The notes beneath the pieces were generated by a model. The model did no database searches. It worked only from the letters and a program-made list of their open reading frames with translations, and was not told the DNA's origin. From the NCBI GenBank assembly GCA_025350465.1, contig JANXXU010000016.1, positions 62,001-126,000 on the forward strand: a DNA stretch of 64,000 bases, given 5' to 3'. Both the position numbers and the translations under genes were made by a program. Of the stretch, positions 1 to 64,000 are shown piece after piece. The first letter of the stretch is position 1; each line of letters opens with the position of its first letter. The stretch is from Alphaproteobacteria bacterium (lineage in GTDB: Bacteria > Pseudomonadota > Alphaproteobacteria > Micropepsales > Micropepsaceae).

Positions 1-1
1 C

Positions 2-397
2 CAGATGTGGCTGCAATTTCTTCGGTCGCTTGATTTCGACAACGACGACATTGATTTGCTTGCCGATCTCTCAGATGGATTCTCCGGCTCAGATATCGAA
101 GAGGTCTCGCGAAGGCTAAAGCGTAGGCGCGTGATCGGACACCCGCCTCAACTGAAAGACGCGTTCCAGATTTTGCAAAACATCGGCATTGGGGAAGGCG
201 AGAAGCGCAGGTTTTTGTCCCAACTGCGCGGCAAGAATGAGCACCTGATAGCGCAGGCACTGCGAAGAAGAAATAAAGCGCTTTACAGCACGGCAACTCT
301 AGGTCGCCTCTTTGGTGTGTCAAAAGCCACAGCACACCGTTGGACTTCGATGAACGCTCCGACAAAACACATTCTGACGGAGGGTTCGAATGGCTGA
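2..397 (+). CDS. AAA+ ATPase, C-terminal part (runs off left edge)
   Basis: Only the last ~130 residues are in the window. They start in the small lid subdomain: LADLSDGFSGSDIEE is the helix that follows the ATPase core in classic-clade AAA proteins (FtsH, Vps4, spastin type). Walker A and B must lie left of the window. The last 40 residues, around LGRLFGVSKATAHRW, resemble a helix-turn-helix. The stop codon lies inside the first codons of the downstream protease gene (8-nt overlap, ATGGCTGA), so the two are probably translationally coupled. An ATPase paired with a subtilisin-like protease suggests ATP-dependent remodelling or degradation of some target; the target is unknown. A role in defence is possible from the general company such pairs keep, but nothing here shows it. 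Confidence 0.75.
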   Translation, partial: QMWLQFLRSLDFDNDDIDLLADLSDGFSGSDIEEVSRRLKRRRVIGHPPQLKDAFQILQNIGIGEGEKRRFLSQLRGKNEHLIAQALRRRNKALYSTATLGRLFGVSKATAHRWTSMNAPTKHILTEGSNG

Positions 398-1220
398 ACG
401 GCTTCCAATCAAGCTCATCATGCCGCAGCAGTACAAGGAGAAGAGAGTTTCGGGTGGTGGAAGCAAGCCGAAGCCCTTTCGGCAGGTCACCGACGGTTCC
501 CGAACGAGTTTGACGAGGCAGATTTTAGCAATTCGCGACGTTGTCTCGCCGCAAATCGTAGAGACTGAAGTCGCTCCGGTGCGCGTGAAGCTATTGCCGC
601 AAGCCGCCGCGAAAACCCACAGGCCTGAAAACCTTTTCAGCTCCGACACTTGCCCGATCGTCGGCGCGGGTCGATTAGGCGAATTGTTCATCAAAGCCAC
701 GACCAAAGGCTTAAGCAATCTCGCGGAAGTGATCGGTACCGGAAAATCAGACCAAATCATCAAAGAAATCTCAAGTGTCGAGGCAATCGAGGCCGTAACT
801 CCAAGCCTTCGTCGAAAAGGAGTTGAACCGACCGATCTGCTGCGCAAGAGCCCCCGTCGAAAAGGTGGATTTTTAACGCGCGTTCGGCTGTTCAATTTTG
901 GACCCGACGCTGCACAACCGCGACTTGTCGCCGACTTTGAAAGCGTATGCCGAGAGCGAAAAATTTCTCTTAGCAAGGCCGGATACTCTGCGACTAGCTA
1001 TATCTACGGGGCAGAGTGTCGTTCAGTTGAGGACGTAGATGCGCTGTCTCGGGTCGTCGGCGTGCGGTCCATTGCCAGTATGCCATTCATTCGAACGCTT
1101 CGCCCAAAAGTGTTCAATGCAAAGCCTCTCCCGAAGCTCGTACGCCGCGACGAGGTCACCGGCGACGTGCCGGTTGTCGTTGTTGTCGACAGTGGTGTTA
1201 CTAACGACATACCGGCGTGA
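390..1220 (+). CDS. Subtilisin-like S8 protease, N-terminal part (frame-broken gene)
   Basis: Residues 1-276 of what appears to have been one ~770-residue protease. The first ~250 residues are a variable region with no recognised domain. The end reads VVVVVDSGVTNDIPA, the beta-strand and catalytic Asp of an S8 peptidase (D-S/T-G motif). The frame then stops at a TGA (1218-1220), while the continuation with catalytic His and Ser lies in another frame from 1217. One extra base before TGAAC would join them as IPALNSWIVG, a natural subtilase sequence, so a 1-base deletion (or a sequencing error) is the simplest explanation. The start ATG overlaps the end of the AAA+ gene. There is no signal peptide, so it should act in the cytoplasm. 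Confidence 0.72.
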   Translation: MAERLPIKLIMPQQYKEKRVSGGGSKPKPFRQVTDGSRTSLTRQILAIRDVVSPQIVETEVAPVRVKLLPQAAAKTHRPENLFSSDTCPIVGAGRLGELFIKATTKGLSNLAEVIGTGKSDQIIKEISSVEAIEAVTPSLRRKGVEPTDLLRKSPRRKGGFLTRVRLFNFGPDAAQPRLVADFESVCRERKISLSKAGYSATSYIYGAECRSVEDVDALSRVVGVRSIASMPFIRTLRPKVFNAKPLPKLVRRDEVTGDVPVVVVVDSGVTNDIPA

Positions 1221-2701
1221 ACTCCTGGATCGTGGGAAGGGAATCGACTGTCGCGCCTCAATACCGGAACGATGAGCATGGAACATTCGTCGCAGGCCTG
1301 GTTTGCTGGGGCGCGGCTCTCAACCCAAACGTAACAGGCATTGACGCAAGCCCTTGCGCGATCTTCGACCTGCAGGTCCTACCGAATGATGATCCATCAC
1401 GAGGCGACACGGATTCCATTGGCGAACAGGAATTGCTCGTTACGCTGGAAACGGCCCTGAAAGCTCACGCGAACGAATTCAAGGTTTGGAATCTGTCGCT
1501 TGGGACCGACAAGCTTTGTTCACTCGACGAATTTTCGGAATTCGCTGAGGAACTCGACAATCTGCAGGAAAAATATCAGGTATCATTCGTCATAAGTGCC
1601 GGCAACTACGACAGTCCGCCGTTACTAAGTTACCCACGTGAAAAGGCTCAAGTTGAACTGGGCCGGATAACGACTCCTGCGGACAGCGTGTTGGGGATAG
1701 CGGTGGGCTCGATTTCTCATGTTGACTACAAGAAAAACGGTCCGAGGGAACACGAGCCTTCCGCGTTTTCGCGTCATGGCGCGGGGCCAAATTACGTCAT
1801 TAAGCCTGACCTAGTTCACTACGGTGGAGCGTGCTCGACCGATGCGGTGCACCAATCGGGCATTCGTTCAGTGAACACTGCCGGGTCGGTGGAAGACTTA
1901 GGGACCAGCTACGCGACGCCTTTGGTCTCGCACACACTCGCGCAGATTTATCATCAGATCACGCCCACTCCGACGCCAGTTCTTGCGCGAGCACTGCTGA
2001 CTCACCATGCGCGCGATCCCAGAACTCAGTCGCGAGTCCCCGATGGGGAGGAGAATTACTTCGGGTTTGGGTTACCCGCGCCAGTGCCGTATTGCCTTGA
2101 GTGCACTCCTTATTCCTCGACGCTTGTGTTCGACGAGGCGCTTCGACCTGGCTTCTTCCTAGAATGGGACGACTTTCCATATCCGGCGTCCCTCCGGCGC
2201 AAGGGCCGCTACTTCGGCGAGATTTGGATGACTGTCGCATTCGCACCGGCTCGGGGTGCGAGGTGGGGAAGCGAATACTGCGAAACTCATATCGATGCTC
2301 ATTTCGGCGTCTATAGAGACAAGGTCGCGCGAGACACTGGCGAGGTTATCTCCAAGTTCGAGGGTTTGGTTCCCCCTGAGCACAAGAATCCGGGCTTGCT
2401 GTACGAGTCGTATCAGGTGGCACACTTGCGCAAGTGGGCACCTGTCAGAACCTACCATGGCAATCTGGGTGAAGGTGGCAAAGCTGGCAACCGATGGCGC
2501 CTAAAAGTGCAATTGCTCGCCAGACACGGCATCGATGATGGAGACGCGTTGTTAGCACAGCCGTTCTCTCTGATCATCACGATCGCTGATCCAGAGAAGA
2601 AGGCACCGATCTACGATGAAATGACCCAAATACTTCTAAACCGATTCAAGTCGCAAAATTTGGCGGTGCGAGCGAGGGCCCGCGTTCGGGACGAACTCTA
2701 G
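1217..2701 (+). CDS. Subtilisin-like S8 protease, C-terminal part (His and Ser)
   Basis: Carries the rest of the S8 catalytic machinery. NDEHGTFVAGLV near residue 20 holds the catalytic His, a VISAGNYD-type segment near residue 128 gives the oxyanion Asn, and GTSYATPLVSHTLAQ near residue 228 holds the catalytic Ser. The catalytic Asp is in the preceding frame. About 230 residues after the Ser form an unrecognised, probably beta-rich tail. The GTG at 1217 overlaps the upstream stop (GTGA) and could in principle allow coupled re-initiation. However, a protease split between Asp and His would have to reassemble, so a frameshifted pseudogene or a base error is more likely. Confidence 0.75.
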   Translation: MNSWIVGRESTVAPQYRNDEHGTFVAGLVCWGAALNPNVTGIDASPCAIFDLQVLPNDDPSRGDTDSIGEQELLVTLETALKAHANEFKVWNLSLGTDKLCSLDEFSEFAEELDNLQEKYQVSFVISAGNYDSPPLLSYPREKAQVELGRITTPADSVLGIAVGSISHVDYKKNGPREHEPSAFSRHGAGPNYVIKPDLVHYGGACSTDAVHQSGIRSVNTAGSVEDLGTSYATPLVSHTLAQIYHQITPTPTPVLARALLTHHARDPRTQSRVPDGEENYFGFGLPAPVPYCLECTPYSSTLVFDEALRPGFFLEWDDFPYPASLRRKGRYFGEIWMTVAFAPARGARWGSEYCETHIDAHFGVYRDKVARDTGEVISKFEGLVPPEHKNPGLLYESYQVAHLRKWAPVRTYHGNLGEGGKAGNRWRLKVQLLARHGIDDGDALLAQPFSLIITIADPEKKAPIYDEMTQILLNRFKSQNLAVRARARVRDEL

Positions 2702-2808
2702 CTGCTTGTGTAAACGCCGAGGAACTGAAGATCAACGCGCGGCATCTTTGGCGGGGCGCGGCGGCGATCGGCTGGAACGATTGCGATTTTCGTGATTAGG
2801 GTGACGAG

Positions 2809-3246
2809 ATGGATCAAGATGCGGTCAGCCAAGCCTTCAACGGGTTTTTCCAAGCCATGTTTGCCGGGCTGGGCGACGCTCTCTTTCCCATCGTCGTTCT
2901 GGTCCTCTCGGCCTATGTCGCCGCGCCCGCCATTGCCTCGATCTTGTTCGTCTGGGCGGGCGCGCGTTGGCCGCTGCTCGAGCGCTCGATCATTGCGGCC
3001 TGCGTAGCCGGCGTCGTCATCAGCTTCGTGGCCGGCGTCGTGTTGCTCTACGCGGTCGTGGGCGTCGCCAAAAGTTTCGCCGCGGAACACGCGATCTATC
3101 TGATGCTGCCTTATCCGGCCCTCGCCATCGTGGCGCTTGCCGGTTGGTTTCAATATCGCGAGCGCGCGACGTTTTCGCGCGCGCGCGGAGCGGCGCTCGC
3201 CGGCGCCGTGCTCCTGCCGGTTGTTCTCTGGCTCCTTGGCTCATAG
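2809..3246 (+). CDS. Four-helix inner-membrane protein, unknown
   Basis: A 145-residue protein with four hydrophobic helices at about residues 20-45, 60-85, 92-110 and 122-142 and short polar loops. No family recognised. The strong hydrophobic pattern in this frame, against the charged low-complexity sequence of the opposite-strand frame, makes this the real gene. It stands alone between the protease gene and an SDR gene. Confidence 0.7.
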   Translation: MDQDAVSQAFNGFFQAMFAGLGDALFPIVVLVLSAYVAAPAIASILFVWAGARWPLLERSIIAACVAGVVISFVAGVVLLYAVVGVAKSFAAEHAIYLMLPYPALAIVALAGWFQYRERATFSRARGAALAGAVLLPVVLWLLGS

Positions 3247-3260
3247 TAAATCGCACCGAC

Positions 3261-3288
3261 AGAGCAATAGAATTAGAGCAATAGAATT
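3261..3288. repeat. Perfect 14-bp tandem repeat upstream of SDR gene
   Basis: The 14-mer agagcaatagaatt occurs twice in direct succession (3261-3274 and 3275-3288), ending 14 bp before the SDR start codon and just before its GAGGAG ribosome-binding site. It is AT-rich in a GC-rich setting and could be part of the promoter or leader. Confidence 0.6.
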
Positions 3289-3302
3289 TGAGGAGTGAGA
3301 GA

Positions 3303-4058
3303 ATGGATCTTGGCGGTAAGACGGCTCTTGTCACGGGCGGTTCTGGAGATATAGGCGGCGCGATCGCAAGAGCGTTGGCGGCAGCCGGCGTCGATGTCGC
3401 GGTCACCTATGTCGGCAGCGCGCAACGGGCAGCCGAAAGTGTCGCGGCCGTGCAAGCCGCAGGCAGGCGCGGCGTCGCCATTCAGCTTGATCAGCGCGAC
3501 GCCGCCTCCATTGGAGCATGCGCGGCGACAGTGCTGAAGGCGTTCGGCAGACTCGATATTCTGGTGAACAACGCCGCGTGGAATATCGGCATCCCCTTTG
3601 GCGACCTCGATGCGCTGACATCCGACATTTGGGACCGCGTTCTTGAGACCAATCTGCGCGGGCCGTTCTTGCTGGCGCGGGCATTTGCCCCCGAGCTTCG
3701 CCGCCACAAGACCGGACGGATCGTCAATATCGCTTCGGTCGCGGGGCTTTCGCCTGGCGGCAGCAGCATCGCCTACGCTTCAAGCAAAGCGGCTTTGATC
3801 CATCTGACGCACTGTTTGGCGGTGGCTATGGCGCCCGGCGTCACGGTCAATTGCGTCGCGCCCGGCCTCGTCGAAGGGACGCGCATGGCCGATCGATTGC
3901 CTGAAGCCGTGAGACAGGGCGCGCGAAGCCAGGCGGTACTGGGCCGAACGGGAAGCGCTGAGGATATCGCCGCCCAAGTGGTCACATTTTGCCGCGCGGA
4001 GTCCGTGACGGGACAAGTGGTGGTCGTCGATGGCGGCATGCCCGTCGGCATGCGCTGA
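3303..4058 (+). CDS. Short-chain dehydrogenase/reductase (SDR)
   Basis: A classical SDR of about 251 residues, the usual length. TGGSGDIG near residue 12 is the NAD(P)-binding glycine motif, NNAA near residue 88 is the structural motif, and YASSK near residue 157 supplies the catalytic Tyr and Lys. It should catalyse NAD(P)-dependent oxidation or reduction of a hydroxy or keto group; FabG-like oxidoreductases look like this, but the substrate cannot be read from the sequence. The ATG at 3303 is chosen over an upstream TTG because GAGGAG lies just ahead of it and the protein then begins at the usual point before the first beta-strand. Confidence 0.88.
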   Translation: MDLGGKTALVTGGSGDIGGAIARALAAAGVDVAVTYVGSAQRAAESVAAVQAAGRRGVAIQLDQRDAASIGACAATVLKAFGRLDILVNNAAWNIGIPFGDLDALTSDIWDRVLETNLRGPFLLARAFAPELRRHKTGRIVNIASVAGLSPGGSSIAYASSKAALIHLTHCLAVAMAPGVTVNCVAPGLVEGTRMADRLPEAVRQGARSQAVLGRTGSAEDIAAQVVTFCRAESVTGQVVVVDGGMPVGMR

Positions 4059-4104
4059 GTTGAAAGTATACTGGCCGCAATAGTTTTGGGTGAGTGACCA
4101 CACG

Positions 4105-4728
4105 ATGCCTTTCGTCCGCGAACCGCTGCTCAATTCCGTTCCGATCAAGGATCTGCGGCCGACGCAGATGACGGTCGGCATGCGCGAGGTCGATTTCATG
4201 CGCCAACGGTGGCGCGAGCGCGCCGACAAGAGCGGTGCGGAATTTCTCGGCCGCCATCTCATCCCCGCCGTCGTCGGCCCGAAGGATCGCCATTACATCA
4301 TCGATCATCATCACCTCTGTCGCGCGCTGCACGAGGAAGGCGTCAAAGACGTCGCCGTCACGGTCGTCGCCAAACTGAACAAGCTCGAACGCGAGGCGTT
4401 TTGGGTGGTGCTCGACAATCGCGGCTGGATGCATCCCTTCGACCGCGAGGGCCGGCGCCGCGGCTATGAGGATTTGCCGAAATCGATCGCCGACGTCGAA
4501 GACGATCCCTTTCGCTCGCTCGCCGGGGAATTGCGTCGCGCCGGCGGCTTCGCCAAGGACACGACGCCCTTCAGCGAGTTTCTCTGGGCCGACTTCTTGC
4601 GCCGCCGCATCAAGCGCAAGCGGGTCGAGGAAGATTTCACCCGCGCGCTCAAGAAGGCGCTCGCGCTCGCCAAAAGTCCGGACGCGGACTATCTCCCCGG
4701 CTGGTGCGGCGCGGCAGCGCACGACTAG
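4105..4728 (+). CDS. ParB-like nuclease-domain protein (ParBc_2 type)
   Basis: About 207 residues. The N-terminal half has the layout of the ParB-like fold in single-domain ParBc_2 proteins: a VPIKDLRPTQ opening strand and a histidine-rich YIIDHHHLCRAL motif near residue 70, where ParB proteins have their GERR-type motif. The C-terminal half is basic and helical. These proteins are not the chromosome-segregation ParB, since there is no HTH and no parA neighbour. Their biochemical role is not settled. A GTG at 4090 is an alternative start adding five residues. Confidence 0.7.
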   Translation: MPFVREPLLNSVPIKDLRPTQMTVGMREVDFMRQRWRERADKSGAEFLGRHLIPAVVGPKDRHYIIDHHHLCRALHEEGVKDVAVTVVAKLNKLEREAFWVVLDNRGWMHPFDREGRRRGYEDLPKSIADVEDDPFRSLAGELRRAGGFAKDTTPFSEFLWADFLRRRIKRKRVEEDFTRALKKALALAKSPDADYLPGWCGAAAHD

Positions 4729-4810
4729 CGGCAACAGGCACCTACCATCTTGGGTGGCGCTTGCCATCCGGTTATGCCGTAGAAGCTCATTTGCAACGAG
4801 GCAAGAACCG

Positions 4811-5368
4811 GTGGTCTTTTCCGTGAAATCAGCGCTCGCGCTCACAGGTCTACTCGCGACGGCTTCGCTCGCGCTCGCCGCGAACGCGACGTCGCCTGCC
4901 GCGCCGCCACAGGCGCCGCCAGGATGTCATTCGGAGGAGGGTAAGCAATTCGACTTTTGGGTGGGCAGATGGAACGTGTACCCCAGGCAAAAGCTCGATC
5001 AACATATTGCCGACAGCTTGATCGAGAAAAAATATACGGGCTGTGCCATCCGCGAGAACTGGATGCCGCTCTTACCGAAAGGCGAAGGCGGCGGAAGCTT
5101 GAGCACTTATGTCCCGGACAAGAAAATCTGGCGCCAATTTTGGGTGGATTCTGCCGGATCGGCGGCAAACTTCACAGGCGGTTGGAATGGCAAATCGATG
5201 GTCATCACCGGTGTATGGGCGACGCCCGCCAATCCCAGCCAAATGACACGAATGAGCTACACGCCTCTTGGCGATGGCACGGTGGAACAACGCGGCGAGA
5301 CGTCGGACGACGGCGGGAAGACCTGGCGGCCTGGTTTCGATTTAATTTACAAGAAGGCGAAGAACTAG
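4811..5368 (+). CDS. Secreted DUF1579-like protein
   Basis: A 185-residue exported protein. Its signal peptide is about residues 1-26 (hydrophobic ALALTGLLATASLALA, then ANA). The mature part starts with FDFWVGRWNVYP and contains a GKTWRPGFDLIY-type end, the pattern of DUF1579-like, lipocalin-shaped proteins (FDFWVGxW). GTG 4811 has GAGG at 4798-4801 with good spacing; GTG 4823 is also possible. A second, cytoplasmic member of the same broad type is at 26353-26826. Function unknown; these barrels are usually thought to bind small hydrophobic ligands. Confidence 0.68.
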   Translation: MVFSVKSALALTGLLATASLALAANATSPAAPPQAPPGCHSEEGKQFDFWVGRWNVYPRQKLDQHIADSLIEKKYTGCAIRENWMPLLPKGEGGGSLSTYVPDKKIWRQFWVDSAGSAANFTGGWNGKSMVITGVWATPANPSQMTRMSYTPLGDGTVEQRGETSDDGGKTWRPGFDLIYKKAKN

Positions 5369-5408
5369 AGCGGGCACCCGCGCCGCGAAGTTCGCGAGGC
5401 GGTTCGCG

Positions 5409-5816
5409 TCACTTGATGGTGACAGTCAGGCGGAACGGTCCAAAGGCGCCTTCGGCCATCAAATTGGGGCTCACGACGAAGGTGTAGGTGCCCGTCAAGG
5501 TGAGCGGGATGGCGTTCGGCAAACCCGGCCCGTCGCTTTGCCCATGGGGATCGGTGATGACCACGCGCACCGTGGCGCCGCTCTCGTTCCAATAAAATGT
5601 TTGACCCTTGCGCGCGCGAAACGAATAGGCGCAGCAGTCGGCGTTTTGCACCGTCCGCCCTTGGAGCGTGATCGTGTCGGTGCCGCGCGCCATATGAATG
5701 ACAATAGGACAGTCTAGCGCGCCCGCCACGCACGCAGCCGACGCGTCGCTCACGCCGAACGCCGACAGCAAGGTCGCTGCGGCGGCAACGCGCATCGAAC
5801 CCGAACCTCTACGCAA
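5409..5816 (-). CDS. Secreted beta-sandwich protein, unknown
   Basis: About 135 residues with an N-terminal signal peptide (cleavage likely after SDASA). The mature part has alternating strands and Cys pairs (AACVAGALDC, NADCCAYSF) and ends in TLTGTYTFVVSP...FRLTVTIK, much like the bacterial pre-peptidase C-terminal beta-sandwich. It probably acts in the periplasm or outside the cell. It is convergent with the DUF1579-like gene and reads in the same direction as the small membrane protein upstream. Confidence 0.6.
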   Translation of the reverse strand: MRRGSGSMRVAAAATLLSAFGVSDASAACVAGALDCPIVIHMARGTDTITLQGRTVQNADCCAYSFRARKGQTFYWNESGATVRVVITDPHGQSDGPGLPNAIPLTLTGTYTFVVSPNLMAEGAFGPFRLTVTIK

Positions 5817-5830
5817 TGCAGGTCTCCCCT

Positions 5831-6091
5831 TCAGTCATCGCCGCCAAACAGACCAAAGCCCGGATCGTCGCGAGTGCCGCGTGCGCGGTCCCGCCGTTGC
5901 AGCCCGACCGAGACGACGACGGTCAGAACGACGAGGGCGATGAGTCCGAGAAGGAGCCCGATCGCGACCCAGGCATTGCCGGTGATCGACGGCGCATGCG
6001 CGACCGCAAGCGCCGGCGACGGTATCGACGTCGCCAGGAGAACCGAGAGGAGGATACTTCTTCGCGCGAACATGCTTGATGCCTTTCGCAA
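5831..6091 (-). CDS. Small membrane protein with signal sequence
   Basis: An 86-residue protein: a hydrophobic signal-like segment (residues ~10-30), one clear transmembrane helix (WVAIGLLLGLIALVVLTVVV), then a short charged tail ending GFGLFGGDD. An internal ATG seven codons in (about 6073) is an equally good start. No family recognised. It may be co-transcribed with the secreted protein gene at 5409-5816, 15 bp downstream. Confidence 0.55.
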   Translation of the reverse strand: MRKASSMFARRSILLSVLLATSIPSPALAVAHAPSITGNAWVAIGLLLGLIALVVLTVVVSVGLQRRDRARGTRDDPGFGLFGGDD

Positions 6092-6258
6092 GAGCGGCGC
6101 TCTTCATTTAGCCAATCGCCGTGGCGACTTTGTGGCGGAACGACGCGCGCGGCCGCGTTCTCATGCATGTCCAAACGCGAATTCTGTGCGCAACCTATCC
6201 GGCTCTTGGACTTACGGTCAGCATTTGGTCACACGCCGGCCAGATCGAAGCTGGCGCT

Positions 6259-7677
6259 TCAAGGCGCAAGCTTGAGCGTCGACTGCATCACCGTCACTTC
6301 ATAGGGATCCCAGGTCGAGAGCAGCCAATAGATCGTCGCCCGCTTCGCCTCGCCGGGTCCGGGCGGTGTCAGGTTCTGCGTGTAGCGGCTCATCACGAAG
6401 GGCGCGTAGAGATAGCCGAACGTGAGCCCAGGCGGCCACGAACTCGTGCGCCCGGGACAAGGCGTGCCGGGCTTACCCCAGAAGAGCGTGCAGAAGAGGC
6501 TGGGATCTGCGGCCGCGCTCAAGAGCATGGTGGGCGCCGACCACGGTCCCCATGGCGCCGGCGCCGTGCGCGCTTCGACTTGCCAGCCGCCGCAGGTGTA
6601 GAGCATCAGCCAAACTTGCAGGGGCGCGTTCCACGTCACCGAATGCTCGCCGACGCAACGCTCGTCGCCCGATGGGCTCAAGGCGTTGGCGCTGTCGGCG
6701 TAGAGTTCGGCGCCCGGGGGCGGCGCCCACTGGCTGCCGATGTGGCCGCTCTGCCATTTGGCATAATCGATCCAGATGGGACCGCCGCTCGCGTTCGTGC
6801 CGGCGTAAAACTTCCAGGTGTCGAACGCGCCGAACGTCGCCTGCGGCGCCAACGCGAGATAGGGAATGCTCATCCGGTAGCGCGCGACGCCGAAGACGGG
6901 GATCGGCGCTTCGTAGCCCAGTTTGTAATCGACGCCGCGCTTGCGGGGCAGGGGCGGGGCCGCCGTCACATAGACAAAGCCGTTGGGCATCGGCGCCACG
7001 TAGTGAGTGCTGATCGGCGGCGCGACTTGGGTGAACGCGAGCGGATTTGCGTCCGTCGAGTAGGCGAGCACGCTTCGCCCGATGCTGTTGCTGGCGGTGA
7101 TCTCCGGACAGAACGCGCCGGCGGGCGGTAACTTCAGGGGCGTCTTCGCATCGGGCCAGAAGAGATCGGGAAAGACGCAGTGATCGGTCCAGAAGAAGGC
7201 GAAGAAATTGCCGCCCACGGTGATGCCGCCGGTCGGCACGTTGAACGCGCCCTGCTGGATTGCCGGCGTCACCGTCGGCCTTCCGAGTCCGCGCCGCCCC
7301 GCACCGAAGAAACTCATGTCGAGACAGGTCTTGCTGTCGGGCGCGGCGGTGCGCTTCGTGCGGCCGAGCGCGTCGTCGGGCGGAACCGTCGGCACCGAGC
7401 CCGGCGGATGACCGTCCGGCACTGCGTCGCCGAAGAGGAAATAGAGTTGGCCCGTATCGCTCTCGACCGGAAACCCCAGATCGATGCCTTGCAACCCATA
7501 GCGCGTTTGGGTTCGCGCATCGGTCGTGGCACCCGTGAGCCAATCGGTCTCACCCGTGAGTTGGCAAATCTTCGTGCTCGCGCCCACGACCGACAACGTC
7601 GAAGCATCGGCGGGAGCGGTGATGACAACGACGGCGAGCGCCGCCGTCAGGACTGCAATCGCGCGCGCCAGACTCAT
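6259..7677 (-). CDS. Secreted DUF4185-type beta-propeller protein
   Basis: A 472-residue exported protein with signal peptide (AIAVLTAALAVVVITAPADA). The mature region has repeated blocks of the form LYFLFGDAVPDG, FFAFFWTDHC and QVWLMLYTCGGWQVEAR, as in DUF4185 proteins, which adopt a five-bladed propeller related to glycoside hydrolases. A role in carbohydrate binding or hydrolysis outside the cytoplasm is therefore plausible but not shown. No lipobox. It stands alone in its direction after the TIR-gene region. Confidence 0.62.
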   Translation of the reverse strand: MSLARAIAVLTAALAVVVITAPADASTLSVVGASTKICQLTGETDWLTGATTDARTQTRYGLQGIDLGFPVESDTGQLYFLFGDAVPDGHPPGSVPTVPPDDALGRTKRTAAPDSKTCLDMSFFGAGRRGLGRPTVTPAIQQGAFNVPTGGITVGGNFFAFFWTDHCVFPDLFWPDAKTPLKLPPAGAFCPEITASNSIGRSVLAYSTDANPLAFTQVAPPISTHYVAPMPNGFVYVTAAPPLPRKRGVDYKLGYEAPIPVFGVARYRMSIPYLALAPQATFGAFDTWKFYAGTNASGGPIWIDYAKWQSGHIGSQWAPPPGAELYADSANALSPSGDERCVGEHSVTWNAPLQVWLMLYTCGGWQVEARTAPAPWGPWSAPTMLLSAAADPSLFCTLFWGKPGTPCPGRTSSWPPGLTFGYLYAPFVMSRYTQNLTPPGPGEAKRATIYWLLSTWDPYEVTVMQSTLKLAP

Positions 7678-7806
7678 GGAAGTCGCTCCTCGTCTACCCG
7701 CCCGGCCATCAAGCTTCGATATTAATCCATTGCGGCGAGATCGTCTTGCCCGAAGTAGGCCGCCGCGACAGCATCGTCAGGGCGTCGCGCCGTAACCCGC
7801 ATACGC

Positions 7807-7855
7807 CCTTCTTGCGTTCTGTCACCGCCAATTTAGGCTCAGCGTTGACGAACTC
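7807..7855. repeat. 49-bp direct repeat, left copy, next to TIR gene
   Basis: Perfect copy of 9127-9175, in the same orientation 1,320 bp away. The sequence begins ccttcttgcgttctgtcacc and ends gttgacgaactc. The two copies bracket the TIR-domain gene exactly, with little else between. Confidence 0.9.
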
Positions 7856-7894
7856 TTCGTTTGGCCACGCCGAGGCGCGTGGATTCCTGCGTCC

Positions 7895-9022
7895 TTAATG
7901 GGGTCTCTCTCTAATGAGAGCGGTCAATTGACTCGTGCTCCAGGCGTTGTCGACCGTTTGCGTGGGTGCGGCGACCGTGGCCTGGAAACCAGTCGGATAG
8001 AATTTTACTGACATCTGAATATATTGGTCCGCTCGGCGAAGGAACGTCTCGCGTTTTTCGGCCTCGATCGTCTGGTCGATGCTTAATCGATAAAAAATGC
8101 TGGCAATCAGATGTGCGACCCAGCCGGTGCGCTGGCGGCAGAATCCTTCTGCGCTTTCGTAACAGAATTTCGCGTCGAACCGGTCGGACGCGAGAACCTG
8201 TACATTCCTCGGATCGTCCGCATAACGGACAAGCCAATCGATCGCGCGGTAGAGATCGCGATTGGGGCGCATGATGCGCTGTAGCTCCCCTTCGAAATAG
8301 AGCGTGTGGCCGCTGGACGCGGACAAGCCCGCAAGCGACTCCAGCGCCTTATCGGCCTTGTCGAAGGCACCGTTATTTATGTCTGTGTGGATTTGTTCAG
8401 CTAGTGCGATCACTTGACCGTCGCGTTCGCTTGGCGACGACAGTTTGCCGCCGATTGTCCATACGAGCATGCTGACGACGATCGCCAGAAAGCCGGCGCC
8501 GCCGGCGACCATCCATTTCCGCGCGCGCCAAGCGCCAGTGGCACGACTGCGTCGCGGACTTGAGAGCGTCGATGCCATGTCGGCCAGGGCCGGACCCTGT
8601 AGGCTCTTGATTGTTTCGACGAGGCTCTCGATGTGCGCCGCCAGAGGTGGCGTGAGTGCATCAAGCCAATGGAGGTTGCCGAGAAAGAATTCAAGCTTGC
8701 TGGAGGGTCCCACGTTCTCGATGCGAAACGGCAATATCGGCATCTCGCGATTGGCGGCGCGTTCGATCTCCCTGCGCACCTGAGACGACTGGTTGGCGTT
8801 TTCGGAGAAAATCAGGACCATCAATCGGCATCGATTAATCCCAATCATGATACCCTCGGCCCATTCGGTGCCGGGGTCGATGTCACGTGGCGCAATCCAG
8901 CAGCGGATGCCAGCGAATTCAATGCCTGCGCACACGGCGTCCGCCGTGAGCTTGTCCTTGTGCGAATAGCTGATGAACACGTCCAAGGTGATGCTTCCCC
9001 CGCCGGAGCAATCCAGCCCCAC
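7895..9022 (-). CDS. TIR-domain protein with transmembrane helix
   Basis: A 375-residue protein. Residues ~14-130 form a TIR domain: DVFISYSHKDK opens the first strand, RCWIAPRDIDPGTEW is the box-2-like loop, and CRLMVLIFSENANQSSQVRREIE contains the helix with conserved Glu expected in the NAD-hydrolysing pocket. A single membrane helix follows (about 170-192), then ~180 helical residues on the far side, with two or three Cys and repeats resembling TPR helices. Bacterial TIR proteins often act in NAD depletion or signalling. This one is tethered to the membrane with a probable periplasmic sensor-like tail. It starts with GTG, 105 bp inside the right 49-bp repeat. Confidence 0.82.
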   Translation of the reverse strand: MGLDCSGGGSITLDVFISYSHKDKLTADAVCAGIEFAGIRCWIAPRDIDPGTEWAEGIMIGINRCRLMVLIFSENANQSSQVRREIERAANREMPILPFRIENVGPSSKLEFFLGNLHWLDALTPPLAAHIESLVETIKSLQGPALADMASTLSSPRRSRATGAWRARKWMVAGGAGFLAIVVSMLVWTIGGKLSSPSERDGQVIALAEQIHTDINNGAFDKADKALESLAGLSASSGHTLYFEGELQRIMRPNRDLYRAIDWLVRYADDPRNVQVLASDRFDAKFCYESAEGFCRQRTGWVAHLIASIFYRLSIDQTIEAEKRETFLRRADQYIQMSVKFYPTGFQATVAAPTQTVDNAWSTSQLTALIRERPH

Positions 9023-9126
9023 AGCAATTAGCCAAGCGGCGTCATCGTTTCAATCCGGGCGTTCCCATGTTGCGGTCAACCGTCGGCGCATGTCCGCGGA
9101 TTTAGGCGTCTGACGCCATCGATACT

Positions 9127-9175
9127 CCTTCTTGCGTTCTGTCACCGCCAATTTAGGCTCAGCGTTGACGAACTC
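9127..9175. repeat. 49-bp direct repeat, right copy, next to TIR gene
   Basis: Identical to 7807-7855. It lies immediately upstream of the thioesterase start codon, so it may contain or displace that gene's original leader. The bases just beyond each end differ between the copies, which sets the limits at 49 bp. Confidence 0.9.
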
Positions 9176-9183
9176 GAAGAGAT

Positions 9184-9627
9184 GTGAAGCCGCAGATGAA
9201 AACAGTAACCGTGGAGACCGGCGAATTCGCCGGCTGGACCTACTGGCCCGACGAGCCGTTCGAGGCGCAGACCGCGGGCCCTTTTTTCTTTCGCGAGGAC
9301 GCGAAGGGTCCTGTTGCCGCGTTCCGCGCCGAGCGCAAGCATATGAACGGCGCCGGCATTATGCACGGCGGCGCGTTGATGACCTTCGCGGACTTCGCCT
9401 TGTTCGGCATCGCGCTCCACACGATAGAGGACGGCGGCTACGGCCTGACTGTTGCATTCACGTCGGAGTTCCTCGACGGGCCAAAGGAAGGCGAATACGT
9501 CGAGGCCCGCGGCGAGGTGCTGCGCGCCGGCGGCAGTTTGGTATTCGCGCGCGGCCTCGTCACAGCTGACGGCCGCCCATGCCTCAACTTCTCGGGCACG
9601 ATCAAACGGGTCAGGCCAAAAGGATAG
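9184..9627 (+). CDS. PaaI-like hotdog-fold thioesterase
   Basis: A 147-residue single hotdog domain. The conserved segment MNGAGIMHGGALMTFADFALFG near residue 55 is the HGG(A) active-site region of PaaI/YbgC-like acyl-CoA thioesterases, with the Asp on the central helix. The probable reaction is hydrolysis of an acyl- or aryl-acyl-CoA. GTG 9184 or ATG 9196 may be the start; neither has a strong ribosome-binding site, possibly because the 49-bp repeat has replaced the leader. Confidence 0.8.
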   Translation: MKPQMKTVTVETGEFAGWTYWPDEPFEAQTAGPFFFREDAKGPVAAFRAERKHMNGAGIMHGGALMTFADFALFGIALHTIEDGGYGLTVAFTSEFLDGPKEGEYVEARGEVLRAGGSLVFARGLVTADGRPCLNFSGTIKRVRPKG

Positions 9628-9753
9628 TGTCGGCTGAGGGCCAGGAGCGGCTTCGAAACAGTCCGCATCCGCATGAGAGTTCAACCCCTCCTACTATTTG
9701 GTAGTAACCTGCCTTACGGTGCCCCGCCGCGAGTCTCGCGGTGGGAGAAAACA

Positions 9754-10218
9754 ATGGGAAAATTATTGGCATCGATAGCGCTCTTGCTTGCGTCGACGAC
9801 GATGGCGAGCGCGGAGTCTTTTACGTTCACATCGACGGCGACGACCGCGAACCAGGTCGGCGGGCCCGTTGCCGGCGGCAAACCGGTCGGCGCCTCGTTC
9901 TCGACCGGTGAAAGCACCACGATCTTTGCTTCCGGCAAGAAGGCGACGTCCAAATTGCAATGCGCCAATTGGTCGGCGCAGCCGGGCCAGCTCTTTACCT
10001 CGCTCGGCTTTTGCACGGCCGATGACGGGACGAGCAAATACACGGTCGCCTTTTCCTGCCAGGCGATGGACGAGAAAAATACGGTTGCCGATTGTTGGGG
10101 CCGTCTGACCGGCGTATCGGGCGCCTATCAAGGCAAGGCCGGTACCGCGTCATGGCACGGAACGCAGAACGCCGACGGCAAATCCGGCGCGGCCTCCGGC
10201 CAAGGCGCTTGGAACTAA
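9754..10218 (+). CDS. Small secreted protein, unknown
   Basis: 154 residues, signal peptide about 1-22 (ASIALLLASTTMASA). The mature part is Gly/Ser/Thr-rich with several Cys and no recognised domain. ATG 9754 is chosen because GGGAGA lies 5-10 bases upstream and the signal peptide begins there. A hairpin (CCGCGAG-T-CTCGCGG) sits directly before the ribosome-binding site. Confidence 0.62.
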   Translation: MGKLLASIALLLASTTMASAESFTFTSTATTANQVGGPVAGGKPVGASFSTGESTTIFASGKKATSKLQCANWSAQPGQLFTSLGFCTADDGTSKYTVAFSCQAMDEKNTVADCWGRLTGVSGAYQGKAGTASWHGTQNADGKSGAASGQGAWN

Positions 10219-10228
10219 GACGTACGAT

Positions 10229-10257
10229 CGGGCGCGCGACAATGATCGTGCGCCCGG
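10229..10257 (+). terminator. Hairpin between two secreted-protein genes
   Basis: CGGGCGC and GCGCCCG pair as the outer arms, with CGA/TCG further in. It lies between the stop at 10218 and the next start at 10295. There is no T run after it, so it may be an intercistronic processing or attenuation structure rather than a full terminator. Confidence 0.35.
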
Positions 10258-10294
10258 CGCTTGCCTTCATTGATCTCAAAAAAAGGAAAACAAT

Positions 10295-10747
10295 ATGAGA
10301 AGAACAGCGCTCGCATGCGCGCTCGTTGCGTTCGCGGCCGGTCCGGCTTTCGCGACCGACGAAGCCGACGTCAAGGCGACGGTGACGCGGTACAACGATC
10401 ATTTCAACAAAGGCGAGACCAAGGAGCTCGTCGCCCTTTGCACCGCGCAAACCACCATCATCGACGACTTCGCGCCGCATTCCTGGCAAGGCGCCGCGAC
10501 CTGCGCCGATTGGTCGGCAGCACTCGCCGCCTCCGACAAAGCGGCCGGCATCACCAACGAGAAGGTGACCCTCGGCAAGCCATGGCACGTCGCCGTCACC
10601 GGCGATCGCGCTTACGCCGTCTATCCGACGCATTATTCCTACAGACTCAAGGGCAAGCCCGTCACCGAACAAGGCGTCTGGACGTTCGCGCTGCAGAAGA
10701 GCGCCGACGGCTGGCGCGTCGCCGGTTGGGCGTGGGCGCAGCATTAG
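10295..10747 (+). CDS. Secreted SnoaL/NTF2-like protein
   Basis: 150 residues: signal peptide ~1-20 (ALACALVAFAAGPAFA), then an NTF2-like cone fold. Typical signs are the opening helix with DVKATVTRYNDHFNKGE and the closing strands WTFALQKSADGWRVAGWAWAQ. Such domains bind or turn over small molecules; nothing shows which one here. The stop codon overlaps the convergent transporter stop by four bases. Confidence 0.7.
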   Translation: MRRTALACALVAFAAGPAFATDEADVKATVTRYNDHFNKGETKELVALCTAQTTIIDDFAPHSWQGAATCADWSAALAASDKAAGITNEKVTLGKPWHVAVTGDRAYAVYPTHYSYRLKGKPVTEQGVWTFALQKSADGWRVAGWAWAQH

Positions 10748-11355
10748 CCCTCGCTCGGCAAGAGCTCGTGCAAGCTTGAATAAAGAATGAACAATCCGAT
10801 CGCTGTGAAGAGGAACACGCTCATCCATTTCAGCAACTGAGGCGTAAGGAACTTCGCGGCACTGGTCCCGGCGAATGCAGCCATGACCGTAACGGTCCAC
10901 AACGCCAGTATGGCTCCAACGCCAACCGAAACCGGGCTCCCGGTGTGAGCAACCAGCGCTGCGGTGGCCAACTGCGTAAGGTCGCCCCACTCTGCTGCGA
11001 ATATCACCAAGAAGCTGACCAACCAGATCGGCCGGTGCGCTTTGCCTTGCGCAATGCGTTCGCGTTCCTTTTCTCCCTCGTCGCCTTCATCGCGACGGTA
11101 GGCGAGCACGGCGAACGCAAGGAAACCCAGACCGGATGCAACTTTGATCGGCGTCTCCGGCAATAGAGTGAGCACGCTACCCGCCGCGACCGCGACAAGC
11201 GTCTGTATGGCAAACGCTAGCCAAGCGCCGGCAATGACGTCCCTTGCCCGATACCTGGTGGCGAGAATCAACGCGGCGAGCGCAGTCTTATCGGGTAGCT
11301 CCGCGACGAAAATAATTCCAAACGTTGAAAGAATGATGGGCAAGGAAAGCATCAT
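10744..11355 (-). CDS. TMEM165/GDT1 family cation transporter
   Basis: 203 residues, six hydrophobic helices in two halves. Each half has the family signature region: VAELPDKTALAAL at residues ~17-29 and AAEWGDLTQLATAAL at ~120-134 (the E-x-G-D-K/R-T/S motif, slightly divergent in both). The GDT1/UPF0016 family moves Mn2+ or Ca2+ across membranes in exchange for protons, so Mn2+ efflux is the likely job. I looked upstream for a yybP-ykoY manganese riboswitch and did not see a convincing one. Confidence 0.85.
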   Translation of the reverse strand: MMLSLPIILSTFGIIFVAELPDKTALAALILATRYRARDVIAGAWLAFAIQTLVAVAAGSVLTLLPETPIKVASGLGFLAFAVLAYRRDEGDEGEKERERIAQGKAHRPIWLVSFLVIFAAEWGDLTQLATAALVAHTGSPVSVGVGAILALWTVTVMAAFAGTSAAKFLTPQLLKWMSVFLFTAIGLFILYSSLHELLPSEG

Positions 11356-11542
11356 ACACTCGCGAATCGGAGAGATTTTCCCTCAGCCTATGACGAAAGC
11401 GATCCGGGCCAACCGCGCCGTTTGCAACGCAGTAACGGGTTGAGAAATGCACCGCCGCGCGATGTCCCGCCCGATCAGCGCCTTGAACCGGGCCGGCACT
11501 AGCGCCGTCGCTTGCGTCTTGCCGGCCGCGAAGCCCGCGGCC

Positions 11543-11794
11543 TTAGGCGAAGCGTCCGGCCGAGCCGCGGCGGAACCAAATGTGTTTCGGCCGTTCGGGA
11601 AAGTGCAGGGCGCCGATCCACACGGCGAGCCCGGCCGCCGCGCTCGCGATATCGCGGCCATGGATGGAGAGCGCGTTCCACGCGCCCACGCCCGTGAACC
11701 AGATGGCATTGAACTCGGGCCGCGCGATCGGCAGTCCCACCCACACGGCCGCGGCCAAGCCGACGGCCAGCATCAAAGCTGAAAACTTACCCAT
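11543..11794 (-). CDS. Small membrane protein, unknown
   Basis: 83 residues with two hydrophobic segments (ALMLAVGLAAAVWVGLPIA and IASAAAGLAVWIGALHF) and a basic tail. The ATG at 11794 has a strong GGGAGGGG site just upstream. No family recognised. It reads in the same direction as the upstream signal peptidase operon but is separated from it by a palindromic repeat element. Confidence 0.55.
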   Translation of the reverse strand: MGKFSALMLAVGLAAAVWVGLPIARPEFNAIWFTGVGAWNALSIHGRDIASAAAGLAVWIGALHFPERPKHIWFRRGSAGRFA

Positions 11795-11865
11795 TGGGCG
11801 CCCCTCCCACATATGAAGGAGAGGCCGAACGCACTGCACAGTCAACAGAATCCGCAAGAGTATCT

Positions 11866-12088
11866 ATCTTCCCCCCCGCTTGAGGGGGCCGTCTTCGCTG
11901 AAGCTACGCCGGCCTTGTGCGCGCAATTCGCCCGCCGAAGCATTTTGCGGAGGCGGGAAGGTGGATGCCGGCGCGCTCACGCGACGGCAGACGGAAGGGG
12001 GGACAGCGCTTGCGAGTCTGTCCCCCCTTCCGTCTCGCCGCTCACTGACGTTCGCGTCGATCCACCTTCCCCCGCAAGGGGGGAAGAT
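11866..12088. repeat. Palindromic repeat element, copy A
   Basis: About 222 bp ending in inverted repeats (ATCTTCCCCCC at left, GGGGGGAAGAT at right). At its centre is a perfect 17-bp inverted repeat: arms 11990-12006 and 12018-12034, GACGGAAGGGGGGACAG and its complement. The same central hairpin, flanking motif (CGCCGCT...CTGACG) and ends recur at 26922-27075, and half of it at 26299-26350. It looks like a non-coding mobile repeat (MITE- or REP-like). The middle part (11890-11970) is absent from copy B. Confidence 0.75.
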
Positions 12089-12165
12089 ATTGATGTGCGC
12101 ATGTTGTCGGCCACTGATCGCAGCGCTCGCAGTCTTCGCGGCCGGGGCGGCGAGCGTCGCGCTCG

Positions 12166-12948
12166 TCAGTCGATGGATTTGAAGAAGCGCTCGTAGCGGA
12201 TCGCCCACGGCCACTTCCAGATTTCCCAGATCCCCGCCTTGCAATTGTATTCGTCGTAACAAATCGGCGAGAAGAAAACGAACTGGGCTTTGCCGATCAA
12301 GTTTTCTTCCGGAACGAAACCGACGCCGGAATAGCTGTCGCGGCTGTCTGAGGAGTCGTCGCGGTTGTCGCCCATCATGAAATAGTGGCCGGCCGGCACG
12401 ACGAATTCCGCCGTGTCGTTGAGCGGCCCCTTCGGGTTGCAGGCGAGGATGTCGTGCGCGACGCCGCCCGGCAGCGTTTCCCGGTAGCGCGGCACCGGCT
12501 GTTGGATCGGGCAATCGGAGTCTTCCTCCGCGAACGGCTCCGCCTTTTCCAGTTTGACCGGTTCGCCGTTGATATGCAGCACGCCGGCGATCATTTGGAT
12601 GCGGTCGCCGGGCAGGCCGATCAGCCGTTTGATGTAGTCGACTTGCAGGTCCGAAGGTTTGCGAAAGACGACGACGTCGCCGCGCTCGGGTTGAATTGAA
12701 AAGATGCGGCCCGAAAACGGCGCCAGCGACCACGGAAAAGAGTGGCGCGAATAGCCGTAGGAATATTTGGTGACGAGGATGTAGTCGCCGACGAGCAGCG
12801 TATCTTTCATCGAACTCGACGGAATATTGAACGGCTGGAACAAAAACGTGCGGATGAAAAAGGCGATCGCAAGGGCATAGACGATGGTTTTGACCGCCTC
12901 GATCAGCGCCGGCGAACGCCACCACGGGCGCGGCGATTCGGCGTCCAT
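12166..12948 (-). CDS. lepB: Signal peptidase I
   Basis: 260 residues. One N-terminal membrane helix (AVKTIVYALAIAFFIRTFLF, ~14-33), then NIPSSSMKDTLLVGDYILV with the nucleophilic Ser (box B), GDVVVFRKPSD (box C), VDYIKRLIGLPGD with the general-base Lys (box D) and FMMGDNRDDSSDSR (box E). It removes signal peptides from exported proteins at the periplasmic face. The long insertion between boxes D and E with two Cys is common in alphaproteobacterial enzymes. Adjacent upstream in the same direction is the C-terminal processing protease gene, 27 bp away. Confidence 0.93.
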   Translation of the reverse strand: MDAESPRPWWRSPALIEAVKTIVYALAIAFFIRTFLFQPFNIPSSSMKDTLLVGDYILVTKYSYGYSRHSFPWSLAPFSGRIFSIQPERGDVVVFRKPSDLQVDYIKRLIGLPGDRIQMIAGVLHINGEPVKLEKAEPFAEEDSDCPIQQPVPRYRETLPGGVAHDILACNPKGPLNDTAEFVVPAGHYFMMGDNRDDSSDSRDSYSGVGFVPEENLIGKAQFVFFSPICYDEYNCKAGIWEIWKWPWAIRYERFFKSID

Positions 12949-12975
12949 TCTTATCCCCCTCGTGAACCCGTTGGT

Positions 12976-14319
12976 TCAGTTCGGCGCTTGCGCCGGCGGT
13001 GACGTTGCAATGGCGCTCGACACGACCTCCTGTCCGCGCAGCAGGCGTTCGGCATAGGTCAGCTGGAAGTCGTCGAACTTCTCGCCGGGTCTGGGCTTCA
13101 CCACGGGTCCGACGTGGGGCTTGGCTTGCGCGCCTTCGCTTTCGAAATGCTTGGGCAGGTCCGCCTCGGAGCGAATGTCGCCGGGGTTGGCCGAAGGCGG
13201 CGGTTCGGCCGTTTGCTCGACCTGAATATCGGGATCGATGCCGGTCGCCTGAATCGAACGGCCGGAGGGCGTGTAGTACTTCGCCGTCGTCAAACGCAGC
13301 GCGCCGTCGCTGCCGCCGGAAAGCGGGATCACCGTCTGCACCGAGCCTTTGCCGAACGAGCGCGTGCCGATGAGCCGCGCGCGCCTGTGGTCCTGGAGCG
13401 CACCGGCGACGATTTCGGACGCCGAGGCCGAGCCTTCGTTGATCAGCACGACCAGCGGCGCGCCCGGCAGAAGCTCGCCGGCGCGCGCATTGTAACGTTG
13501 GATGTCGGCGGCTTTGCGCCCGCGCGTCGAAACGATTTCACCCTGTTCGAGGAAGGCATCCGATACCGCGATCGCTTGATCGAGCAAGCCGCCCGGGTTG
13601 TTGCGCAGGTCGAGCACGATGCCCTTCAAGCGCCGCCCGATCTGCTTCTTGGCCTGATCGATCGCGCGCTCCAAACCTTCCTCGGTTTGCTCGTTGAAAA
13701 TGGTGAGGCGGATATAGGCGATGTCGTTGTCGGCGCGGAAGCGCACGCTGTCGACGCGGATGATGGCGCGCGTCAGCGTCAATTCGATCGGCTTCTTCTC
13801 GCCTTTGCGCATGATGGTGATCCGCAGCTGGCTGTTCGCCGGTCCGCGCATCTTGTCGACCGCCTCGCTCAGCGTCAGACCTTGGATCGATTTGCCGTCG
13901 ATCGTGGTGATCAGATCGCCGGCCTTGACGCCGGCCAGCGCGGCCGGCGTCCCGTCCATCGGCGAGATGACCTTGACGAGGCCGTTATCCATCGTCACCT
14001 CGAGCCCGACCCCGCCGAACTCGCCGCGCGTGGTGGTTTGCATGTCGGCGAATTCCTTCGCATTCATGTAGCTCGAGTGCGGATCGAGCGAGGCGAGCAT
14101 GCCGTTGATCGCGTTTTCGACGAGCGCGTTGTCTGGAACCTCGCGCACATAGTCGTTCTTCACGCGCTCGAAGACGTCGCCGAACAAATTGAGCTGGCGA
14201 TAGGTATCGCTGCTAGCTACCCCGCGCGTCATCGGCGCGGCAAAAATTATCGCCGCAACGAAGCCGATCGCGCCCGCAAGAATCGCCAGTTGGATTTTGC
14301 TCAACGGTAGCCGGTTCAC
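12976..14319 (-). CDS. ctpA: C-terminal processing peptidase (S41)
   Basis: 447 residues: N-terminal signal anchor (~8-30), a PDZ domain (~90-170, with VGLEVTMDNGLVKVISPMDG), and the S41 catalytic core with SASASEIVAGALQDH (nucleophilic Ser) and FGKGSVQT (Lys base). It cleaves C-terminal tails of periplasmic proteins and cell-wall enzymes. It forms a probable operon with lepB downstream and the EF-hand lipoprotein gene upstream. Confidence 0.92.
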   Translation of the reverse strand: MNRLPLSKIQLAILAGAIGFVAAIIFAAPMTRGVASSDTYRQLNLFGDVFERVKNDYVREVPDNALVENAINGMLASLDPHSSYMNAKEFADMQTTTRGEFGGVGLEVTMDNGLVKVISPMDGTPAALAGVKAGDLITTIDGKSIQGLTLSEAVDKMRGPANSQLRITIMRKGEKKPIELTLTRAIIRVDSVRFRADNDIAYIRLTIFNEQTEEGLERAIDQAKKQIGRRLKGIVLDLRNNPGGLLDQAIAVSDAFLEQGEIVSTRGRKAADIQRYNARAGELLPGAPLVVLINEGSASASEIVAGALQDHRRARLIGTRSFGKGSVQTVIPLSGGSDGALRLTTAKYYTPSGRSIQATGIDPDIQVEQTAEPPPSANPGDIRSEADLPKHFESEGAQAKPHVGPVVKPRPGEKFDDFQLTYAERLLRGQEVVSSAIATSPPAQAPN

Positions 14320-14355
14320 CTCAGTCGCGCTCCTGCCGTGGATGTTGCGTCAAAC

Positions 14356-14913
14356 TCAATAACCGCCGCCGCCGCCGGGTTTGGGCTTGCTCGTCCCTTG
14401 CGGTTTGTCTCCGCCCGGCTCGGGCCGCGGCGGCGCAACGTTCGGGCTGCGCCCCATCTCGACCTTCGTGACCGTGCCTTGGTTGTGGATATCGCACAGG
14501 TCGAACATCGTGCGCCAGCCGCCGGCGTATTCCTGAAAGTCGACCTTGCCGTCGCCGTTCCAGTCCATGACCGGCGAGGCGCCCACATTCAGGGAACGCA
14601 AATACTCGTTGACCGGTTCCACCTCGGCCTGACTAAGGGCGCCGTTGCCGTCTTTATCCCACTTCTTGAAGTCGGCCTTGAGACCGGTCTCGAGCTCGGC
14701 CCGCGTGAGGCTGCCATCCGGATTTGACACCAGCGGCGAGAGCCTCGCGCAATCCGAATTGGGCCGCGATGCGGATGCGGTCTGGCGCACCACCGGCGCG
14801 GGGGCGTCGCCGCCGCCGAACATCCCACACCCTTGCAGCAGCGGCGCGCAAAAGGCGACGACGATCGCGACGTTGGCGATTCCCGGCAACTTGACTTGGA
14901 CGCGGCTCATCAT
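14356..14913 (-). CDS. EF-hand lipoprotein
   Basis: 185 residues. A lipobox LQGC near residue 29 predicts a lipid-anchored protein. Three EF-hand loops follow: a degenerate NPDGSLTRAE, DKDGNGALSQAE and DWNGDGKVDFQE, so it should bind Ca2+. The tail is rich in Pro and Gly and ends GGGGGY. It sits 36 bp upstream of ctpA in the same direction and may be co-transcribed; a Ca2+-responsive envelope function is an inference. Confidence 0.78.
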   Translation of the reverse strand: MMSRVQVKLPGIANVAIVVAFCAPLLQGCGMFGGGDAPAPVVRQTASASRPNSDCARLSPLVSNPDGSLTRAELETGLKADFKKWDKDGNGALSQAEVEPVNEYLRSLNVGASPVMDWNGDGKVDFQEYAGGWRTMFDLCDIHNQGTVTKVEMGRSPNVAPPRPEPGGDKPQGTSKPKPGGGGGY

Positions 14914-15195
14914 CTTTTCCCCGGACGCTGGAACATGGCGTCAGCTTAGCATCAACGTACGGTCGTGCTCACCGCAAGTTGAACATTGCTCATTTGTAAG
15001 GCGTGGGCAAGTTGAACGACAATGGGCCGTGGCGGCTCAGGCGTGTTCCGTACACGGATAAAACGCGGGGGCGATTCTGCCGGCTCGTTTTACCGCAGAG
15101 GCTCATTCCCCGAGTGTCCGAATGCATACGGCGGCCTAATTCATCAAACCCGCACGAAGGCGCCGCAGCGACGGGCAGCCGCACCAACTGCGTGA

Positions 15196-16509
15196 TCACA
15201 TCGGCTTTGGGCACCTCGCGCCCGGCGGACATCTTGGTATCGGCGCGGGATGTATCGGCGTCTGCGCATCGGGGTAATAGACCATGACGTAGAGAGTTTT
15301 CGTCTGCAAATCCGTTCCTTGAAAGCCGTCGCCGAAATTGAAGCTCCACCCATAGTTCGGCTCCGGCAACGGCTTGGTCGTCGAACAGATGTTTTGGCCG
15401 GCGTCTCCGTTGCAAGACCAATAGAGATAGGGCTGGAAATTGTGGAACGCCCCGACTTTGACGTCGGGGACCGGCGTGACGAGCTGGCCTTCGCTGAGGT
15501 GCAGCTGGTTGTAATACAATTCGCCCAGCGGGTTTCCCGCGCAGCCGGCGACCGGGCTGGCGCTGCCGCAATGCGCCTTTGCGATTGGCGGCAATGCCCA
15601 TTTCTCGTGCCCGCCATAGCCGTGGACGTTCATCTGTTGGACCCAGGAAAGCGCGGACGTGTGCGTCATCCCGCCGGTCGGGCTGAAGGTCGCGACGCCG
15701 TTGGAGTCCTTGAGGGCGAGACCGAACTTTTCGCTCGCCGCCAGATTGGCGTCCGCCGGCCAGGTGACGCAGCTGACGGGATCATAAACGGTCTTGCCGT
15801 CGGAGCTGAGTTGCAACCCGCCGCCGGCAGCGGCCGGCGGGCAGGGCCGTGGTCCGGCAACCATCGGCAACGCGTAGAAATAATTTTGATCGACATTGCT
15901 GCCTTGGAATCCGTTGTTGAACGAAAACGTATCGAAGCCGTTCTTGTTTTTCCCGGCGGCCTCCGCGGTCCAATAAATATTGGGCTGAAAATTCTTGAAC
16001 GGGCCGACGCGGTTGCCGGAGATCCCAACGACCGAGCGCGGCCAGGAATAATGGAGTGAGTTGGCATAGAGCGACCCCAGCCCGCTCAGTGTGCAGTTGT
16101 AGCCGAAGTTGTTGTCCTTGCGGCTGTTGCACCCCTTGTCGACCTTGGGCGATGTCGGCAGCGTCCAATTGTTGTGGCCCCGATAATTGCGCGCGTTCAT
16201 CGCTTTGACCCACGCGATCGCGGTTTGGTAATCCATCGAGCCGCTGTGGTTGATGTTTGGAACTTGGAACGTCTCCTTCGCGGCGAGGTTGGCGTCCGTC
16301 AACCACGTCACCTTGAAGATGTCGTCGTGCACGGTTTCACCGCTTGGCCCGACCTGCGCTGGCGGAGACGGTTGTTGCGATTCCGTTCGGCGCGCCGCGC
16401 GATCGCCGCGATGGCCGGCGAAAGCGGGGGCACTCAAGACCAAAGAAGATCCGAACGAGACGGCGATCGCCACGGCTATGGCCGCGTGCGCATTATTCCT
16501 TGAAAGCAT
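15196..16509 (-). CDS. Secreted protein with two DUF1566-like domains
   Basis: 437 residues with signal peptide (cleavage near SAPAFA). Two related halves can be seen: FKVTWLTDANLAAKETF followed by AIAWVKAMNARNYRGHNNWTLP, and CVTWPADANLAASEKFG followed by ALSWVQQMNVHGYGGHEKWALP. The repeated DANLA...W..LP pattern is that of DUF1566 (Lcl C-terminal) domains, often found in surface or secreted proteins of unknown activity. It stands alone. Confidence 0.68.
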   Translation of the reverse strand: MLSRNNAHAAIAVAIAVSFGSSLVLSAPAFAGHRGDRAARRTESQQPSPPAQVGPSGETVHDDIFKVTWLTDANLAAKETFQVPNINHSGSMDYQTAIAWVKAMNARNYRGHNNWTLPTSPKVDKGCNSRKDNNFGYNCTLSGLGSLYANSLHYSWPRSVVGISGNRVGPFKNFQPNIYWTAEAAGKNKNGFDTFSFNNGFQGSNVDQNYFYALPMVAGPRPCPPAAAGGGLQLSSDGKTVYDPVSCVTWPADANLAASEKFGLALKDSNGVATFSPTGGMTHTSALSWVQQMNVHGYGGHEKWALPPIAKAHCGSASPVAGCAGNPLGELYYNQLHLSEGQLVTPVPDVKVGAFHNFQPYLYWSCNGDAGQNICSTTKPLPEPNYGWSFNFGDGFQGTDLQTKTLYVMVYYPDAQTPIHPAPIPRCPPGARCPKPM

Positions 16510-16774
16510 TCGTTCCTCCGGCGCAAACGCGCGTGAACTTCTGATACTTCATCGCACAATCCCCCTGTGCCGCCTTCAACGCATCCGAAATCGTCTTGGT
16601 GAAAACCGACTGTCGGTGGCGCGTATGGGACACCGCGAATCTGACGCCCGCATGGGAGTCACATGAAATTCCCCCAAGCTTTCGGCAAAGACTCGGCAAC
16701 GAACCGGCAAGGTCGTCCGAAGAGGCCCTTACAGCGAGTTCATGAACCTGTCGCGCGACGGCGTAGGCGCGTGC

Positions 16775-17656
16775 TCAGTTCTTCTCGCTCGGCACCGCGG
16801 CGAGAAGGTTGCACCAGCCGCCGACCTGGCCCGCCGGCGGATAGCGCTCGGCAAAGCGCAGCGCCGCTAATTTTTCGGGCGCGACCCGTGTCCACACCAT
16901 CGAATTCTTGACGTCGGCGGCGGAAAACAATTTGCCCGCGAGCCGCGCGAAGAAGGGCTGCGCCGATGCGGGTGTGCCGTGGTTGGCGATGTGAATGTCG
17001 TCGCTCTCGAAGACGAGGCCCGAGCCGAGCAATACGCCGTCGCCGGCGCCACCCTCCCATTTGTCGACGTCCATGCCCGTGCCTTGCGCCGCTTCCTTTG
17101 CGTCGTCCCAATTGCCGATGCCGAGGATCGTTTGAGGTTTCGCCGGCCCGCCGCGCACAAAGGCATAAACGTAGGGTCCGAGATAGTTCGAGTGCGGTAC
17201 GTTTTTGCTCGCCGCGCCGAAGCGCCTGGCGGCAGCCATCATCTCGGCCATTGTGAGCGCCTCGACCGGCATTTTGGCGTCCACACTCATCGCCATCTCG
17301 CAGCGCGTCTCGGCGACGGCCAGCCCTTGGCCGAGATCGGCGATGCGCACTTCGCCGCGGCCGACGAGATCGAGCGCGCCCGCACCTTGGAAAATGTCCT
17401 TGGTGAAACCGCGCGCGTGGATCGTGAATTCGTAAGCGCCGTCCGCGCGCGCCGTGAGCCGCAACAGCATCGGGAAGGGGCCGCGCTTCTCGTCGCCGAT
17501 CGTCCCGAGATAGGCGCCGTCCCAATGCTCGGCCGAGCGCGGCATGCCGGCGACGATCGGGTCGACCGAGACGACGCGCCCGCACGCCGAAAGCATCTGC
17601 GACGCGCCGACGAGCGCGCATAGAACCGCAACCTTTGCCGATATCGCAGTGCGCAT
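16775..17656 (-). CDS. Lipoprotein, unknown
   Basis: About 293 residues starting MRTAISAKVAVLCALVG; LSAC near residue 25 is the lipobox. The mature part has mixed strands and helices and a Cys near the end (VGGWCNLLAA). No domain recognised. ATG 17656 has GAGAGAGG just upstream. It diverges from the membrane protein at 17779 with a shared ~120-bp promoter region. Confidence 0.62.
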   Translation of the reverse strand: MRTAISAKVAVLCALVGASQMLSACGRVVSVDPIVAGMPRSAEHWDGAYLGTIGDEKRGPFPMLLRLTARADGAYEFTIHARGFTKDIFQGAGALDLVGRGEVRIADLGQGLAVAETRCEMAMSVDAKMPVEALTMAEMMAAARRFGAASKNVPHSNYLGPYVYAFVRGGPAKPQTILGIGNWDDAKEAAQGTGMDVDKWEGGAGDGVLLGSGLVFESDDIHIANHGTPASAQPFFARLAGKLFSAADVKNSMVWTRVAPEKLAALRFAERYPPAGQVGGWCNLLAAVPSEKN

Positions 17657-17778
17657 CTTTGCCTCTCTCTCAACCGGCAAGCCGGGATGTCTGCTTTACT
17701 TATATGTTCCAAGTATCCCGTGCACAAACCCTGCGCTTGCCTCATGCTTGCTCGGTGCCAACGCCATCTGAGTTGATC

Positions 17779-18546
17779 ATGCGGACATCAAGTTTCTCCG
17801 GCGCCCTGACGCTCTCGGCGATTGCCTGCGCCGCGTACGTTGTCGCCGATGTGGCGCACGAGGGGTTCGGGCATGGCGGGGCCTGTTTGGCGCTCGGCGG
17901 CAAGCTCATCCTTCTCAGTACGACGTACGAGGATTGCAGCATCCACTCGCGCTTGATCGACGGCGCGGGACCGGTCGTCGGACTCGCGGTGGCATTGATC
18001 GCCTGGGCTACGCTGCGTATCGCGCCGCCGCGCTCTCCGGGATCGCGCGTCTTCCTCTGCCTCGTCTTCGCCTTCGCGGCGCTATGGAACGTCGGCTATA
18101 TGATCAAGTCGGGTCTGCTCGATCAGGGCGACTGGGCTTTTGTCATCGCCGGCCTCGAACCGAGTTTGCTTTGGCACGCGGGCCTGACCGTTCTTGGCGT
18201 CGCGTTATATGCCGGCACGATGCGCCTGTTGGGCGGTGCGATCGTCAGAGACCTGTCGGGCGGTGAGACGGACCGTCCGTTCGGCTTTGCCTTGACGGCG
18301 CTCGCGGCAGCCGGCGCGCTGTCGGCGCTCGCCGCCGCGTTCGACCCCAGAGGCGCCGCCACGATTTTCACCGATGCGTTGCCCTCGTCGCTGGGCTCGA
18401 TCGGTTTGCTCTGGGTAGGTTGGATGTTGAATAGGCGCCTGCCGAATCTTCGCATCGCCACTGCGCGATCGCCGGCTTGGCTCGCGACGGGCATTGCCTC
18501 GGCGCTGTTCTTCGTCGCCGTCCTCGGACCCGGCGTTAGGTTCTAA
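17779..18546 (+). CDS. Multi-helix membrane protein with HEGFGH motif
   Basis: 255 residues with about seven hydrophobic helices. The first ends in VADVAHEGFGHGGACLALGG and is followed by a Gly-rich DGAGPVVGLAVALIAW segment, which recalls site-2-protease-like membrane metalloproteases. However, the motif here is H-E-x-x-x-H rather than HExxH, and I see no clear NPDG, so peptidase activity is doubtful. ATG 17779 is preferred since the signal-like first helix begins there. Confidence 0.6.
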   Translation: MRTSSFSGALTLSAIACAAYVVADVAHEGFGHGGACLALGGKLILLSTTYEDCSIHSRLIDGAGPVVGLAVALIAWATLRIAPPRSPGSRVFLCLVFAFAALWNVGYMIKSGLLDQGDWAFVIAGLEPSLLWHAGLTVLGVALYAGTMRLLGGAIVRDLSGGETDRPFGFALTALAAAGALSALAAAFDPRGAATIFTDALPSSLGSIGLLWVGWMLNRRLPNLRIATARSPAWLATGIASALFFVAVLGPGVRF

Positions 18547-18547
18547 C

Positions 18548-18760
18548 TAAAAAGCCCGGGCATTGACGCCCGGGCCCTCTGGCTAGCGACCACGACGCTT
18601 GATTCAACTCTTGAGTTCGAGTTGTCAGATACGAGTGGGCGGGCGTAGGCTTTGAGTCGGGACGACCTCCTGACTCGTCTCGCCGCATAAAGCGCCCGGT
18701 TGGTCTCTTTGGATCAACCGGGCGTCTTCGTAACTGACTGCAGCGACTCGGCAACGCGCT
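18548..18760 (-). ncRNA. Candidate small RNA on minus strand
   Basis: Read on the minus strand this stretch ends in a textbook intrinsic terminator: arms GCCCGGGC (18554-18561 and 18568-18575) followed by TTTTT. Upstream in the same transcript are a strong hairpin with 10-bp arms CGCCCGGTTG/CAACCGGGCG (about 18692-18723) and a small stem GAGTC/GACTC whose loop contains AGGAGG. No convincing protein is encoded. This looks like a structured ~150-200-nt RNA; promoter and true 5' end are unknown. On the plus strand the same hairpins lack a T tail. Confidence 0.45.
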
Positions 18761-19194
18761 CCGATCGCGGACGAAGCGCTCTACGAGTGTGGCAAAATTG
18801 AATCAGCCACCGTTCTCCCGCGCGTGAGTTTTGAGTTTTCGTAGGTGCGAATCAAATCGCTTTCTAAACTCGCCCATCGAATCAATCGGCGTTGGGCAAC
18901 AGCCGAGATCGACCGGGGCAATCTTCTGGGCAAGACGCTGGGCGCTAGCGAGCGCGCGCGTTGAGATCGGAGGTTGAATGAATCAAAGAACCTTGGCGTG
19001 CGACCACTCGCGCCTCTCGCCGTGAGTAGCGACAGGAGTTGCTCCTCTGCAACGCGACCGTGGTCGTCGGTCTATCGGTAATGAACGGTTAACCACGAAA
19101 AGCGATGGTGACTGGAGCTCTTCCCACAACAGGCGGGGGGACAGGCTTGGCCAGCGCAAAAATCAACCACTTTCCCCAATCGGGAGGAGACTTC
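18761..19194. other. Non-coding stretch before porin gene
   Basis: About 430 bp without a supported gene. It holds the leader of the porin gene, ending in the strong ribosome-binding site GGGAGGAG (19182-19189). I see no other structure. Confidence 0.5.
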
Positions 19195-19890
19195 ATGCAA
19201 CGCAAAATCCCACTTCTCGCGTCAGTCGCAGTCGTTTGTTTGAGTTACGCCAGTGCGGCGAATGCCGGTCCGATGGGCCATTTCGCAGGTCCGAGCGCCG
19301 GCGTCTTCATCGGTTGGGCGCATGTCATGGGCCAGATCGACGACGTCAATCCGAACTACGCGAACAACTCGGGCTTTCAGGATGTAAAGAGCACCGACGG
19401 TTACCTGCTTGGCGGCCACCTTGGCTATGATTGGCAGTTCGACGGCTCATGGCTCGCCGGCCTCGAAACCAGCGTGGCAGAAGTCACAACGGACACAAAC
19501 GGCTGCGACGCGGCCGGGTGCCGCGATGGCGGTGAGGGCGGACAGCCGAACTTGGCCTATCAAATGAAGAGCATCTTCAAGCTGCGTGCCCGCGTCGGCT
19601 TTCTCATCATGCCTGACTCGCTGTTGTACGGCGCTGCCGGATTTGCGCTCGCCGGCGTGCAAACGCTTCATCACGACAATTCCGAGGGCGATGGCACGAC
19701 ACGCATCTTCGACGGCTACACACTGGCCGCCGGCGTGCAACATACCCTCTCAGAGCATGCCGATGTGCGTTTTGAGGTGTCTTACGACCACTTCGGCAGC
19801 AAACATTGGACCGACAACTTTGGTGAGACTTTCGGAGCCGAACCCACCGATATCACCGTGTCGCTCGGCGCCGTATGGCACCTCGACTGA
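19195..19890 (+). CDS. Omp25/31-like outer-membrane beta-barrel protein
   Basis: 231 residues. Signal peptide ~1-22 (LASVAVVCLSYASAANA), then alternating strands with GYLLGGHLGYDWQFDGSWLAG, KLRARVGFL and a C-terminal strand ending in an aromatic-rich pattern (VSLGAVWHLD). This is the plan of small eight-stranded barrels of the Omp25/31 or Opa-like group of Alphaproteobacteria. A central Cys pair (NGCDAAGCRDGG) is an unusual surface-loop feature. ATG 19195 follows GGGAGGAG. A strong terminator closes the unit. Confidence 0.82.
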   Translation: MQRKIPLLASVAVVCLSYASAANAGPMGHFAGPSAGVFIGWAHVMGQIDDVNPNYANNSGFQDVKSTDGYLLGGHLGYDWQFDGSWLAGLETSVAEVTTDTNGCDAAGCRDGGEGGQPNLAYQMKSIFKLRARVGFLIMPDSLLYGAAGFALAGVQTLHHDNSEGDGTTRIFDGYTLAAGVQHTLSEHADVRFEVSYDHFGSKHWTDNFGETFGAEPTDITVSLGAVWHLD

Positions 19891-19915
19891 GTTTGCATAC
19901 ACCTTAGAGTCCTCG

Positions 19916-19943
19916 GGAGAGCGCGACGCGCTCTCCTTTTTTT
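19916..19943 (+). terminator. Intrinsic terminator of porin gene
   Basis: Perfect 9-bp stem GGAGAGCGC/GCGCTCTCC with a GAC loop, followed by seven T. Confidence 0.95.
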
Positions 19944-20020
19944 GTCCTTGCCTCCATAAAAGTGCGAAGATTTTCTGAGTCGGCGACTCGCGAGGGGTCG
20001 CTCGGTGATGGAGCAGCGTC

Positions 20021-21697
20021 ATGATGCAAGCTCAGAGCGAGGCTCGCACGACCTTCGATCCCCTTGCAGGCATCCGGCGCGAGCTTGAGAAGCTCTCGGC
20101 GCTTTCTCTTTGCCGCCAAGGCCTGCCTGTCTATTACGCCGCGCTTTTGACGGATCGCGAAGAGCTTTTGCGCGTCGCCGCAATGTGTGCGCTCCTCGAA
20201 CTTGCCGTTCTGAAACCAGACCACTGGGATCTCGCTGTCGAGATGTCCCGGCACGATGCTGTTAAGATCCGCGCCTTCAAATTCTTCATGGCGCGCTACG
20301 AATATGATCTCGCGGCAAACGTGGCCGAGGCGCCGTCGGCCGGCGGCGACGCGGTTCGTGTCGAGCGCATGCGCGCCGAGCACCGGCGCGACCTTCACGC
20401 CTGCCTGAGCCACGACCGCAAATTGTTCTTGGCCGCCGGCTCGGTCGAACATCTGTACGACGCTCAGCGCACTGCAGACGTCGTCGGCGGTTGGCGTGAT
20501 GCAATACCCTGGGCCGTCACCACGATCCTGGCGCAGCCCGCCGACCCGCGTGGGCCTTATCTTCTCTTCGGCTACCTTTTCGACGCCAACCAAATCGAAC
20601 TCGTCGAACAGCTGTGCGACACCTTCCAATCCGCCGGCGTGTACCCACGCGAGACGACGATCTTCCGTGCCTTCATCCTTATGCGGAAGGGGCGCGCAAA
20701 GGACGCGATTAAGACGCTCGATGCCCTGCCGTGGCGCGATCTAAACAATAATCTGAAGAGTTTATTTTTTCGCGCCAAGGCGCAGTCGCACGAAGCGCTC
20801 GAACAATACCGCCCTGCCTATCAAAACTACGTTCAGTTGAATGATGTTGGCGCCCCGACTGAGTCCGCCAACCTGACGGTCGGCAAACGATTTTTGGACA
20901 ATTTAGAGTACGAGATTCCTGAATTGCCGCCGGACGATCGGCGAACGTCGCATTTCATGATGGTCGGTTTCCCGCGTTCCGGCACCACGCTCTTGGAAAA
21001 CGCGCTCGCGGCGCATCCGCAGATCGAGACGTTTGAGGAGATCCCTTCCTTCGCGCGTGCCGTCAATCTCATCGATCGGTTTGCGAAGCCGGGCGAAAAT
21101 GTTCCGGCAAACGTGGCCTTGAGCGCGCGGCGGCGGTATTACGAGGAGATGGATCGCCGGGCCCAAAAGGCATCCGCACGCGTCTTCGTCGACAAGCTGC
21201 CGCTCAATGCCTCGGCGATCAAATTCTTGGAAAAGCTTCTGCCGGGCAAGCGTTACGTCTTTTCGATCCGCCATCCCTACGACGTCGTCCTGAGCTGTTT
21301 TCGTCAACACTTCGCGCGAAACAAGGCGATGGACAATTTTCGCCGCTTTCCGGAAGCGTGCCGCTTTTACGACTTTGTGATGTCGCAGTGGTTTGACGTT
21401 TTCAGCCTCGAGGAGCGGGATCGCGTTTGCTACGTTCGCTACGAGGAGCTCGTCGGCGATTTCAAATCCACCACGAGCCGCGTTCTGGATTTTCTTGGTA
21501 CTGCTTGGGACGAGCGAGTGTTGGATTTTGCCACTCTGGCGGAACGCCGGTCGGCGAATACGCCGAGCTATCAAAAGGTGCGCGGCGGCTTGAGCCTCGG
21601 TGTGCAATCGTCGTGGCGCAACTACGAATTCTTGTTCAAAGGAGAAGAGGCGGCCCTCCTGGGGCGCTGGGCCAAGCATTTCGGATATTCGACCTGA
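20021..21697 (+). CDS. TPR-sulfotransferase
   Basis: 558 residues. The first ~300 are helical and TPR-like (paired helices such as GRAKDAIKTLDALPW). The C-terminal half is a sulfotransferase domain: VGFPRSGTTLLENALA near residue 318 is the 5'-phosphosulfate loop that binds PAPS, and FSIRHPYDVVLSCFRQHF near residue 425 is the 3'-phosphate motif. It should transfer sulfate from PAPS to a protein or carbohydrate acceptor. No signal peptide. Single gene with a terminator upstream. Confidence 0.86.
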   Translation: MMQAQSEARTTFDPLAGIRRELEKLSALSLCRQGLPVYYAALLTDREELLRVAAMCALLELAVLKPDHWDLAVEMSRHDAVKIRAFKFFMARYEYDLAANVAEAPSAGGDAVRVERMRAEHRRDLHACLSHDRKLFLAAGSVEHLYDAQRTADVVGGWRDAIPWAVTTILAQPADPRGPYLLFGYLFDANQIELVEQLCDTFQSAGVYPRETTIFRAFILMRKGRAKDAIKTLDALPWRDLNNNLKSLFFRAKAQSHEALEQYRPAYQNYVQLNDVGAPTESANLTVGKRFLDNLEYEIPELPPDDRRTSHFMMVGFPRSGTTLLENALAAHPQIETFEEIPSFARAVNLIDRFAKPGENVPANVALSARRRYYEEMDRRAQKASARVFVDKLPLNASAIKFLEKLLPGKRYVFSIRHPYDVVLSCFRQHFARNKAMDNFRRFPEACRFYDFVMSQWFDVFSLEERDRVCYVRYEELVGDFKSTTSRVLDFLGTAWDERVLDFATLAERRSANTPSYQKVRGGLSLGVQSSWRNYEFLFKGEEAALLGRWAKHFGYST

Positions 21698-21769
21698 CTT
21701 CGTCCTCGGGTCCGCCGGTCTTTCGCATCGCATCAGGTTGGTGACTCAGTGTACCTCGTTTAAGCTCGC

Positions 21770-23704
21770 TTGCCTCGCTTCGTGTCCGCCTTCGCGAGAC
21801 CCTCGCCACCGTTGTTGAGTCCCCCCGCCTTGCACCATTTCATCGACCAGATTCTCGCCTTCATCAGCGCGCACCCGGGGTGGGCGGCCGTCATCATCGG
21901 CCTGACCGCGTTCGGCGAATCGTTCGCCTTCTTGAGCCTCATCTTTCCCGGTACCGCTTTGCTCGTGGCCGCGGGCGCTTTGGCGGCTGTGGGCACCATC
22001 GAGCCCGTGTCGGCCATTCTCGCCGGCATCATCGGGGCGACGCTCGGCGACAGCGTGTCGTTCTGGATCGGTCAGCGCTTCGGCCCGCTGTTGCCGAGCC
22101 TCTGGCCGTTCCGCGGTCATCCCGAAATGCTGAAGCGCGGCACCGATTTCTTCGAGCGTCACGGCAGCATGAGCGTATTCATCGGCCGCTTCTTCGGACC
22201 GGTGCGCGCCGTCATCCCGCTCGCCGCCGGCATGATGCACATGCCGGTCTGGCGCTTCACCGTCGCCAATGTTCTCTCGGCCGCGATTTGGGCGCCGGCG
22301 CTCGTTCTCTCGGGCATGTTCTTGAGCCGCGAGCTCGGCGGCGGCGACATCGAGGACAAGATCTTCATCGGCGCCGTCGTCCTCGGCGTGGCCATTCCTC
22401 TGTTCCTGTGGGTTCGCTCGCGCCTGGCAAAGCGAGGCAGCGCCGCGTCATGGCCGCTCGTCGTCTCGTTCGCCAATCCCTTCGCGTCCGTTTGGCCGCG
22501 CGACGTCGTCCTCACCCGCGAGCAAACGCATGCGGTCGTCGCGAGCTATCTGGGCTGGACCCTCGACGCCTTCGACTTCTTTCTCTTCGTTTTCGTGATG
22601 AAAGACGTGGCGAGCGAATTCGGCACGGACGTCACGACCGTGTCGTGGGCGATTTTGTTGACCTTGGCGTTTCGCCCGCTCGGCGCTTTTATCTTCGGGC
22701 GGGCGGCTGACCGCTGGGGGCGCCGGCCGACGCTGATGGTCGATATTATTCTGTTCGCAAGCCTCGAAGCCGCGGCGGGCTTCGCGCCCAGCCTCGCGAT
22801 CTTCTTCGTGCTGCGCGCGCTCTTCGGCATTGCCATGGGCGGGGAGTGGGGCGTGGGCTCGTCGCTGGCGATGGAGACGATCCCGCCCAAGGCACGCGGC
22901 TTTGTTTCAGGGTTGCTGCAGTCGGGCTATCCGACCGGCTATCTTTTGGCCTCGATCGTCTATGCGTTGTTCTTTCCGCTCCTCGGCTGGCGCGGCATGT
23001 TTTTCGTCGGCGTACTTCCCGCGCTGCTCGTGCTCTACATCCGCCGCAGCGTCTCGGAGTCGCCGCATTGGCAGGCGAGGGCCGCCGGCGCTTCGCACTC
23101 GATCGTCCGTGTGCTGAAGGAGCATTGGCGCTTGGCGCTCTATGCCGTCGCGCTGATGACCGCGTTCAACTTCCTGTCGCATGGCACGCAGGATCTCTAT
23201 CCGACGTTCCTGCGCGTGCAGCACGGTTTTTCTTCCCAGACCGTCGGCGCGATCGCCATCATCTACAATATCGGCGCCATTCTGGGCGGCATCGCTTGCG
23301 GCGCCTTGTCGGAACGCCTCGGGCGGCGGCGCATCATGGTGACGGCGTCGCTTCTGACGCTGCTTGTGCTGCCGTTATTTGCGTTCGGCACCGGCCCCGT
23401 GATGCTCGCCGTCGGTGCCTTTCTGATGCAGGTCGCGGTGCAGGGCGCCTGGGGCGTTGTTCCGGCGCACTTGAACGAGCTTTCGCCGGATCAAGCACGC
23501 GGCACGTTCCCGGGCGTCGTTTATCAGCTCGGCAATTTCTTCGCCTCGAGCAACGCGGTCATCCAAACGAGCCTCGCCGAACATTTCGACAAGAATTACG
23601 GCGTCGCCTTCGCGCTGGTCGTGGCGCTCGCCGCCATCGCCATTGCCGTCCTGGCGCCGCTCGGCCGCGAAGCCCGAGGCGAACCCCTCGGCACGCCGCG
23701 CTGA
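21770..23704 (+). CDS. DedA-MFS fusion membrane protein
   Basis: About 644 residues (start uncertain: TTG 21770, GTG 21782 or a later TTG; no in-frame ATG near). Residues ~20-215 are a DedA/SNARE-associated domain: GESFAFLSLIFPGTALLVAAG near 45-65 and FIGRFFGPVRAVIPLAAGM near 135-153 are its conserved membrane-reentrant regions. Residues ~245-640 are a 12-helix MFS transporter: GRAADRWGRRPTL is the loop 2-3 motif, GGEWGVGSSLAMETIP and SESPHWQ resemble organic-acid/sialate:H+ symporters. DedA proteins act in lipid scrambling and proton-dependent fitness. A continuous frame joins the two domains through a short cytoplasmic linker, so it appears to be a true fusion. Confidence 0.8.
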   Translation: MPRFVSAFARPSPPLLSPPALHHFIDQILAFISAHPGWAAVIIGLTAFGESFAFLSLIFPGTALLVAAGALAAVGTIEPVSAILAGIIGATLGDSVSFWIGQRFGPLLPSLWPFRGHPEMLKRGTDFFERHGSMSVFIGRFFGPVRAVIPLAAGMMHMPVWRFTVANVLSAAIWAPALVLSGMFLSRELGGGDIEDKIFIGAVVLGVAIPLFLWVRSRLAKRGSAASWPLVVSFANPFASVWPRDVVLTREQTHAVVASYLGWTLDAFDFFLFVFVMKDVASEFGTDVTTVSWAILLTLAFRPLGAFIFGRAADRWGRRPTLMVDIILFASLEAAAGFAPSLAIFFVLRALFGIAMGGEWGVGSSLAMETIPPKARGFVSGLLQSGYPTGYLLASIVYALFFPLLGWRGMFFVGVLPALLVLYIRRSVSESPHWQARAAGASHSIVRVLKEHWRLALYAVALMTAFNFLSHGTQDLYPTFLRVQHGFSSQTVGAIAIIYNIGAILGGIACGALSERLGRRRIMVTASLLTLLVLPLFAFGTGPVMLAVGAFLMQVAVQGAWGVVPAHLNELSPDQARGTFPGVVYQLGNFFASSNAVIQTSLAEHFDKNYGVAFALVVALAAIAIAVLAPLGREARGEPLGTPR

Positions 23705-24091
23705 GCGTCTGTGTTCAGCGATGTCATCGTGCGATCCAGCGCAACGCGCTCGCGGGATCGCCGGCCGGCGCCAGAAAGCCGCCGGTGAAGACCATCGCCG
23801 CCGCAGCCATCTGCATGTGTCCCGCGTCAAGATCGAAGGAGCAAAAGCCGCACTGCAGCGGCTAATTCCCAAGAGATTGGTCTAGCCCTGTGCGTGCTTC
23901 GAAGGGGAAGAGAGAAAGGCGCGTCCGCTCAACGCGCGGCTGCGGCGGTGGCCCCCATTTGACCAACGTCGCCGACGAAGAACGGCTGCGTGCCGTCTCG
24001 TGAGGCAAACCCTTCACGATCGAAGATAATGATGCAGCGTTGCCTACACTTGCGCTAGTCTCGTCTCAAGGAAGAGGGCGGGGGGAGAGCG
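23705..24091. other. Non-coding stretch with S9-peptidase scrap
   Basis: No gene supported. At 23968-24001 the bases read VADEERLRAVS and then a stop, matching VDEERLHAVSP within the S9 peptidase encoded downstream (around 25902-25932). This suggests a decayed partial copy. The rest holds the leader of the peptidase gene, ending in a purine-rich ribosome-binding site. Confidence 0.4.
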
Positions 24092-26158
24092 ATGCGCAAG
24101 AGTCTCGCATCGTGCGTTCGCGCATCGGTTTTTGTTTGCACTGTGGCGTTTTCGGCGGCGTCGCCGGCGCATGCCGACGCGGCGTTACCCATCGACGTTT
24201 ACGCGGCCGCACCGAATGCGAGCTCCGTGACCCTTTCCCCCGACGGCAGCCACATCGCGATGGTGCAGCCGCTCTCGGGCGTGGCGACCGTCGTCGTCTA
24301 TTCGACCGCGGGCAACGGCCACTGCTCGTTCGTGCCTGAGGATGTGACAGCCACGGGCGTGAGGTGGGCCGGCCCCGAACATGTGTTCGTCGACATACTC
24401 GGCAAATCGAGATGGCACGGCTACGTGCCCTGGGAAGCCACTGAGAAACCAATCCCCGTCCGGTTCCGCAGTGGAGAATATTTGTCGCGGCGTTGGGCGG
24501 GATCGATTCTGATCAAATCGGATTGCACGAATCCGAAGATGATGTCAGGCGCCGAACTCGGAGAATTCTTGGGCTCTGTGCCGAACGACGAGCGGCACTT
24601 CTTTGTCGGCTTAGGCACCAGACTTGGCTATGTCCTTTACAATGTCGATGCCGAGACCGGTCTGCCGACCATTGTTCACACGTATGGCTTAGAGACGCTC
24701 GAAAGCCCATCGACATCAGAGCTTTTGCTCGATCAAACGGGGACCGTCAGAGTGCGCATCGGAACGGTTGCGGCGAAGCAGCCTGAGCGCCCCAGAGACT
24801 TCGACTTTGTGATTCTGGCGCAATTGGCCGGATCGAAGGATTGGCAAGAAGTATATCGCTATCACAGCCGCCCCTTCGTACGTGACGAACGCGAGTTGGA
24901 CGTCGCCGGTTTTGGCGATGACCCGAACGTTGTCTACGGCGTGTCCCGCAACGGCGGCGATCATTGGACCGCGTATCCCTTGGACCTCAGGACCAAGCAG
25001 CTCGGAGCGCCTCTTTTCCCGGACGAGAAGTTCGATGCGGCGGGCTTTTTCTTCGAACCCACAACCAACCGTGTCGTCGGCGTCGAATTCAAGACGCCGG
25101 CCGGCACCAAGGTCGATTGGCTCGATCGCGGCTGGCAGCAGATCTATGCCGACTTGCAGGCAACGTTCGAAGGCGAGGAAGTGGTCATCACCTCGGCGAC
25201 GCGGGACCGGAAGAAGTTGACGGTGCTTGTCACCGGTAGCGCCAATCCAGCCGGCGATTATTACCTCGTCGATCTCAGCCTTCCTCAAGCGACCAAGATC
25301 GGCAGCGCCTATCCGGCGATCACGTCGGGCGTCAACGCGCCACCGAAAGTGATCGCTTACAAAGCGCGCGACGGATTGGCGATGCCGGCTTACCTCACGC
25401 TGCCGGCCGGGTCCGCGCCAAAGGCGATGCCGTTGGTCGTCTTGCCGCATGGTGCGCCGCGCGACGAGCCCGGCTTCGATTGGCTGAGCGAATTTCTGGC
25501 TTCGCGCGGCTATGCTGTTCTCCAACCCGAGTACCGGGGATCGGAAGGCTTCGGGCGCGTCTTCGCCGATGCCGGCCGCAATCAGTGGGGCGCGGCCACC
25601 CAGAACGACATCTCCGACGGCGTCAAATTTCTCGTCGACCAGGGCATCGCCGATCCGAAGCGGCTGGCGATCTTGGGTTGGTCGTTTGGCGGCTATTCGG
25701 CGATGGCGGGCCTGGCCTTCACGCCTGATCTCTATCGCTGCGGCGTTTCGATCTCCGGGTATTCAGACGTGATGGCGATGGCCTCCTATCAGCAATATGC
25801 GCCCTTTCAACAATCTTCGCAGTTCGCCTGGCCCAGCGATTGGTGGCCGCGCCTCACCGATCACGACGCCTGGAGCGGCCCGCGTTTGTCCAATGCCGTC
25901 GACGAAGAGCGGCTGCATGCCGTCTCACCCGTATTGCATGCCGAGCGCATCGTCGCGCCGCTGCTGCTTATTCACGCCAAGGGCGACAAGCTTGTGCCGA
26001 TCGCCCAGAGCGAAGAAATGGCCGATGCACTGAAGAAGCGCGGTAAGCCTTACGACTTTGTCGCATTAGACAGCGAAGACCACGCGCTCGACGATCCCGC
26101 CACGCGCAAAGCGGTGTTGCAGGCCGTCGAACCATTCTTGGCCAAGTGTATGAAGTAA
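24092..26158 (+). CDS. Secreted prolyl-oligopeptidase family (S9) peptidase
   Basis: 688 residues. Signal peptide ~1-28 (ends SPAHADA). Residues ~35-430 form the propeller-like N-terminal region; the C-terminal alpha/beta-hydrolase has ILGWSFGGYSAMAGLAF (nucleophilic Ser, GxSxGG), HAKGDKLVPIAQSEE (Asp) and DSEDHAL (His). It should cleave short peptides, likely dipeptidyl- or acylaminoacyl-peptidase-like, in the periplasm. A GGGGGGAG sequence precedes ATG 24092. Single gene. Confidence 0.86.
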   Translation: MRKSLASCVRASVFVCTVAFSAASPAHADAALPIDVYAAAPNASSVTLSPDGSHIAMVQPLSGVATVVVYSTAGNGHCSFVPEDVTATGVRWAGPEHVFVDILGKSRWHGYVPWEATEKPIPVRFRSGEYLSRRWAGSILIKSDCTNPKMMSGAELGEFLGSVPNDERHFFVGLGTRLGYVLYNVDAETGLPTIVHTYGLETLESPSTSELLLDQTGTVRVRIGTVAAKQPERPRDFDFVILAQLAGSKDWQEVYRYHSRPFVRDERELDVAGFGDDPNVVYGVSRNGGDHWTAYPLDLRTKQLGAPLFPDEKFDAAGFFFEPTTNRVVGVEFKTPAGTKVDWLDRGWQQIYADLQATFEGEEVVITSATRDRKKLTVLVTGSANPAGDYYLVDLSLPQATKIGSAYPAITSGVNAPPKVIAYKARDGLAMPAYLTLPAGSAPKAMPLVVLPHGAPRDEPGFDWLSEFLASRGYAVLQPEYRGSEGFGRVFADAGRNQWGAATQNDISDGVKFLVDQGIADPKRLAILGWSFGGYSAMAGLAFTPDLYRCGVSISGYSDVMAMASYQQYAPFQQSSQFAWPSDWWPRLTDHDAWSGPRLSNAVDEERLHAVSPVLHAERIVAPLLLIHAKGDKLVPIAQSEEMADALKKRGKPYDFVALDSEDHALDDPATRKAVLQAVEPFLAKCMK

Positions 26159-26298
26159 GTGTCGCGCGGCGCGGCGGCGTCGCGACATCGCAGCTGCCGG
26201 ATCGCCAAAGGAGGCCGCACGGCCGATCCTTCCCGAACGACGCGCCGACACGGTGACCGTCGTTCGCTCAGTCGAACTCGCCTCGCGTGCGCCTCGCC

Positions 26299-26350
26299 GC
26301 TCGCTGACGTTCGGGTCGCGCCACCTTGCCGCTCGATCAGAGAAGATCCC
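26299..26350. repeat. Partial, degenerate copy of the palindromic repeat
   Basis: CTCGCCGCTCGCTGACGTTC followed by a CCACCTT block matches the right-hand third of copies A and B. The poly-C/poly-G arms have decayed, so it no longer forms a strong hairpin. Confidence 0.55.
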
Positions 26351-26352
26351 GC

Positions 26353-26826
26353 TCATTTGACTCTGGTGAAATCCATCGCCCAATTCATCTCCCAGGTTTT
26401 TCCGCCGTCGGGCGAAAACGCTTGCTCCCAGTGGGCCGAGTTGGCCGTGATGCGCGACCATTGAAAGCGAACCTTGATCGGCTTGCCGTCGAAAATATCG
26501 TCGCCTTCGAAGGTGCCGACGCCGTTCTGGAAATTGCCCATCACCGGTGGTTCCATTCTGTGCGGATCGCGCGCATCGAGCCACCAGATTGCCCAGGTCT
26601 GCGTCTTGGGGTCATAGCCGCGCAGGCCCATCGCGCGATAGCCGCCGCTGGGCAGGTCGACGAAATTGTCGTCCACGGTGCCCTGACCGCCCATCGTCAT
26701 GGTGAGTTCGGACGTTCCTTCGAACTCCACCCAGTCGCGGTTGTTGGCGAGCCGCTCCTTCAAGCGGCGATGATGGACGCGCCATTTGCCGATCAGAAAA
26801 TCGAAATCGTGGGCGTGGCCGGTCAC
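26353..26826 (-). CDS. DUF1579-like cytoplasmic protein
   Basis: 157 residues without signal peptide. Starts HDFDFLIGKWRVHHRRL and closes with WEQAFSPDGGKTWEMNWAMDFTRV, the lipocalin-like pattern (FDFxxGxW and DGGKTWE) seen also in the secreted protein at 4811-5368. Members are often annotated only by family; small-ligand binding is likely. Confidence 0.7.
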   Translation of the reverse strand: MTGHAHDFDFLIGKWRVHHRRLKERLANNRDWVEFEGTSELTMTMGGQGTVDDNFVDLPSGGYRAMGLRGYDPKTQTWAIWWLDARDPHRMEPPVMGNFQNGVGTFEGDDIFDGKPIKVRFQWSRITANSAHWEQAFSPDGGKTWEMNWAMDFTRVK

Positions 26827-26921
26827 GGTGGATTCTCTCCGGGTTGGGAGCAGAGGTGTAAGTCGCCAATCCTGACATCCAGTGTCAGGTATTATTCACT
26901 CGCGTGAAAAATATCGGCGAT

Positions 26922-27075
26922 CCGTCTTCCCCCCTTGAGGGGGAAGACGGATGACAGAGCCGTCAGGCGACGGCAGACGGAAGGGGGGACACCTGCGGCA
27001 ATGCTGTCCCCCCTTCCGTCTCGCCGCTTCGCTGACGCTCTCGCGTCGAGCCACCTTCCCCCTCAAGGGGGGAGG
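26922..27075. repeat. Palindromic repeat element, copy B
   Basis: Three hairpins in a row. Left: perfect 12-bp arms CCGTCTTCCCCC/GGGGGAAGACGG (26922-26950). Centre: perfect 16-bp arms GACGGAAGGGGGGACA (26976-26991) and complement (27005-27020). Right: CCTTCCCCC/GGGGGGAGG at about 27054-27075. Central arms and the spacing motif TCTCGCCGCT are shared with copy A at 11866-12088. Confidence 0.78.
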
Positions 27076-27117
27076 ATCAAAGGGCTCGTTGGCGCTCCGT
27101 CTCGTGCGCGGAAGCTC

Positions 27118-27543
27118 TCAGCGCATGTGGGGGGTGCAGAGGCTGCCGCCACCGGTGCATGACGGACGACCCTGAAGTTCGCGGATGCGCTGTTCGGTCA
27201 CGCGGATCTCACAGTCGGCATGGGCGAGCCAGTAGTCCTCGTTGCCCGACGTGCCGTCGCCGTATTCGTATTTGCACTCCTTATCCTTGTAGACGATCCA
27301 GGCGCGCTCGACATCGCGCAGCGCCTTGGAGTTTCCGACATAAAACGTCTTTTGCGTCAGTAATGATTGATAGATGTCGTCGAGCGCTTTGTTCGCCGCC
27401 GCGAGATTTGCCGCGTAGCATTGGTGGAAGGCGGTGGCGGACTGGATGACAGCGGCGCAGTTCTGTTTCGCGCAAAGGGGTTCGTCGGCCGCCGCTGCGC
27501 TGACCGATGCGCATGCTGCGACAAGAAAAATCACGGCTTTCAT
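27118..27543 (-). CDS. LprI-like (DUF1311) secreted protein
   Basis: 141 residues, signal peptide ~1-19 (VIFLVAACASVSAAAA). The mature part has the LprI/DUF1311 pattern: paired Cys (CAKQNCAAV, HQCYAANL), AANKALDDIYQSLL, then LRDVERAWIVYKDKEC and CEIRVTEQRIRELQG. Some family members inhibit lysozyme in the periplasm; that function is possible, not shown. Confidence 0.8.
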   Translation of the reverse strand: MKAVIFLVAACASVSAAAADEPLCAKQNCAAVIQSATAFHQCYAANLAAANKALDDIYQSLLTQKTFYVGNSKALRDVERAWIVYKDKECKYEYGDGTSGNEDYWLAHADCEIRVTEQRIRELQGRPSCTGGGSLCTPHMR

Positions 27544-27612
27544 CCGGCGCTCCTCAACTGGTCCGCCTTCATCTTAGCGCGGAATGCAGCACGTTGCCCG
27601 GGTCGTTTGCCC

Positions 27613-27873
27613 TCAACTCTTGGGCTTCTTTATCCGCTTTAGGCATTTCTCGTAGGCCTTCTCCGCCGTCGCGTCGCACCGATCGCGGCCGACGTCGGTG
27701 TAGTGGGCGCACCGGTGCAGCGCTTGCGAGCGTTCGCTGTCGCAGGTCTCCTCGGTCGTCGCCGATGTCTCCGCGCCGTGCGGACTTGGCGATGCGCTCG
27801 TCGCTGCGACGGCCGCCGGCGAGGAAAACGACAGCGCAAATATTACGACCGTGAAAGCCATCATGCTTGTCAT
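27613..27873 (-). CDS. Small Cys-containing secreted protein
   Basis: 86 residues. A signal peptide (AFTVVIFALSFSSPAAVAA) is followed by a short region with four Cys (ETCDSERSQALHRCAHY...DRCDATAEKAYEKC) spaced as in a small disulfide-linked helical hairpin. No family recognised. It lies between two other small secreted-protein genes in the same direction. Confidence 0.5.
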   Translation of the reverse strand: MTSMMAFTVVIFALSFSSPAAVAATSASPSPHGAETSATTEETCDSERSQALHRCAHYTDVGRDRCDATAEKAYEKCLKRIKKPKS

Positions 27874-27900
27874 CGTGCGTCCCGTTCAATCGGTGCGAAG

Positions 27901-28404
27901 CTAGAGCGAAGGCCTCAACGGCAGGCCTGCCTCTCTCTCGCAACTCGCCTCGTTCTCCGCTTCATATTTGGCGTCTTCAGGAGCGCCGCCGCGCCGCGCC
28001 AGGTTCGACTCATGGCGAAGGAGCACGCATTCAGGCGGCGTCAAATACTCGATCGCAAAATAATTGACATCAGTCGATTTTAGCTTCCGGCCCGAGGCAC
28101 GGCGGGCAGCGACGAGATCGTAGTATTGCCGAGTCAAACACATGCTTTCGGCATCGTAGTCCGCCATTGCCTTGCCATCTCTGACGAATGCGCCCGTCTC
28201 GCCTCTTGTCACGGGATTCGTCAGAGCCGCGACGGCGGCAATTTGAGCGTCGGTCATCTTGCAGGAAGCGGCTGGCGCGCCGTTCGCCTGTCCAACCACG
28301 AGCGCGGCAATCCACGGGCCGAGCGCAACGAACGCTAGGGTGTGCCGGGCCGGCAACGAAGTGCCAAACACGATTCGGGTCCTCCGCGTACGGACGATTG
28401 TCAC
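27901..28404 (-). CDS. Secreted protein, unknown
   Basis: 167 residues; a long basic N-terminus then a hydrophobic segment (LAFVALGPWIAALVVGQANG) that looks like a signal peptide or anchor. The mature part has three Cys and no recognised domain. Start not certain. It is the first of three small secreted-protein genes read leftward (28404 to 27118). Confidence 0.5.
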   Translation of the reverse strand: MTIVRTRRTRIVFGTSLPARHTLAFVALGPWIAALVVGQANGAPAASCKMTDAQIAAVAALTNPVTRGETGAFVRDGKAMADYDAESMCLTRQYYDLVAARRASGRKLKSTDVNYFAIEYLTPPECVLLRHESNLARRGGAPEDAKYEAENEASCEREAGLPLRPSL

Positions 28405-28729
28405 TCGCGTCAGGCAGTCATTCTATCACATGGCAGGGTTGCTTTGGAGAAGAAGTCGCGATCTACGGCGCCATCCGGTGCCTCATATTGTGCGGCCGCC
28501 AAAGCTTGCTGGAGGTCGGTTAACGTGCGGCGGGCGATGGCGGCGCGAACGTACGCGGTTGCAACAAGGCGCGCAGACGAGCGGTTTTGCGCGCCTTGCG
28601 ACTGAGCAATTGATTTCAAATTGCTGATTTTACCTCTCGTACATCTTCCAAAAATACGCTGCATGCGAAGGCATTTCCCGCGCACGTTTCATTGTCGGGA
28701 TTGAGCCTTCGCTGCAATGGGAGTAATTC
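28405..28729. other. Non-coding stretch upstream of pilin gene
   Basis: No gene supported. It contains a perfect 9-bp inverted repeat AAGGCGCGC/GCGCGCCTT (28566-28574, 28589-28597) without a T run, and presumably the promoter of the pilin gene. Confidence 0.4.
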
Positions 28730-28891
28730 ATGATCCAGTTCACGAAACGCTTTGCGGCCGATCAGTCGGGTGCAACCGCGATTGAGTACGGCTTGATCGC
28801 CGCATCGATTGCCGTGGTCATCATCACGGCCGTTCAGCTTCTGGGTACGAAGCTGACAACGACCTTCACGTCGGTCGCAAACGCTCTCTAA
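28730..28891 (+). CDS. Flp-type IVb pilin (53 residues)
   Basis: A short gene: MIQFTKRFAADQSGATAIEY then GLIAASIAVVIITAVQLLG. The G-A-T-A-I-E-Y-G-L-I-A-A segment is the hallmark of Flp/Fap pilins: prepilin cleavage after Gly, Glu at +5 and a hydrophobic helix that packs the filament. GGGAG lies 6-10 bases before the ATG. It is followed by its own terminator, as is common for highly expressed major pilins, and by TadG/TadE-like genes. It needs TadV-type prepilin peptidase and TadA-C, none of which are in the window. Confidence 0.9.
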   Translation: MIQFTKRFAADQSGATAIEYGLIAASIAVVIITAVQLLGTKLTTTFTSVANAL

Positions 28892-28940
28892 CGTTGGCGG
28901 AGGGATCTAACGATCGGTTGACGCCATCGTATCGGTTGCT

Positions 28941-28972
28941 GGGGGCTGCTCGCCGGGCGGCCCCCTCTTTTA
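28941..28972 (+). terminator. Terminator after Flp pilin gene
   Basis: GGGGGC (28941-28946) pairs with GCCCCC (28960-28965), with further GC pairing in the loop, followed by TCTTTTATT. It likely separates abundant pilin mRNA from the downstream tad genes. Confidence 0.8.
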
Positions 28973-29356
28973 TTCGGCGTACCGACGGTTCCCTGGAGTC
29001 AGTTCGATCGGGCCGCCGCTTGCGAGTTCGAGCCGGCGGCGAAAGCCATCGCCGGCGTCCACTATTTTTCGGTCGGCATGCGACAGCTCGCGTTGTGCGC
29101 GAGGTTCTTCGGATAAAACCGTCAGACATGTCCGCGTCGCTACGATCTTCCTAATTTTCTTGGTTGATGAAACGTTGCTCGACCGGAACGCAAAGCGCCC
29201 TCTTTAAGGAGTCGCTTGAAGATCGCGGATCTCCGGTTGCTTAACGGCCCATAATGTCGTTGCAAAGCGGATCGACGGCTTTTGCGGTCGCCGGTTCAGA
29301 ACTTCTTAAAGCCGGAGACCTACGCTTCCCGCTTATATGCGGCGCCTTTCGCGCTG
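28973..29356. other. Non-coding stretch between pilin and tadG-like gene
   Basis: About 380 bp, no gene supported. It presumably carries the promoter and leader for the tadG-tadE cluster. I could not pick a clear promoter. Confidence 0.4.
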
Positions 29357-30658
29357 ATGGGCAGGACCATGATCGCTGGCTTCAATCGTCGGTTTTGGCG
29401 CGACAACGGTGCGAATGTCGCGATGATTTTTGCGTTGACCTCGATTCCGATGGTCTACATGGTCGGGATGGGGATCGACTACACGTCGGCAGCCGATCGC
29501 CAGGTGCAACTCAACGCTGCCGGTGACGCAGCCGTGTTGGCCGGCGTGACGCCGAAGATGATGGCGCAACCTCAATCGGCATCGATTACCGCAACCACGA
29601 ACACGTTCAATGCTCAGGCTAAGCTGATAAATGGCGTCAGCTACAGCCCCACGAACGTGACCGTCACGGCTTCCATTGTCAACGGCAAGCGTGTGGTGCA
29701 GCTCACGTATAAAGCGGCCTCGCAAAACGCGTTTCCCGGCATTCTCATGCAAGACACGATTGCGCTGAACGGCAGCGCGCAATCGACGGCGGGCATCGCG
29801 CCCAACATCAATTTCTATCTGCTGCTCGACGCCTCGCCGTCCATGGCGATCGCGGCGACGCAAACCGACATCAATACGATGGTGTCGAAGACGGCGAGCC
29901 AAGGCGGTTGCGCCTTCGGTTGCCATGAGTCGCACCCGTCGTCGGATAATTTGGGCAATCCGGGTGGCGAAGACAATTACGCGCTGGCACGCAATCTCGG
30001 TGTGACCCTGCGCATCGATCTGGTACAAAAAGCCGCCGTCGATCTCATGAACGCCGCGGTCTCGGCGGAGGCGACGAACGGCGCCGCCTATCAGATGGCG
30101 ACCTATACCTTCGACACCAACTTCAACACGATCGGCGCGCTGACATCGAACCTGGCATTCGCCGCGACGCAGGCGGCCAATGTTGCCTTGCTGCAGGTCT
30201 ACTCGAACAATTGGCTCACCTCGGTAAAGAACAACAGCGACGAGGACACGAACTACGACAACGCCATGACGAGCATCAACGGCAAGATGCCGCTGCCCGG
30301 CCTCGGGACGAATGCGCTGAACGATACGCCTCAGGAAGTGCTGTTCTTCGTCACCGACGGTGTCGAAGACGAACTCTCGGGTGGCTCCCGCAAAGAGTCG
30401 GTCATGGATCCGGCGCAATGCACGACCATCAAGAATCGCGGCATTCGCATCGCCGTCTTGTACACGGAGTATCTGCCGCTGCCGACCAACGCCTGGTATG
30501 TCGCGCATATTGCCCCGTTCCAAGCCAACATCGGGACCAACCTGCAGAACTGCGCGTCGCCCGGCCTCTACTACAAGGTTCAAACCGGCGGCGATATTTC
30601 CGGTGCTTTGATCGGCCTGTTCCAGCTCGCGGTTCAAACCGCTTATCTGTCCCAATAA
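29357..30658 (+). CDS. TadG-like pilus-assembly protein with vWA domain
   Basis: About 433 residues. An N-terminal membrane helix of TadG type (NGANVAMIFALTSIPMVYMVGMGIDY) precedes a pseudopilin-like region (QVQLNAAGDAAVLAGV). From ~150 there is a von Willebrand A domain: FYLLLDASPSMAIAA is the metal-binding DxSxS motif, and VLFFVTDGVED gives the downstream MIDAS Asp. TadG proteins are thought to sit in the envelope and help build or anchor the Flp pilus. ATG 29357 is preferred; the frame is open up to a TTG at 29282. Followed 13 bp later by a TadE gene. Confidence 0.82.
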   Translation: MGRTMIAGFNRRFWRDNGANVAMIFALTSIPMVYMVGMGIDYTSAADRQVQLNAAGDAAVLAGVTPKMMAQPQSASITATTNTFNAQAKLINGVSYSPTNVTVTASIVNGKRVVQLTYKAASQNAFPGILMQDTIALNGSAQSTAGIAPNINFYLLLDASPSMAIAATQTDINTMVSKTASQGGCAFGCHESHPSSDNLGNPGGEDNYALARNLGVTLRIDLVQKAAVDLMNAAVSAEATNGAAYQMATYTFDTNFNTIGALTSNLAFAATQAANVALLQVYSNNWLTSVKNNSDEDTNYDNAMTSINGKMPLPGLGTNALNDTPQEVLFFVTDGVEDELSGGSRKESVMDPAQCTTIKNRGIRIAVLYTEYLPLPTNAWYVAHIAPFQANIGTNLQNCASPGLYYKVQTGGDISGALIGLFQLAVQTAYLSQ

Positions 30659-30671
30659 AGGAGCGCGCGTC

Positions 30672-31226
30672 GTGAGCACGCCAATCAGCCGATTTGGACT
30701 CAACCCGTTCCGCAAAGGCAGCTGGTTGCGCCGGTTCTGCCAATCCAAGAACGGCAGCGCGATCGTCGAGTTTGCTTTCATCGCGCCGCCCTTCGTCGCT
30801 TTGCTCGTCGCTATGATGGAGACCACACTCGTATTCTTTGCGCAGCAGTTTCTCCAAACCGCGACGACGCAAACGGCGCGCTTGATTCTGACCGGTCAGG
30901 CGCAGGCGCAGAACATGACGGCGGCCCAGTTTCAGCAAGCCGTCTGTGGGAACGGCGCCGCCCTCTTCACGTGCGCCGGGCTCTACGTGAACGTTCAGAA
31001 ATTCAGCTCGTTCGGGTCGATAGCGATGCTCAGCCCCGTGTCGAACGGCAATTTCACACCCGCCGGCTTGAAGTTCTCGATGGGGACCCCCGGCGACATC
31101 ATGCTCGTGCAAGTCTTCTATCAGTGGCCCGTCTACCTCGCGCCGCTGGGCTTCGACATTTCGAACTTGAAGGGCAACATGAGATTGCTCGTCGGCACCG
31201 CCGTCTTTCGCAACGAACCTTACTAG
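30672..31226 (+). CDS. TadE-like pseudopilin
   Basis: 184 residues, GTG start. NGSAIVEFAFIAPPFVALLVAM near residue 27 is the TadE signature (G-S/A-x-x-VEFA), processed and inserted like a pilin, followed by a periplasmic domain with a Cys pair (AVCGNG...LFTCAG). TadE is a minor pseudopilin of the Flp/Tad apparatus. Confidence 0.82.
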   Translation: MSTPISRFGLNPFRKGSWLRRFCQSKNGSAIVEFAFIAPPFVALLVAMMETTLVFFAQQFLQTATTQTARLILTGQAQAQNMTAAQFQQAVCGNGAALFTCAGLYVNVQKFSSFGSIAMLSPVSNGNFTPAGLKFSMGTPGDIMLVQVFYQWPVYLAPLGFDISNLKGNMRLLVGTAVFRNEPY

Positions 31227-31241
31227 GGAAGCTCTCGCGTC

Positions 31242-31802
31242 ATGGCCCTCTTCAGCGCAATTCGACGGACGCGTCTAAACCTCTCCAGGTTCATCACCGA
31301 TCAGCGCGGCATGAGCGCCGTCGAATTTGCATTGCTTCTGCCTTTCATGGTGTTGCTCTATTTGGGTGGCGTCGAGGTAGCGCAGGGCGTTTCCATCAAT
31401 CGCATGATCGCGCTGACGTCGAGCACGGTGACAAATCTCGTCGCGCAGTACACGACCATCAGCGCCAGCCAGGACATGCCCGACATTCTCAATGCGTCGG
31501 CGCAAATCATGACGCCCTACGCGGGCGGGAGTACGGCCGTGGTCATATCGGCTATCTCGATCGACGCGAGCGGCACGGCCACCGTGACGTGGAGCCAGGC
31601 ACTTCACACCAGCGCCAGGGTCGTGGGATCGGTCGTTTCGGTTCCGTCTGGCCTCAACACGCCCAACACCACGGTGCTCTTGGGCGAAGCAAAATACTCC
31701 TACACGCCGACGATCGATTTCCTCCACCTCGGCATGATGACGATCTCTTCGTCCATATACATGCTTCCCCGTTCATCGTCGACGATCACGCTTACGGGCT
31801 AG
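31242..31802 (+). CDS. TadE-like pseudopilin, second copy
   Basis: 186 residues. RGMSAVEFALLLPFMVLLYLGGVEVAQG near residue 22 is a clear TadE signature. It differs from the preceding TadE in the rest of the sequence, so the two likely form a heteromeric minor-pilin pair (TadE/TadF arrangement). 15 bp after the previous gene; probable operon with 29357-31226. Confidence 0.82.
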   Translation: MALFSAIRRTRLNLSRFITDQRGMSAVEFALLLPFMVLLYLGGVEVAQGVSINRMIALTSSTVTNLVAQYTTISASQDMPDILNASAQIMTPYAGGSTAVVISAISIDASGTATVTWSQALHTSARVVGSVVSVPSGLNTPNTTVLLGEAKYSYTPTIDFLHLGMMTISSSIYMLPRSSSTITLTG

Positions 31803-31824
31803 TCGCGGGAAGACCCAAGGCCTC

Positions 31825-32073
31825 TCATTTGGCGCTGGTCGCTCGACAGCAGTCGTCCCATTGGCGGTCGCAGGTGCTTCGAATATCGGAGCACAGATAC
31901 CAATCCTTCGTGCATTTGTCGTCGAGCAAGACGCTGTCGACGCATTTTCCGCCGCGCGCGGGCGGCATCGTCGAGCTTGCCGTCGATCGCGCACCGGCCG
32001 GGTGAACCGCGTCTCGCGCATTATCGCACGCCGTGAGGGCGACAACGGCGAAGAACATCACAATCATCTTCAT
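31825..32073 (-). CDS. Small Cys-rich lipoprotein
   Basis: 82 residues. VVALTACDN is a lipobox with Asp at +2, which in Gram-negative bacteria favours inner-membrane retention. The short mature part has seven further Cys (GKCVDSVLLDDKC...LCSDIRSTCDRQWDDCC). No family recognised. Convergent with the tadE gene. Confidence 0.6.
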   Translation of the reverse strand: MKMIVMFFAVVALTACDNARDAVHPAGARSTASSTMPPARGGKCVDSVLLDDKCTKDWYLCSDIRSTCDRQWDDCCRATSAK

Positions 32074-32422
32074 CGATGACTCCTTTGGCCAACACAGTGC
32101 CGCGCGCAGGGCCGCGTCCTAAGTATCACGCTTGAGCGCAAAGGCAATGTGGCTCCGGCCTTTTTCGCGGATCACAATACGCGCGATCGTCTCAGTGCGC
32201 GTGAGTGCGGCGCTGCCGGGCGGAGTGGAAGGCGCGAGGTAGTCCGCAAGAATCCACTTGACACGAAGCTCGCTCATTCGCACACATGCACACACAAATT
32301 CACTGATCATCGCCAGATGCTCGCCCGGCCGCCGACGCCGGGCTTTTTGTTGCGCCCGCGCGCGACGCCTGACTCAGGAAAGCCGCAGGTCAAATTTGCG
32401 CAGTTCGCCGACACGAGGCAGC
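32074..32422. other. Non-coding stretch at left edge of prophage remnant
   Basis: No supported gene. It contains the terminator listed at 32323-32348 and the leader of the terminase remnant. No tRNA or att-like repeat seen. Confidence 0.4.
32323..32348 (+). terminator. Intrinsic terminator ahead of terminase remnant
   Basis: GCCCGGC (32323-32329), loop CGCCGAC, GCCGGGC (32337-32343), then five T. No rightward gene is seen just upstream, so it may end a lost phage or host transcript. Confidence 0.75.
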
Positions 32423-32792
32423 GTGACGGTACGGGTGCCTCACAACTATCAGCCGCGCGATTATCAGCTGAACGCCTGGGGCGCGCTTGAGAACGGCGTG
32501 AAGCGGGCGGTTTTGGTCTGGCATCGCCGGGCCGGCAAGGATTTGATGCTGCTCAACCGCACGATCGCGGCGTCTCAAGATCGGATCGGCCTTCCAAGCG
32601 GCGGACTTCGCCATCGAGCTGAGCGGCGGCGCCGTCGTCACGCAGGCGTCGGGCTCCATTCCGGTTTCGTTTTCTCGCGTGCGCCTTGGCCACAATGACA
32701 GTCCCGGCGGCTGGTTGTTCGGTCACGTCAAGGCCTTTGATGCCTTCCCCTCGCGTCTCTCCAACGCGCAGCTTCAGGCGCTCACGCTCTGA
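32423..32792 (+). pseudogene. Phage terminase large-subunit stub joined to LamG-like tail fragment
   Basis: From GTG 32423 the frame reads HNYQPRDYQLNAWGALENG and then VLVWHRRAGKDLMLLN, the Walker-A region of a phage terminase ATPase. After ~55 residues, near 32580-32592, this stops matching. Another frame then carries a fragment that ends GHVKAFDAFPSRLSNAQLQA followed by a stop at 32792, typical of the end of a LamG/concanavalin-like phage structural protein. So the rest of the terminase and everything up to that protein has been deleted. Confidence 0.7.
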
Positions 32793-33070
32793 TGCTGTCC
32801 CTGCCGCAAATCGTTGCCGCGCTGTGGGGGCGCCGCGCGAAGGGCGTCGCCGTGCAGTACGCGCAGGCCTTCCACGGGCGCGAACTCGTCAAGGCAGACC
32901 TCGCGATGTTCTGCAACGCCGCCGCGCCGATCGAAGGTGCGAGCGAATTCGAACGGGGCGTCCAAGAGGGCAAGCGCCGCGTCTGGCTGCACATCGCCCG
33001 CATGTGCGGCCTCACCAGCGACGATTTCGTCGCCATAGCCGATGGAGCAAAAGCATATGACAACGGGTAA
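32792..33070 (+). CDS. Phage protein, Bbp19-like
   Basis: 92 residues starting at an ATG that overlaps the upstream stop (TGATG). AFHGRELVKADLAMFCNAAAP and FERGVQEGKRRVWLHIARMC resemble the small Bbp19-like phage domain found next to capsid genes. Role unknown. It overlaps the scaffold start. Confidence 0.6.
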   Translation: MLSLPQIVAALWGRRAKGVAVQYAQAFHGRELVKADLAMFCNAAAPIEGASEFERGVQEGKRRVWLHIARMCGLTSDDFVAIADGAKAYDNG

Positions 33071-33881
33071 CGAGTCCGCGCTCGCGGGCACCTCGCAAAC
33101 CACAATGAGCGCGCCGCCGTCGTCGCAAACTGCGAGCGCCGATTGGACGCAAGGCCTCGCGCCCGAACTCAAAGCGATGATCGACACGAAGGGCTACAAG
33201 AGCCCCGGTGATCTCGCCCAAGCTTACGCCCACGCCGAAAAGGCGATCGGCGCAGACAAAATCGTCGTGCCGCGCGACGGCGTCTGGGATTCGACGGCGC
33301 GCGCGAAACTGGGCGTGCCCGATAAGCCCGACGGCTACAGGGTTGCGCGCCCCGACCTGCCGCAAGGCATCACCTACGACGAGAATTTCGAGAAGGCGAT
33401 GCTGCCCGTCGCCCATCGCCTCGGTCTAACGCCCACGCAAGTCAACGAGCTCGTCAAGGCGGTGAGCTCGCATCGCTTGGGCGAGTTTCAATCGAGCGCG
33501 CAGGCGAGCGATGCGGGGCGCGCCGACGCCGAGCGCGCGCTGCGCAGCGAATTCGGCGCCGGCTACGACGCCAAGGTCACGGTCGCCGCGCGCGCCGTTC
33601 AGCATTTCGGCGGGCAGGGTCTCGTCGAGCATTTGAACGCCTCCGGCCTCGGCAATCATCCCGAGATGATCAAGGCCTTTGCCAAGATCGGCTCGATGAT
33701 GGGCGAGGACTCGTTCAAGGGCGGACGACCCGGCGGCTTCGGTCTGTCGCCGGAAGAAGCAAAGTCGGAAGCCTCGCGCCTGATGGCGTCCGACGCTTAC
33801 AAGAACCGCAATCATCCCGAGCACGATCTCGCCGTGCGCAAAATGTCCGAACTCTTCGAGCAGCAATTTCCGGGCGCCTGA
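33057..33881 (+). CDS. Podovirus-type capsid scaffolding protein
   Basis: About 274 residues. Acidic, helical, with the usual features of T7-like scaffolds: an early segment on peptide Y-K-S-P-G-D-L-A-Q-A-Y (targeting of positions in the protein chain), VPDKPDGYRV, then helices and FAKIGSMMGEDSFKGG near 220, ending SELFEQQFPGA. Scaffolds normally precede the major capsid gene; here the capsid gene is missing and a toxin-like gene follows. ATG 33057 is preferred to ATG 33042 because GGAG lies 9 bp upstream of it. Confidence 0.72.
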   Translation: MTTGNESALAGTSQTTMSAPPSSQTASADWTQGLAPELKAMIDTKGYKSPGDLAQAYAHAEKAIGADKIVVPRDGVWDSTARAKLGVPDKPDGYRVARPDLPQGITYDENFEKAMLPVAHRLGLTPTQVNELVKAVSSHRLGEFQSSAQASDAGRADAERALRSEFGAGYDAKVTVAARAVQHFGGQGLVEHLNASGLGNHPEMIKAFAKIGSMMGEDSFKGGRPGGFGLSPEEAKSEASRLMASDAYKNRNHPEHDLAVRKMSELFEQQFPGA

Positions 33882-33930
33882 AGCACACGCCGTCGTCGCC
33901 TTTGTCACAGGCATCATGAGGTACTGAAGC
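33855..33930. repeat. Source copy of duplicated leader (module 1)
   Basis: The last codons of the scaffold gene plus the leader of the first module. The same stretch recurs, slightly diverged, at 39405-39483 ahead of module 2, including the out-of-place scaffold tail ttcgagcagcaatt. Confidence 0.75.
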
Positions 33931-35256
33931 ATGGCACCGCCCATTCGCATCGTTTCGCCCGAGCTGACCGTGCCCGTGCTCGACGCGCCGCGCCTGAAGC
34001 CCATCGACGTGTCGAGCGGCTTGGAGTCCGTCGCCGGCGGTCTCGAAGATTTGGCGCGCGCCCACAAGATCACCGAGGTCAACGACGCCCAGATCGGCTT
34101 CACCAACGCTTTCCGCGATCTCGACGCGAGCGTGCGCCAGGCGCCGTGGGACGAGAAGCAGCCACTGTTCGATGAGCATGCGGCAGCGATCCGCCGGCAA
34201 TATCTCGATCCCGTCACCGGCAAGCAGCAGCGCCAAGCGCTCGAGCCCGAGTTCGAGCGCACCGTGGGCATCTATCAGGCGCATACGGCCCACGATGCCT
34301 TTAGGGCCGAGGCCGCGCACAACATCGCCGCCGCCGGCATCGCGACGGGCAAGATCGCGGCCCAAGTCGCCATCGCCCGCTCGCCGCAAGAGCGCGAGAT
34401 GCTGGTCGACCAGGCGACCGCGCTCAACCATCATTTGGCGATCGGCGGCTTCATCAACGAGGACCAGCGTCAACAAGCAAACCTGCAGTTCCTGAATCAG
34501 GCCGATGTCGCCTCGGTTCAGGCGGCACTCGACGATCCGAACCGCGATCCCTCTGCTCTGGCGCGCACGCTGATCCAGCGCAAGCAGTACTTTCATTTGG
34601 ACCGAGATCAGGTTTCGAACTTCGTCAAGCTCGCGCGCAACGAAGCGATCCGCCGCGACGGCCTGGTGGCGGCCAACACCAATGTCGATGCGGCCGTGCT
34701 CCAGCAGCAAGCGCCCAAGATCGTTGACGACAATGTTCTATCGCTGTTGACGACGGGCCGCCCGCTCGCCGGCGACAGCCTCGCCACCCTCGATCGTTTG
34801 CCGAAAGATCAGCAGGCGCAATATCGCGGCGCGATCGACGGCGCCGACACCATCTTCCGCACCGCCGGCGATCTGCGCCTGCAGTCCGATCAGCAGATGG
34901 CCAAGTCGCTGGAGCAGCTCAAACCCTTCGGTGACGCCGTCTACAACCAGGCCATCGCCTTCGCCAACAGGATCCTTGCCGACCGCACGCGCGATCCGGC
35001 GGCAGCCATCGGCACTATTCCAGCCGTGGTAAATGCTTGGAACTCCCACGACCAAAATCCGACGAGCGAGAATCTGCAGAGACTGTCCAGACAAGCCAAG
35101 CCGCCCAAACCGCCCTCGGCATTCCTGCAGACCGGCAACGCTCGTTGCCGAACCATCTTGCCGAGAGCGAAGCGCGCACCATTCTCAACGCTGCACCCGC
35201 TGATCAGCTCGCCGCCTATCGCAACCTCAAGGCGCGCTACGGCACGTACGCGCTGA
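33931..35256 (+). CDS. Module 1: virion-like N-terminal region (frame-broken)
   Basis: About 385 residues of the shared N-terminal region, then ~55 out-of-frame residues. Opens PPIRIVSPELTVPVLDAPRL and continues as long helices (e.g. RTVGIYQAHTAHDAFRAEAA, NRDPSALARTLIQRKQYFHL). It is near-identical to module 2 (39484) and clearly related to module 4 (47465). Position after a scaffold gene and fold character suggest a phage internal-virion or ejection protein. Comparison with module 2 shows one base lost between about 35072 and 35090 (16 instead of 17 bases between gagaatctgca and gccaagccgc), which moves the rest into the frame of 35037-36545. Confidence 0.72.
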   Translation: MAPPIRIVSPELTVPVLDAPRLKPIDVSSGLESVAGGLEDLARAHKITEVNDAQIGFTNAFRDLDASVRQAPWDEKQPLFDEHAAAIRRQYLDPVTGKQQRQALEPEFERTVGIYQAHTAHDAFRAEAAHNIAAAGIATGKIAAQVAIARSPQEREMLVDQATALNHHLAIGGFINEDQRQQANLQFLNQADVASVQAALDDPNRDPSALARTLIQRKQYFHLDRDQVSNFVKLARNEAIRRDGLVAANTNVDAAVLQQQAPKIVDDNVLSLLTTGRPLAGDSLATLDRLPKDQQAQYRGAIDGADTIFRTAGDLRLQSDQQMAKSLEQLKPFGDAVYNQAIAFANRILADRTRDPAAAIGTIPAVVNAWNSHDQNPTSENLQRLSRQAKPPKPPSAFLQTGNARCRTILPRAKRAPFSTLHPLISSPPIATSRRATARTR

Positions 35257-36545
35257 ACGTGCAGCAACAGCTTGATCCCTTCCTCTCGCCGCAATTGCGC
35301 CAAGCCGACGCGCAATCTTCTCCGCTCGTAGGCGAACTCATGTGGAAGCAAATTGTCGCCACCACACCTGCCAGCGATCTTATCCCCGATCCGAGCGCCG
35401 CAAACGTCAAGCTAGGCGCGCTGGACGCTCTTACGACGGAGCCCGGTTCGCATCAGGTTGCGGAGCTTGCCAATCCAAGCGTGATATCCGACGTGGTTGC
35501 GCAAGGAGGCCAGGTCCCCGCCGCTACACAGCCGCAGCAGCAATCCGTCGCGCAAGCGCCAGGCCAGCCGCCGGCCGCCAAGCCCGCCGCGTCCCACAGG
35601 TCGTCGCGGACCTACGATCAGCCGACGCAAGAGGATATTGATACCCTGCTACGCAATCCGCATTTGCGCAACGAATTCGAATATCGCTTCGGCCCGGCGG
35701 AAAATCCAAATTTTCACCTCACGCCGGACCAGCTTGCCAATCTGCCTGAACGTACGTGGGATCCGGCGACAATGCTGCGTCCGACCCGTGGAATTCCAAT
35801 TGCACCACCACGCGGCGGTGCGTTTACCGATGACGAAGGCAATCGTCTACCGAGCGACAGGTTGCCGACCGGCTCTTACGTATCGCCCGAACCCGGTGAG
35901 GGCAAGGTGCTACCGCTCGAAGGTTTTGTCGCAACTAAGGACGACAGGAGCCACCCGCCGCAGGAAAGCGCTTCCAATTATCCAAGTGAGGTCTTTGACC
36001 CCTACATGCTATATCGGACGGAAAAATCGGGCGCGCCGAGGATTCACACAGGTACCGATTTTGCGGCGCCTGTGGGCACGCCTGCTCACGCCGTTGCTGG
36101 TGGAGTAGTTTTCATCCAGCACGACTCTGGAAAAAAGAACAGCTTGGGCAACGTCGTCGGATTAAGGCATCCGGACGGTACGATGGCGCTTTACTGCCAC
36201 CTGCAGGGATTCAACGTGAAGCCGGGAGATATCGTTCAGCCAGGCGATCAGATTGGCACCGTCGGTTTGACCGGTAACGCCAAAACAAATCCAAAAGCCC
36301 CCCATCTCCACTTAGAAATTCTCGCGGAAGACAGATCGCGATCAAACGGCGGACTTGACTTGAGCGGCCATCGAAAAACTATCGACCCAATGGAGTGGCT
36401 AAAACGACCCATTCTGGGCCCTGTAGACCTCAGCGGCACACCCGCGCCGAACGCGACCGACCAAAGAATCGCGAGGGCAGGGTCGGGATTGTACCACGAA
36501 GATATCGACAGCTCTGTCCGTCGCTATGCCCCGGAGGCGCGCTGA
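35037..36545 (+). CDS. Module 1: C-terminal part with M23 peptidase domain
   Basis: From residue ~18 (SQAAQTALGIP) this continues the N-terminal region of module 1. After a Pro/Gln/Ala-rich linker comes a unique region and then an M23 metallopeptidase domain: HTGTDFAAPVGTPAHAVAGG holds the first His and Asp zinc ligands, LYCHLQGFNVKPGD is the usual loop, and APHLHLEI the HxH motif. All catalytic residues are present. M23 enzymes cut peptidoglycan cross-bridges. The exported protein encoded just downstream (36740-37321) is the likely immunity factor. Confidence 0.75.
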   Translation: MELPRPKSDERESAETVQTSQAAQTALGIPADRQRSLPNHLAESEARTILNAAPADQLAAYRNLKARYGTYALNVQQQLDPFLSPQLRQADAQSSPLVGELMWKQIVATTPASDLIPDPSAANVKLGALDALTTEPGSHQVAELANPSVISDVVAQGGQVPAATQPQQQSVAQAPGQPPAAKPAASHRSSRTYDQPTQEDIDTLLRNPHLRNEFEYRFGPAENPNFHLTPDQLANLPERTWDPATMLRPTRGIPIAPPRGGAFTDDEGNRLPSDRLPTGSYVSPEPGEGKVLPLEGFVATKDDRSHPPQESASNYPSEVFDPYMLYRTEKSGAPRIHTGTDFAAPVGTPAHAVAGGVVFIQHDSGKKNSLGNVVGLRHPDGTMALYCHLQGFNVKPGDIVQPGDQIGTVGLTGNAKTNPKAPHLHLEILAEDRSRSNGGLDLSGHRKTIDPMEWLKRPILGPVDLSGTPAPNATDQRIARAGSGLYHEDIDSSVRRYAPEAR

Positions 36546-36739
36546 AGCAAGCCGGCCCATCCCTGGTTCGAACTGGAAAGAACGTCGCTCAGCGATATCG
36601 TTCAGATGTCACAAAGCGTTCGTATCGTCGAGGTCGCGCAACCAACATTGTCCGAAAGGCGCTAGAATTGATCAGATAGGCGGTAAGGAGAGCGTTGGTA
36701 GTTATACAGTGAACTACGCGCGCAATGATCGGTGAGACC

Positions 36740-37321
36740 ATGAAGGTGCGTATACGGACGGTTGGATTGCTAGTTGTCGTCTTCGCCGTCCTGGGCGACA
36801 CCGTGCCGGTCATAGCCGGCAATCTCGTTTCGCTCACTGATTCACCGACCACCCAGTGCAATGGGCTGACAGAATATTGTCATGAGTGGAGAATCGAAGG
36901 TGTTCCTGGAATTCGAATCGTGAGCAGTGGTTATGAAGACGGCGGAGATGAAGAATTCGACAAACTCGGTGCGGAAGGGCTTTATACAAGAATCCTCACG
37001 TTTTCCATGTCACCAGAACCGCGCTACAACGGCGTTGTGGAGGAAACAGAAAAGATAAGGACAATTCCATTTCGCATGGGGCCGAAGGGGCTCGAGGTCT
37101 GGGCGACTTTTGATCACGATTTTACCTTTGACGGTGTGAACTGCTACCCGGCGTGGCAAAGGCGTATACCTGCTGTTCTCGCTTACCTGGGCGACAAACG
37201 GCCCAGAACTCTTGCGCTCCATTACCGTCTGATGTCACTAAGCGAGCTTGTACGTCAGGCGCACATTGCCGTGCCGGGCTCCAACGCTACGGTTCCTAAT
37301 TGCCGTGGCGAATGTTGCTGA
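36740..37321 (+). CDS. Candidate periplasmic immunity protein of module 1
   Basis: About 193 residues. Signal peptide (TVGLLVVVFAVLGDTVPVIAG), then a region with Cys pairs (TQCNGLTEYCHEW, VNCYPAW, PNCRGECC) that suggests disulfides and a periplasmic location. No family recognised. It follows the M23 module by ~195 bp in the same direction and has no relatives in the window. An immunity function is inferred from position and location only. Confidence 0.55.
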   Translation: MKVRIRTVGLLVVVFAVLGDTVPVIAGNLVSLTDSPTTQCNGLTEYCHEWRIEGVPGIRIVSSGYEDGGDEEFDKLGAEGLYTRILTFSMSPEPRYNGVVEETEKIRTIPFRMGPKGLEVWATFDHDFTFDGVNCYPAWQRRIPAVLAYLGDKRPRTLALHYRLMSLSELVRQAHIAVPGSNATVPNCRGECC

Positions 37322-37390
37322 ATACCCTCCGGCGTTTTCGGCGATCCTTGAGCCTTTCAGCCGGATAAGATCGCGAGTGCACTTGGTTAG

Positions 37391-37503
37391 CTCAAGCCGC
37401 TCGGCGACGGCACCCACGCCCAAGCACAAGAGTTGGCGAACGGCATGATGGCTGGCCGCGCCGGTGCCATCGGCAGCTTCATCGACGACAAGCAGCACCC
37501 GTG
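37391..37503 (+). pseudogene. Scrap of the shared N-terminal region
   Basis: Reads LKPLGDGTHAQAQELANGMM, matching LKPLGAGIHAQAQDLANRIM of module 2 (residues ~335-355). It then jumps to AIGSFIDDKQ, matching AIGGFINEDQ (residues ~173-182), and stops. It is a shuffled remnant that ends next to the breakpoint at which the orphan modules begin. Confidence 0.7.
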
Positions 37504-37575
37504 AGCACGCGAATGGCGTTCGCGTGGATGCGAAAATTGTCGCCACGCGAAAACGGTCGCCGCTATACTGCCGCC

Positions 37576-38121
37576 ATGCGCCAGGCGTTAAGACTTCACC
37601 CCGACTCGCGTTGCACGGCGGTGACGCATGTCGAAGTCGAAGTCGCGCGCCCACGCCCCGGCAATTTGCTGCTGCATTTCTTTGTGACCGGCCGGATCGG
37701 CGATCTGCGCCTGCCGGCAGTGACGGCGCCCGCGCGCGCCGATGAGCTTTGGCGCCACACCTGCTTTGAGGCATTCGTCCGTTCATCGCTCGGCGTTGCC
37801 TATTATGAGTTCAACTTTGCGCCCTCGCTACGTTGGGCGGCCTATCGCTTCGACGGTTACCGAAGCGGGATGAGCGCGGCGAGCGAACTCGGCGCGCCGC
37901 ATTTCGACGTGCAATCGATCGCCGAGACTTACGAATTGCAAGCCTCGCTCGCGCTGGATCCTCTGTTGAGCTTGCCGAGCGCCGCGCCCTGGCGTCTCGG
38001 TCTCTCGGCGGTGATCGAGGAAGCGAGCGGGCGCAAATCCTATTGGGCCTTGACCCATCCGCCGGGCAAGGCGGACTTTCATCATCCCGATTGCTTTGCG
38101 CTCGAACTTCCAGCAGCCTGA
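37576..38121 (+). CDS. DOMON-like domain protein
   Basis: About 181 residues. LWRHTCFEAFVRSS and YYEFNFAPSLRWAAYRFDGY are typical of DOMON-like beta-sandwich proteins that bind haem or sugars in related families. It is followed 5 bp later by the NamZ-like gene, so the two form an operon. This is ordinary chromosomal content lodged between modules 1 and 2. ATG 37576 gives the natural N-terminus; the frame is open further upstream. Confidence 0.7.
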   Translation: MRQALRLHPDSRCTAVTHVEVEVARPRPGNLLLHFFVTGRIGDLRLPAVTAPARADELWRHTCFEAFVRSSLGVAYYEFNFAPSLRWAAYRFDGYRSGMSAASELGAPHFDVQSIAETYELQASLALDPLLSLPSAAPWRLGLSAVIEEASGRKSYWALTHPPGKADFHHPDCFALELPAA

Positions 38122-38126
38122 CTCAC

Positions 38127-39329
38127 ATGCAATTTGGCATCGATCGACTCCTCGCTGAGCCCGCGTTGCGCGCTCCGCTCAAAGGCCGGCGCGTCGCCTT
38201 GCTGGCACACCCCGCTTCCGTGACGCGGGACCTGATGCATTCGCTCGATGCGTTGGCCGCCTGCGATGACATCACGCTCGCCGCCGCCTTCGGTCCCCAG
38301 CATGGGTTGCGCGGCGACAAGCAAGACAACATGGTCGAGACGCCCGACTTCAACGATCCCGTGCACGGCATGCCGGTGTTCAGTTTGTACGGGCAGGTGC
38401 GCAAGCCGACCGACGCGATGATGGGGACGTTCGATGTTCTCCTCGTCGATCTCCAGGATTTGGGTTGCCGCATCTATACGTTCATCACGACGCTGCGCTA
38501 CGTGCTCGAGGCGGCGGTGAAACACCGCAAGGCCGTGTGGGTGTTGGATCGCCCCAATCCCGTCGGCCGCCCCGTCGAAGGCTTGCGGCTGATGCACGGT
38601 TGGGAAAGTTTTGTGGGCGCGGGCCCCTTGCCGATGCGTCACGGCCTGACGCTCGGCGAGTTGGGATCGTGGTTCATCAAGACGCTCAAGCTCGATGTCG
38701 AGTATCGCCTCGTCGAGATGCAAGACTGGCAGAGCGATGCAGGCCCCGGACACGGTTGGCCGCTCGGCACCCGCATTTGGATCAATCCAAGTCCCAACGC
38801 GCCGAATTTATGGATGGCGCGCGCCTATGCCGGCACCGTGATGCTCGAGGGCACGACGCTGTCGGAAGGCCGCGGCACCACGCGCCCGCTCGAATTGTTC
38901 GGTGCACCCGACATCGATGCGCTGCATGTCCTGAAGGAAATGCACGCTCTCGCGCCGCAATGGCTCAAGGGCTGCACCTTGCGCGATTGCTGGTTCGAGC
39001 CGACGTTTCACAAACACGTCGGCAAACTATGCAACGGCGTGCAGATTCACAGCGAAGGCCCGAGCTACGATCACCACGCCTTCAAGCCGTGGCGCATCCA
39101 AGCGCTCGCCTTCAAAGCGATCCGCCGATTGTATCCGGATTATCCGTTATGGCGCGATTTCGCCTACGAATACGAGCACGGCAAACTTGCCATCGACGTC
39201 ATCAACGGCTCACCGGCTTTGCGCGAATGGGTCGACGACAAAGCCGCGACCCCGCAAGATCTCGACGCGCTGACGCTACCCGACGAGCAAGCTTGGACAA
39301 GCGAGCGCCAAGCGTACTTGCGCTACTGA
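38127..39329 (+). CDS. namZ: Exo-beta-N-acetylmuramidase NamZ-like (DUF1343)
   Basis: 400 residues. The DUF1343 pattern is clear: VALLAHPASVTRDL near residue 25, AFGPQHGLRGDKQD near 55, LLVDLQDLGCRIYTFITTL near 108, LDRPNPVGRPVEG near 144 and VMLEGTTLSEGRGTTRPLELFG near 235. NamZ removes terminal MurNAc from peptidoglycan fragments in cell-wall recycling. No signal peptide is obvious, so cytoplasmic recycling is likely here. Co-transcribed with the DOMON-like gene. Confidence 0.88.
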   Translation: MQFGIDRLLAEPALRAPLKGRRVALLAHPASVTRDLMHSLDALAACDDITLAAAFGPQHGLRGDKQDNMVETPDFNDPVHGMPVFSLYGQVRKPTDAMMGTFDVLLVDLQDLGCRIYTFITTLRYVLEAAVKHRKAVWVLDRPNPVGRPVEGLRLMHGWESFVGAGPLPMRHGLTLGELGSWFIKTLKLDVEYRLVEMQDWQSDAGPGHGWPLGTRIWINPSPNAPNLWMARAYAGTVMLEGTTLSEGRGTTRPLELFGAPDIDALHVLKEMHALAPQWLKGCTLRDCWFEPTFHKHVGKLCNGVQIHSEGPSYDHHAFKPWRIQALAFKAIRRLYPDYPLWRDFAYEYEHGKLAIDVINGSPALREWVDDKAATPQDLDALTLPDEQAWTSERQAYLRY

Positions 39330-39404
39330 AGTACTGAACATCGGCGGCCGCGAGGCCGCTTGTCGTCGGCGCGCGTCCGCTCGCTTGCCGCCGCAAGAAC
39401 CCCC

Positions 39405-39483
39405 ATCCGTTTCGAGCAGCAATTGCCGGGCGCTTAAAGCGCGCCGTCGTCGCTGTCGTCGCAGATATCATGAGGCCTGAACC
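39405..39483. repeat. Duplicated leader of module 2
   Basis: Diverged copy of 33855-33930. It includes a stranded piece of the scaffold gene's last codons (ttcgagcagcaattgccggg) and the cgccgtcgtcgc leader, then the start of module 2. It shows that module 2 arose by duplication of a segment that began inside the scaffold gene. Confidence 0.75.
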
Positions 39484-41994
39484 ATGTCCCCACCCATTCG
39501 CATCGTCTCGCCCGAACTGACGGTGCCGGTGCTCGATGCGCCGCGCCTGAAGCCCATCGACGTGTCGAGCGGTTTGGAGTCGGTCGCTGGCGGTCTCGAA
39601 GATTTGGCGCGTGCGCACAAGATCACCGAGGTCAACGACGCCCAGATCGGCTTCACCAATGCTTTCCGCGATCTCGACGCGAGCGTGCGCCAGGCGCCGT
39701 GGGACGAGAAGCAGCCACTGTTCGATGAGCATGCGGCCACGATCCGCCGGCAATATCTCGATCCCGTTACCGGCCGTCAGCAGCGCCAAGCACTTGAGCC
39801 CGAATTCGATCGCACCGTCGGCATCTATCAAGCCCATACCGCACACGACGCCTTTAGGGCCGAGGCCGCGCACAACATCGCCGCCGCCGGCATCGCGACG
39901 GGGAAGATCGCCGCTCAAGTCGCCATCGCGCGCTCACCGCAGGAGCGCGAGATGCTGGTCGGCCAAGCGACCGCGCTCAATGATCACCTGGCGATCGGCG
40001 GCTTCATCAACGAAGACCAACGCCAACAAGCGAACCAGCAGTTCCTGAACCAGGCCGATGTCGCCTCGGTTCAGGCGGCCCTCGACGATCCGAACCGCGA
40101 TCCCTCTGCTCTGGCGCGCACGCTGATGCAGCGCAAGCAGTACTTTCATTTGGACCGGGATCAGGTTTCGAACTTCGCCAAGCTCGCGCGCAACGAAGCG
40201 ATCCGCCGCGACGGTCTGGCGGCGGCCAACGCCAATGTCGACGCAGCAGCGCTCCAGCAGCAAGCGCCCAAGATCGTTCACGACAATGTTCTATCGCTGT
40301 TGACGACGGGCCGCCCGGTCGCCGACGGCAGCCTCGCCGCACTCGATCGCCTGCCGAGCGATCAACAGCCGAAATATCGCGATGCGATCGACGGCGCGAG
40401 CCAGATCTTCGGCAAGATCGGCGACATGCGCACGCTGCCGCCGGACAAAATCGCCAGCGCGCTCGATCAGCTCAAGCCGCTCGGCGCCGGCATTCACGCC
40501 CAAGCGCAGGATCTAGCGAACCGCATCATGGCCGACCGCGCGAGCGATCCAGCGCGCGCCATGCGCGAGTCCGTTCCGACCGTCGCCGATGCTTGGGCCG
40601 CCTACGAAGCGAACGCCGCGCCCGAGAATCTGCAAGCGGCAGCGAAGCTGAGCCAAGCCGCGCAAACCGCGCTCGGCATTCCGTCGGGCCAGCAACGCGT
40701 ATTGCCGAACGATCTTGCCGAAAGCGAGGCTCGCACCATCCTTAGCACCGCGCCCGCCGATCAGCTCACGGCGTTGCGCGATCTCAAGTCCCGTTACGGC
40801 ACGTACGCACCGAACGTGCTGCCGCAGGTAAATCCCCTCCTCTCGCCGCAATTGCGCCAAGCCGCCGCGCAATCCTCGTCGCTCGCGGGCGATCTCGTCT
40901 GGCGCCGCGCCGTCGCCGAAGCGGGCGCGAACGGTCCGGTGCCGGATGTAGAACAGCTGCGCAGCGCAACATTCCAGCTTGCTGCCAATCAACCGCTCGA
41001 CGCGCAAAGCGGCGCGGCGAATGGCACCACGCCGACGCCCGACTTAAATCAAGTAGCGACAAACGGTACGACCGACGCGTCGTCGCCTGACTCCGCGACG
41101 ACGGTGCAAGCAGTGGCAGCACTTGGCGCTCAGCCGCAATCGGCGCCCACCGCTCCGCCTCCTCAATCTCCGGGAAATCTAGCCCAGCCTCCTGCGACGC
41201 CGCAGCCGAAATACAATGAGGTCGCACCGTCGCAAGTGCCTCAAAATCCAAACATCATTCCGCCCGCATCGGGCGACGCGCCGTGGAAGCTTACTCCGAG
41301 GAAAAACATACTCGTTCCGGCTGATCATCTCGATCCTGGGCTGCGCGCATATCTCGACAGTCTCGATTGGTCGAATCCGACCGATGACTTAATTCGAGGG
41401 CCCCATACGCCGCACGGGGGTGGCGGCTTCTATGACTTGCGGGCAGGCAAAAATCACACTCATTGGTATCATGGTTCGCTTGACATCATGTCGATCCAAG
41501 GGACAGTCGATTCCAAGGGGCACGAATTGACCCAGGGACGAGAAGTTACCTCTCCGGTCACAGGGACGTACGTCGGAAACGGTAGCGTTCCTGATGAGGG
41601 GCACTACATCGAACTCGATTTAGGGCGCAGCGTACATATTCGGGTTTTTCACGTAAATTTGGCGAATGCACCCTTCTCCGATAAACAGCCACCGCACGAT
41701 GTTTTGCTGCGACAGGGAGACATCGTTCGCTCCGGCGAAACAATCGGCACCCAAGAGTATTTTGGCGGCACTCTCGCAGGCACGCCTATTCACGCCCACG
41801 TCCAAATCATGCTCGAAACGTCCCCCCGCTCAGGACGCTATTTCCTAATCGATCCGTCCCTCTTCATTCACAACCCGCAGGGCTTTTGGCACCAGGGTAG
41901 CTTCGGCGCGCCCGCGCCAACGCCGGAGATCGTCGAGCCAGGCAATGGACCGCCGGGGCAACCGTGGTACACGGGAAACTTGCTGCCGCACTGA
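39484..41994 (+). CDS. Module 2: virion-like protein with M23-like C-terminal domain
   Basis: 836 residues, the only module intact from start to tip. Residues ~1-500 are the shared helical N-terminal region, ~510-600 a Pro/Gln/Ala-rich linker, and ~655-800 an M23-like domain: HWYHGSLDIMS (His...Asp), VTSPVTGTYVGNG, LLRQGDIVRSGETIGTQ and IHAHVQIML (HxH). The shared region probably mediates packaging or delivery, while the tip attacks peptidoglycan. The tip is only distantly like that of module 1. The exported protein at 42153 follows. Confidence 0.78.
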   Translation: MSPPIRIVSPELTVPVLDAPRLKPIDVSSGLESVAGGLEDLARAHKITEVNDAQIGFTNAFRDLDASVRQAPWDEKQPLFDEHAATIRRQYLDPVTGRQQRQALEPEFDRTVGIYQAHTAHDAFRAEAAHNIAAAGIATGKIAAQVAIARSPQEREMLVGQATALNDHLAIGGFINEDQRQQANQQFLNQADVASVQAALDDPNRDPSALARTLMQRKQYFHLDRDQVSNFAKLARNEAIRRDGLAAANANVDAAALQQQAPKIVHDNVLSLLTTGRPVADGSLAALDRLPSDQQPKYRDAIDGASQIFGKIGDMRTLPPDKIASALDQLKPLGAGIHAQAQDLANRIMADRASDPARAMRESVPTVADAWAAYEANAAPENLQAAAKLSQAAQTALGIPSGQQRVLPNDLAESEARTILSTAPADQLTALRDLKSRYGTYAPNVLPQVNPLLSPQLRQAAAQSSSLAGDLVWRRAVAEAGANGPVPDVEQLRSATFQLAANQPLDAQSGAANGTTPTPDLNQVATNGTTDASSPDSATTVQAVAALGAQPQSAPTAPPPQSPGNLAQPPATPQPKYNEVAPSQVPQNPNIIPPASGDAPWKLTPRKNILVPADHLDPGLRAYLDSLDWSNPTDDLIRGPHTPHGGGGFYDLRAGKNHTHWYHGSLDIMSIQGTVDSKGHELTQGREVTSPVTGTYVGNGSVPDEGHYIELDLGRSVHIRVFHVNLANAPFSDKQPPHDVLLRQGDIVRSGETIGTQEYFGGTLAGTPIHAHVQIMLETSPRSGRYFLIDPSLFIHNPQGFWHQGSFGAPAPTPEIVEPGNGPPGQPWYTGNLLPH

Positions 41995-42152
41995 TGTTAT
42001 TCGACGCCAGAAAATCCAACGTCACCTAGATTCGGTTGGGGCGGCGTTAGCTGCGCCAGCGGATAATCGGCGAGCGAACCGTCTTCGGGATCAATTAAGA
42101 CTGTAGCGCCGAACACATTGTTAGGCGCCCAATACAAATATACCCTGCGGGT

Positions 42153-42752
42153 ATGATCGCGAACCAACATATCTCATTGTGCCTTGCCTCCGTTTGTTTG
42201 TGCGTCAACTCAGCAATCGCTGGAGAACGGCCAGGGCATGCCCCAGCGGATACGTTTAGACAACCATACGGCGCATTCAACACTGATGGCGGCTCACAGT
42301 ACACGCCAGAATTTCGGAAACTCGCAGCAGAGGGATTATCGCAGATTGCGCGTGGCGACCTAGAGGCGGGGGTCGCGACCCTGATCAGGGCGTCGAAGAT
42401 CCGCCTTGAAGTGAATTTCGAGCTTTGGGACGAGATTGCTCAAGCGAAATGCCACGAAGGCGATTACGTCGCCGGGCGATCGTTGCTCAAGGAGTATCGC
42501 TGTGCTGTCAAAATGACCGTGAACGAAGTGGCTTGCTACTACGGCGACAGGAATTGGGTGCCGAATTCCGATCTGACGCCGTTATGCTTTCGCATGGCGT
42601 GCGGTGATGGCTGGGAGCCGAGCGGTTTTCGGCTTGGCGGTCAGTCTGAGGGCGACGCCCCTTACCACGACGATGGCACGAGGGAACTGCGGCGCGTCGA
42701 CAAGCTGATCGAAGCGTGCCACGCGCCGGACGCGCCCAAGACGCATAAGTAG
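42153..42752 (+). CDS. Candidate periplasmic immunity protein of module 2
   Basis: 199 residues: signal peptide (ISLCLASVCLCVNSAIAG), then helical hairpins of TPR character (GLSQIARGDLEAGVATLIRA, ELWDEIAQAKCHEGDYVAG) and several Cys. It lies ~160 bp after the M23 module. Its last ~80 bases and downstream region are duplicated at 44550-44672. Family unknown; immunity role inferred from context. Confidence 0.55.
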   Translation: MIANQHISLCLASVCLCVNSAIAGERPGHAPADTFRQPYGAFNTDGGSQYTPEFRKLAAEGLSQIARGDLEAGVATLIRASKIRLEVNFELWDEIAQAKCHEGDYVAGRSLLKEYRCAVKMTVNEVACYYGDRNWVPNSDLTPLCFRMACGDGWEPSGFRLGGQSEGDAPYHDDGTRELRRVDKLIEACHAPDAPKTHK

Positions 42753-42784
42753 CGTCTAATTGCTGAACTAAAGTCCGCGCCGAC

Positions 42785-43220
42785 AAGCAAACCTGCAGTT
42801 CCTGTTCGCCATCAGGGCATCGATTATGTCGGGCAGCTAGGCGAACCCGCCGTTGCCGCCGCCGACGGTGTAGCCGTATCGGTTGGCCAAGCCACCGGCT
42901 ATGGCAACTACGTTGCGATTCAACACCTTGACGGTTCAATGACGTTGTATGGCCATCTAGATCAGGCGCATGTTCACCTCGGCGATGTGGTGAAAGGTAA
43001 CCAAGTCATTGGTACGGCCGGCCTGAGCGGAAACGCCAAGGGTCATGGCCCGCAAGTACATTTCGAGGTTTGGAATAGGGCGTATATGGCGGCCGGGTCA
43101 AAGTCGGGCGCTTTGGATTTCAACGAGGGTCACAAAAATCTCGTCGATCCTTACGATTGGCTTCAGCAATCAATGCGCCCACCGGAGCCAAGGCCGAAGC
43201 CAACATTTAGTCAGCCGTAA
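42785..43220 (+). pseudogene. Orphan module 3: M23-like C-terminal domain
   Basis: Starts at the shared breakpoint aagcaaacctgcagttcctg, then at 42804 enters an M23-like domain in another frame: RHQGIDYVGQLGEPAVAAADG, TLYGHLDQAHVHLGDVV, GTAGLSGNAKGHG and PQVHFEV. The first His of the HxH motif is Gln, so the catalytic acid/base is missing while the zinc ligands remain. No start codon or N-terminal region is attached, so it looks silent. The following gene (43284) is its probable immunity partner. Confidence 0.72.
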
Positions 43221-43283
43221 TCTCGCCGATAACTTCAAGAAGGTCGATTGCCAAGGCGTTCCGAAGCGAAATATGATGTAGAT

Positions 43284-43862
43284 ATGCGCACCGGTTCAGC
43301 TCGCACACTTTCTCTTCTGTCTTTCTTCATAGCTCTTGTTGGTGCATCTGCTGGCGTGGCCAAAGAGGCTGCGCCGCCCGGCAAAATCACCTGGAAAACC
43401 ATTGCCACGTGTCAGCCTCTACGCGACGCGCTACCGGGGCAGGGACTGTTCTTCGCGCGCACCAAGCTCAAGGACGGTCTTCCACAAGGCGTGGAAGTGC
43501 GAGGCTGTGGTGCTAACTGGAGATTTCGTCGTTGGTTGGCACATGGAGTCAATGATCTTATCAATTACGAGTTCTACGCACTGCCTTTTTATCGCCCCGG
43601 CCACTTCGACTTCTTACTGGTTATCGGGTTGGATGACGTACCGTATTATATGCTGCTTGCCGAAAAGAACGGCTATGACACCGCGTTCGAGTTCTCGACT
43701 ACACAGGGTATTTACTTTGGCCAAACCATGGCGCGCGACGGACGTTGGGACATCTACACCGACCAAATCGAAACTTTTACGTGCGCGAATGGAATAACAC
43801 TCAAGGATGATGGCTATCCTAAGCTCATCGACGCCGAGCAGGTGTGCAAACCCACCAAGTGA
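43284..43862 (+). CDS. Candidate periplasmic immunity protein of module 3
   Basis: About 192 residues: signal peptide (TLSLLSFFIALVGASAGVA), then a mixed alpha/beta domain with Cys (TCQPLRDALPGQGLFFART, VRGCGANW, FTCANG, EQVCKP). It follows orphan module 3 by ~60 bp. A piece of a close relative (QPLGGALPGQGLFFAHT) is stranded at 52579-52643, which shows that such genes are copied and lost around the locus. Confidence 0.58.
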   Translation: MRTGSARTLSLLSFFIALVGASAGVAKEAAPPGKITWKTIATCQPLRDALPGQGLFFARTKLKDGLPQGVEVRGCGANWRFRRWLAHGVNDLINYEFYALPFYRPGHFDFLLVIGLDDVPYYMLLAEKNGYDTAFEFSTTQGIYFGQTMARDGRWDIYTDQIETFTCANGITLKDDGYPKLIDAEQVCKPTK

Positions 43863-43977
43863 AACGCGACTGACAGTTAGCCGCGGACGTGCTCGAAAGA
43901 TCGAGCGGCTCACGCCCGGTGACAGTGAACGCCGGCCAACTGATCGGCACAAAGCTCGCTCACCTGGCGCCGCTCCA

Positions 43978-44286
43978 ATGACAATCTCGTTCAAGCTCTT
44001 GATAGTTATCTTGCTTCTGAGCGCCTTCGGCCCACAGTCCGTCGACGGTATTGCGGCGCCAGCATCACCTTCGGCACACGCATTCGTCCCGACGGAATCA
44101 TCAGAGGTTTTCAGTCCAGGATCGATGGATGCCACGACCAGAGATCTCGTGAAGGAGGCTTACGCGGCTGTGGCGCAACACAATTTGTCTTCAGCGATCG
44201 AGAAGATGCAAACCGCAGTCAATCGCTTAGTTCAACAACACAGTACGAACTTCGGCAAGCGCTGCCTCAAAATTAATCCAATATAG
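43978..44286 (+). CDS. Small secreted helical protein, possible immunity gene
   Basis: 102 residues; signal peptide (FKLLIVILLLSAFGPQSVDG), then a short helical hairpin region (DLVKEAYAAVAQHNLSSAIE, KMQTAVNRLVQQHSTN). It lies directly after the module 3 immunity candidate with no toxin domain of its own nearby, so it may be an immunity gene left behind after its module was lost. Confidence 0.45.
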   Translation: MTISFKLLIVILLLSAFGPQSVDGIAAPASPSAHAFVPTESSEVFSPGSMDATTRDLVKEAYAAVAQHNLSSAIEKMQTAVNRLVQQHSTNFGKRCLKINPI

Positions 44287-44549
44287 GTTCACCACGGCGT
44301 GCAATTGTCACAAAGCACTCTTATAAATGTAGGGCAGTCCATCGCCGTCGAACTCGGCGCGCGACGCTGCGAACCCCGCCGAACTGCGTTTCCGTGGCCT
44401 GAAGCTGCCACGGGGCTGCGCTCATCACAAACGGTGCTGAAATACGGAGGCTGAAGCAATAAGCGCACGGCCGCAGATGTTAGTTCTTCAAGGTGTCCGC
44501 TCGAAGGATCCGTATACAGATGAAAATGATGGCGCTCCTATTCGACCGC
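44287..44549. other. Degenerate stretch between module fragments
   Basis: No gene supported. Codon structure is lost and frames are short; it is probably decayed module DNA. Confidence 0.4.
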
Positions 44550-44672
44550 ATGGCACGAGGGAACTGCGGCGCGTCGACAAGCTGATCGAAGCGTGCCACG
44601 CGCCCAAGACACATAAGTAGCGTCTACTTGCTGAACTAAAGTCCGCGCCGACAAGCAAACCTGCAGTTCCTG
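44550..44672. repeat. Duplicate of the module 2 immunity gene tail
   Basis: Matches 42673-42804: the last ~26 codons of the immunity gene, its stop, the spacer and the breakpoint motif. It differs by a 9-base deletion between short gcgcc repeats and a few substitutions. Confidence 0.85.
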
Positions 44673-44915
44673 AGCCAAGGATCAGGTTTCGAACTTCGTC
44701 CAGCTCGCGCGCAACGAAGCGATCCGCCGCGACGGCCTGGCGGCGGCCAACACCAATGTCGATGCAGCAGCGCTCCAGCAGCAAGCGCCCAAGATCGTTG
44801 ACGACAATGTTCTATCGCTGTTGACCACGGGCCGCCCGCCCGATCAGCAGTCCCAATTGTCGCCTCCGGCTAATCTGCAGGCTTGCTGCCGCCGGTTAAG
44901 GCATACGCAAGCCTA
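44653..44915 (+). pseudogene. Internally deleted N-terminal region fragment
   Basis: Begins at the breakpoint motif, then after ~5 codons jumps to DQVSNFVQLARNEAIRRDGL and DNVLSLLTTGRPP (module 2 residues ~225-280). It runs out soon after into unrelated sequence. No toxin tip is attached. Confidence 0.72.
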
Positions 44916-44994
44916 ACCGCCCCGGGCCATCTGAAATCTCATTTCGCCAGCAACGGACGCGCACCTCGCGCGCGCCTCATGAGGAAACACGCAC

Positions 44995-45852
44995 ATGACG
45001 CTTTCCACCACCGCCGCTCGCGTCTCTTACGCGGGTAACGGCGCCACGACCTCGTTCGCCTTCGTCTTCAAGATTTGGGCGATGAGCGACCTGAAGGTTT
45101 TCTTGCGCGACACCACGTCGCTCGTCGACACCCTGCAAGTGCTCACGACCGACTACACCGTGTCGGGAACACTGCCCGGCACCGGCAACGTTGTGTTCAA
45201 TGCGGCGCCGGCGACGGGAAAAACCGTCGTCGTCCTGCGCGACGCGGCGACGACCCAAGATCTCGATCTCATCGCCAACGGCGCTTTCGCCGCCGACAAC
45301 GTGGAGACCGCGCTCGACAAGATCGCGGGCTACGTCCAGGCGCTCGAGGAACAGACCGGGCGCGCGTTGCTCCTGCCGGTCGGCACGAGCCTCGCGAATC
45401 TGGCGCTGCCCGAACCGCGCGCCGCGATCGCCAACAATCTTCTCGCCGTCAACGCGACCGGCGACGGCGTGACGGCGGTTGCCACCTCGACGCTCAATGC
45501 AGGGCAAGTGGTCAGCGCGTTCGTGCAGACATTGCTCGACGACATCGATGTCGCCACCGCGCGCCAAACGCTGGGGCTGCGGGCGCTTCGTCAAACCGGC
45601 ATCACCTATGACCCGGCATCGCTCGCCACCAATACCGAAACCGAGAGCGCCAACATCACCGTCACCGGTGCGGCGCTCGGCGACAGCGTGATGGTTTTCC
45701 CGCCTTACGACACGCAGGGCATCGTCATTCAGGGCCGCGTGACGGCGGCCAACACCGTGCGCATCCGCTGCCGCAACGGCACGGCCGGCACCATCGACCT
45801 CGCCAACTCCGCGGCGTGGGAAGTGTGGGTGTGGAAAGGCGGCCAGTCATGA
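44995..45852 (+). CDS. Phage tail-fibre N-terminal protein (T7-like)
   Basis: 285 residues. VSYAGNGATTSFAFVFKIWAMSDLKVFL near the start and DYTVSG...GNVVFNAAPATGKTVVVLRD are the hallmarks of T7-type tail-fibre N-terminal (attachment) domains. No long receptor-binding tip is present. GAGG precedes ATG 44995. Its end overlaps the endolysin start (ATGA). Confidence 0.82.
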   Translation: MTLSTTAARVSYAGNGATTSFAFVFKIWAMSDLKVFLRDTTSLVDTLQVLTTDYTVSGTLPGTGNVVFNAAPATGKTVVVLRDAATTQDLDLIANGAFAADNVETALDKIAGYVQALEEQTGRALLLPVGTSLANLALPEPRAAIANNLLAVNATGDGVTAVATSTLNAGQVVSAFVQTLLDDIDVATARQTLGLRALRQTGITYDPASLATNTETESANITVTGAALGDSVMVFPPYDTQGIVIQGRVTAANTVRIRCRNGTAGTIDLANSAAWEVWVWKGGQS

Positions 45853-46229
45853 CCTTGTCCGCCGCAAGTCTGCAGAAACTCGAGGGCGTGCACGCCGATC
45901 TCGTCAAGGTACTGGAAAAGGCGGCCGAGCAGGACGGCGTCGCCTTCGTCGTCACCGAAGGCATGCGCGCGATCAAGCGTCAGCGCGATCTCTTCGTCCA
46001 CGGCGCGACGACGACGATGAAGTCGCGCCATCTGAGCGGCCACGCGGTCGACCTCGCCGTGCTCATCGGCGGGGAGATCAGCTGGAGTTGGCCGCTCTAC
46101 GCGCAGCTTGCGTTGGTGATGAAGAAGGCCGCGGGCGAGGTCGGCGTGCCGATCGAATGGGGCGGCGATTGGCGCACCTTCAAGGACGGCCCGCATTTTC
46201 AATTGCCGTGGGGCGCCTATCCCGGATGA
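45849..46229 (+). CDS. Phage endolysin, M15 D-Ala/Glu peptidase
   Basis: 126 residues. SRHLSGHAVDLAVLIGG carries the HxxGxAxD zinc motif, IEWGGDWRTFKDGPHFQLP the closing WGGDW and H of M15 peptidases such as T5 endolysin. It cuts the peptidoglycan stem peptide at lysis. No signal peptide, so it depends on a holin. It overlaps the tail-fibre gene by four bases. Confidence 0.9.
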   Translation: MTLSAASLQKLEGVHADLVKVLEKAAEQDGVAFVVTEGMRAIKRQRDLFVHGATTTMKSRHLSGHAVDLAVLIGGEISWSWPLYAQLALVMKKAAGEVGVPIEWGGDWRTFKDGPHFQLPWGAYPG

Positions 46230-46255
46230 GCGCGAACGAGTGGCGACAAAAATGA

Positions 46256-46546
46256 GTGAGGACAAAGATGTGGCTGGATGTTTTCGGTCTCGGCAGCGCC
46301 GAGCGAGAGGAGAGTTTCAAGATGGCACTCGATTTGGCCCGGCCCGCGCCCGGTGAGGACAAGAATTTGGCGCTCCATTCCGAAATCTGCGCGCGCCGCT
46401 TTCGCGCCCTCGTCGATCTCTTGAAGGCGCAATACGATCAAAGCCGTGCCAACAAGGGCCTGATCTTCGTGGTGATCGCACTCCTGATCGTCACCAAAGT
46501 CGTGACCGTCGATGCATTGATCGGCGCGCTTCGGGCTGTGTTTTAG
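46256..46546 (+). CDS. Small phage membrane protein
   Basis: 92-96 residues (GTG 46256 or ATG 46268). Helical N-terminus (AREESFKMALDLARP-like), then one C-terminal membrane helix (GLIFVVIALLIVTKVVTVDALIGAL). It follows the endolysin gene, so a lysis-related role such as an anti-holin or holin helper is possible; family unknown. Confidence 0.6.
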   Translation: MRTKMWLDVFGLGSAEREESFKMALDLARPAPGEDKNLALHSEICARRFRALVDLLKAQYDQSRANKGLIFVVIALLIVTKVVTVDALIGALRAVF

Positions 46547-46688
46547 GCCAGCGCCATAAGCACACTCGCGCTTGTTGCAACCGATAGCTGCAAGGTGAAG
46601 CCGCTGCCAGCATCGGGCGAACGCGCCGCCCGTTCCGCTCGCGATGAAATCTGCCTATGGTCCCCGCCGGAAAATGGAAGCGGGGGAA

Positions 46689-47165
46689 ATGCGCCGCATC
46701 ATCGCCGCATCTGCGCTCGTTGCGTTCGGGCTCGCCGCGAACGCCGCAGCGGAAGAACAAGACTCGGTTGAGGCCTACAACGCGCGCATGCTTGGCGTCG
46801 GCGAGAAGACGCGCGCCGTTGTCGAGGCGTGCGAGGCAAAGCGCAGAGCCGGCGAACTGAGCGGCGAAGCGGCCGTCGTCGAATGCGCCAATCCGGACCT
46901 GCTCGCGGCCTATGTCGACGCGCGCGTCCTCTATCTCGATCTCATGAAACTCTGGCTCGCGGCAAAGCTCGACGCGGCGAAGAAGCTCGATCATGGCGAT
47001 ATCACGCGCCCGCAACACGATCTCGAACTTGCCGACTGGCGTTTGAAGATCGCCAACGAAGAAGAGCGCCGCAAGAAAGCCGCGGTCGATGCGCTCGCCG
47101 GGCACGATCCCGAACCGCACACGCCCGCGTGCTACGCCCTTGGCAGCGACAAATATTGCTTCTGA
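46689..47165 (+). CDS. Secreted helical protein, unknown
   Basis: 158 residues. Signal peptide (IIAASALVAFGLAANAAA), then long charged helices (EKTRAVVEACEAKRRAGEL, KLDAAKKLDHGDITRPQHDL) and a Cys-containing end (PACYALGSDKYCF). No family. It may be a host gene or another leftover immunity gene; it sits between the lysis genes and module 4. Confidence 0.5.
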   Translation: MRRIIAASALVAFGLAANAAAEEQDSVEAYNARMLGVGEKTRAVVEACEAKRRAGELSGEAAVVECANPDLLAAYVDARVLYLDLMKLWLAAKLDAAKKLDHGDITRPQHDLELADWRLKIANEEERRKKAAVDALAGHDPEPHTPACYALGSDKYCF

Positions 47166-47265
47166 GCGAAAAGTCGCTGCGGGTGTCTTAGAACTCCTGC
47201 TCTCAGATCATCTGCGCCGAATATTCACTGTCATCCCGGAAGCTAGATGCGTCCGAACGCGGTCA

Positions 47266-47412
47266 GCGTTCGGGTAACGCGTCTGCTGTCCGGGACCCAG
47301 AGGATCGTAGCGCACGGCCCCGCTGTGGAGCGCGCACGCGCCGATGCGCGTCCACTCTCGCTTTCCAAGGAAAAACCCACGAGCGAAACGTGTGCGACCT
47401 GCGCCGTCAACG
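47266..47412. repeat. Decayed copy of the 52.7-kb leader and Zn-ribbon start
   Basis: Resembles 52658-52764: agcgttcgg(g/a)taacgc, then tttccaaggaaaaaccca and the first codons SETCATCA of the Cys-rich gene at 52743. The start ATG has become ACG here and the frame soon breaks. Confidence 0.7.
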
Positions 47413-47464
47413 CGGAATTCGGACTGCAGGCTACCAACGACACAACATTGTGAGGCGCTAAGCC

Positions 47465-48925
47465 ATGTCTCCACCTATTCGTATCGTCTCGCCCGAGTTG
47501 ACCGTGCCGATTCTCGATGCGCCGCGGCTGAAGCCCGTCGACGTGTCGAGCGGCCTTGAGTCCGTCGCCGGCGGTCTCGAAGATTTGACGCGTGCGCACA
47601 AGATCACCGAGGTGAACGACGCACTGATCGGTTTCACCGATGCCTTTCGCGATCTCGATGCGAACGTGCGCGCCGCTCCCTGGGATCAAAAGCAACACAC
47701 GTTCGCAGAAGGTGCGGACAGCATCCGCCGGCAATTTCTCAATCCAGTCACCGGTAAGCTTCAACGCCAGGCGCTCGAGCCCGAGTTCGATCGCACCGTG
47801 GGCATCTATCGCGCCCACACCGCTCACGATGCCTTCAGGGCCGAGGCTGCGCACAACATCGCCGCCGCCGGCATCGCGACGGGGAAGATCGCCGCTCAAG
47901 TCGCCATCGCCCGCTCGCCGCAAGAGCGCGAGATGCTGGTCGACCAAGCGACCGGGCTCAACGATCGTCTGGCCATCGGCGGCTTCATCAACGAGGACCA
48001 GCGTCAGCAAGCGAATCTCCAATTCCTGAACCAGGCGGATGTCGCGTCGGTTCAGGCGGCCCTCGACGATCCCAACCGCGATCCCTCCGCTCTCGCGCGC
48101 ACGCTGACGCAGCGCAAGCAGTACTTTCATTTGGATCCGGAGCAGGTTTCGAACTTCGCCCAACTCGCACGCAACGAAGCGATCCGCCGCGACTCGGTTG
48201 GGAAGGCGGTTTCAAGCGTCGCCGATATCGCAGCGGCCAGCGATGCGGCGATTGCGGCGAAAGCCGCCGTGCAATCGCGTTTAACGACGGGACGGCCGCT
48301 CGACGATACGGGGCAAAACGCGATCAAAGGCTTACCGCCCGAGCAGCAGTCCGAATATCAAGCAGCGGCCGACAGCGCTGGCCAAATCTTCGGCAAGGTC
48401 GGCGACATGCGTACGCTGCCGCCGGAGAAGATCGCCGCCGCGCTCGATGCGCTAAAGCCGCTCGGCGCCGGCATTCACCAGCAAGCGCAAGACCTCGCGA
48501 ACGGCATCATGGCCGACCGCGTCCGCGATCCGGCTCGCGCCATGCGCGACGCCATTCCAAGCGTCGCCAATGCCTGGGCCGCATATGAGGCCAACAACAC
48601 ACCCGAGAATTTGCAAGCGGCAGCGAAGCTGAGCCAAGCCGCACAAACCGCACTCGGCATTCCGCCCGATCAACGAGGTTTGCTGCCGAATGATCTCGCG
48701 GAGAGCGAAGCGCGCACCATCCTGAATGCCGCGCCGGCCAATCAGCTCACCGCCTTGCGCGATCTCAAAGCACGCTACGGCGCCTATGTGCCGAGCGTGT
48801 TGCAGCAGATCGATCCCTTCATCTCGCCGCAATTACGCGAAGCCGCCGGCCAACCCTCAGACCTTGTGGGTGATCTCGTCTGGCGTCGCCACGAACAGCG
48901 GTGCACCCGCATCGGACGTATCTGA
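47465..48925 (+). CDS. Module 4: virion-like N-terminal region
   Basis: 486 residues. Same opening as modules 1 and 2 (PPIRIVSPELTVPILDAPRL) and collinear up to GDLVWRR, more diverged, with a replaced stretch around residues 240-290. After VWRR the frame is lost. Compared with module 2 (VWRRAVAEAG), about 8 bases are missing between two gtcgc repeats near 48880-48890. The in-frame continuation, VATNSGAPASDV, is in the frame of 48885-49640. Confidence 0.78.
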   Translation: MSPPIRIVSPELTVPILDAPRLKPVDVSSGLESVAGGLEDLTRAHKITEVNDALIGFTDAFRDLDANVRAAPWDQKQHTFAEGADSIRRQFLNPVTGKLQRQALEPEFDRTVGIYRAHTAHDAFRAEAAHNIAAAGIATGKIAAQVAIARSPQEREMLVDQATGLNDRLAIGGFINEDQRQQANLQFLNQADVASVQAALDDPNRDPSALARTLTQRKQYFHLDPEQVSNFAQLARNEAIRRDSVGKAVSSVADIAAASDAAIAAKAAVQSRLTTGRPLDDTGQNAIKGLPPEQQSEYQAAADSAGQIFGKVGDMRTLPPEKIAAALDALKPLGAGIHQQAQDLANGIMADRVRDPARAMRDAIPSVANAWAAYEANNTPENLQAAAKLSQAAQTALGIPPDQRGLLPNDLAESEARTILNAAPANQLTALRDLKARYGAYVPSVLQQIDPFISPQLREAAGQPSDLVGDLVWRRHEQRCTRIGRI

Positions 48926-49640
48926 ATCAGCGACGGTGAGAGCGGTCCCGAACGACACGCAAACTTTGCAGCTCTCGACGGAAGACGGCAGCACACTTGT
49001 TGCTCAAGCACCAAGCGCAGACGCGGCTGCGGGATCAAATGCGGATCAGCCGGAAGGTGATTCAAACAGCACGCCGTTGTGGCAGCCGGTGAATGCAGCC
49101 ATCTCACTTCCGGAATTGCAGGAGGAGGAATATCTGGCGACCGCGTCGCCAGAAGAGCGTCGCAAATATCTCCAAGCCGAAACACAAGCCGCCGAAATCG
49201 TACTCCCCTTCCTCGGCAAAGCGCTCTACGAGCTAAGCCCGTTTTCTCAAGTTGGTGAATTTGTCGATGACGTGAAGGCGGGCAGCTACGCGGCGGCCGC
49301 CATCGCGGTTTTGATGGTCATTCCAGCGCTAAAGGGGGTCCGCGTCACCCATCACATCATTGCGCGGTTGGCACGGCAACATAAACAGCTCAGAAGGTAT
49401 ATTGAAGATTTCGGTATCGACATTGACGATCCCGTTAATCTCGCGCGACTGGTCGAGGATGTTCATCGCGTGCTACATACGAACAATTACTATACCTACG
49501 TTGAGCGACTAGTTCGCAACGCAAAGAGTTCGGACGATATGCGTACTGTATTGCAGGACATCAAGAAATTGTTAGAGGGACTAGAAACGCGCCAGGATTC
49601 ACGACGGCTGTTTCCGCCTAAGAGCCGGCCGAAGATTTAG
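48885..49640 (+). CDS. Module 4: AHH-type HNH nuclease toxin tip (frame-broken from N-region)
   Basis: About 252 residues. An acidic linker is followed by a hydrophobic pre-toxin segment (FVDDVKAGSYAAAAIAVLMV) as in many polymorphic toxins. The tip has THHIIARL, IEDFGIDIDDPVNLARL and EDVHRVLHTNNYYTYVERLV, which is the AHH motif and the Asn-His pattern of AHH nucleases (HNH/ENDO VII superfamily). It should cut nucleic acid in the target cytoplasm. The stop codon abuts the ATG of the Imm11-like gene. A GTG at 48936 is a possible independent start. Confidence 0.78.
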   Translation, partial: VATNSGAPASDVSESATVRAVPNDTQTLQLSTEDGSTLVAQAPSADAAAGSNADQPEGDSNSTPLWQPVNAAISLPELQEEEYLATASPEERRKYLQAETQAAEIVLPFLGKALYELSPFSQVGEFVDDVKAGSYAAAAIAVLMVIPALKGVRVTHHIIARLARQHKQLRRYIEDFGIDIDDPVNLARLVEDVHRVLHTNNYYTYVERLVRNAKSSDDMRTVLQDIKKLLEGLETRQDSRRLFPPKSRPKI

Positions 49641-50201
49641 ATGGCGGATCACATTTACGAGCTGCGCCCAGACCTGGACTACGTCGGCCTGACGTTTGTT
49701 GACGCTCGGAATTTTATTTTCCCGTACGAGCGTCGGTTCGAAACCCTCTGTCGAATGGCGATGCCTCTTGAGGTAGAGCTCAATGATGAAAACGCGCGCG
49801 CCGATACTGATCCAGTTCCCGATTTCCCGCATTTCTCCGTAGGCGAATGCTGTTTCAGTTTGGGAGCTTGGGCGGCGGTCAGCGATGTCAAAGTGAAAGG
49901 CAAGACCGCGCGCTTGGCCTACAACGACGGAAAAAAAATATCGGAATTTGTCCTGCTTGAGCCACCTAGCTTTGATTGCCTCGATTTTGATCTATCAGAC
50001 GTGCAATTTTTTGATGAAGCGCGAACCCGGGTCAAATGGGTTGAAAACATCGTGCTTCGAAACGTAGCGGCGATCGATGTCGATATCTTTAAAGTCCGGC
50101 ACGTCGGCTGGACAGTGTTCTGCACTGAGAAATGTAAACGACTTATCGTGAAGAACCAATTGACCGGCTTTGAATTTCGTAAAGTGCCTGTCACTACCTG
50201 A
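49641..50201 (+). CDS. Candidate Imm11-like cytoplasmic immunity protein of module 4
   Basis: 186 residues with no signal peptide or membrane helix. It opens MADHIYELRPDLDYVG and closes with SEKxK-like FCTEKCKRLIVKNQLTGFEF, similar to DUF1629/Imm11 proteins, which commonly end in TG(A/F)EF and accompany polymorphic nucleases. It starts on the base after the nuclease stop codon, the tightest toxin-immunity spacing in the locus. Cytoplasmic placement fits a nuclease target. Confidence 0.68.
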   Translation: MADHIYELRPDLDYVGLTFVDARNFIFPYERRFETLCRMAMPLEVELNDENARADTDPVPDFPHFSVGECCFSLGAWAAVSDVKVKGKTARLAYNDGKKISEFVLLEPPSFDCLDFDLSDVQFFDEARTRVKWVENIVLRNVAAIDVDIFKVRHVGWTVFCTEKCKRLIVKNQLTGFEFRKVPVTT

Positions 50202-51689
50202 CCTTGTCACACACTCCGCCTCAAAAAAGCGAATCTGCAGTTCCTGAGCCAGGCCGATGTCGCGTCGGTTCAGGCGGCACTCGACGACCCCAACCGCGAT
50301 CCCTCCGCTCTCGCGCGCACCATCCTCAACGCCGCGCCCGCCGATCAGCTCGCCGCGTTGCGCGATCTCAAAGCGCGCTACGGGGCCTATGCGCCGAGCG
50401 TGCTGCAGCAAATCGATCGTTTCTTCGCCCCGCAACTGCGCGAAGCCGCCGCACAACCCTCTGACCTCGCCGGCGAACTCGTCTGGCGCCGAGCCGTCGC
50501 TGATGCAGGGCCGAGTGGTCCAATGCCCAACTTGACTCAGATGCGCGACGCGCGCTTCCAACTAACTGGCAAGACATTGGCGAGCGGGCAGGGCGACGGC
50601 CCCATTCAAGAGGCCACGGCCACACGGACGACATCGACCGATGCGAATTCACGAAACAGCCCGGCGCAGGAACCGCCACCAGAGGATGGTCCAGTCGCAC
50701 TGCCGCGCGAAAAGCCGCCTGTACAGCCGCACGACCAAACCGACGTCATTCTTGGCCGCCTCTATTCCCGCAACAATCGATATTTTCACATTCCGATTAA
50801 TCCGCTCACCGGCCGTGAAGATCCCACGATTGTGAAAGGGCTTGAAACGCTTGCTCGCGATTTCGATGGCACCGATCTTGGCCTTGGCGCGTTGCGGCCC
50901 GACGAGAGTTGGCTCAAGTCGATACGCCAGGGCGGATCGTTCGCCGATGATCCGAACATGCGCGGTCTTATCGTGCTCGATGCGAACGGCTCGCCGGTCA
51001 CTGCCTTTCGAAAGAAAGTTATTGTCACATGGGATGAACTCTTCGCGCGCGGCGAGTTTGCGAAGATGCAGGAGGAAAACGCGTGGCCGCCGTCAAAGCC
51101 GACCGGCATGCAAATTCGTTGGGGCGCTCCGACGCAAACTGCCAATTTGCCGCCCGATTGGCGAGCCGCCCAAGAAAAATTTCGCCTGGGCGACGGAAGC
51201 CCCGCGATCATTGACCCGAGGGCGTGGGGAGTGGGTGAAGACGCCGATGTGTTTGCAAACGTGGCGCAGGCCGCCGCCGATGGACAACCTGGTTACAAAC
51301 CTACGCTGCCAAATGCGATTCAGAGAGCGCTGGCCACCGGCAGGCCACAATTTGTAGAGCTAACACTGCCAGTCGAGCCCTCTTACAGTTCGGCCCGTGG
51401 CAAGGTCTTGGGTTTCTACTCGATGGTTGTCCGGGGTGTCGTCACCATTCGTGACGGCCGATACTTGATTCTAGGTCAAGGCGCAGTGGAGGATACAGGC
51501 GCTTTCAACTATGACGTGGATAATCTTGAGCATCGGAGCTTGGGCGGAAATGCACTTCTCATTGGTGCGCACGTTGTTCCAGACCCCACGTCCCAGTTTA
51601 CTGTTCCCATTGGTATGCCAGGTACTGAATTCTGGATTGCAGGCAACCGGTCGGCGGCGGTACGCGTTTGGGGAACGCTTCCACGCTGA
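50202..51689 (+). CDS. Module 5: deleted N-region with colicin-M-like tip
   Basis: The frame is open from the preceding stop. It starts at the shared breakpoint (ANLQFLSQADV), joins SALART to ILNAAPADQLAALRDL (a ~230-residue in-frame deletion relative to module 2), and keeps GELVWRRAVADAG. A ~300-residue unique tip follows. Near its end, NYDVDNLEHRS has the Y-D-x5-H-R spacing of the colicin M catalytic motif, although the Asp two before Tyr is Phe. Colicin M cleaves the lipid II precursor in the periplasm. There is no obvious start codon; TTG 50358 is possible. Confidence 0.62.
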   Translation, partial: PCHTLRLKKANLQFLSQADVASVQAALDDPNRDPSALARTILNAAPADQLAALRDLKARYGAYAPSVLQQIDRFFAPQLREAAAQPSDLAGELVWRRAVADAGPSGPMPNLTQMRDARFQLTGKTLASGQGDGPIQEATATRTTSTDANSRNSPAQEPPPEDGPVALPREKPPVQPHDQTDVILGRLYSRNNRYFHIPINPLTGREDPTIVKGLETLARDFDGTDLGLGALRPDESWLKSIRQGGSFADDPNMRGLIVLDANGSPVTAFRKKVIVTWDELFARGEFAKMQEENAWPPSKPTGMQIRWGAPTQTANLPPDWRAAQEKFRLGDGSPAIIDPRAWGVGEDADVFANVAQAAADGQPGYKPTLPNAIQRALATGRPQFVELTLPVEPSYSSARGKVLGFYSMVVRGVVTIRDGRYLILGQGAVEDTGAFNYDVDNLEHRSLGGNALLIGAHVVPDPTSQFTVPIGMPGTEFWIAGNRSAAVRVWGTLPR

Positions 51690-51709
51690 CAGGCAGTAGA
51701 GGCAAGACG

Positions 51710-52066
51710 GTGTTGCGCAGCTTCGTGATCGTCGTGGTCGTAGCCATCTTGGCACTGACCGCAAAGGCTTACGATGATCGGATGGTCTCGAGTTGCGAGG
51801 CGCGTGACTTTGCGACACGTGAGCGCGATGCAAGACAGATGCTCGTCCACGACTGGACAAAAAGCCACCGCCCAAACGACAAAACTGCGCTCCCCGACGA
51901 CATCCAGCCCTCGCAACTGCTCTCAGAAGAGCCGCCACTGGGGTGGGTAGCGTTGTACACGCCCGCGTCCGGAGGTGTTGCGTTCCTGATTTCCTATGAT
52001 CGCTACTGCAATATGACCGTTAGGAGTCAGTCGTGCCTTGGCCGATTTTGTCCCTTCATCCCTTGA
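51710..52066 (+). CDS. Membrane-anchored immunity candidate 5a
   Basis: About 118 residues: N-terminal membrane helix (SFVIVVVVAILALTAKA), then a periplasmic domain with Cys (SSCEARD, YCNMTV, SCLGRFCPF). The motif DWTKSHRPNDKTALPDDI recurs in the next gene (HWTKRQRPNDRSALPNDI), so the two are paralogues. Size, anchor and disulfides match the general plan of colicin M immunity proteins. Start GTG 51710 or TTG 51713. Confidence 0.58.
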   Translation: MLRSFVIVVVVAILALTAKAYDDRMVSSCEARDFATRERDARQMLVHDWTKSHRPNDKTALPDDIQPSQLLSEEPPLGWVALYTPASGGVAFLISYDRYCNMTVRSQSCLGRFCPFIP

Positions 52067-52138
52067 CGCAAATCAACGAGACGGCAGCGATACCGATTTG
52101 GGGCGCTTCCCCACTGAAAATATGTTGAGGGCGGGGCT

Positions 52139-52501
52139 GTGAAACGAGCCCTGTTGGTCGTGGCCGTCCTTGCCGCGCTGGCGCTGAGTGCAAAGTTCTG
52201 GGATGACTGGACGATTGCCGCCTGCAACGCGCGTAGCACGCAAGAGATGGAAAACTATTCACGCGACTGGATCGTCCACCACTGGACGAAGCGCCAACGG
52301 CCCAACGACCGATCTGCGCTGCCCAACGATATTACCGCCGCACAATTGGTTCTTGTACCGGAAGCCTCGCCGATTACGGGTTACTCGTTCCATACGGATG
52401 TCTCAGGCGGTGTCGCCTTCTATGTCTGGGTCAATGACCATTGCAACATCAGAGTGGAAGCCGAACCTTGCGGGGTTGGCCAATGCAACTTCCCGTCCTG
52501 A
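52139..52501 (+). CDS. Membrane-anchored immunity candidate 5b
   Basis: 120 residues, GTG start. N-terminal helix (ALLVVAVLAALALSAKF), then a domain homologous to 5a with SGGVAFYVWVNDHCNIRV matching SGGVAFLISYDRYCNMTV, and Cys near the end (PCGVGQCNF). A second, diverged copy of an immunity gene beside a single toxin suggests cross-protection against variants or a retained gene from a lost module. Confidence 0.6.
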   Translation: MKRALLVVAVLAALALSAKFWDDWTIAACNARSTQEMENYSRDWIVHHWTKRQRPNDRSALPNDITAAQLVLVPEASPITGYSFHTDVSGGVAFYVWVNDHCNIRVEAEPCGVGQCNFPS

Positions 52502-52526
52502 GGAGATGTATTGCGAGGTGCCTGCG

Positions 52527-52643
52527 AACGTACGCGCCGCACCCTGGGCCAAAAGCAGCCGCTACTCCATAAGGGTTCAGCCTCTGGGCGGTGCGCTGCC
52601 GGGGCAGGGGCTTTTCTTCGCCCACACTCGTCCGAGGGACTAA
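52527..52643 (+). pseudogene. Mosaic scar: N-region scrap joined to immunity scrap
   Basis: ANVRAAPW matches the N-terminal region of module 4 (ANVRAAPWDQK), and then QPLGGALPGQGLFFAHT matches the module 3 immunity protein (QPLRDALPGQGLFFART). The two pieces come from unrelated genes and are joined within ~50 bases. Confidence 0.7.
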
Positions 52644-52742
52644 TGCGCCCGTGCGCGAAAGCGTTCGGATAACGCATCGTGGCCCCGCCGCGGCGCGCGC
52701 GAGTCCGCTTCGCTCTCACTCTCACTTTCCAAGGAAAAACCC

Positions 52743-53012
52743 ATGAGCGAAACGTGCGCCACATGCGCGACGTGCCGGCATTGGTGCGGCGAGAGGGTGA
52801 TGTTCGCAGCGCGCGAGCATCGCAGTTGCCGCGGCGGTCTGCCGATGCTGCTGCCCGAACTGCGCGCCCTACCGGCGAAATTCGAGACCGAGTTCGGCCT
52901 CTGGCGCGGCGCCTGGCTATTCACTGCGAGCGATGAAGGGTGCGCCCATCACTCGCCATTAGACGATCGCACCGCAACCCGCGTCGACATCGGCGCAGTC
53001 ACAATCGAATAG
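52743..53012 (+). CDS. Small Cys-rich (zinc-ribbon-like) phage protein
   Basis: 89 residues. SETCATCATCRHWCGERV gives a CxxC-x2-C arrangement likely to bind zinc, with further Cys later. The last residues (VDIGAVTIE) resemble the end of the next protein (VEVGAATIE). AAGGA precedes the ATG. Its leader and start are duplicated in decayed form at 47266-47412. Confidence 0.6.
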   Translation: MSETCATCATCRHWCGERVMFAAREHRSCRGGLPMLLPELRALPAKFETEFGLWRGAWLFTASDEGCAHHSPLDDRTATRVDIGAVTIE

Positions 53013-53022
53013 GAGAAGAAGC

Positions 53023-53337
53023 ATGACAGACGTACCCTTCGGCAAGAAATTGCGCATTCCCTTTGTCTTCAAGGACGCGAGCGGCGCGGTCGCCAAAGTC
53101 GACGGCGCGCCGTCGATCGCAACCACCTTCGGCAGCGTCGTCGAGACCGTGCAAGCGGGCGACGGCTGGTCGGCGTTGATCGATCCGGCGGGCGTGGGCG
53201 CGGGCTCGGTGACGGGCTCCGCCGACGTCGACCTCGGCGCCGGCGTCAAGCCGCTCGCCTTCGCGCTCGGCGACTTCACCGCACTCGCCTCGCCCGAGGC
53301 CGCGGCCGTCGAAGTCGGCGCAGCGACGATCGAATAA
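53023..53337 (+). CDS. Small phage beta-rich protein
   Basis: 104 residues, beginning DVPFGKKLRIPFVFKDASG. The strand-rich, Gly/Ala-rich sequence resembles small Ig-like or decoration domains in phage structural modules. No family recognised. It lies 10 bp after the zinc-ribbon-like gene, so the two are probably co-transcribed. Confidence 0.58.
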   Translation: MTDVPFGKKLRIPFVFKDASGAVAKVDGAPSIATTFGSVVETVQAGDGWSALIDPAGVGAGSVTGSADVDLGAGVKPLAFALGDFTALASPEAAAVEVGAATIE

Positions 53338-53415
53338 AGCCGCTTTCGAATTGCTATCATTGCGGGGCTGCGAGGCTCCGCCTTTTCTCTCGTCTCTCAG
53401 GAAAAAGGTGTTCCT

Positions 53416-53769
53416 ATGCAGCAGACCTCAAAGCCTTGGTATGAATCCATTACGGTGTGGGGCGTTGCCGTCGCGCTGCTCGCCACGATCGGTCAGTTCG
53501 TCGGCTTTTCCATCTCCGCTGACGTTCAGGCGCAAGCTGTCGACGCGGCCTCGAAGCTTGCGACAGCAATCGCCACGAAAGATTGGGTGACTGTCATTTC
53601 AGGCGTTGGGCAAACCGCTGGGCTAGTAATGGCGCTATTCGGTCGCAATCAAGCTTCTCAGCCAGTGCATTTCTTGGCGCCCTTCAGGGCTGCAGCTGAT
53701 GGGCTTGCGTCTGCCAATTCAAGTGATCAGGCGTCGCCGACGCCCGCATCGGCGAAGCCTGCGCCGTGA
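53416..53769 (+). CDS. Holin-like phage protein
   Basis: 117 residues: one or two hydrophobic helices (VWGVAVALLATIGQFVGFSI and a weaker ISGVGQTAGLVMALF), then a Pro/Ala/Ser tail ending TPASAKPAP. The opening W-Y-E-S-x-T-V-W-G is common in phage holins of Alphaproteobacteria. Its stop overlaps the Rz start. It should open the membrane for the endolysin. Confidence 0.7.
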   Translation: MQQTSKPWYESITVWGVAVALLATIGQFVGFSISADVQAQAVDAASKLATAIATKDWVTVISGVGQTAGLVMALFGRNQASQPVHFLAPFRAAADGLASANSSDQASPTPASAKPAP

Positions 53770-54155
53770 TCAGTGTTCCCCTCTGGGTACGGCTCACGCT
53801 GTGGGCCGTACTTCTTCTCGGCGGCGCCTGGCGCGGCTGGAAGGTCGAGTCATGGCGCGAAGGCGCGGCGCGCGCGGTGGTCTTGCGCGCCGCGCTCGAC
53901 GGCGAGCGCCAAGCACGCGCGCAAAGCGAAGCCGCGCGCCTCAAGCTCGCCGCCGATCTGGCGCGAGGCTCAGCCGCCGTTCACACGCAAATCAAGGAGG
54001 TGATCAAACATGTCCCGCTTCTCGTCCATGATTTGCGCGAGTGCGATTTGTCTGACGAGCTTGTCGGCGTGCTCAACCGCGCGCGAGGCTACGACATGCC
54101 CGGCCCCGGACGGCCAGCTGCTGCTCCCCCCGCCAAACCTGCCGCGCCTCCCTGA
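53766..54155 (+). CDS. Rz-like inner-membrane spanin
   Basis: 129 residues. N-terminal membrane anchor (WVRLTLWAVLLLGGAWRGW), then a long helical coiled region (AALDGERQARAQSEAARLKL) and a Pro-rich end. This is the plan of i-spanins. The overlapping Rz1 in another frame confirms it. The pair fuses inner and outer membranes in the last step of lysis. Confidence 0.8.
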   Translation: MISVPLWVRLTLWAVLLLGGAWRGWKVESWREGAARAVVLRAALDGERQARAQSEAARLKLAADLARGSAAVHTQIKEVIKHVPLLVHDLRECDLSDELVGVLNRARGYDMPGPGRPAAAPPAKPAAPP

Positions 54156-54312
54156 CGGCCCGATGAGCCAGCAAGACGCGGTGACCGCATGGCTCAACGA
54201 CACCGAACTCTTCCGCATCCAACAACTAAGCTACGCCCAGCTCCAACAATGGGGTAGGGACGAATGCGGTTGGCCGGTTGAATTTCGATTACAAAGCGGG
54301 CCCTCGACGTAG
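54010..54312 (+). CDS. Rz1-like outer-membrane spanin lipoprotein
   Basis: 100 residues, starting inside Rz in another frame (146-base overlap). LTSLSACSTA is the lipobox; the mature part is Pro-rich (LLLPPPNLPRLPDGP), then a helical tail. It is longer than classical Rz1 (~60 residues) owing to the extra tail with Cys. Confidence 0.8.
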   Translation: MSRFSSMICASAICLTSLSACSTAREATTCPAPDGQLLLPPPNLPRLPDGPMSQQDAVTAWLNDTELFRIQQLSYAQLQQWGRDECGWPVEFRLQSGPST

Positions 54313-54347
54313 AGCACAGCGATGCTAGGCGTGATACTAATCAACAC

Positions 54348-55193
54348 ATGGACCATCCAGCGCTTCGAGCTCTTCCGCAAATATCGGCAGCTGTCGTCGC
54401 GCTTTCCGTTGGGCTCGGCTCCTCCTATGCAATCGGATATTTTCTAGTCTTGGATCTAAAATTCCTATCGCTGCTAGGTGTAAACGATCTCGTTCGATTG
54501 GCACTGCAGGCGCTCCCGTTCGCTGCGCTCATGCTGGCGGCAAGCTATGAACTGCTGATCGAACTTACTTGGGTTCAAAGGAAGCCACCGTCTCACGACG
54601 GCGCAAAGGTCCAAACTGAATCTCGCCGCCAGTTGCTACGACTAAGCTCTGTCTTGGGACTGGTTTGGATGTTCTTCGCCGCGTTTCTTGCGAGCCGCAG
54701 TGGGTTGCCCTCTCTCCTATTTGTCACGGGTCTACTCATTACTGTGATCGTCTATTTTCTAAAAAGCATAGAGGAAAATACGGGCTCGGCGACAAATATG
54801 GTGACGCCCATATACCTGTCCGCTGTCTCATTCTGTTTCTTTGTTGCGGGTTTTGGAGCGTCAGCAGCCCTTGCCGAACTTGAGGAAGTGCCAGGATCGT
54901 ATTGCTTTGCTTTCGCCGGCTCGACGGACACAAGAATCGGCGCTTTGTTCTTTCGCTCCGACAGTGGCTATTTGCTGTCGCTTGATGAGGAAATTGTGAA
55001 GGGGCAGCGCGTTGTAACATTTTTCCCGACCGAGAAGGTGTCGAAGATTTGTCGCTATTTGCATGAGCAGCCGTCGCCTGCAGAACTAATTTGGCGATCG
55101 CACACAGGACTGCCCGCGGCGCCCGCATCAGTAAAATCCGCGCAACCGCCCGCGGTGTCCGCACCGGCAAAGCCCGCGCAAGCGCCGCATTGA
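54348..55193 (+). CDS. Multi-helix membrane protein, unknown
   Basis: 281 residues with about five hydrophobic helices (~10-30, 45-65, 95-120, 122-140, 155-180), then a soluble domain with two Cys (SYCFAF, KICRYL). The last residues (SVKSAQPPAVSAPAKPAQAP) resemble the tail of the holin-like protein, and the DNA after it resembles the start of Rz. So its 3' end was built from a duplicated holin-Rz junction. Possibly an accessory (superinfection or immunity) gene. Confidence 0.58.
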   Translation: MDHPALRALPQISAAVVALSVGLGSSYAIGYFLVLDLKFLSLLGVNDLVRLALQALPFAALMLAASYELLIELTWVQRKPPSHDGAKVQTESRRQLLRLSSVLGLVWMFFAAFLASRSGLPSLLFVTGLLITVIVYFLKSIEENTGSATNMVTPIYLSAVSFCFFVAGFGASAALAELEEVPGSYCFAFAGSTDTRIGALFFRSDSGYLLSLDEEIVKGQRVVTFFPTEKVSKICRYLHEQPSPAELIWRSHTGLPAAPASVKSAQPPAVSAPAKPAQAPH

Positions 55194-55220
55194 TCAATGC
55201 TTCACTTTGGGTACGGCGTC
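55150..55220. repeat. Duplicated holin-Rz junction
   Basis: Diverged copy of about 53743-53803: gc(c/a)ccggc(a/g)aagcc, gcgcc, tgatca(g/a)tg and ctttgggtacggc versus ctctgggtacggc. Confidence 0.65.
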
Positions 55221-55850
55221 ACAAAGGTGCAGTCCTCGCTGGTTGCGTCAGCCGTGTCGCGCCACGCCACGCCGATGTTTGCTGGCACGCGGCCTCGCAG
55301 TTACTTAGTTCGAACGAAGCAGGGTCTGGTGCGGCCGGTTGCTGCACGTAGGGAAACACATTCGATGACCGAATAGAAAGAATTGGCAATGCTCCTGTCC
55401 CAAAGCTTGCACGGAATTCACTTGCCGTAGAGGTGCCAGTCAGGTTGGCCGGCAAAGCTTGGCCTCCAGCGGCGTCTGCTTGAAACGGCAACGGATCTGC
55501 ATTCAATGATGGTGGCAGTTGCCATACGTGACCTAAGTCACGAACGCCGCGCCGCGGACCTCGCGACACGAGAGGCCTTGGTGCCATGCAATCTGAGGGG
55601 TGTATGCGAAGAGCGCCAGTCGGTGGATAACTTCAAGAAAGGCTATCCGTCGCAATCATGCGGTTTGGGACTGAAAAAACGTGCATTCGTTACCATCTAA
55701 TGAAGAACGAAAGTCTGCAGAATCGCAAGCGTTTGGTAACGGATAGGCAACAATACTGAGCGGCCGAGTCTGTCCCATGTGTCAAGCGCACGACGTGCCT
55801 AAATTATTCTACAAGGGGCGGTGACAGGGGCAAGCTGGAGGTGTAGACAC
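55221..55850. other. Degenerate stretch at right edge of prophage remnant
   Basis: No supported gene. A short rightward frame (55506-55700) contains SVDNFKKGYP, with gataacttcaagaa in common with 43227-43241 just after orphan module 3. So it probably includes decayed module DNA. Confidence 0.4.
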
Positions 55851-55851
55851 C

Positions 55852-56262
55852 ATGGCTCGCAAACCGCGCGCCCGTTCGGGCAAGTCCTCAGACAGCGCAA
55901 ACAAGAATAGGGGAGACCGAATGTCAGGAATACCCCAACCAACACAATATACACCGGCGTCATCTGATCCAAATTTCCCCCAGTCGACTTCCGCCAGCCA
56001 TTTATCAGGGTCACCCCCGGCGATCGGCGCGCTAAGGTCGAACTCGGGTCACCACATCGACGGCGCCAATTTTTGGCGCCCAGTTGTCATCACGTTATCC
56101 ATCGTCATGATCGTCGCAATCGCCACAGTCTACGGGCCGATCAGAATTTTTCGTCTATTTTCGCCGGAGACTCGGTCGTTTTTGAACGAGGCGATCATGG
56201 TAGCCAGCGTTATTTTTGCGGGTCTTTCAATCACCCTCATGTTTTCGCATTCCAAGAAATAG
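55852..56262 (+). CDS. Membrane protein with two helices, unknown
   Basis: 136 residues from ATG 55852, or 113 from ATG 55921. A polar Ser/Pro/Asn-rich N-terminus precedes two membrane helices (PVVITLSIVMIVAIATVYGPI and AIMVASVIFAGLSITLMF). No family recognised. Followed 3 bp later by another membrane-protein gene, so they form an operon. Confidence 0.55.
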   Translation: MARKPRARSGKSSDSANKNRGDRMSGIPQPTQYTPASSDPNFPQSTSASHLSGSPPAIGALRSNSGHHIDGANFWRPVVITLSIVMIVAIATVYGPIRIFRLFSPETRSFLNEAIMVASVIFAGLSITLMFSHSKK

Positions 56263-56265
56263 TTC

Positions 56266-56592
56266 ATGCTTAGATTGGCAGCGCTAAGCTGGGCGGGCTA
56301 CCTGATATTCCTGTTTGGGATTTGCCTTGTCGGGTTTGGCTTTGGGGCGCGCCTAGAGTTGGAAGAATTCGGTTGTCACGACACAATTAAGGCCTTGGCA
56401 TTTGGGTTTGGTCTATTATCGGCAATCTTCTGGATTCTGTCTGCCTCAAGTGTGAACGACCCGCGCGAGCCGTTGAGCGATCCTACGGTCATGTGGCGTC
56501 ATTTCAATCGCGCTGTCACTGCGGCCTATGCAAACTTTTTTGCTGCGCTCTTCTCCGCTCTCACTGTTGTATTCGCCGGACCACCGGTATGA
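56266..56592 (+). CDS. Membrane protein with three helices, unknown
   Basis: 108 residues, helices at ~8-28, 42-60 and 88-105, a short polar loop between the last two. Coupled to the preceding gene. The pair is AT-richer than its neighbours, like the other accessory genes of the remnant, which suggests acquired DNA. Confidence 0.55.
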   Translation: MLRLAALSWAGYLIFLFGICLVGFGFGARLELEEFGCHDTIKALAFGFGLLSAIFWILSASSVNDPREPLSDPTVMWRHFNRAVTAAYANFFAALFSALTVVFAGPPV

Positions 56593-56719
56593 AGCGCGAG
56601 GCGCTCGATGCTGCGCACGCGACACCTGTCGAGGCACTGTCGAGCGGCGCCTGGTTGAACATGAGGATCAGTCCGGCGGTCAAACCTGTGAGGGCACTGA
56701 TGGCCGCGTGCCTGCGCAT
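56561..56719 (-). CDS. Doubtful small membrane protein
   Basis: About 52 residues from an internal ATG: RRHAAISALTGLTAGLILMF and a short tail. The hydrophobic segment is plausible, but the ribosome-binding site is weak and it overlaps the 3' end of the previous gene. Listed only because nothing else explains the stretch. Confidence 0.22.
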   Translation of the reverse strand: MRRHAAISALTGLTAGLILMFNQAPLDSASTGVACAASSASRFIPVVRRIQQ

Positions 56720-56826
56720 GGCTCTTGCAGCGAGCGCCGGGCAACGTGGGTTGACGCCCACCCAATAGGGCACGCGCTAGTAATCTGTTGGCGCCCACCC
56801 GTCAGGGCGCACGAGAGGCGACCACG

Positions 56827-58428
56827 ATGAGCCAAACATCGGCCTGGGATGCGATTGTGATCGGGTCGGGCCTCGGCGGGCTTTCGGCCGCGACCGCGTT
56901 CGCCAACCGCGGAAAGCGCGTGCTGGTGCTCGAGCGCCTGGCCAATTTCGGCGGCGCCGCGACGATCTATCGCCACGGCGCGTTGACGATGGAGGCGTCC
57001 CTCCACGAGACCGACGGCGACACGGTGTTCGGGCCCAACAGCCCCTTCACGCGCCTCGGCCTGTCGCGCTCCGTCAGGGCCATCGATACCGATGTCTTCT
57101 ACGAAGCGCGGGGCGCGACGCTCACGGCACCCGTTCGCGTGCCCGAGGGTCTCGACGACGCGCAGGAGTCGCTGCGCCGCGCATTCCCGAAATCGAAAGC
57201 CGCGTTGGATTCCTATTTCCGCGACCTGAAGAGCCTCTATCACACGCTGCGCGATTTGGAGGACATGGGCGCGCGCGGGCCCTCCGTTCTTCTCGGGCTC
57301 TTGTTTTCCGGCGGGCTGATCAAGTTGCTCGCCAATGTGCGCCGCACCTTGGCGCAAAGGTTGGACGCCCTCTTCGGCGAGGCCGAAGACGTGAAATTCG
57401 CCTTGGGCGCGCCGCTCGCCTATTTCGACGACAGTCCGGCGAAGCTTTCCTATGTCTTGTTCGCCGGCGTGTGGTCGCGTTACGTCGAAAGCGGCTCCTA
57501 TTATTTCGTTGGCGGTTCGCGCGCGCTCTCCCAGGCTCTTCTCACCCGCGTGCTGGAAGGCGGCGGCGAAGCACTGCACAACTGCACCGTCGTCTCCATC
57601 CTGCTCGACGCAAAGGGTCACGCCGCCGGCGTCGCCTATGAGGATCACGAGGGGCGTCGCTTGGAGGCGCGCGCGCCGATCATATTCGCCGGCGCCGCGC
57701 CCGCCGCTCTCACCGGGATGCTTCCCGAAGAGAGCCGCGCGTCGTTCGCGCGCCCTTACGCGAAATTCGAGCCGTCGATTTCGTTGTTCAACGTCTCGGT
57801 CGGGCTTTCAAAGCCGGCCTCTTCGTTCGGCGTGTCGGCCTATTCGACGTTCACTTATCCCGACGGCATGAAGCGCTTCGGCGATTTTCCGCGCGCGGCG
57901 GCCGCGTTCAGCCACGAGCCCTCCGGCACCGCGCCGCCTTATGTGATCGCCGACTACGGGCGGTTGAATACGGGCCTGCGCGGGTCCGCGGATCCGTATT
58001 TCGTCTCGTTGTGCGGCGTCGACCGCTTGGCGTGGTGGGACGGCTTGAACGAAGCGGATGAAATGGCGCGCCGCAAACGATGGATGGACGCGCTCATCGC
58101 CGACGTCGAGCGGCGTTATCCGGGGTTCGCCGGCGCCGTCGTGCAGGCCGAGATCGCGACCGCGCGGACGATGAAGAACCGCCTCGGCACGCCGTCGGGC
58201 GAGGTTTACGGATTTCGCCCCACGCCGTCGCGTCTCTTCGCGCGCCCGCCGAGCGCCGCCACATCGATCGAAGGCTTGTGGCTCAGTTCGTCCTACACGA
58301 TGTCGGGCGGCTATGCCGGCGCGATGCACGGCGGGCTCATGGCCGCCGACGCCGCTTTTCGCAAGGCCGATAAAGAGCGATCAAAGCGCGCGGTGCCCGA
58401 TGATCTCGAGGCAGGCGGTCCGGCGTAG
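56827..58428 (+). CDS. CrtI/retinol-saturase-like FAD oxidoreductase
   Basis: 533 residues. DAIVIGSGLGGLSAATAFANRGKRVLVLE is the N-terminal dinucleotide fold (shown here as the GxGxxG and the Glu that binds ribose), and the C-terminal SIEGLWLSSSYTMSGGYAGA closes the FAD site as in phytoene desaturase and carotenoid isomerase relatives. Substrate unknown; no carotenoid genes lie nearby. ATG 56827 is chosen for the canonical N-terminus. Confidence 0.82.
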   Translation: MSQTSAWDAIVIGSGLGGLSAATAFANRGKRVLVLERLANFGGAATIYRHGALTMEASLHETDGDTVFGPNSPFTRLGLSRSVRAIDTDVFYEARGATLTAPVRVPEGLDDAQESLRRAFPKSKAALDSYFRDLKSLYHTLRDLEDMGARGPSVLLGLLFSGGLIKLLANVRRTLAQRLDALFGEAEDVKFALGAPLAYFDDSPAKLSYVLFAGVWSRYVESGSYYFVGGSRALSQALLTRVLEGGGEALHNCTVVSILLDAKGHAAGVAYEDHEGRRLEARAPIIFAGAAPAALTGMLPEESRASFARPYAKFEPSISLFNVSVGLSKPASSFGVSAYSTFTYPDGMKRFGDFPRAAAAFSHEPSGTAPPYVIADYGRLNTGLRGSADPYFVSLCGVDRLAWWDGLNEADEMARRKRWMDALIADVERRYPGFAGAVVQAEIATARTMKNRLGTPSGEVYGFRPTPSRLFARPPSAATSIEGLWLSSSYTMSGGYAGAMHGGLMAADAAFRKADKERSKRAVPDDLEAGGPA

Positions 58429-58449
58429 TTCAATCGCATTGCCTCGCCT

Positions 58450-59379
58450 TCAAAGGCCGGCGAGTTTCGTCTTGACGGATTCGTTCTTTGAATCTCGCTG
58501 TAGTGCGGTCTCATAAGATTGCCGCGCCTGCGCCGTGTCGTTGACCGCCACGTAATAGTCGCCGAGCCCTTCATATGCCGTCGTTGCGTCAGGGCGGCAG
58601 TGTACGGCCCAGTCGAGATAGCGCTTGGCGCGGTCCCATTGCCTGCGCGCCAATTCCTCCCGCGCCGCGTCGAGGAGCCCGCCCAACTTGATGACCTTCA
58701 ATTTGATCGCGGTGTCATAGTCGGCGTGAGCGGCGTCGAGTTCGCCGCGCAACCTGTGGGCGTCCGCGCGCACGGCATAAAAACCGATCTGACCGAGCGC
58801 GATCCCGCCTTCGCTGAGCGCCAGCGCCTTCTCGCTGTCACCGCCGCCATACCATGGCGTGTTCATATACGAGTAGGCGAGATAGTAGCGCGCCGACACA
58901 TTGCGCGGATCGAGGTCGAACGTGTGTTGATAGGCGTCTTGCGTCCGCTCTTGCCACGTCCACTGCTCGTATATGCCCGATGCTTGGCGCAGATGCGCAA
59001 AGGTCACCATCGCTTTTTGGAACGCGTTCAGCGCTTGGCGGGGCTTGAGCGCGACGGCCCGGTCGACCGCGACATCGGCTGCATCAAGAGCGCCGCGGCG
59101 CCATTCCAATTGCGCCAGCAAATTCAATTCGCCGTCCGACACGTCCGGTGCCGCCAACCGCTGATAGAGGTCGGCTTCCACAGCCTTGGCCTGCGACGCT
59201 TTGAGGCGGTCTATGTAGGGCGCAAGCGCCGGCCAATTTGCAACGTAGACGGCAAGCTCGATGCCCGTGGGTTGATCCATATAGACGACGTCGGCCAGAC
59301 GCTCGTCTTGCGCCCGGGACGGTACGGCAAGCGCGCCGATCGCTAGAACGCAAATCAGCCTTGCTGCGATCCGATTCAT
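58450..59379 (-). CDS. Periplasmic TPR-repeat protein
   Basis: 309 residues with signal peptide (ARLICVLAIGALAVPSRAQ). At least five TPR-like units follow, e.g. NLLAQLEWRRGALDAADVAV, FDLDPRNVSARYYLAYSYMN and ATTAYEGLGDYYVAVNDTAQ. TPR proteins mediate protein-protein contacts; partner unknown. ATG 59379 starts the signal peptide. Convergent with the oxidoreductase gene. Confidence 0.75.
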   Translation of the reverse strand: MNRIAARLICVLAIGALAVPSRAQDERLADVVYMDQPTGIELAVYVANWPALAPYIDRLKASQAKAVEADLYQRLAAPDVSDGELNLLAQLEWRRGALDAADVAVDRAVALKPRQALNAFQKAMVTFAHLRQASGIYEQWTWQERTQDAYQHTFDLDPRNVSARYYLAYSYMNTPWYGGGDSEKALALSEGGIALGQIGFYAVRADAHRLRGELDAAHADYDTAIKLKVIKLGGLLDAAREELARRQWDRAKRYLDWAVHCRPDATTAYEGLGDYYVAVNDTAQARQSYETALQRDSKNESVKTKLAGL

Positions 59380-59522
59380 GATGGTCGTCCCCCGCGCCTC
59401 ACTCACTATCGCACACAAGTGATTGAGTGCGGCGGAGAACGGCTGAGCAGTAACGCGGATGTGACGCCGCGAACGAACCGCGTTCGGCAAACGTCGACGC
59501 TTGGGCGCCACATAAAACACCG

Positions 59523-59747
59523 CTAGCGCGTCCGAAATCGCACGCGTGCCTTGTCGCAGATTTGGTCGATCTCGTCGCGATCGCGCGCCGTCGCCCACAA
59601 CTTTAGTGTCAACGCGTCGCTGTCGTCGAATTTGCGGCGGACGTCTTCAAAGCCCATGCAATCGCCCGATTGCGCGTGCTTACGCGCACGCACCATGAGC
59701 GTTTCCTTGTGAACTCTGAGCGTCGGGCGGTTCTTGGTCTTGGCCAT
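59523..59747 (-). CDS. Small basic protein, unknown
   Basis: 74 residues from ATG 59747: AKTKNRPTLRVHKETLMVRA then a region with one short helix (EDVRRKFDDSDALTLKLW) and an arginine-rich end. No family recognised. Cytoplasmic. Confidence 0.45.
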   Translation of the reverse strand: MAKTKNRPTLRVHKETLMVRARKHAQSGDCMGFEDVRRKFDDSDALTLKLWATARDRDEIDQICDKARVRFRTR

Positions 59748-59993
59748 GGGTGGAAAATCTTGCCATGGCGCCGGCGTCTTCACCTGTGAGAACCGTCGTT
59801 AATGCTGACGGGCGCTGTTTCCGGCGCGGGGTCTACTCTTGCCCGCCGAGCGCGGAAACGCGGATCTTCTGGGCCCTGCGTGCGGCCTGTCACATTTGAA
59901 ATGTTCAGATATCGAAACGTCTTCAGAGGTCGTCAACCAAGCGGCTCGTAAAGTCATAGCGCTCACTACGGTTGGGTAATTGGTCGGCACGAA

Positions 59994-60030
59994 AGGGCGG
60001 GGAACCGAAAGGTCCTCGCCCTATTTTTTG
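59994..60030 (+). terminator. Intrinsic terminator without an obvious gene
   Basis: AGGGCG pairs with CGCCCT, extended by two more GC pairs, followed by TATTTTTTG on the plus strand. It could end an unseen small RNA or insulate the glyoxalase promoter. Confidence 0.65.
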
Positions 60031-60073
60031 TTTGTCCTGCGTTTGCGCGTTCCGTTACCGGTGTCACGGTGTC

Positions 60074-60102
60074 TTGACGTTAATAGTTAGAGTAGCTAAT
60101 AT
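60074..60102 (+). promoter_or_regulatory. Sigma-70-type promoter with MarR-type operator
   Basis: TTGACG (60074-60079) and TAATAT (60097-60102) with a 17-bp spacer. Within and overlapping the -10 region is the inverted repeat TTAG-agtag-CTAA (60087-60099), the type of short AT-rich dyad MarR proteins bind. It lies ~40 bp upstream of the glyoxalase gene, whose operon ends with a MarR gene, so autoregulation is likely. Confidence 0.65.
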
Positions 60103-60141
60103 AATAAATGTAGCGTCTAACAAACACCGGAGGAGATTCTC

Positions 60142-60531
60142 ATGTCTTACAACGCCGCGTCTCTAGCCGGGCGTCCGCTCGCCCAGGTGGCTTTGACCGT
60201 GCGCGACCTCGATCGCGCGCGCAAATTCTATCGCGATGTGTTGGGCCTGCCGCTGATGTTCGAGGCGAGCGGCATGATGTTCTTCAAGCTTGAGGGTCTA
60301 AACCTGATGGTCGGGCTGGAACAAAAGCCCGGACAACCCATCGGCGGCTCGCTGCTCTATTTCGACGCGCCCGACATCGACGCCTTGGGCCCGGCGCTCG
60401 AGGCCAAGGGCATCGTCTTCGTCAGTGAGGCCAAGGTCGTCCAGCGTACAGAGACGCAAGATCTGAAGCTGCGCGAATTCTTCGACCCCGACGGCAACGC
60501 GCTTGCCCTCATGGGCCATGTCGCACGCTGA
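60142..60531 (+). CDS. VOC/glyoxalase-family protein
   Basis: 129 residues, one vicinal-oxygen-chelate domain of two beta-alpha-beta-beta-beta units: VALTVRDLDRARKFYRDVLG and LLYFDAPDIDALGPALEAKG, closing with LREFFDPDGNALALMGHV. It may be a glyoxalase-like lyase, dioxygenase or drug-binding protein. GGAGGAG lies 7 bp before ATG 60142. First gene of a two-gene operon with the MarR regulator. Confidence 0.82.
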   Translation: MSYNAASLAGRPLAQVALTVRDLDRARKFYRDVLGLPLMFEASGMMFFKLEGLNLMVGLEQKPGQPIGGSLLYFDAPDIDALGPALEAKGIVFVSEAKVVQRTETQDLKLREFFDPDGNALALMGHVAR

Positions 60532-60563
60532 GGACGATCGATTGGGACGGCGAGGGAACTCAG

Positions 60564-61022
60564 ATGGCAGTCAAGAATAAGGATAAAGAACTGCCGGTGG
60601 TCGCCGACCTCATTCATGGGGCGGCGATCCGGCTGTTGCGGTTCGTCCGCCGCGAAGATGTCGCCGCCGGCCTCAGTGCGCCGCAGCTTTCGGCGCTCTC
60701 CGTCCTCGTCTTCGGCGGGCCGCAAACCATGAGCGCGCTCGCCGCGGCCGAGCAGGTGCGCCCGCCGACGATGTCGCGCACCGTCGACGAACTGGAGCGC
60801 AAGGCCCTAGCCGAGCGAGTCGCATTGCCGGGCGATCGCCGCGTCAACGAAGTGCGCGTCACCAAAGCCGGTCGCGCGCTGTTGGAGGAGGGCAGGCGCA
60901 AGCGCCTGGCACGGCTGGTTCAGGCCCTGGGCGGCGCCTCGGCGCAAGACCTGCAATCGCTGCGCTCAGCCGCCGCGATTCTGATCCGCGTCACCAACTC
61001 CCCGATCGTCGACGGGACGTAG
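60564..61022 (+). CDS. MarR-family transcriptional regulator
   Basis: 152 residues. A winged helix with APQLSALSVLVFGGPQTMSALAAAE leading into VRPPTMSRTVDELERKALAERV (recognition helix) and the wing LPGDRRVNEVRVTKAG, as in MarR proteins. It probably represses the upstream promoter and responds to a phenolic or other toxic ligand handled by the glyoxalase-like protein. 32 bp after that gene. Confidence 0.88.
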   Translation: MAVKNKDKELPVVADLIHGAAIRLLRFVRREDVAAGLSAPQLSALSVLVFGGPQTMSALAAAEQVRPPTMSRTVDELERKALAERVALPGDRRVNEVRVTKAGRALLEEGRRKRLARLVQALGGASAQDLQSLRSAAAILIRVTNSPIVDGT

Positions 61023-61120
61023 TCGCTGGGTCGGCGCCGGAGGCGGGCAGCAAACCATCGCCGCCCGCCGTCGGCCAAGCGGCGCCATAGCGGGATTGCG
61101 CCGTTCGAAGGCGCCCCCGC

Positions 61121-61504
61121 TCAATCGGCAGCGATGCGATGGTCGTGCGTGTAATAGATGAACATGAACATCAGCGCCGCGGCCAGAATCGTCAGCGCGC
61201 CGATGATGGCGAAAATCGGTTGGTCGGTGGCGACGACGTAGATGATGCCCGGCGCGAAAATCAAGACGCCGACGACGTGGACGATGCACTGCGGCCAGGA
61301 TAGACGCGAGTCGGCGAGCTTCGGGTAGGCGCGATGGATCAAACCGTAAAGCGTCGAGGTGACGAAGCCGACCAAATTCCAATGCGCGTGAGCGTCGGCG
61401 AACTGGAAATCCTTGTTGATCCCCATCCAAATGCCGAAGGCCATGCCGACGACGAGAAAGATGAGGCCGAGACCGATGAAGACGACATGGACGCGTATAG
61501 GCAT
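61121..61504 (-). CDS. Haem-copper-oxidase-like membrane protein (short)
   Basis: 127 residues, four membrane helices. FADAHAHWNLVGFVTSTLYGLIHRAYP has the HxHW pattern seen in subunit-I relatives (NorB/cbb3-like) and in short stand-alone proteins annotated as cytochrome-oxidase-like. It is too short to be an oxidase itself and lacks most haem ligands. Function unknown. Confidence 0.68.
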   Translation of the reverse strand: MPIRVHVVFIGLGLIFLVVGMAFGIWMGINKDFQFADAHAHWNLVGFVTSTLYGLIHRAYPKLADSRLSWPQCIVHVVGVLIFAPGIIYVVATDQPIFAIIGALTILAAALMFMFIYYTHDHRIAAD

Positions 61505-61623
61505 ATTCCCCCCGGGCGAAACCGCGAATCGACGGCTCGATTAAACCCCGGCGCAGCCGCGCGATCAACGCGTCCACGGCGAATCGTCAACGCGTTGCCC
61601 AGATCTGAAAATGGAGCAGGCGA

Positions 61624-61998
61624 TCACTCGCGGCAGGTGTAACGGAGCTTTCCAGGAAACCAATCGCCCATCCCGCCGACGATGGTAACGCTGCCGTCGG
61701 TGGGGTATGCCATCGCCGCGCACGGCGCGCCCGCCATTCGCGCGTTATAGCGCACCTCGGAATTCGGCCTGCCGTCGCGATCGTTGAGGAGATAGGCCCA
61801 GCGATTGGCGTTGTGGGTGCCCAGTTCAACGACGCACGCCAACACTTCTCGCTGCCTGGGGCAAGACTCATCGCTGTCGCTTCGCGATACGACTTGGATG
61901 GCCCCTCCCGCGTGGTGCGGCAGGTACGTTGTCTGTCCTGCTTGGGCGACCATCGTCGATGACAACAGCGCGATCGTGGCAAAGGAAACTTTGTGCAT
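61624..61998 (-). CDS. Small secreted protein, unknown
   Basis: 124 residues from ATG 61998 with GGAGG upstream. Signal peptide (FATIALLSSTMVAQAG), then a short domain with four Cys (ESCPRQREVLACV, APCAAMAY, YTCRE) forming likely two disulfides. No family recognised. Confidence 0.6.
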   Translation of the reverse strand: MHKVSFATIALLSSTMVAQAGQTTYLPHHAGGAIQVVSRSDSDESCPRQREVLACVVELGTHNANRWAYLLNDRDGRPNSEVRYNARMAGAPCAAMAYPTDGSVTIVGGMGDWFPGKLRYTCRE

Positions 61999-62079
61999 AA
62001 GATCCTCCCTCAGCGGCCGGCGACGGTTGGCCCTGCATAACAAACGTTGCGAGCTCGGCTCGCTCAAGGCTCGCTTGCC

Positions 62080-62574
62080 TCAACCCGGTGAGTCAATGGA
62101 GTGAAATAGCGCCAAGACGTTCTGCAGCGAACACAATATGTCCGGGCGGTTCTCCGCGCGCAGCCATGCCGCGGATCTCAAAATCTTTTTCAATGGAACG
62201 TGCAGGTCGCGGCTGAGAAGTCCGGCCCGAGCGGTCATGTCCATGAAGGTGAGCGCCAAACGCGGCTCGCCGGTAAGCAGGAAGGCGTTCTGGTCGCGCC
62301 AGACGATGAAGCCTTCGCGCCGGAGTATCCCGGCCGCGTCGCGGGCGGCCGCATCGGACACAGCGTCGCGCAACAGAAGTCGCAGCCGGATCAAGACCCC
62401 GTGCTTGCGCAACGCCCTTCGCGCGCGATCCTGCGCGCACAAGCGCTCGTGCCATGCGCCGGCGCCCCTCTGTAGAAAGCGTCGCTCTCGCTCTTTTTGT
62501 TTGGTCGCGCTTCGTTTGGGCTCGCGGTTGCTGCTCGGGGCCCGACGACCTCGCGTACCGTCAGTGCGCAACAT
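62080..62574 (-). CDS. Unknown protein coupled to luxI
   Basis: 164 residues; the first ~50 are basic and probably poorly ordered, the rest helical and regular (GFIVWRDQNAFLLTGEPRLA, LHVPLKKILRSAAWLRAENR). Its ATG lies 14 bases before the luxI stop, so it is likely translated by coupling and controlled by quorum sensing. No family recognised; possible modulator of the signal system. Confidence 0.5.
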   Translation of the reverse strand: MLRTDGTRGRRAPSSNREPKRSATKQKERERRFLQRGAGAWHERLCAQDRARRALRKHGVLIRLRLLLRDAVSDAAARDAAGILRREGFIVWRDQNAFLLTGEPRLALTFMDMTARAGLLSRDLHVPLKKILRSAAWLRAENRPDILCSLQNVLALFHSIDSPG

Positions 62575-63226
62575 GGGCCGAAGGCGGAATATGGGTGTCG
62601 TTGCGGTTCTCCGCCGGCATTTCGACGTCGAACAACACGCGGCCCCGTTTGCCGCCTTGCGCGGCCGCGAGCTGCGAGGCGCTCACCGGAATAAAGCAGG
62701 CAACGCAGATTCCTTCATCATAGGCTGTCGGCAGGCCCAAGGGTTTGATCTGTATGCCTGACTCAAGGAAGCGAGGCAGGAAAAACGTGTCGCAGACGAC
62801 GCTGATGCCTTCAAGGTCGTTGTGCAGCCCCAACTCGAACATCCCACACACGACTTCGCCCGTGACGTTGCGGCGGTTGGCTTTGCTCTTGCCGCCACGC
62901 GCGGTGAAGAGGCGCGTGATCTCCCAAACCTGCGGGCAACGCGGAATTTCGCCGAGCGTCACGATGTGCGGGAATATTGTCGACATCAGATGCGGCAGGT
63001 GCGTCGGCACAAAGCGCGCGCCGCCGACGACTTCATCCCCGTCCGCCCAAATCAAATAGGTTGCGTCCGGCGTATCGAATTGATCGATCTCGCGCTTATC
63101 GGGCCTGTCGAGCGCCTTCCACCCGCGCCCGGTCACATATAACTCGTGGCGGACGCGGTAGGAATCCTCCAACAGCTGTGCCTGTCGGGGCAAATGCCGG
63201 TTGCCGGCGTCGATCAGATGCAGCAC
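62561..63226 (-). CDS. luxI: Acyl-homoserine-lactone synthase
   Basis: 221 residues. LuxI-family marks: YRVRHELYVTGRGWKAL near residue 23 (conserved Arg and Trp), EIDQFDTPDATYLIWADG near 46, VVGGARFVPTHLPHLM near 66, WEITRLFTARG near 101 (the invariant E and R) and the substrate-pocket VVCDTFFLPRFLESG. It makes an N-acyl-homoserine lactone from S-adenosylmethionine and acyl-ACP or acyl-CoA. Start is GTG 63226, with GGAGG six bases upstream but folded into a hairpin (see 63230-63255). Confidence 0.9.
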   Translation of the reverse strand: MLHLIDAGNRHLPRQAQLLEDSYRVRHELYVTGRGWKALDRPDKREIDQFDTPDATYLIWADGDEVVGGARFVPTHLPHLMSTIFPHIVTLGEIPRCPQVWEITRLFTARGGKSKANRRNVTGEVVCGMFELGLHNDLEGISVVCDTFFLPRFLESGIQIKPLGLPTAYDEGICVACFIPVSASQLAAAQGGKRGRVLFDVEMPAENRNDTHIPPSAHVAH

Positions 63227-63229
63227 GGG

Positions 63230-63255
63230 ATGCCTCCATCAAGACGTGGAGGCAT
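63230..63255 (-). promoter_or_regulatory. Hairpin hiding the luxI ribosome-binding site
   Basis: Perfect 9-bp inverted repeat ATGCCTCCA/TGGAGGCAT around an 8-base loop. On the luxI mRNA the GGAGG of the 3' arm is the Shine-Dalgarno sequence, six bases before GTG, so the hairpin would block ribosome entry. It could be an RNA thermometer, an sRNA target or a structure opened by translation from upstream. Confidence 0.6.
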
Positions 63256-63279
63256 GATCTCATGCCGAGGAATCGAAAA

Positions 63280-63297
63280 ACGGCCTGATCAGGTAGT
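63280..63297 (-). promoter_or_regulatory. Possible LuxR-binding dyad upstream of luxI
   Basis: The perfect 10-bp palindrome CCTGATCAGG (63284-63293) is centred ~62 bp upstream of the luxI start; outer bases extend it to a weak 18-bp dyad. Half-site ACCTG is common in lux boxes, but the spacing is shorter than the canonical 20-bp form, so this is a tentative call. Confidence 0.35.
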
Positions 63298-63323
63298 TGA
63301 CAATTGAAAGGCCGAGCGCGGCG

Positions 63324-63983
63324 TCAGAGTTGAATCTCGCCTTGGCGGATCGCTTCTACGATCGCCTGGACCCGGGTTGCGACGGCCCACTTCCGCTTTG
63401 CGCTCTCGATGTGTTTGTGCACTGCGCTCGCGGTGACGCCGATGATCTCGCCGATCTCCCAATCCGATTTACCGGCCGCCGCCCAGCCCAAGACCTCGCG
63501 CTCGCGCGGGCGCAGCACCACCGGCGTGCCGCCCGAGCACCGACGCAATTGCTTGGCGCGCGCATAGGCATAGATCGCGATCAAATGAAGCTCGGCGCGT
63601 GCGGCGATATCGACGCGCGGCTTTTCGCCCGTCATCGTCAGCACATGGACGGCGCCGCCCACGCCGTAGATCGGCACGACATAACCCTCTGTCATTTTCG
63701 CCTGCGCCGCTTCCCACATCACAGCGCGCTCCGGTTTCGAGCAGCGGCGGCGTTCCATCGTTTCAGACCATAGGAAAGGGTCGGCGGTGCGGAAGAGTTC
63801 CTTCAGCATGGGATCGTGGACATAGAGCCGCCGCCCGAAATAAGTCCGCCGCCAATCGCTCGGCCACTCCTCGAACAGTATGGGGTCGGTTAGCTCGTTG
63901 CGCGCGCTCGGCGGGGCGGAGCACAGATAGGCGGAGAACCCATGCCTGTCGCCGGCCTGGCGAAAGGCCTCTTTCACTTTCAA
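63324..63983 (-). CDS. luxR: LuxR-family quorum-sensing regulator (5' end may lie past right edge)
   Basis: At least 219 residues. N-terminal autoinducer-binding domain (WRRTYFGRRLYVHDPMLKEL, PFLWSETM with the conserved Trp and Asp positions), then a GerE-type HTH: LRPREREVLGWAAAGKSDWE and IGVTASAVHKHIESAKRKW. It should bind the AHL made by the neighbouring synthase. The first in-frame start in the window is TTG 63983 and the frame stays open to the edge, so the true start is probably outside. Same direction as luxI, ~100 bp upstream. Confidence 0.87.
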   Translation of the reverse strand: MKVKEAFRQAGDRHGFSAYLCSAPPSARNELTDPILFEEWPSDWRRTYFGRRLYVHDPMLKELFRTADPFLWSETMERRRCSKPERAVMWEAAQAKMTEGYVVPIYGVGGAVHVLTMTGEKPRVDIAARAELHLIAIYAYARAKQLRRCSGGTPVVLRPREREVLGWAAAGKSDWEIGEIIGVTASAVHKHIESAKRKWAVATRVQAIVEAIRQGEIQL

Positions 63984-64000
63984 GATGCTGGGCGCGCGCT

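Follow-up and report, generated by a model that had tools for sequence, protein, structure and literature searches.

In the window, by which we mean the whole 64,000-nucleotide stretch analysed here (positions 62001-126000 of contig C37 in the draft genome G000), a TIR-domain gene bracketed by perfect 49-bp direct repeats probably took the place of an acyl-CoA dehydrogenase (ACAD) gene next to a thioesterase gene, after which the old promoter segment was probably duplicated locally, giving a second copy on the far side of the TIR gene. The repeats would then be a scar and not the ends of a mobile unit. The features of the locus are collected in Table 1.

Table 1. Features in and around the repeat-bracketed block, in window coordinates
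Feature	Position	Strand	Remarks
DUF4185 gene	6259..7677	-	PF13810, E 3.5e-20; 129 bp beyond the left repeat copy
26-codon reading frame	7722..7802	-	Starts just left of the left repeat; from translation
Left 49-bp copy	7807..7855	+	Lies between DUF4185 and the end of the TIR gene (3'); interpreted as the more recent of the two, made by duplication
TIR-domain gene	7895..9022	-	375 aa; PF13676, E 3.5e-21; same orientation as the lost ACAD gene
Decayed ACAD 5' end	9092..9119	-	Start codon 9117-9119, in-frame stop 9102-9104 (codon 6); inside the block
Shine-Dalgarno-like AAGGAG	9125..9130	-	Precedes the remnant start codon; 4 of 6 bases within the right repeat; by eye
Right 49-bp copy	9127..9175	+	Interpreted as the former intergenic (promoter) region between ACAD and thioesterase; part of the 9092-9182 alignment with L128
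Hotdog-fold thioesterase gene	9184..9627 (GTG 9184 or ATG 9196)	+	PF03061, E 1e-10; 68-82% relatives in 7 MAG loci

The sequence-only reading had reported identical repeats in the same orientation around the TIR gene, and we confirmed them. Their starts are 1320 bp apart, the bases directly outside the two copies differ at all four edges, and about 7e-20 exact pairs of this length are expected by chance in 64 kb. A search for the 49-mer elsewhere in the genome (4,063,295 bases in 52 contigs), which had been proposed as a check, found no copy beyond these two when up to 3 mismatches were allowed. The 49-mer is thus not dispersed, and a REP-like family, of which many copies would be expected, was rejected. 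Plasmids searched with the 49-mer (E up to 1) gave zero matches; phages gave at best 19 matching bases, at E 0.9, in 45 records; and a set of viral contigs (viral_contigs) held zero exact matches to its 24-base core. No RNA family matched positions 7600-9700 at E up to 1. Between 7600 and 9300, a scan for consensus sigma-70-like promoters gave 0 sites, and one terminator-like site (8355-8368) was present against 1.6 expected. In the 3 kb to the left and the 3 kb to the right of the block, none of its 12-mers was found again, and no trace of a second TIR unit was seen. At 11950-12088 the window also carries a multi-copy intergenic repeat, which occurs, often on both strands, in the same genome and in congeners.

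The product of the TIR gene scored 76.4 bits against Pfam PF13676 (TIR_2), well above the cut-off of 28, and a transmembrane segment was predicted by eye from its sequence. Scans against defence families returned partial matches to the TIR domain only, and the structure model, built with two sequences, was poor (mean pLDDT 45.9). The 26-codon frame on the left is probably not a gene. On the right, the repeat copy ends 8 bp before the GTG and 20 bp before the ATG at which the thioesterase may start. The domain scan of five neighbouring proteins found no transposase or integrase, so the earlier statement that a transposase is absent holds for those five. Further off in the window, a subtilase-family peptidase gene (PF00082) at 1217-2701 is preceded by a 276-aa protein without a Pfam match, and three genes (33931-35256, 39484-41994 and 47465-48925), 5.5-13.5 kb apart and without a PHROGs match, have identical stretches as long as 77 bp in common, with a tail-fibre-like protein encoded among them at 44995-45852.

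The origin of the right copy was revealed by relatives of the thioesterase. Seven MAG loci, together with six further genomes found among 385 of the class (E up to 1e-40), provided 13 loci, and in 6 of these (L128, L131, L132, L133, L148 and L150) a divergent ACAD gene adjoins the thioesterase gene. Since the upstream sequences of L130 and L145, and of L134 and L147, are identical and probably come from duplicate genomes, the proportion becomes 6 of 11 distinct loci. In L128, a Hyphomonadaceae MAG and the nearest relative, the product of the divergent gene matches Pfam ACAD domains. Positions 9092-9182 of the window aligned with the ACAD/thioesterase intergenic region of L128 at a score of 36.5, which none of 3000 shuffles reached, and the alignment spans the whole right repeat plus 35 bases of the block. 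The claim that the right copy is the leader of the thioesterase gene is thereby borne out. When 9117-9201 was aligned end to end with the interval from ACAD start to thioesterase start in L128 (4919-5003), the score was 16.0; 2000 shuffles averaged -48.6 and reached -14 at most. The distance between the two starts is 77 bp in the window (9119 to 9196) and 80 bp in L128. The best upstream alignments of L131, L132, L133 and L148 also cover the ACAD remnant, with 4, 4, 2 and 4 of 500 shuffles, respectively, reaching the score. L150, which also has the divergent ACAD gene, showed no upstream similarity (182 of 500 shuffles), nor did the seven loci without it (138 to 464 of 500, L150 included). Homology thus shows the right 49-mer to be the old intergenic region between ACAD and thioesterase.

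The remnant itself reads ATG GCG TCA GAC GCC TAA ATC CGC on the minus strand from 9119 to 9096, and the ACAD N-terminus is M A F D A E (I or T) R in five thioesterase-linked relatives and M A L D L E T R in L150. A profile was built from the opening 27 bases of four thioesterase-linked ACAD genes, which are not fully independent (L131 and L133 are near relatives). It ranked the remnant first among 127,946 window positions, with a score of 20.3 against 14.4 for the next; a profile from all ten ACAD starts again placed it first (17.9 against 14.6). Pairwise alignments of the right inner flank without the repeat were weak: 79 of 1000 shuffles reached the score against L128, where the best match was not the ACAD start, and 4 of 1000 reached it against L131. 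The profile is therefore the main support for the ACAD remnant. In the left outer flank (7700-7806), no ACAD start was detected (61 of 1000 shuffles for L128 and 516 of 1000 for L131), and this flank did not resemble the right inner flank either (240 of 1000). A similarity of the left flank to the region upstream of DUF4185 in G033 was discarded, since the two strands gave equal scores (reached by 4 and 8 of 500 shuffles). Because the ACAD-side DNA continues from the right repeat into the block, the left copy appears to be the added one.

A complete gene of the L128 ACAD family is present elsewhere in the same genome (contig C44, 143042-144184), 63% identical to that of L128, and complete members of the family occur in 4 of 7 congeners searched (G001, G002, G004 and G007; 64-65%). 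The thioesterase has no close relative in the taxonomic family: with 96 family genomes searched, the best among the matches listed for the other genomes are 33-42% identical. The thioesterase gene and the ACAD remnant may themselves have been acquired, and we use 'old' and 'ancestral' for this locus only.

The TIR gene, judged by its distribution, is accessory. A TIR match at E up to 0.001 was found in 27 of 96 family genomes, the genome of the window included, but a full-length relative was present, besides that genome, only in G001 (residues 10-375, about 60-61% identical). G001 is the only one to have it among the 10 other genomes of the genus, several of which are incomplete, and there the gene is at a different locus, between marC- and purB-like genes (names by eye), where no bracketing repeats were found. 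At the DNA level, the window resembles the G001 locus only over 7914-8986, inside the coding region. For other TIR loci, mostly of distant TIR relatives, we compared 1500 bases at each locus end, the inner edge being the edge of the match and not the end of the gene. The longest direct repeats were 10-15 bp in the 27 usable loci of 33; those set aside were the window's own locus, L069, L077, L078 and L081 (shorter than 2500 bases) and L066 (2542 bases, overlapping flank windows). Thioesterase control loci gave 9-16 bp in 34 of 35, with L042 (2708 bases) set aside for the same overlap.

Several side observations concern other loci. The 3' end of a second TIR gene, of the same family, survives as a 91-bp, frame-shifted remnant in the genome of the window, on contig C7 at about 177.2 kb (L096, 9184-9286), flanked by cupin and aminotransferase genes. 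On contig C14 of G033 (L098), cupin, DUF4185 and purB-like genes occur together; at three sites elsewhere, such genes neighbour TIR sequence. The radC-purB interval (names by eye) holds cupin, DUF4185 and DNA methylase-like genes in L098 and TIR, marC-like and SDR-like genes in L097 (G001, contig C3). As its gene content varies among relatives in this way, we keep the gene sharing on C14 as an observation only. At about 9636-9728 in L097, between the TIR gene and the purB-like gene, is a dispersed intergenic repeat with 28 other matches in G001.

Taken together, the results are best explained by a local duplication of a promoter segment. In the proposed sequence of events, the 49-bp segment started as the region between the ACAD and thioesterase genes, a two-way promoter and leader whose promoter activity is suggested by its position. 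Of the ACAD gene only about nine codons would have survived. The TIR gene, which now occupies the position of the ACAD gene and has the same orientation, would presumably be transcribed from the old ACAD promoter. A later local duplication would then have placed the second copy between the TIR gene and DUF4185. This could have happened by tandem duplication of a 1320-bp unit (TIR gene, ACAD remnant and 49-mer), with the outer unit trimmed from the left to 49 bp, or by a short templated copy during repair of the DUF4185/TIR junction. Speculatively, the second copy may have been retained as a promoter for the leftward DUF4185 gene. What a local duplication should leave is what is seen, namely a copy identical to an older adjacent segment, with edges unrelated to the boundaries of the insert. 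The order of events is suggested by the state of the two sequences. In the remnant, 7 of 27 bases differ from L148, and the first six codons include a stop and an altered residue; the two repeats match at all 49 positions. Were only 2-4 of the remnant changes to postdate the loss of function, unconstrained copies of equal age should show about 7 to 15 differences, an estimate that comes from 27 bases. With a decayed ACAD remnant beside identical repeats, the duplication probably came after the ACAD loss, unless the copies have been kept identical by selection or gene conversion. No intermediate state was found in relatives, among genomes that include no close relative.

An alternative that we regard as unlikely is that a circle carrying the TIR gene, the ACAD remnant and the 49-mer integrated, reversibly, by one homologous crossover into a chromosome with DUF4185, one 49-mer and the thioesterase gene. 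Such an event yields the exact order seen, with the ACAD remnant inside the block, as well as recent identical repeats, but it requires a recipient from which the ACAD start had already been removed at the very edge of the 49-mer, and this allele was unseen in the genomes searched, which include no close relative.

The sequence-only reading had proposed a single-gene cargo inserted between the repeats. We find this improbable in its form of a TIR block that entered a 49-bp target and duplicated it. Long perfect direct repeats do stand at both ends around an accessory gene, and the scan of the five neighbouring proteins was free of transposases. A target duplication, however, would leave the old neighbours outside both copies. 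The old left neighbour of the target, the ACAD start, is instead inside the block beside the right copy and was undetected outside the left one, so the block is not a clean repeat-bounded insert. Moreover, no bracketing repeats longer than 15 bp were seen at the G001 relative of the TIR gene or at 26 further TIR loci. The empty site whose search had been suggested was not seen, either with the DNA of 7000-10300 in 61 genomes or with the thioesterase protein in the 96 family genomes, genome_contigs and the 385 class genomes, none of these sets containing a close relative.

Very little weight is given to an assembly artefact, in which a repeat of the assembler's overlap length led to a misjoin of contigs. 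The assembly is a draft of 52 contigs and the repeats end abruptly, but we reason that the assembly graph needs both half-junctions to be present in the reads, and the locus is internal to a 150-kb contig. Deletion between the 49-bp repeats is possible in principle, as for any direct repeat of such size. That the two copies act as a recombination switch, with deletion of the block removing the TIR gene and leaving DUF4185 and the thioesterase to diverge from a single shared two-way promoter, seems to us just as improbable as the artefact; if it were true, a probable defence gene would be lost and could be regained only from outside. The least credible reading is a product of site-specific recombination, for instance an integron cassette, or an att-flanked element mobilised in trans, since the better-than-shuffled fold of the bare 49-mer on the minus strand (z -2.72) is set against z -1.19 on the plus strand and z 0.07 and 0.43 for plus-strand windows with flanks, GTTRRRY and RYYYAAC cores are absent within 30 bases of either copy, neither the genome nor the plasmids hold a further 49-mer, the viral contigs lack its core, and the right repeat is old intergenic DNA.

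With a local duplication as the preferred reading, the locus provides a worked example of a repeat-bracketed gene that can be misread as mobile cargo, and in it an accessory TIR gene occupies the position of a metabolic one. It was the comparison of the promoter region with distant relatives that exposed DNA of the old neighbour inside the supposed insert. The general interest of the case is small.

Among known systems, integrons provide one comparison, in which attC core sites have the consensus GTTRRRY and RYYYAAC. The locus is like a cassette in having a single gene between repeats and a 49-mer that can fold on one strand, and is unlike it in lacking the core sites, as given above. A second comparison is with restriction-modification genes of Helicobacter pylori, for which insertion with long target duplication has been described (Nobusato et al. 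2000, as cited in PMC1643837 and PMC4978471). In the outline given by those citing papers, such insertions resemble the present locus in an accessory gene between long perfect direct repeats, with no transposase here among the neighbours scanned; they are unlike it in that the old target flank is here inside the block and not outside the left repeat, and that no empty allele was found here, in genomes without a close relative. A third is the residue of tandem duplication or templated repair, which belongs to illegitimate recombination. Unlike in a full tandem duplication, the remainder of the second unit is gone here, but the likeness extends to short identical direct copies one unit apart, to arbitrary edges, and to one copy that is the old intergenic region.
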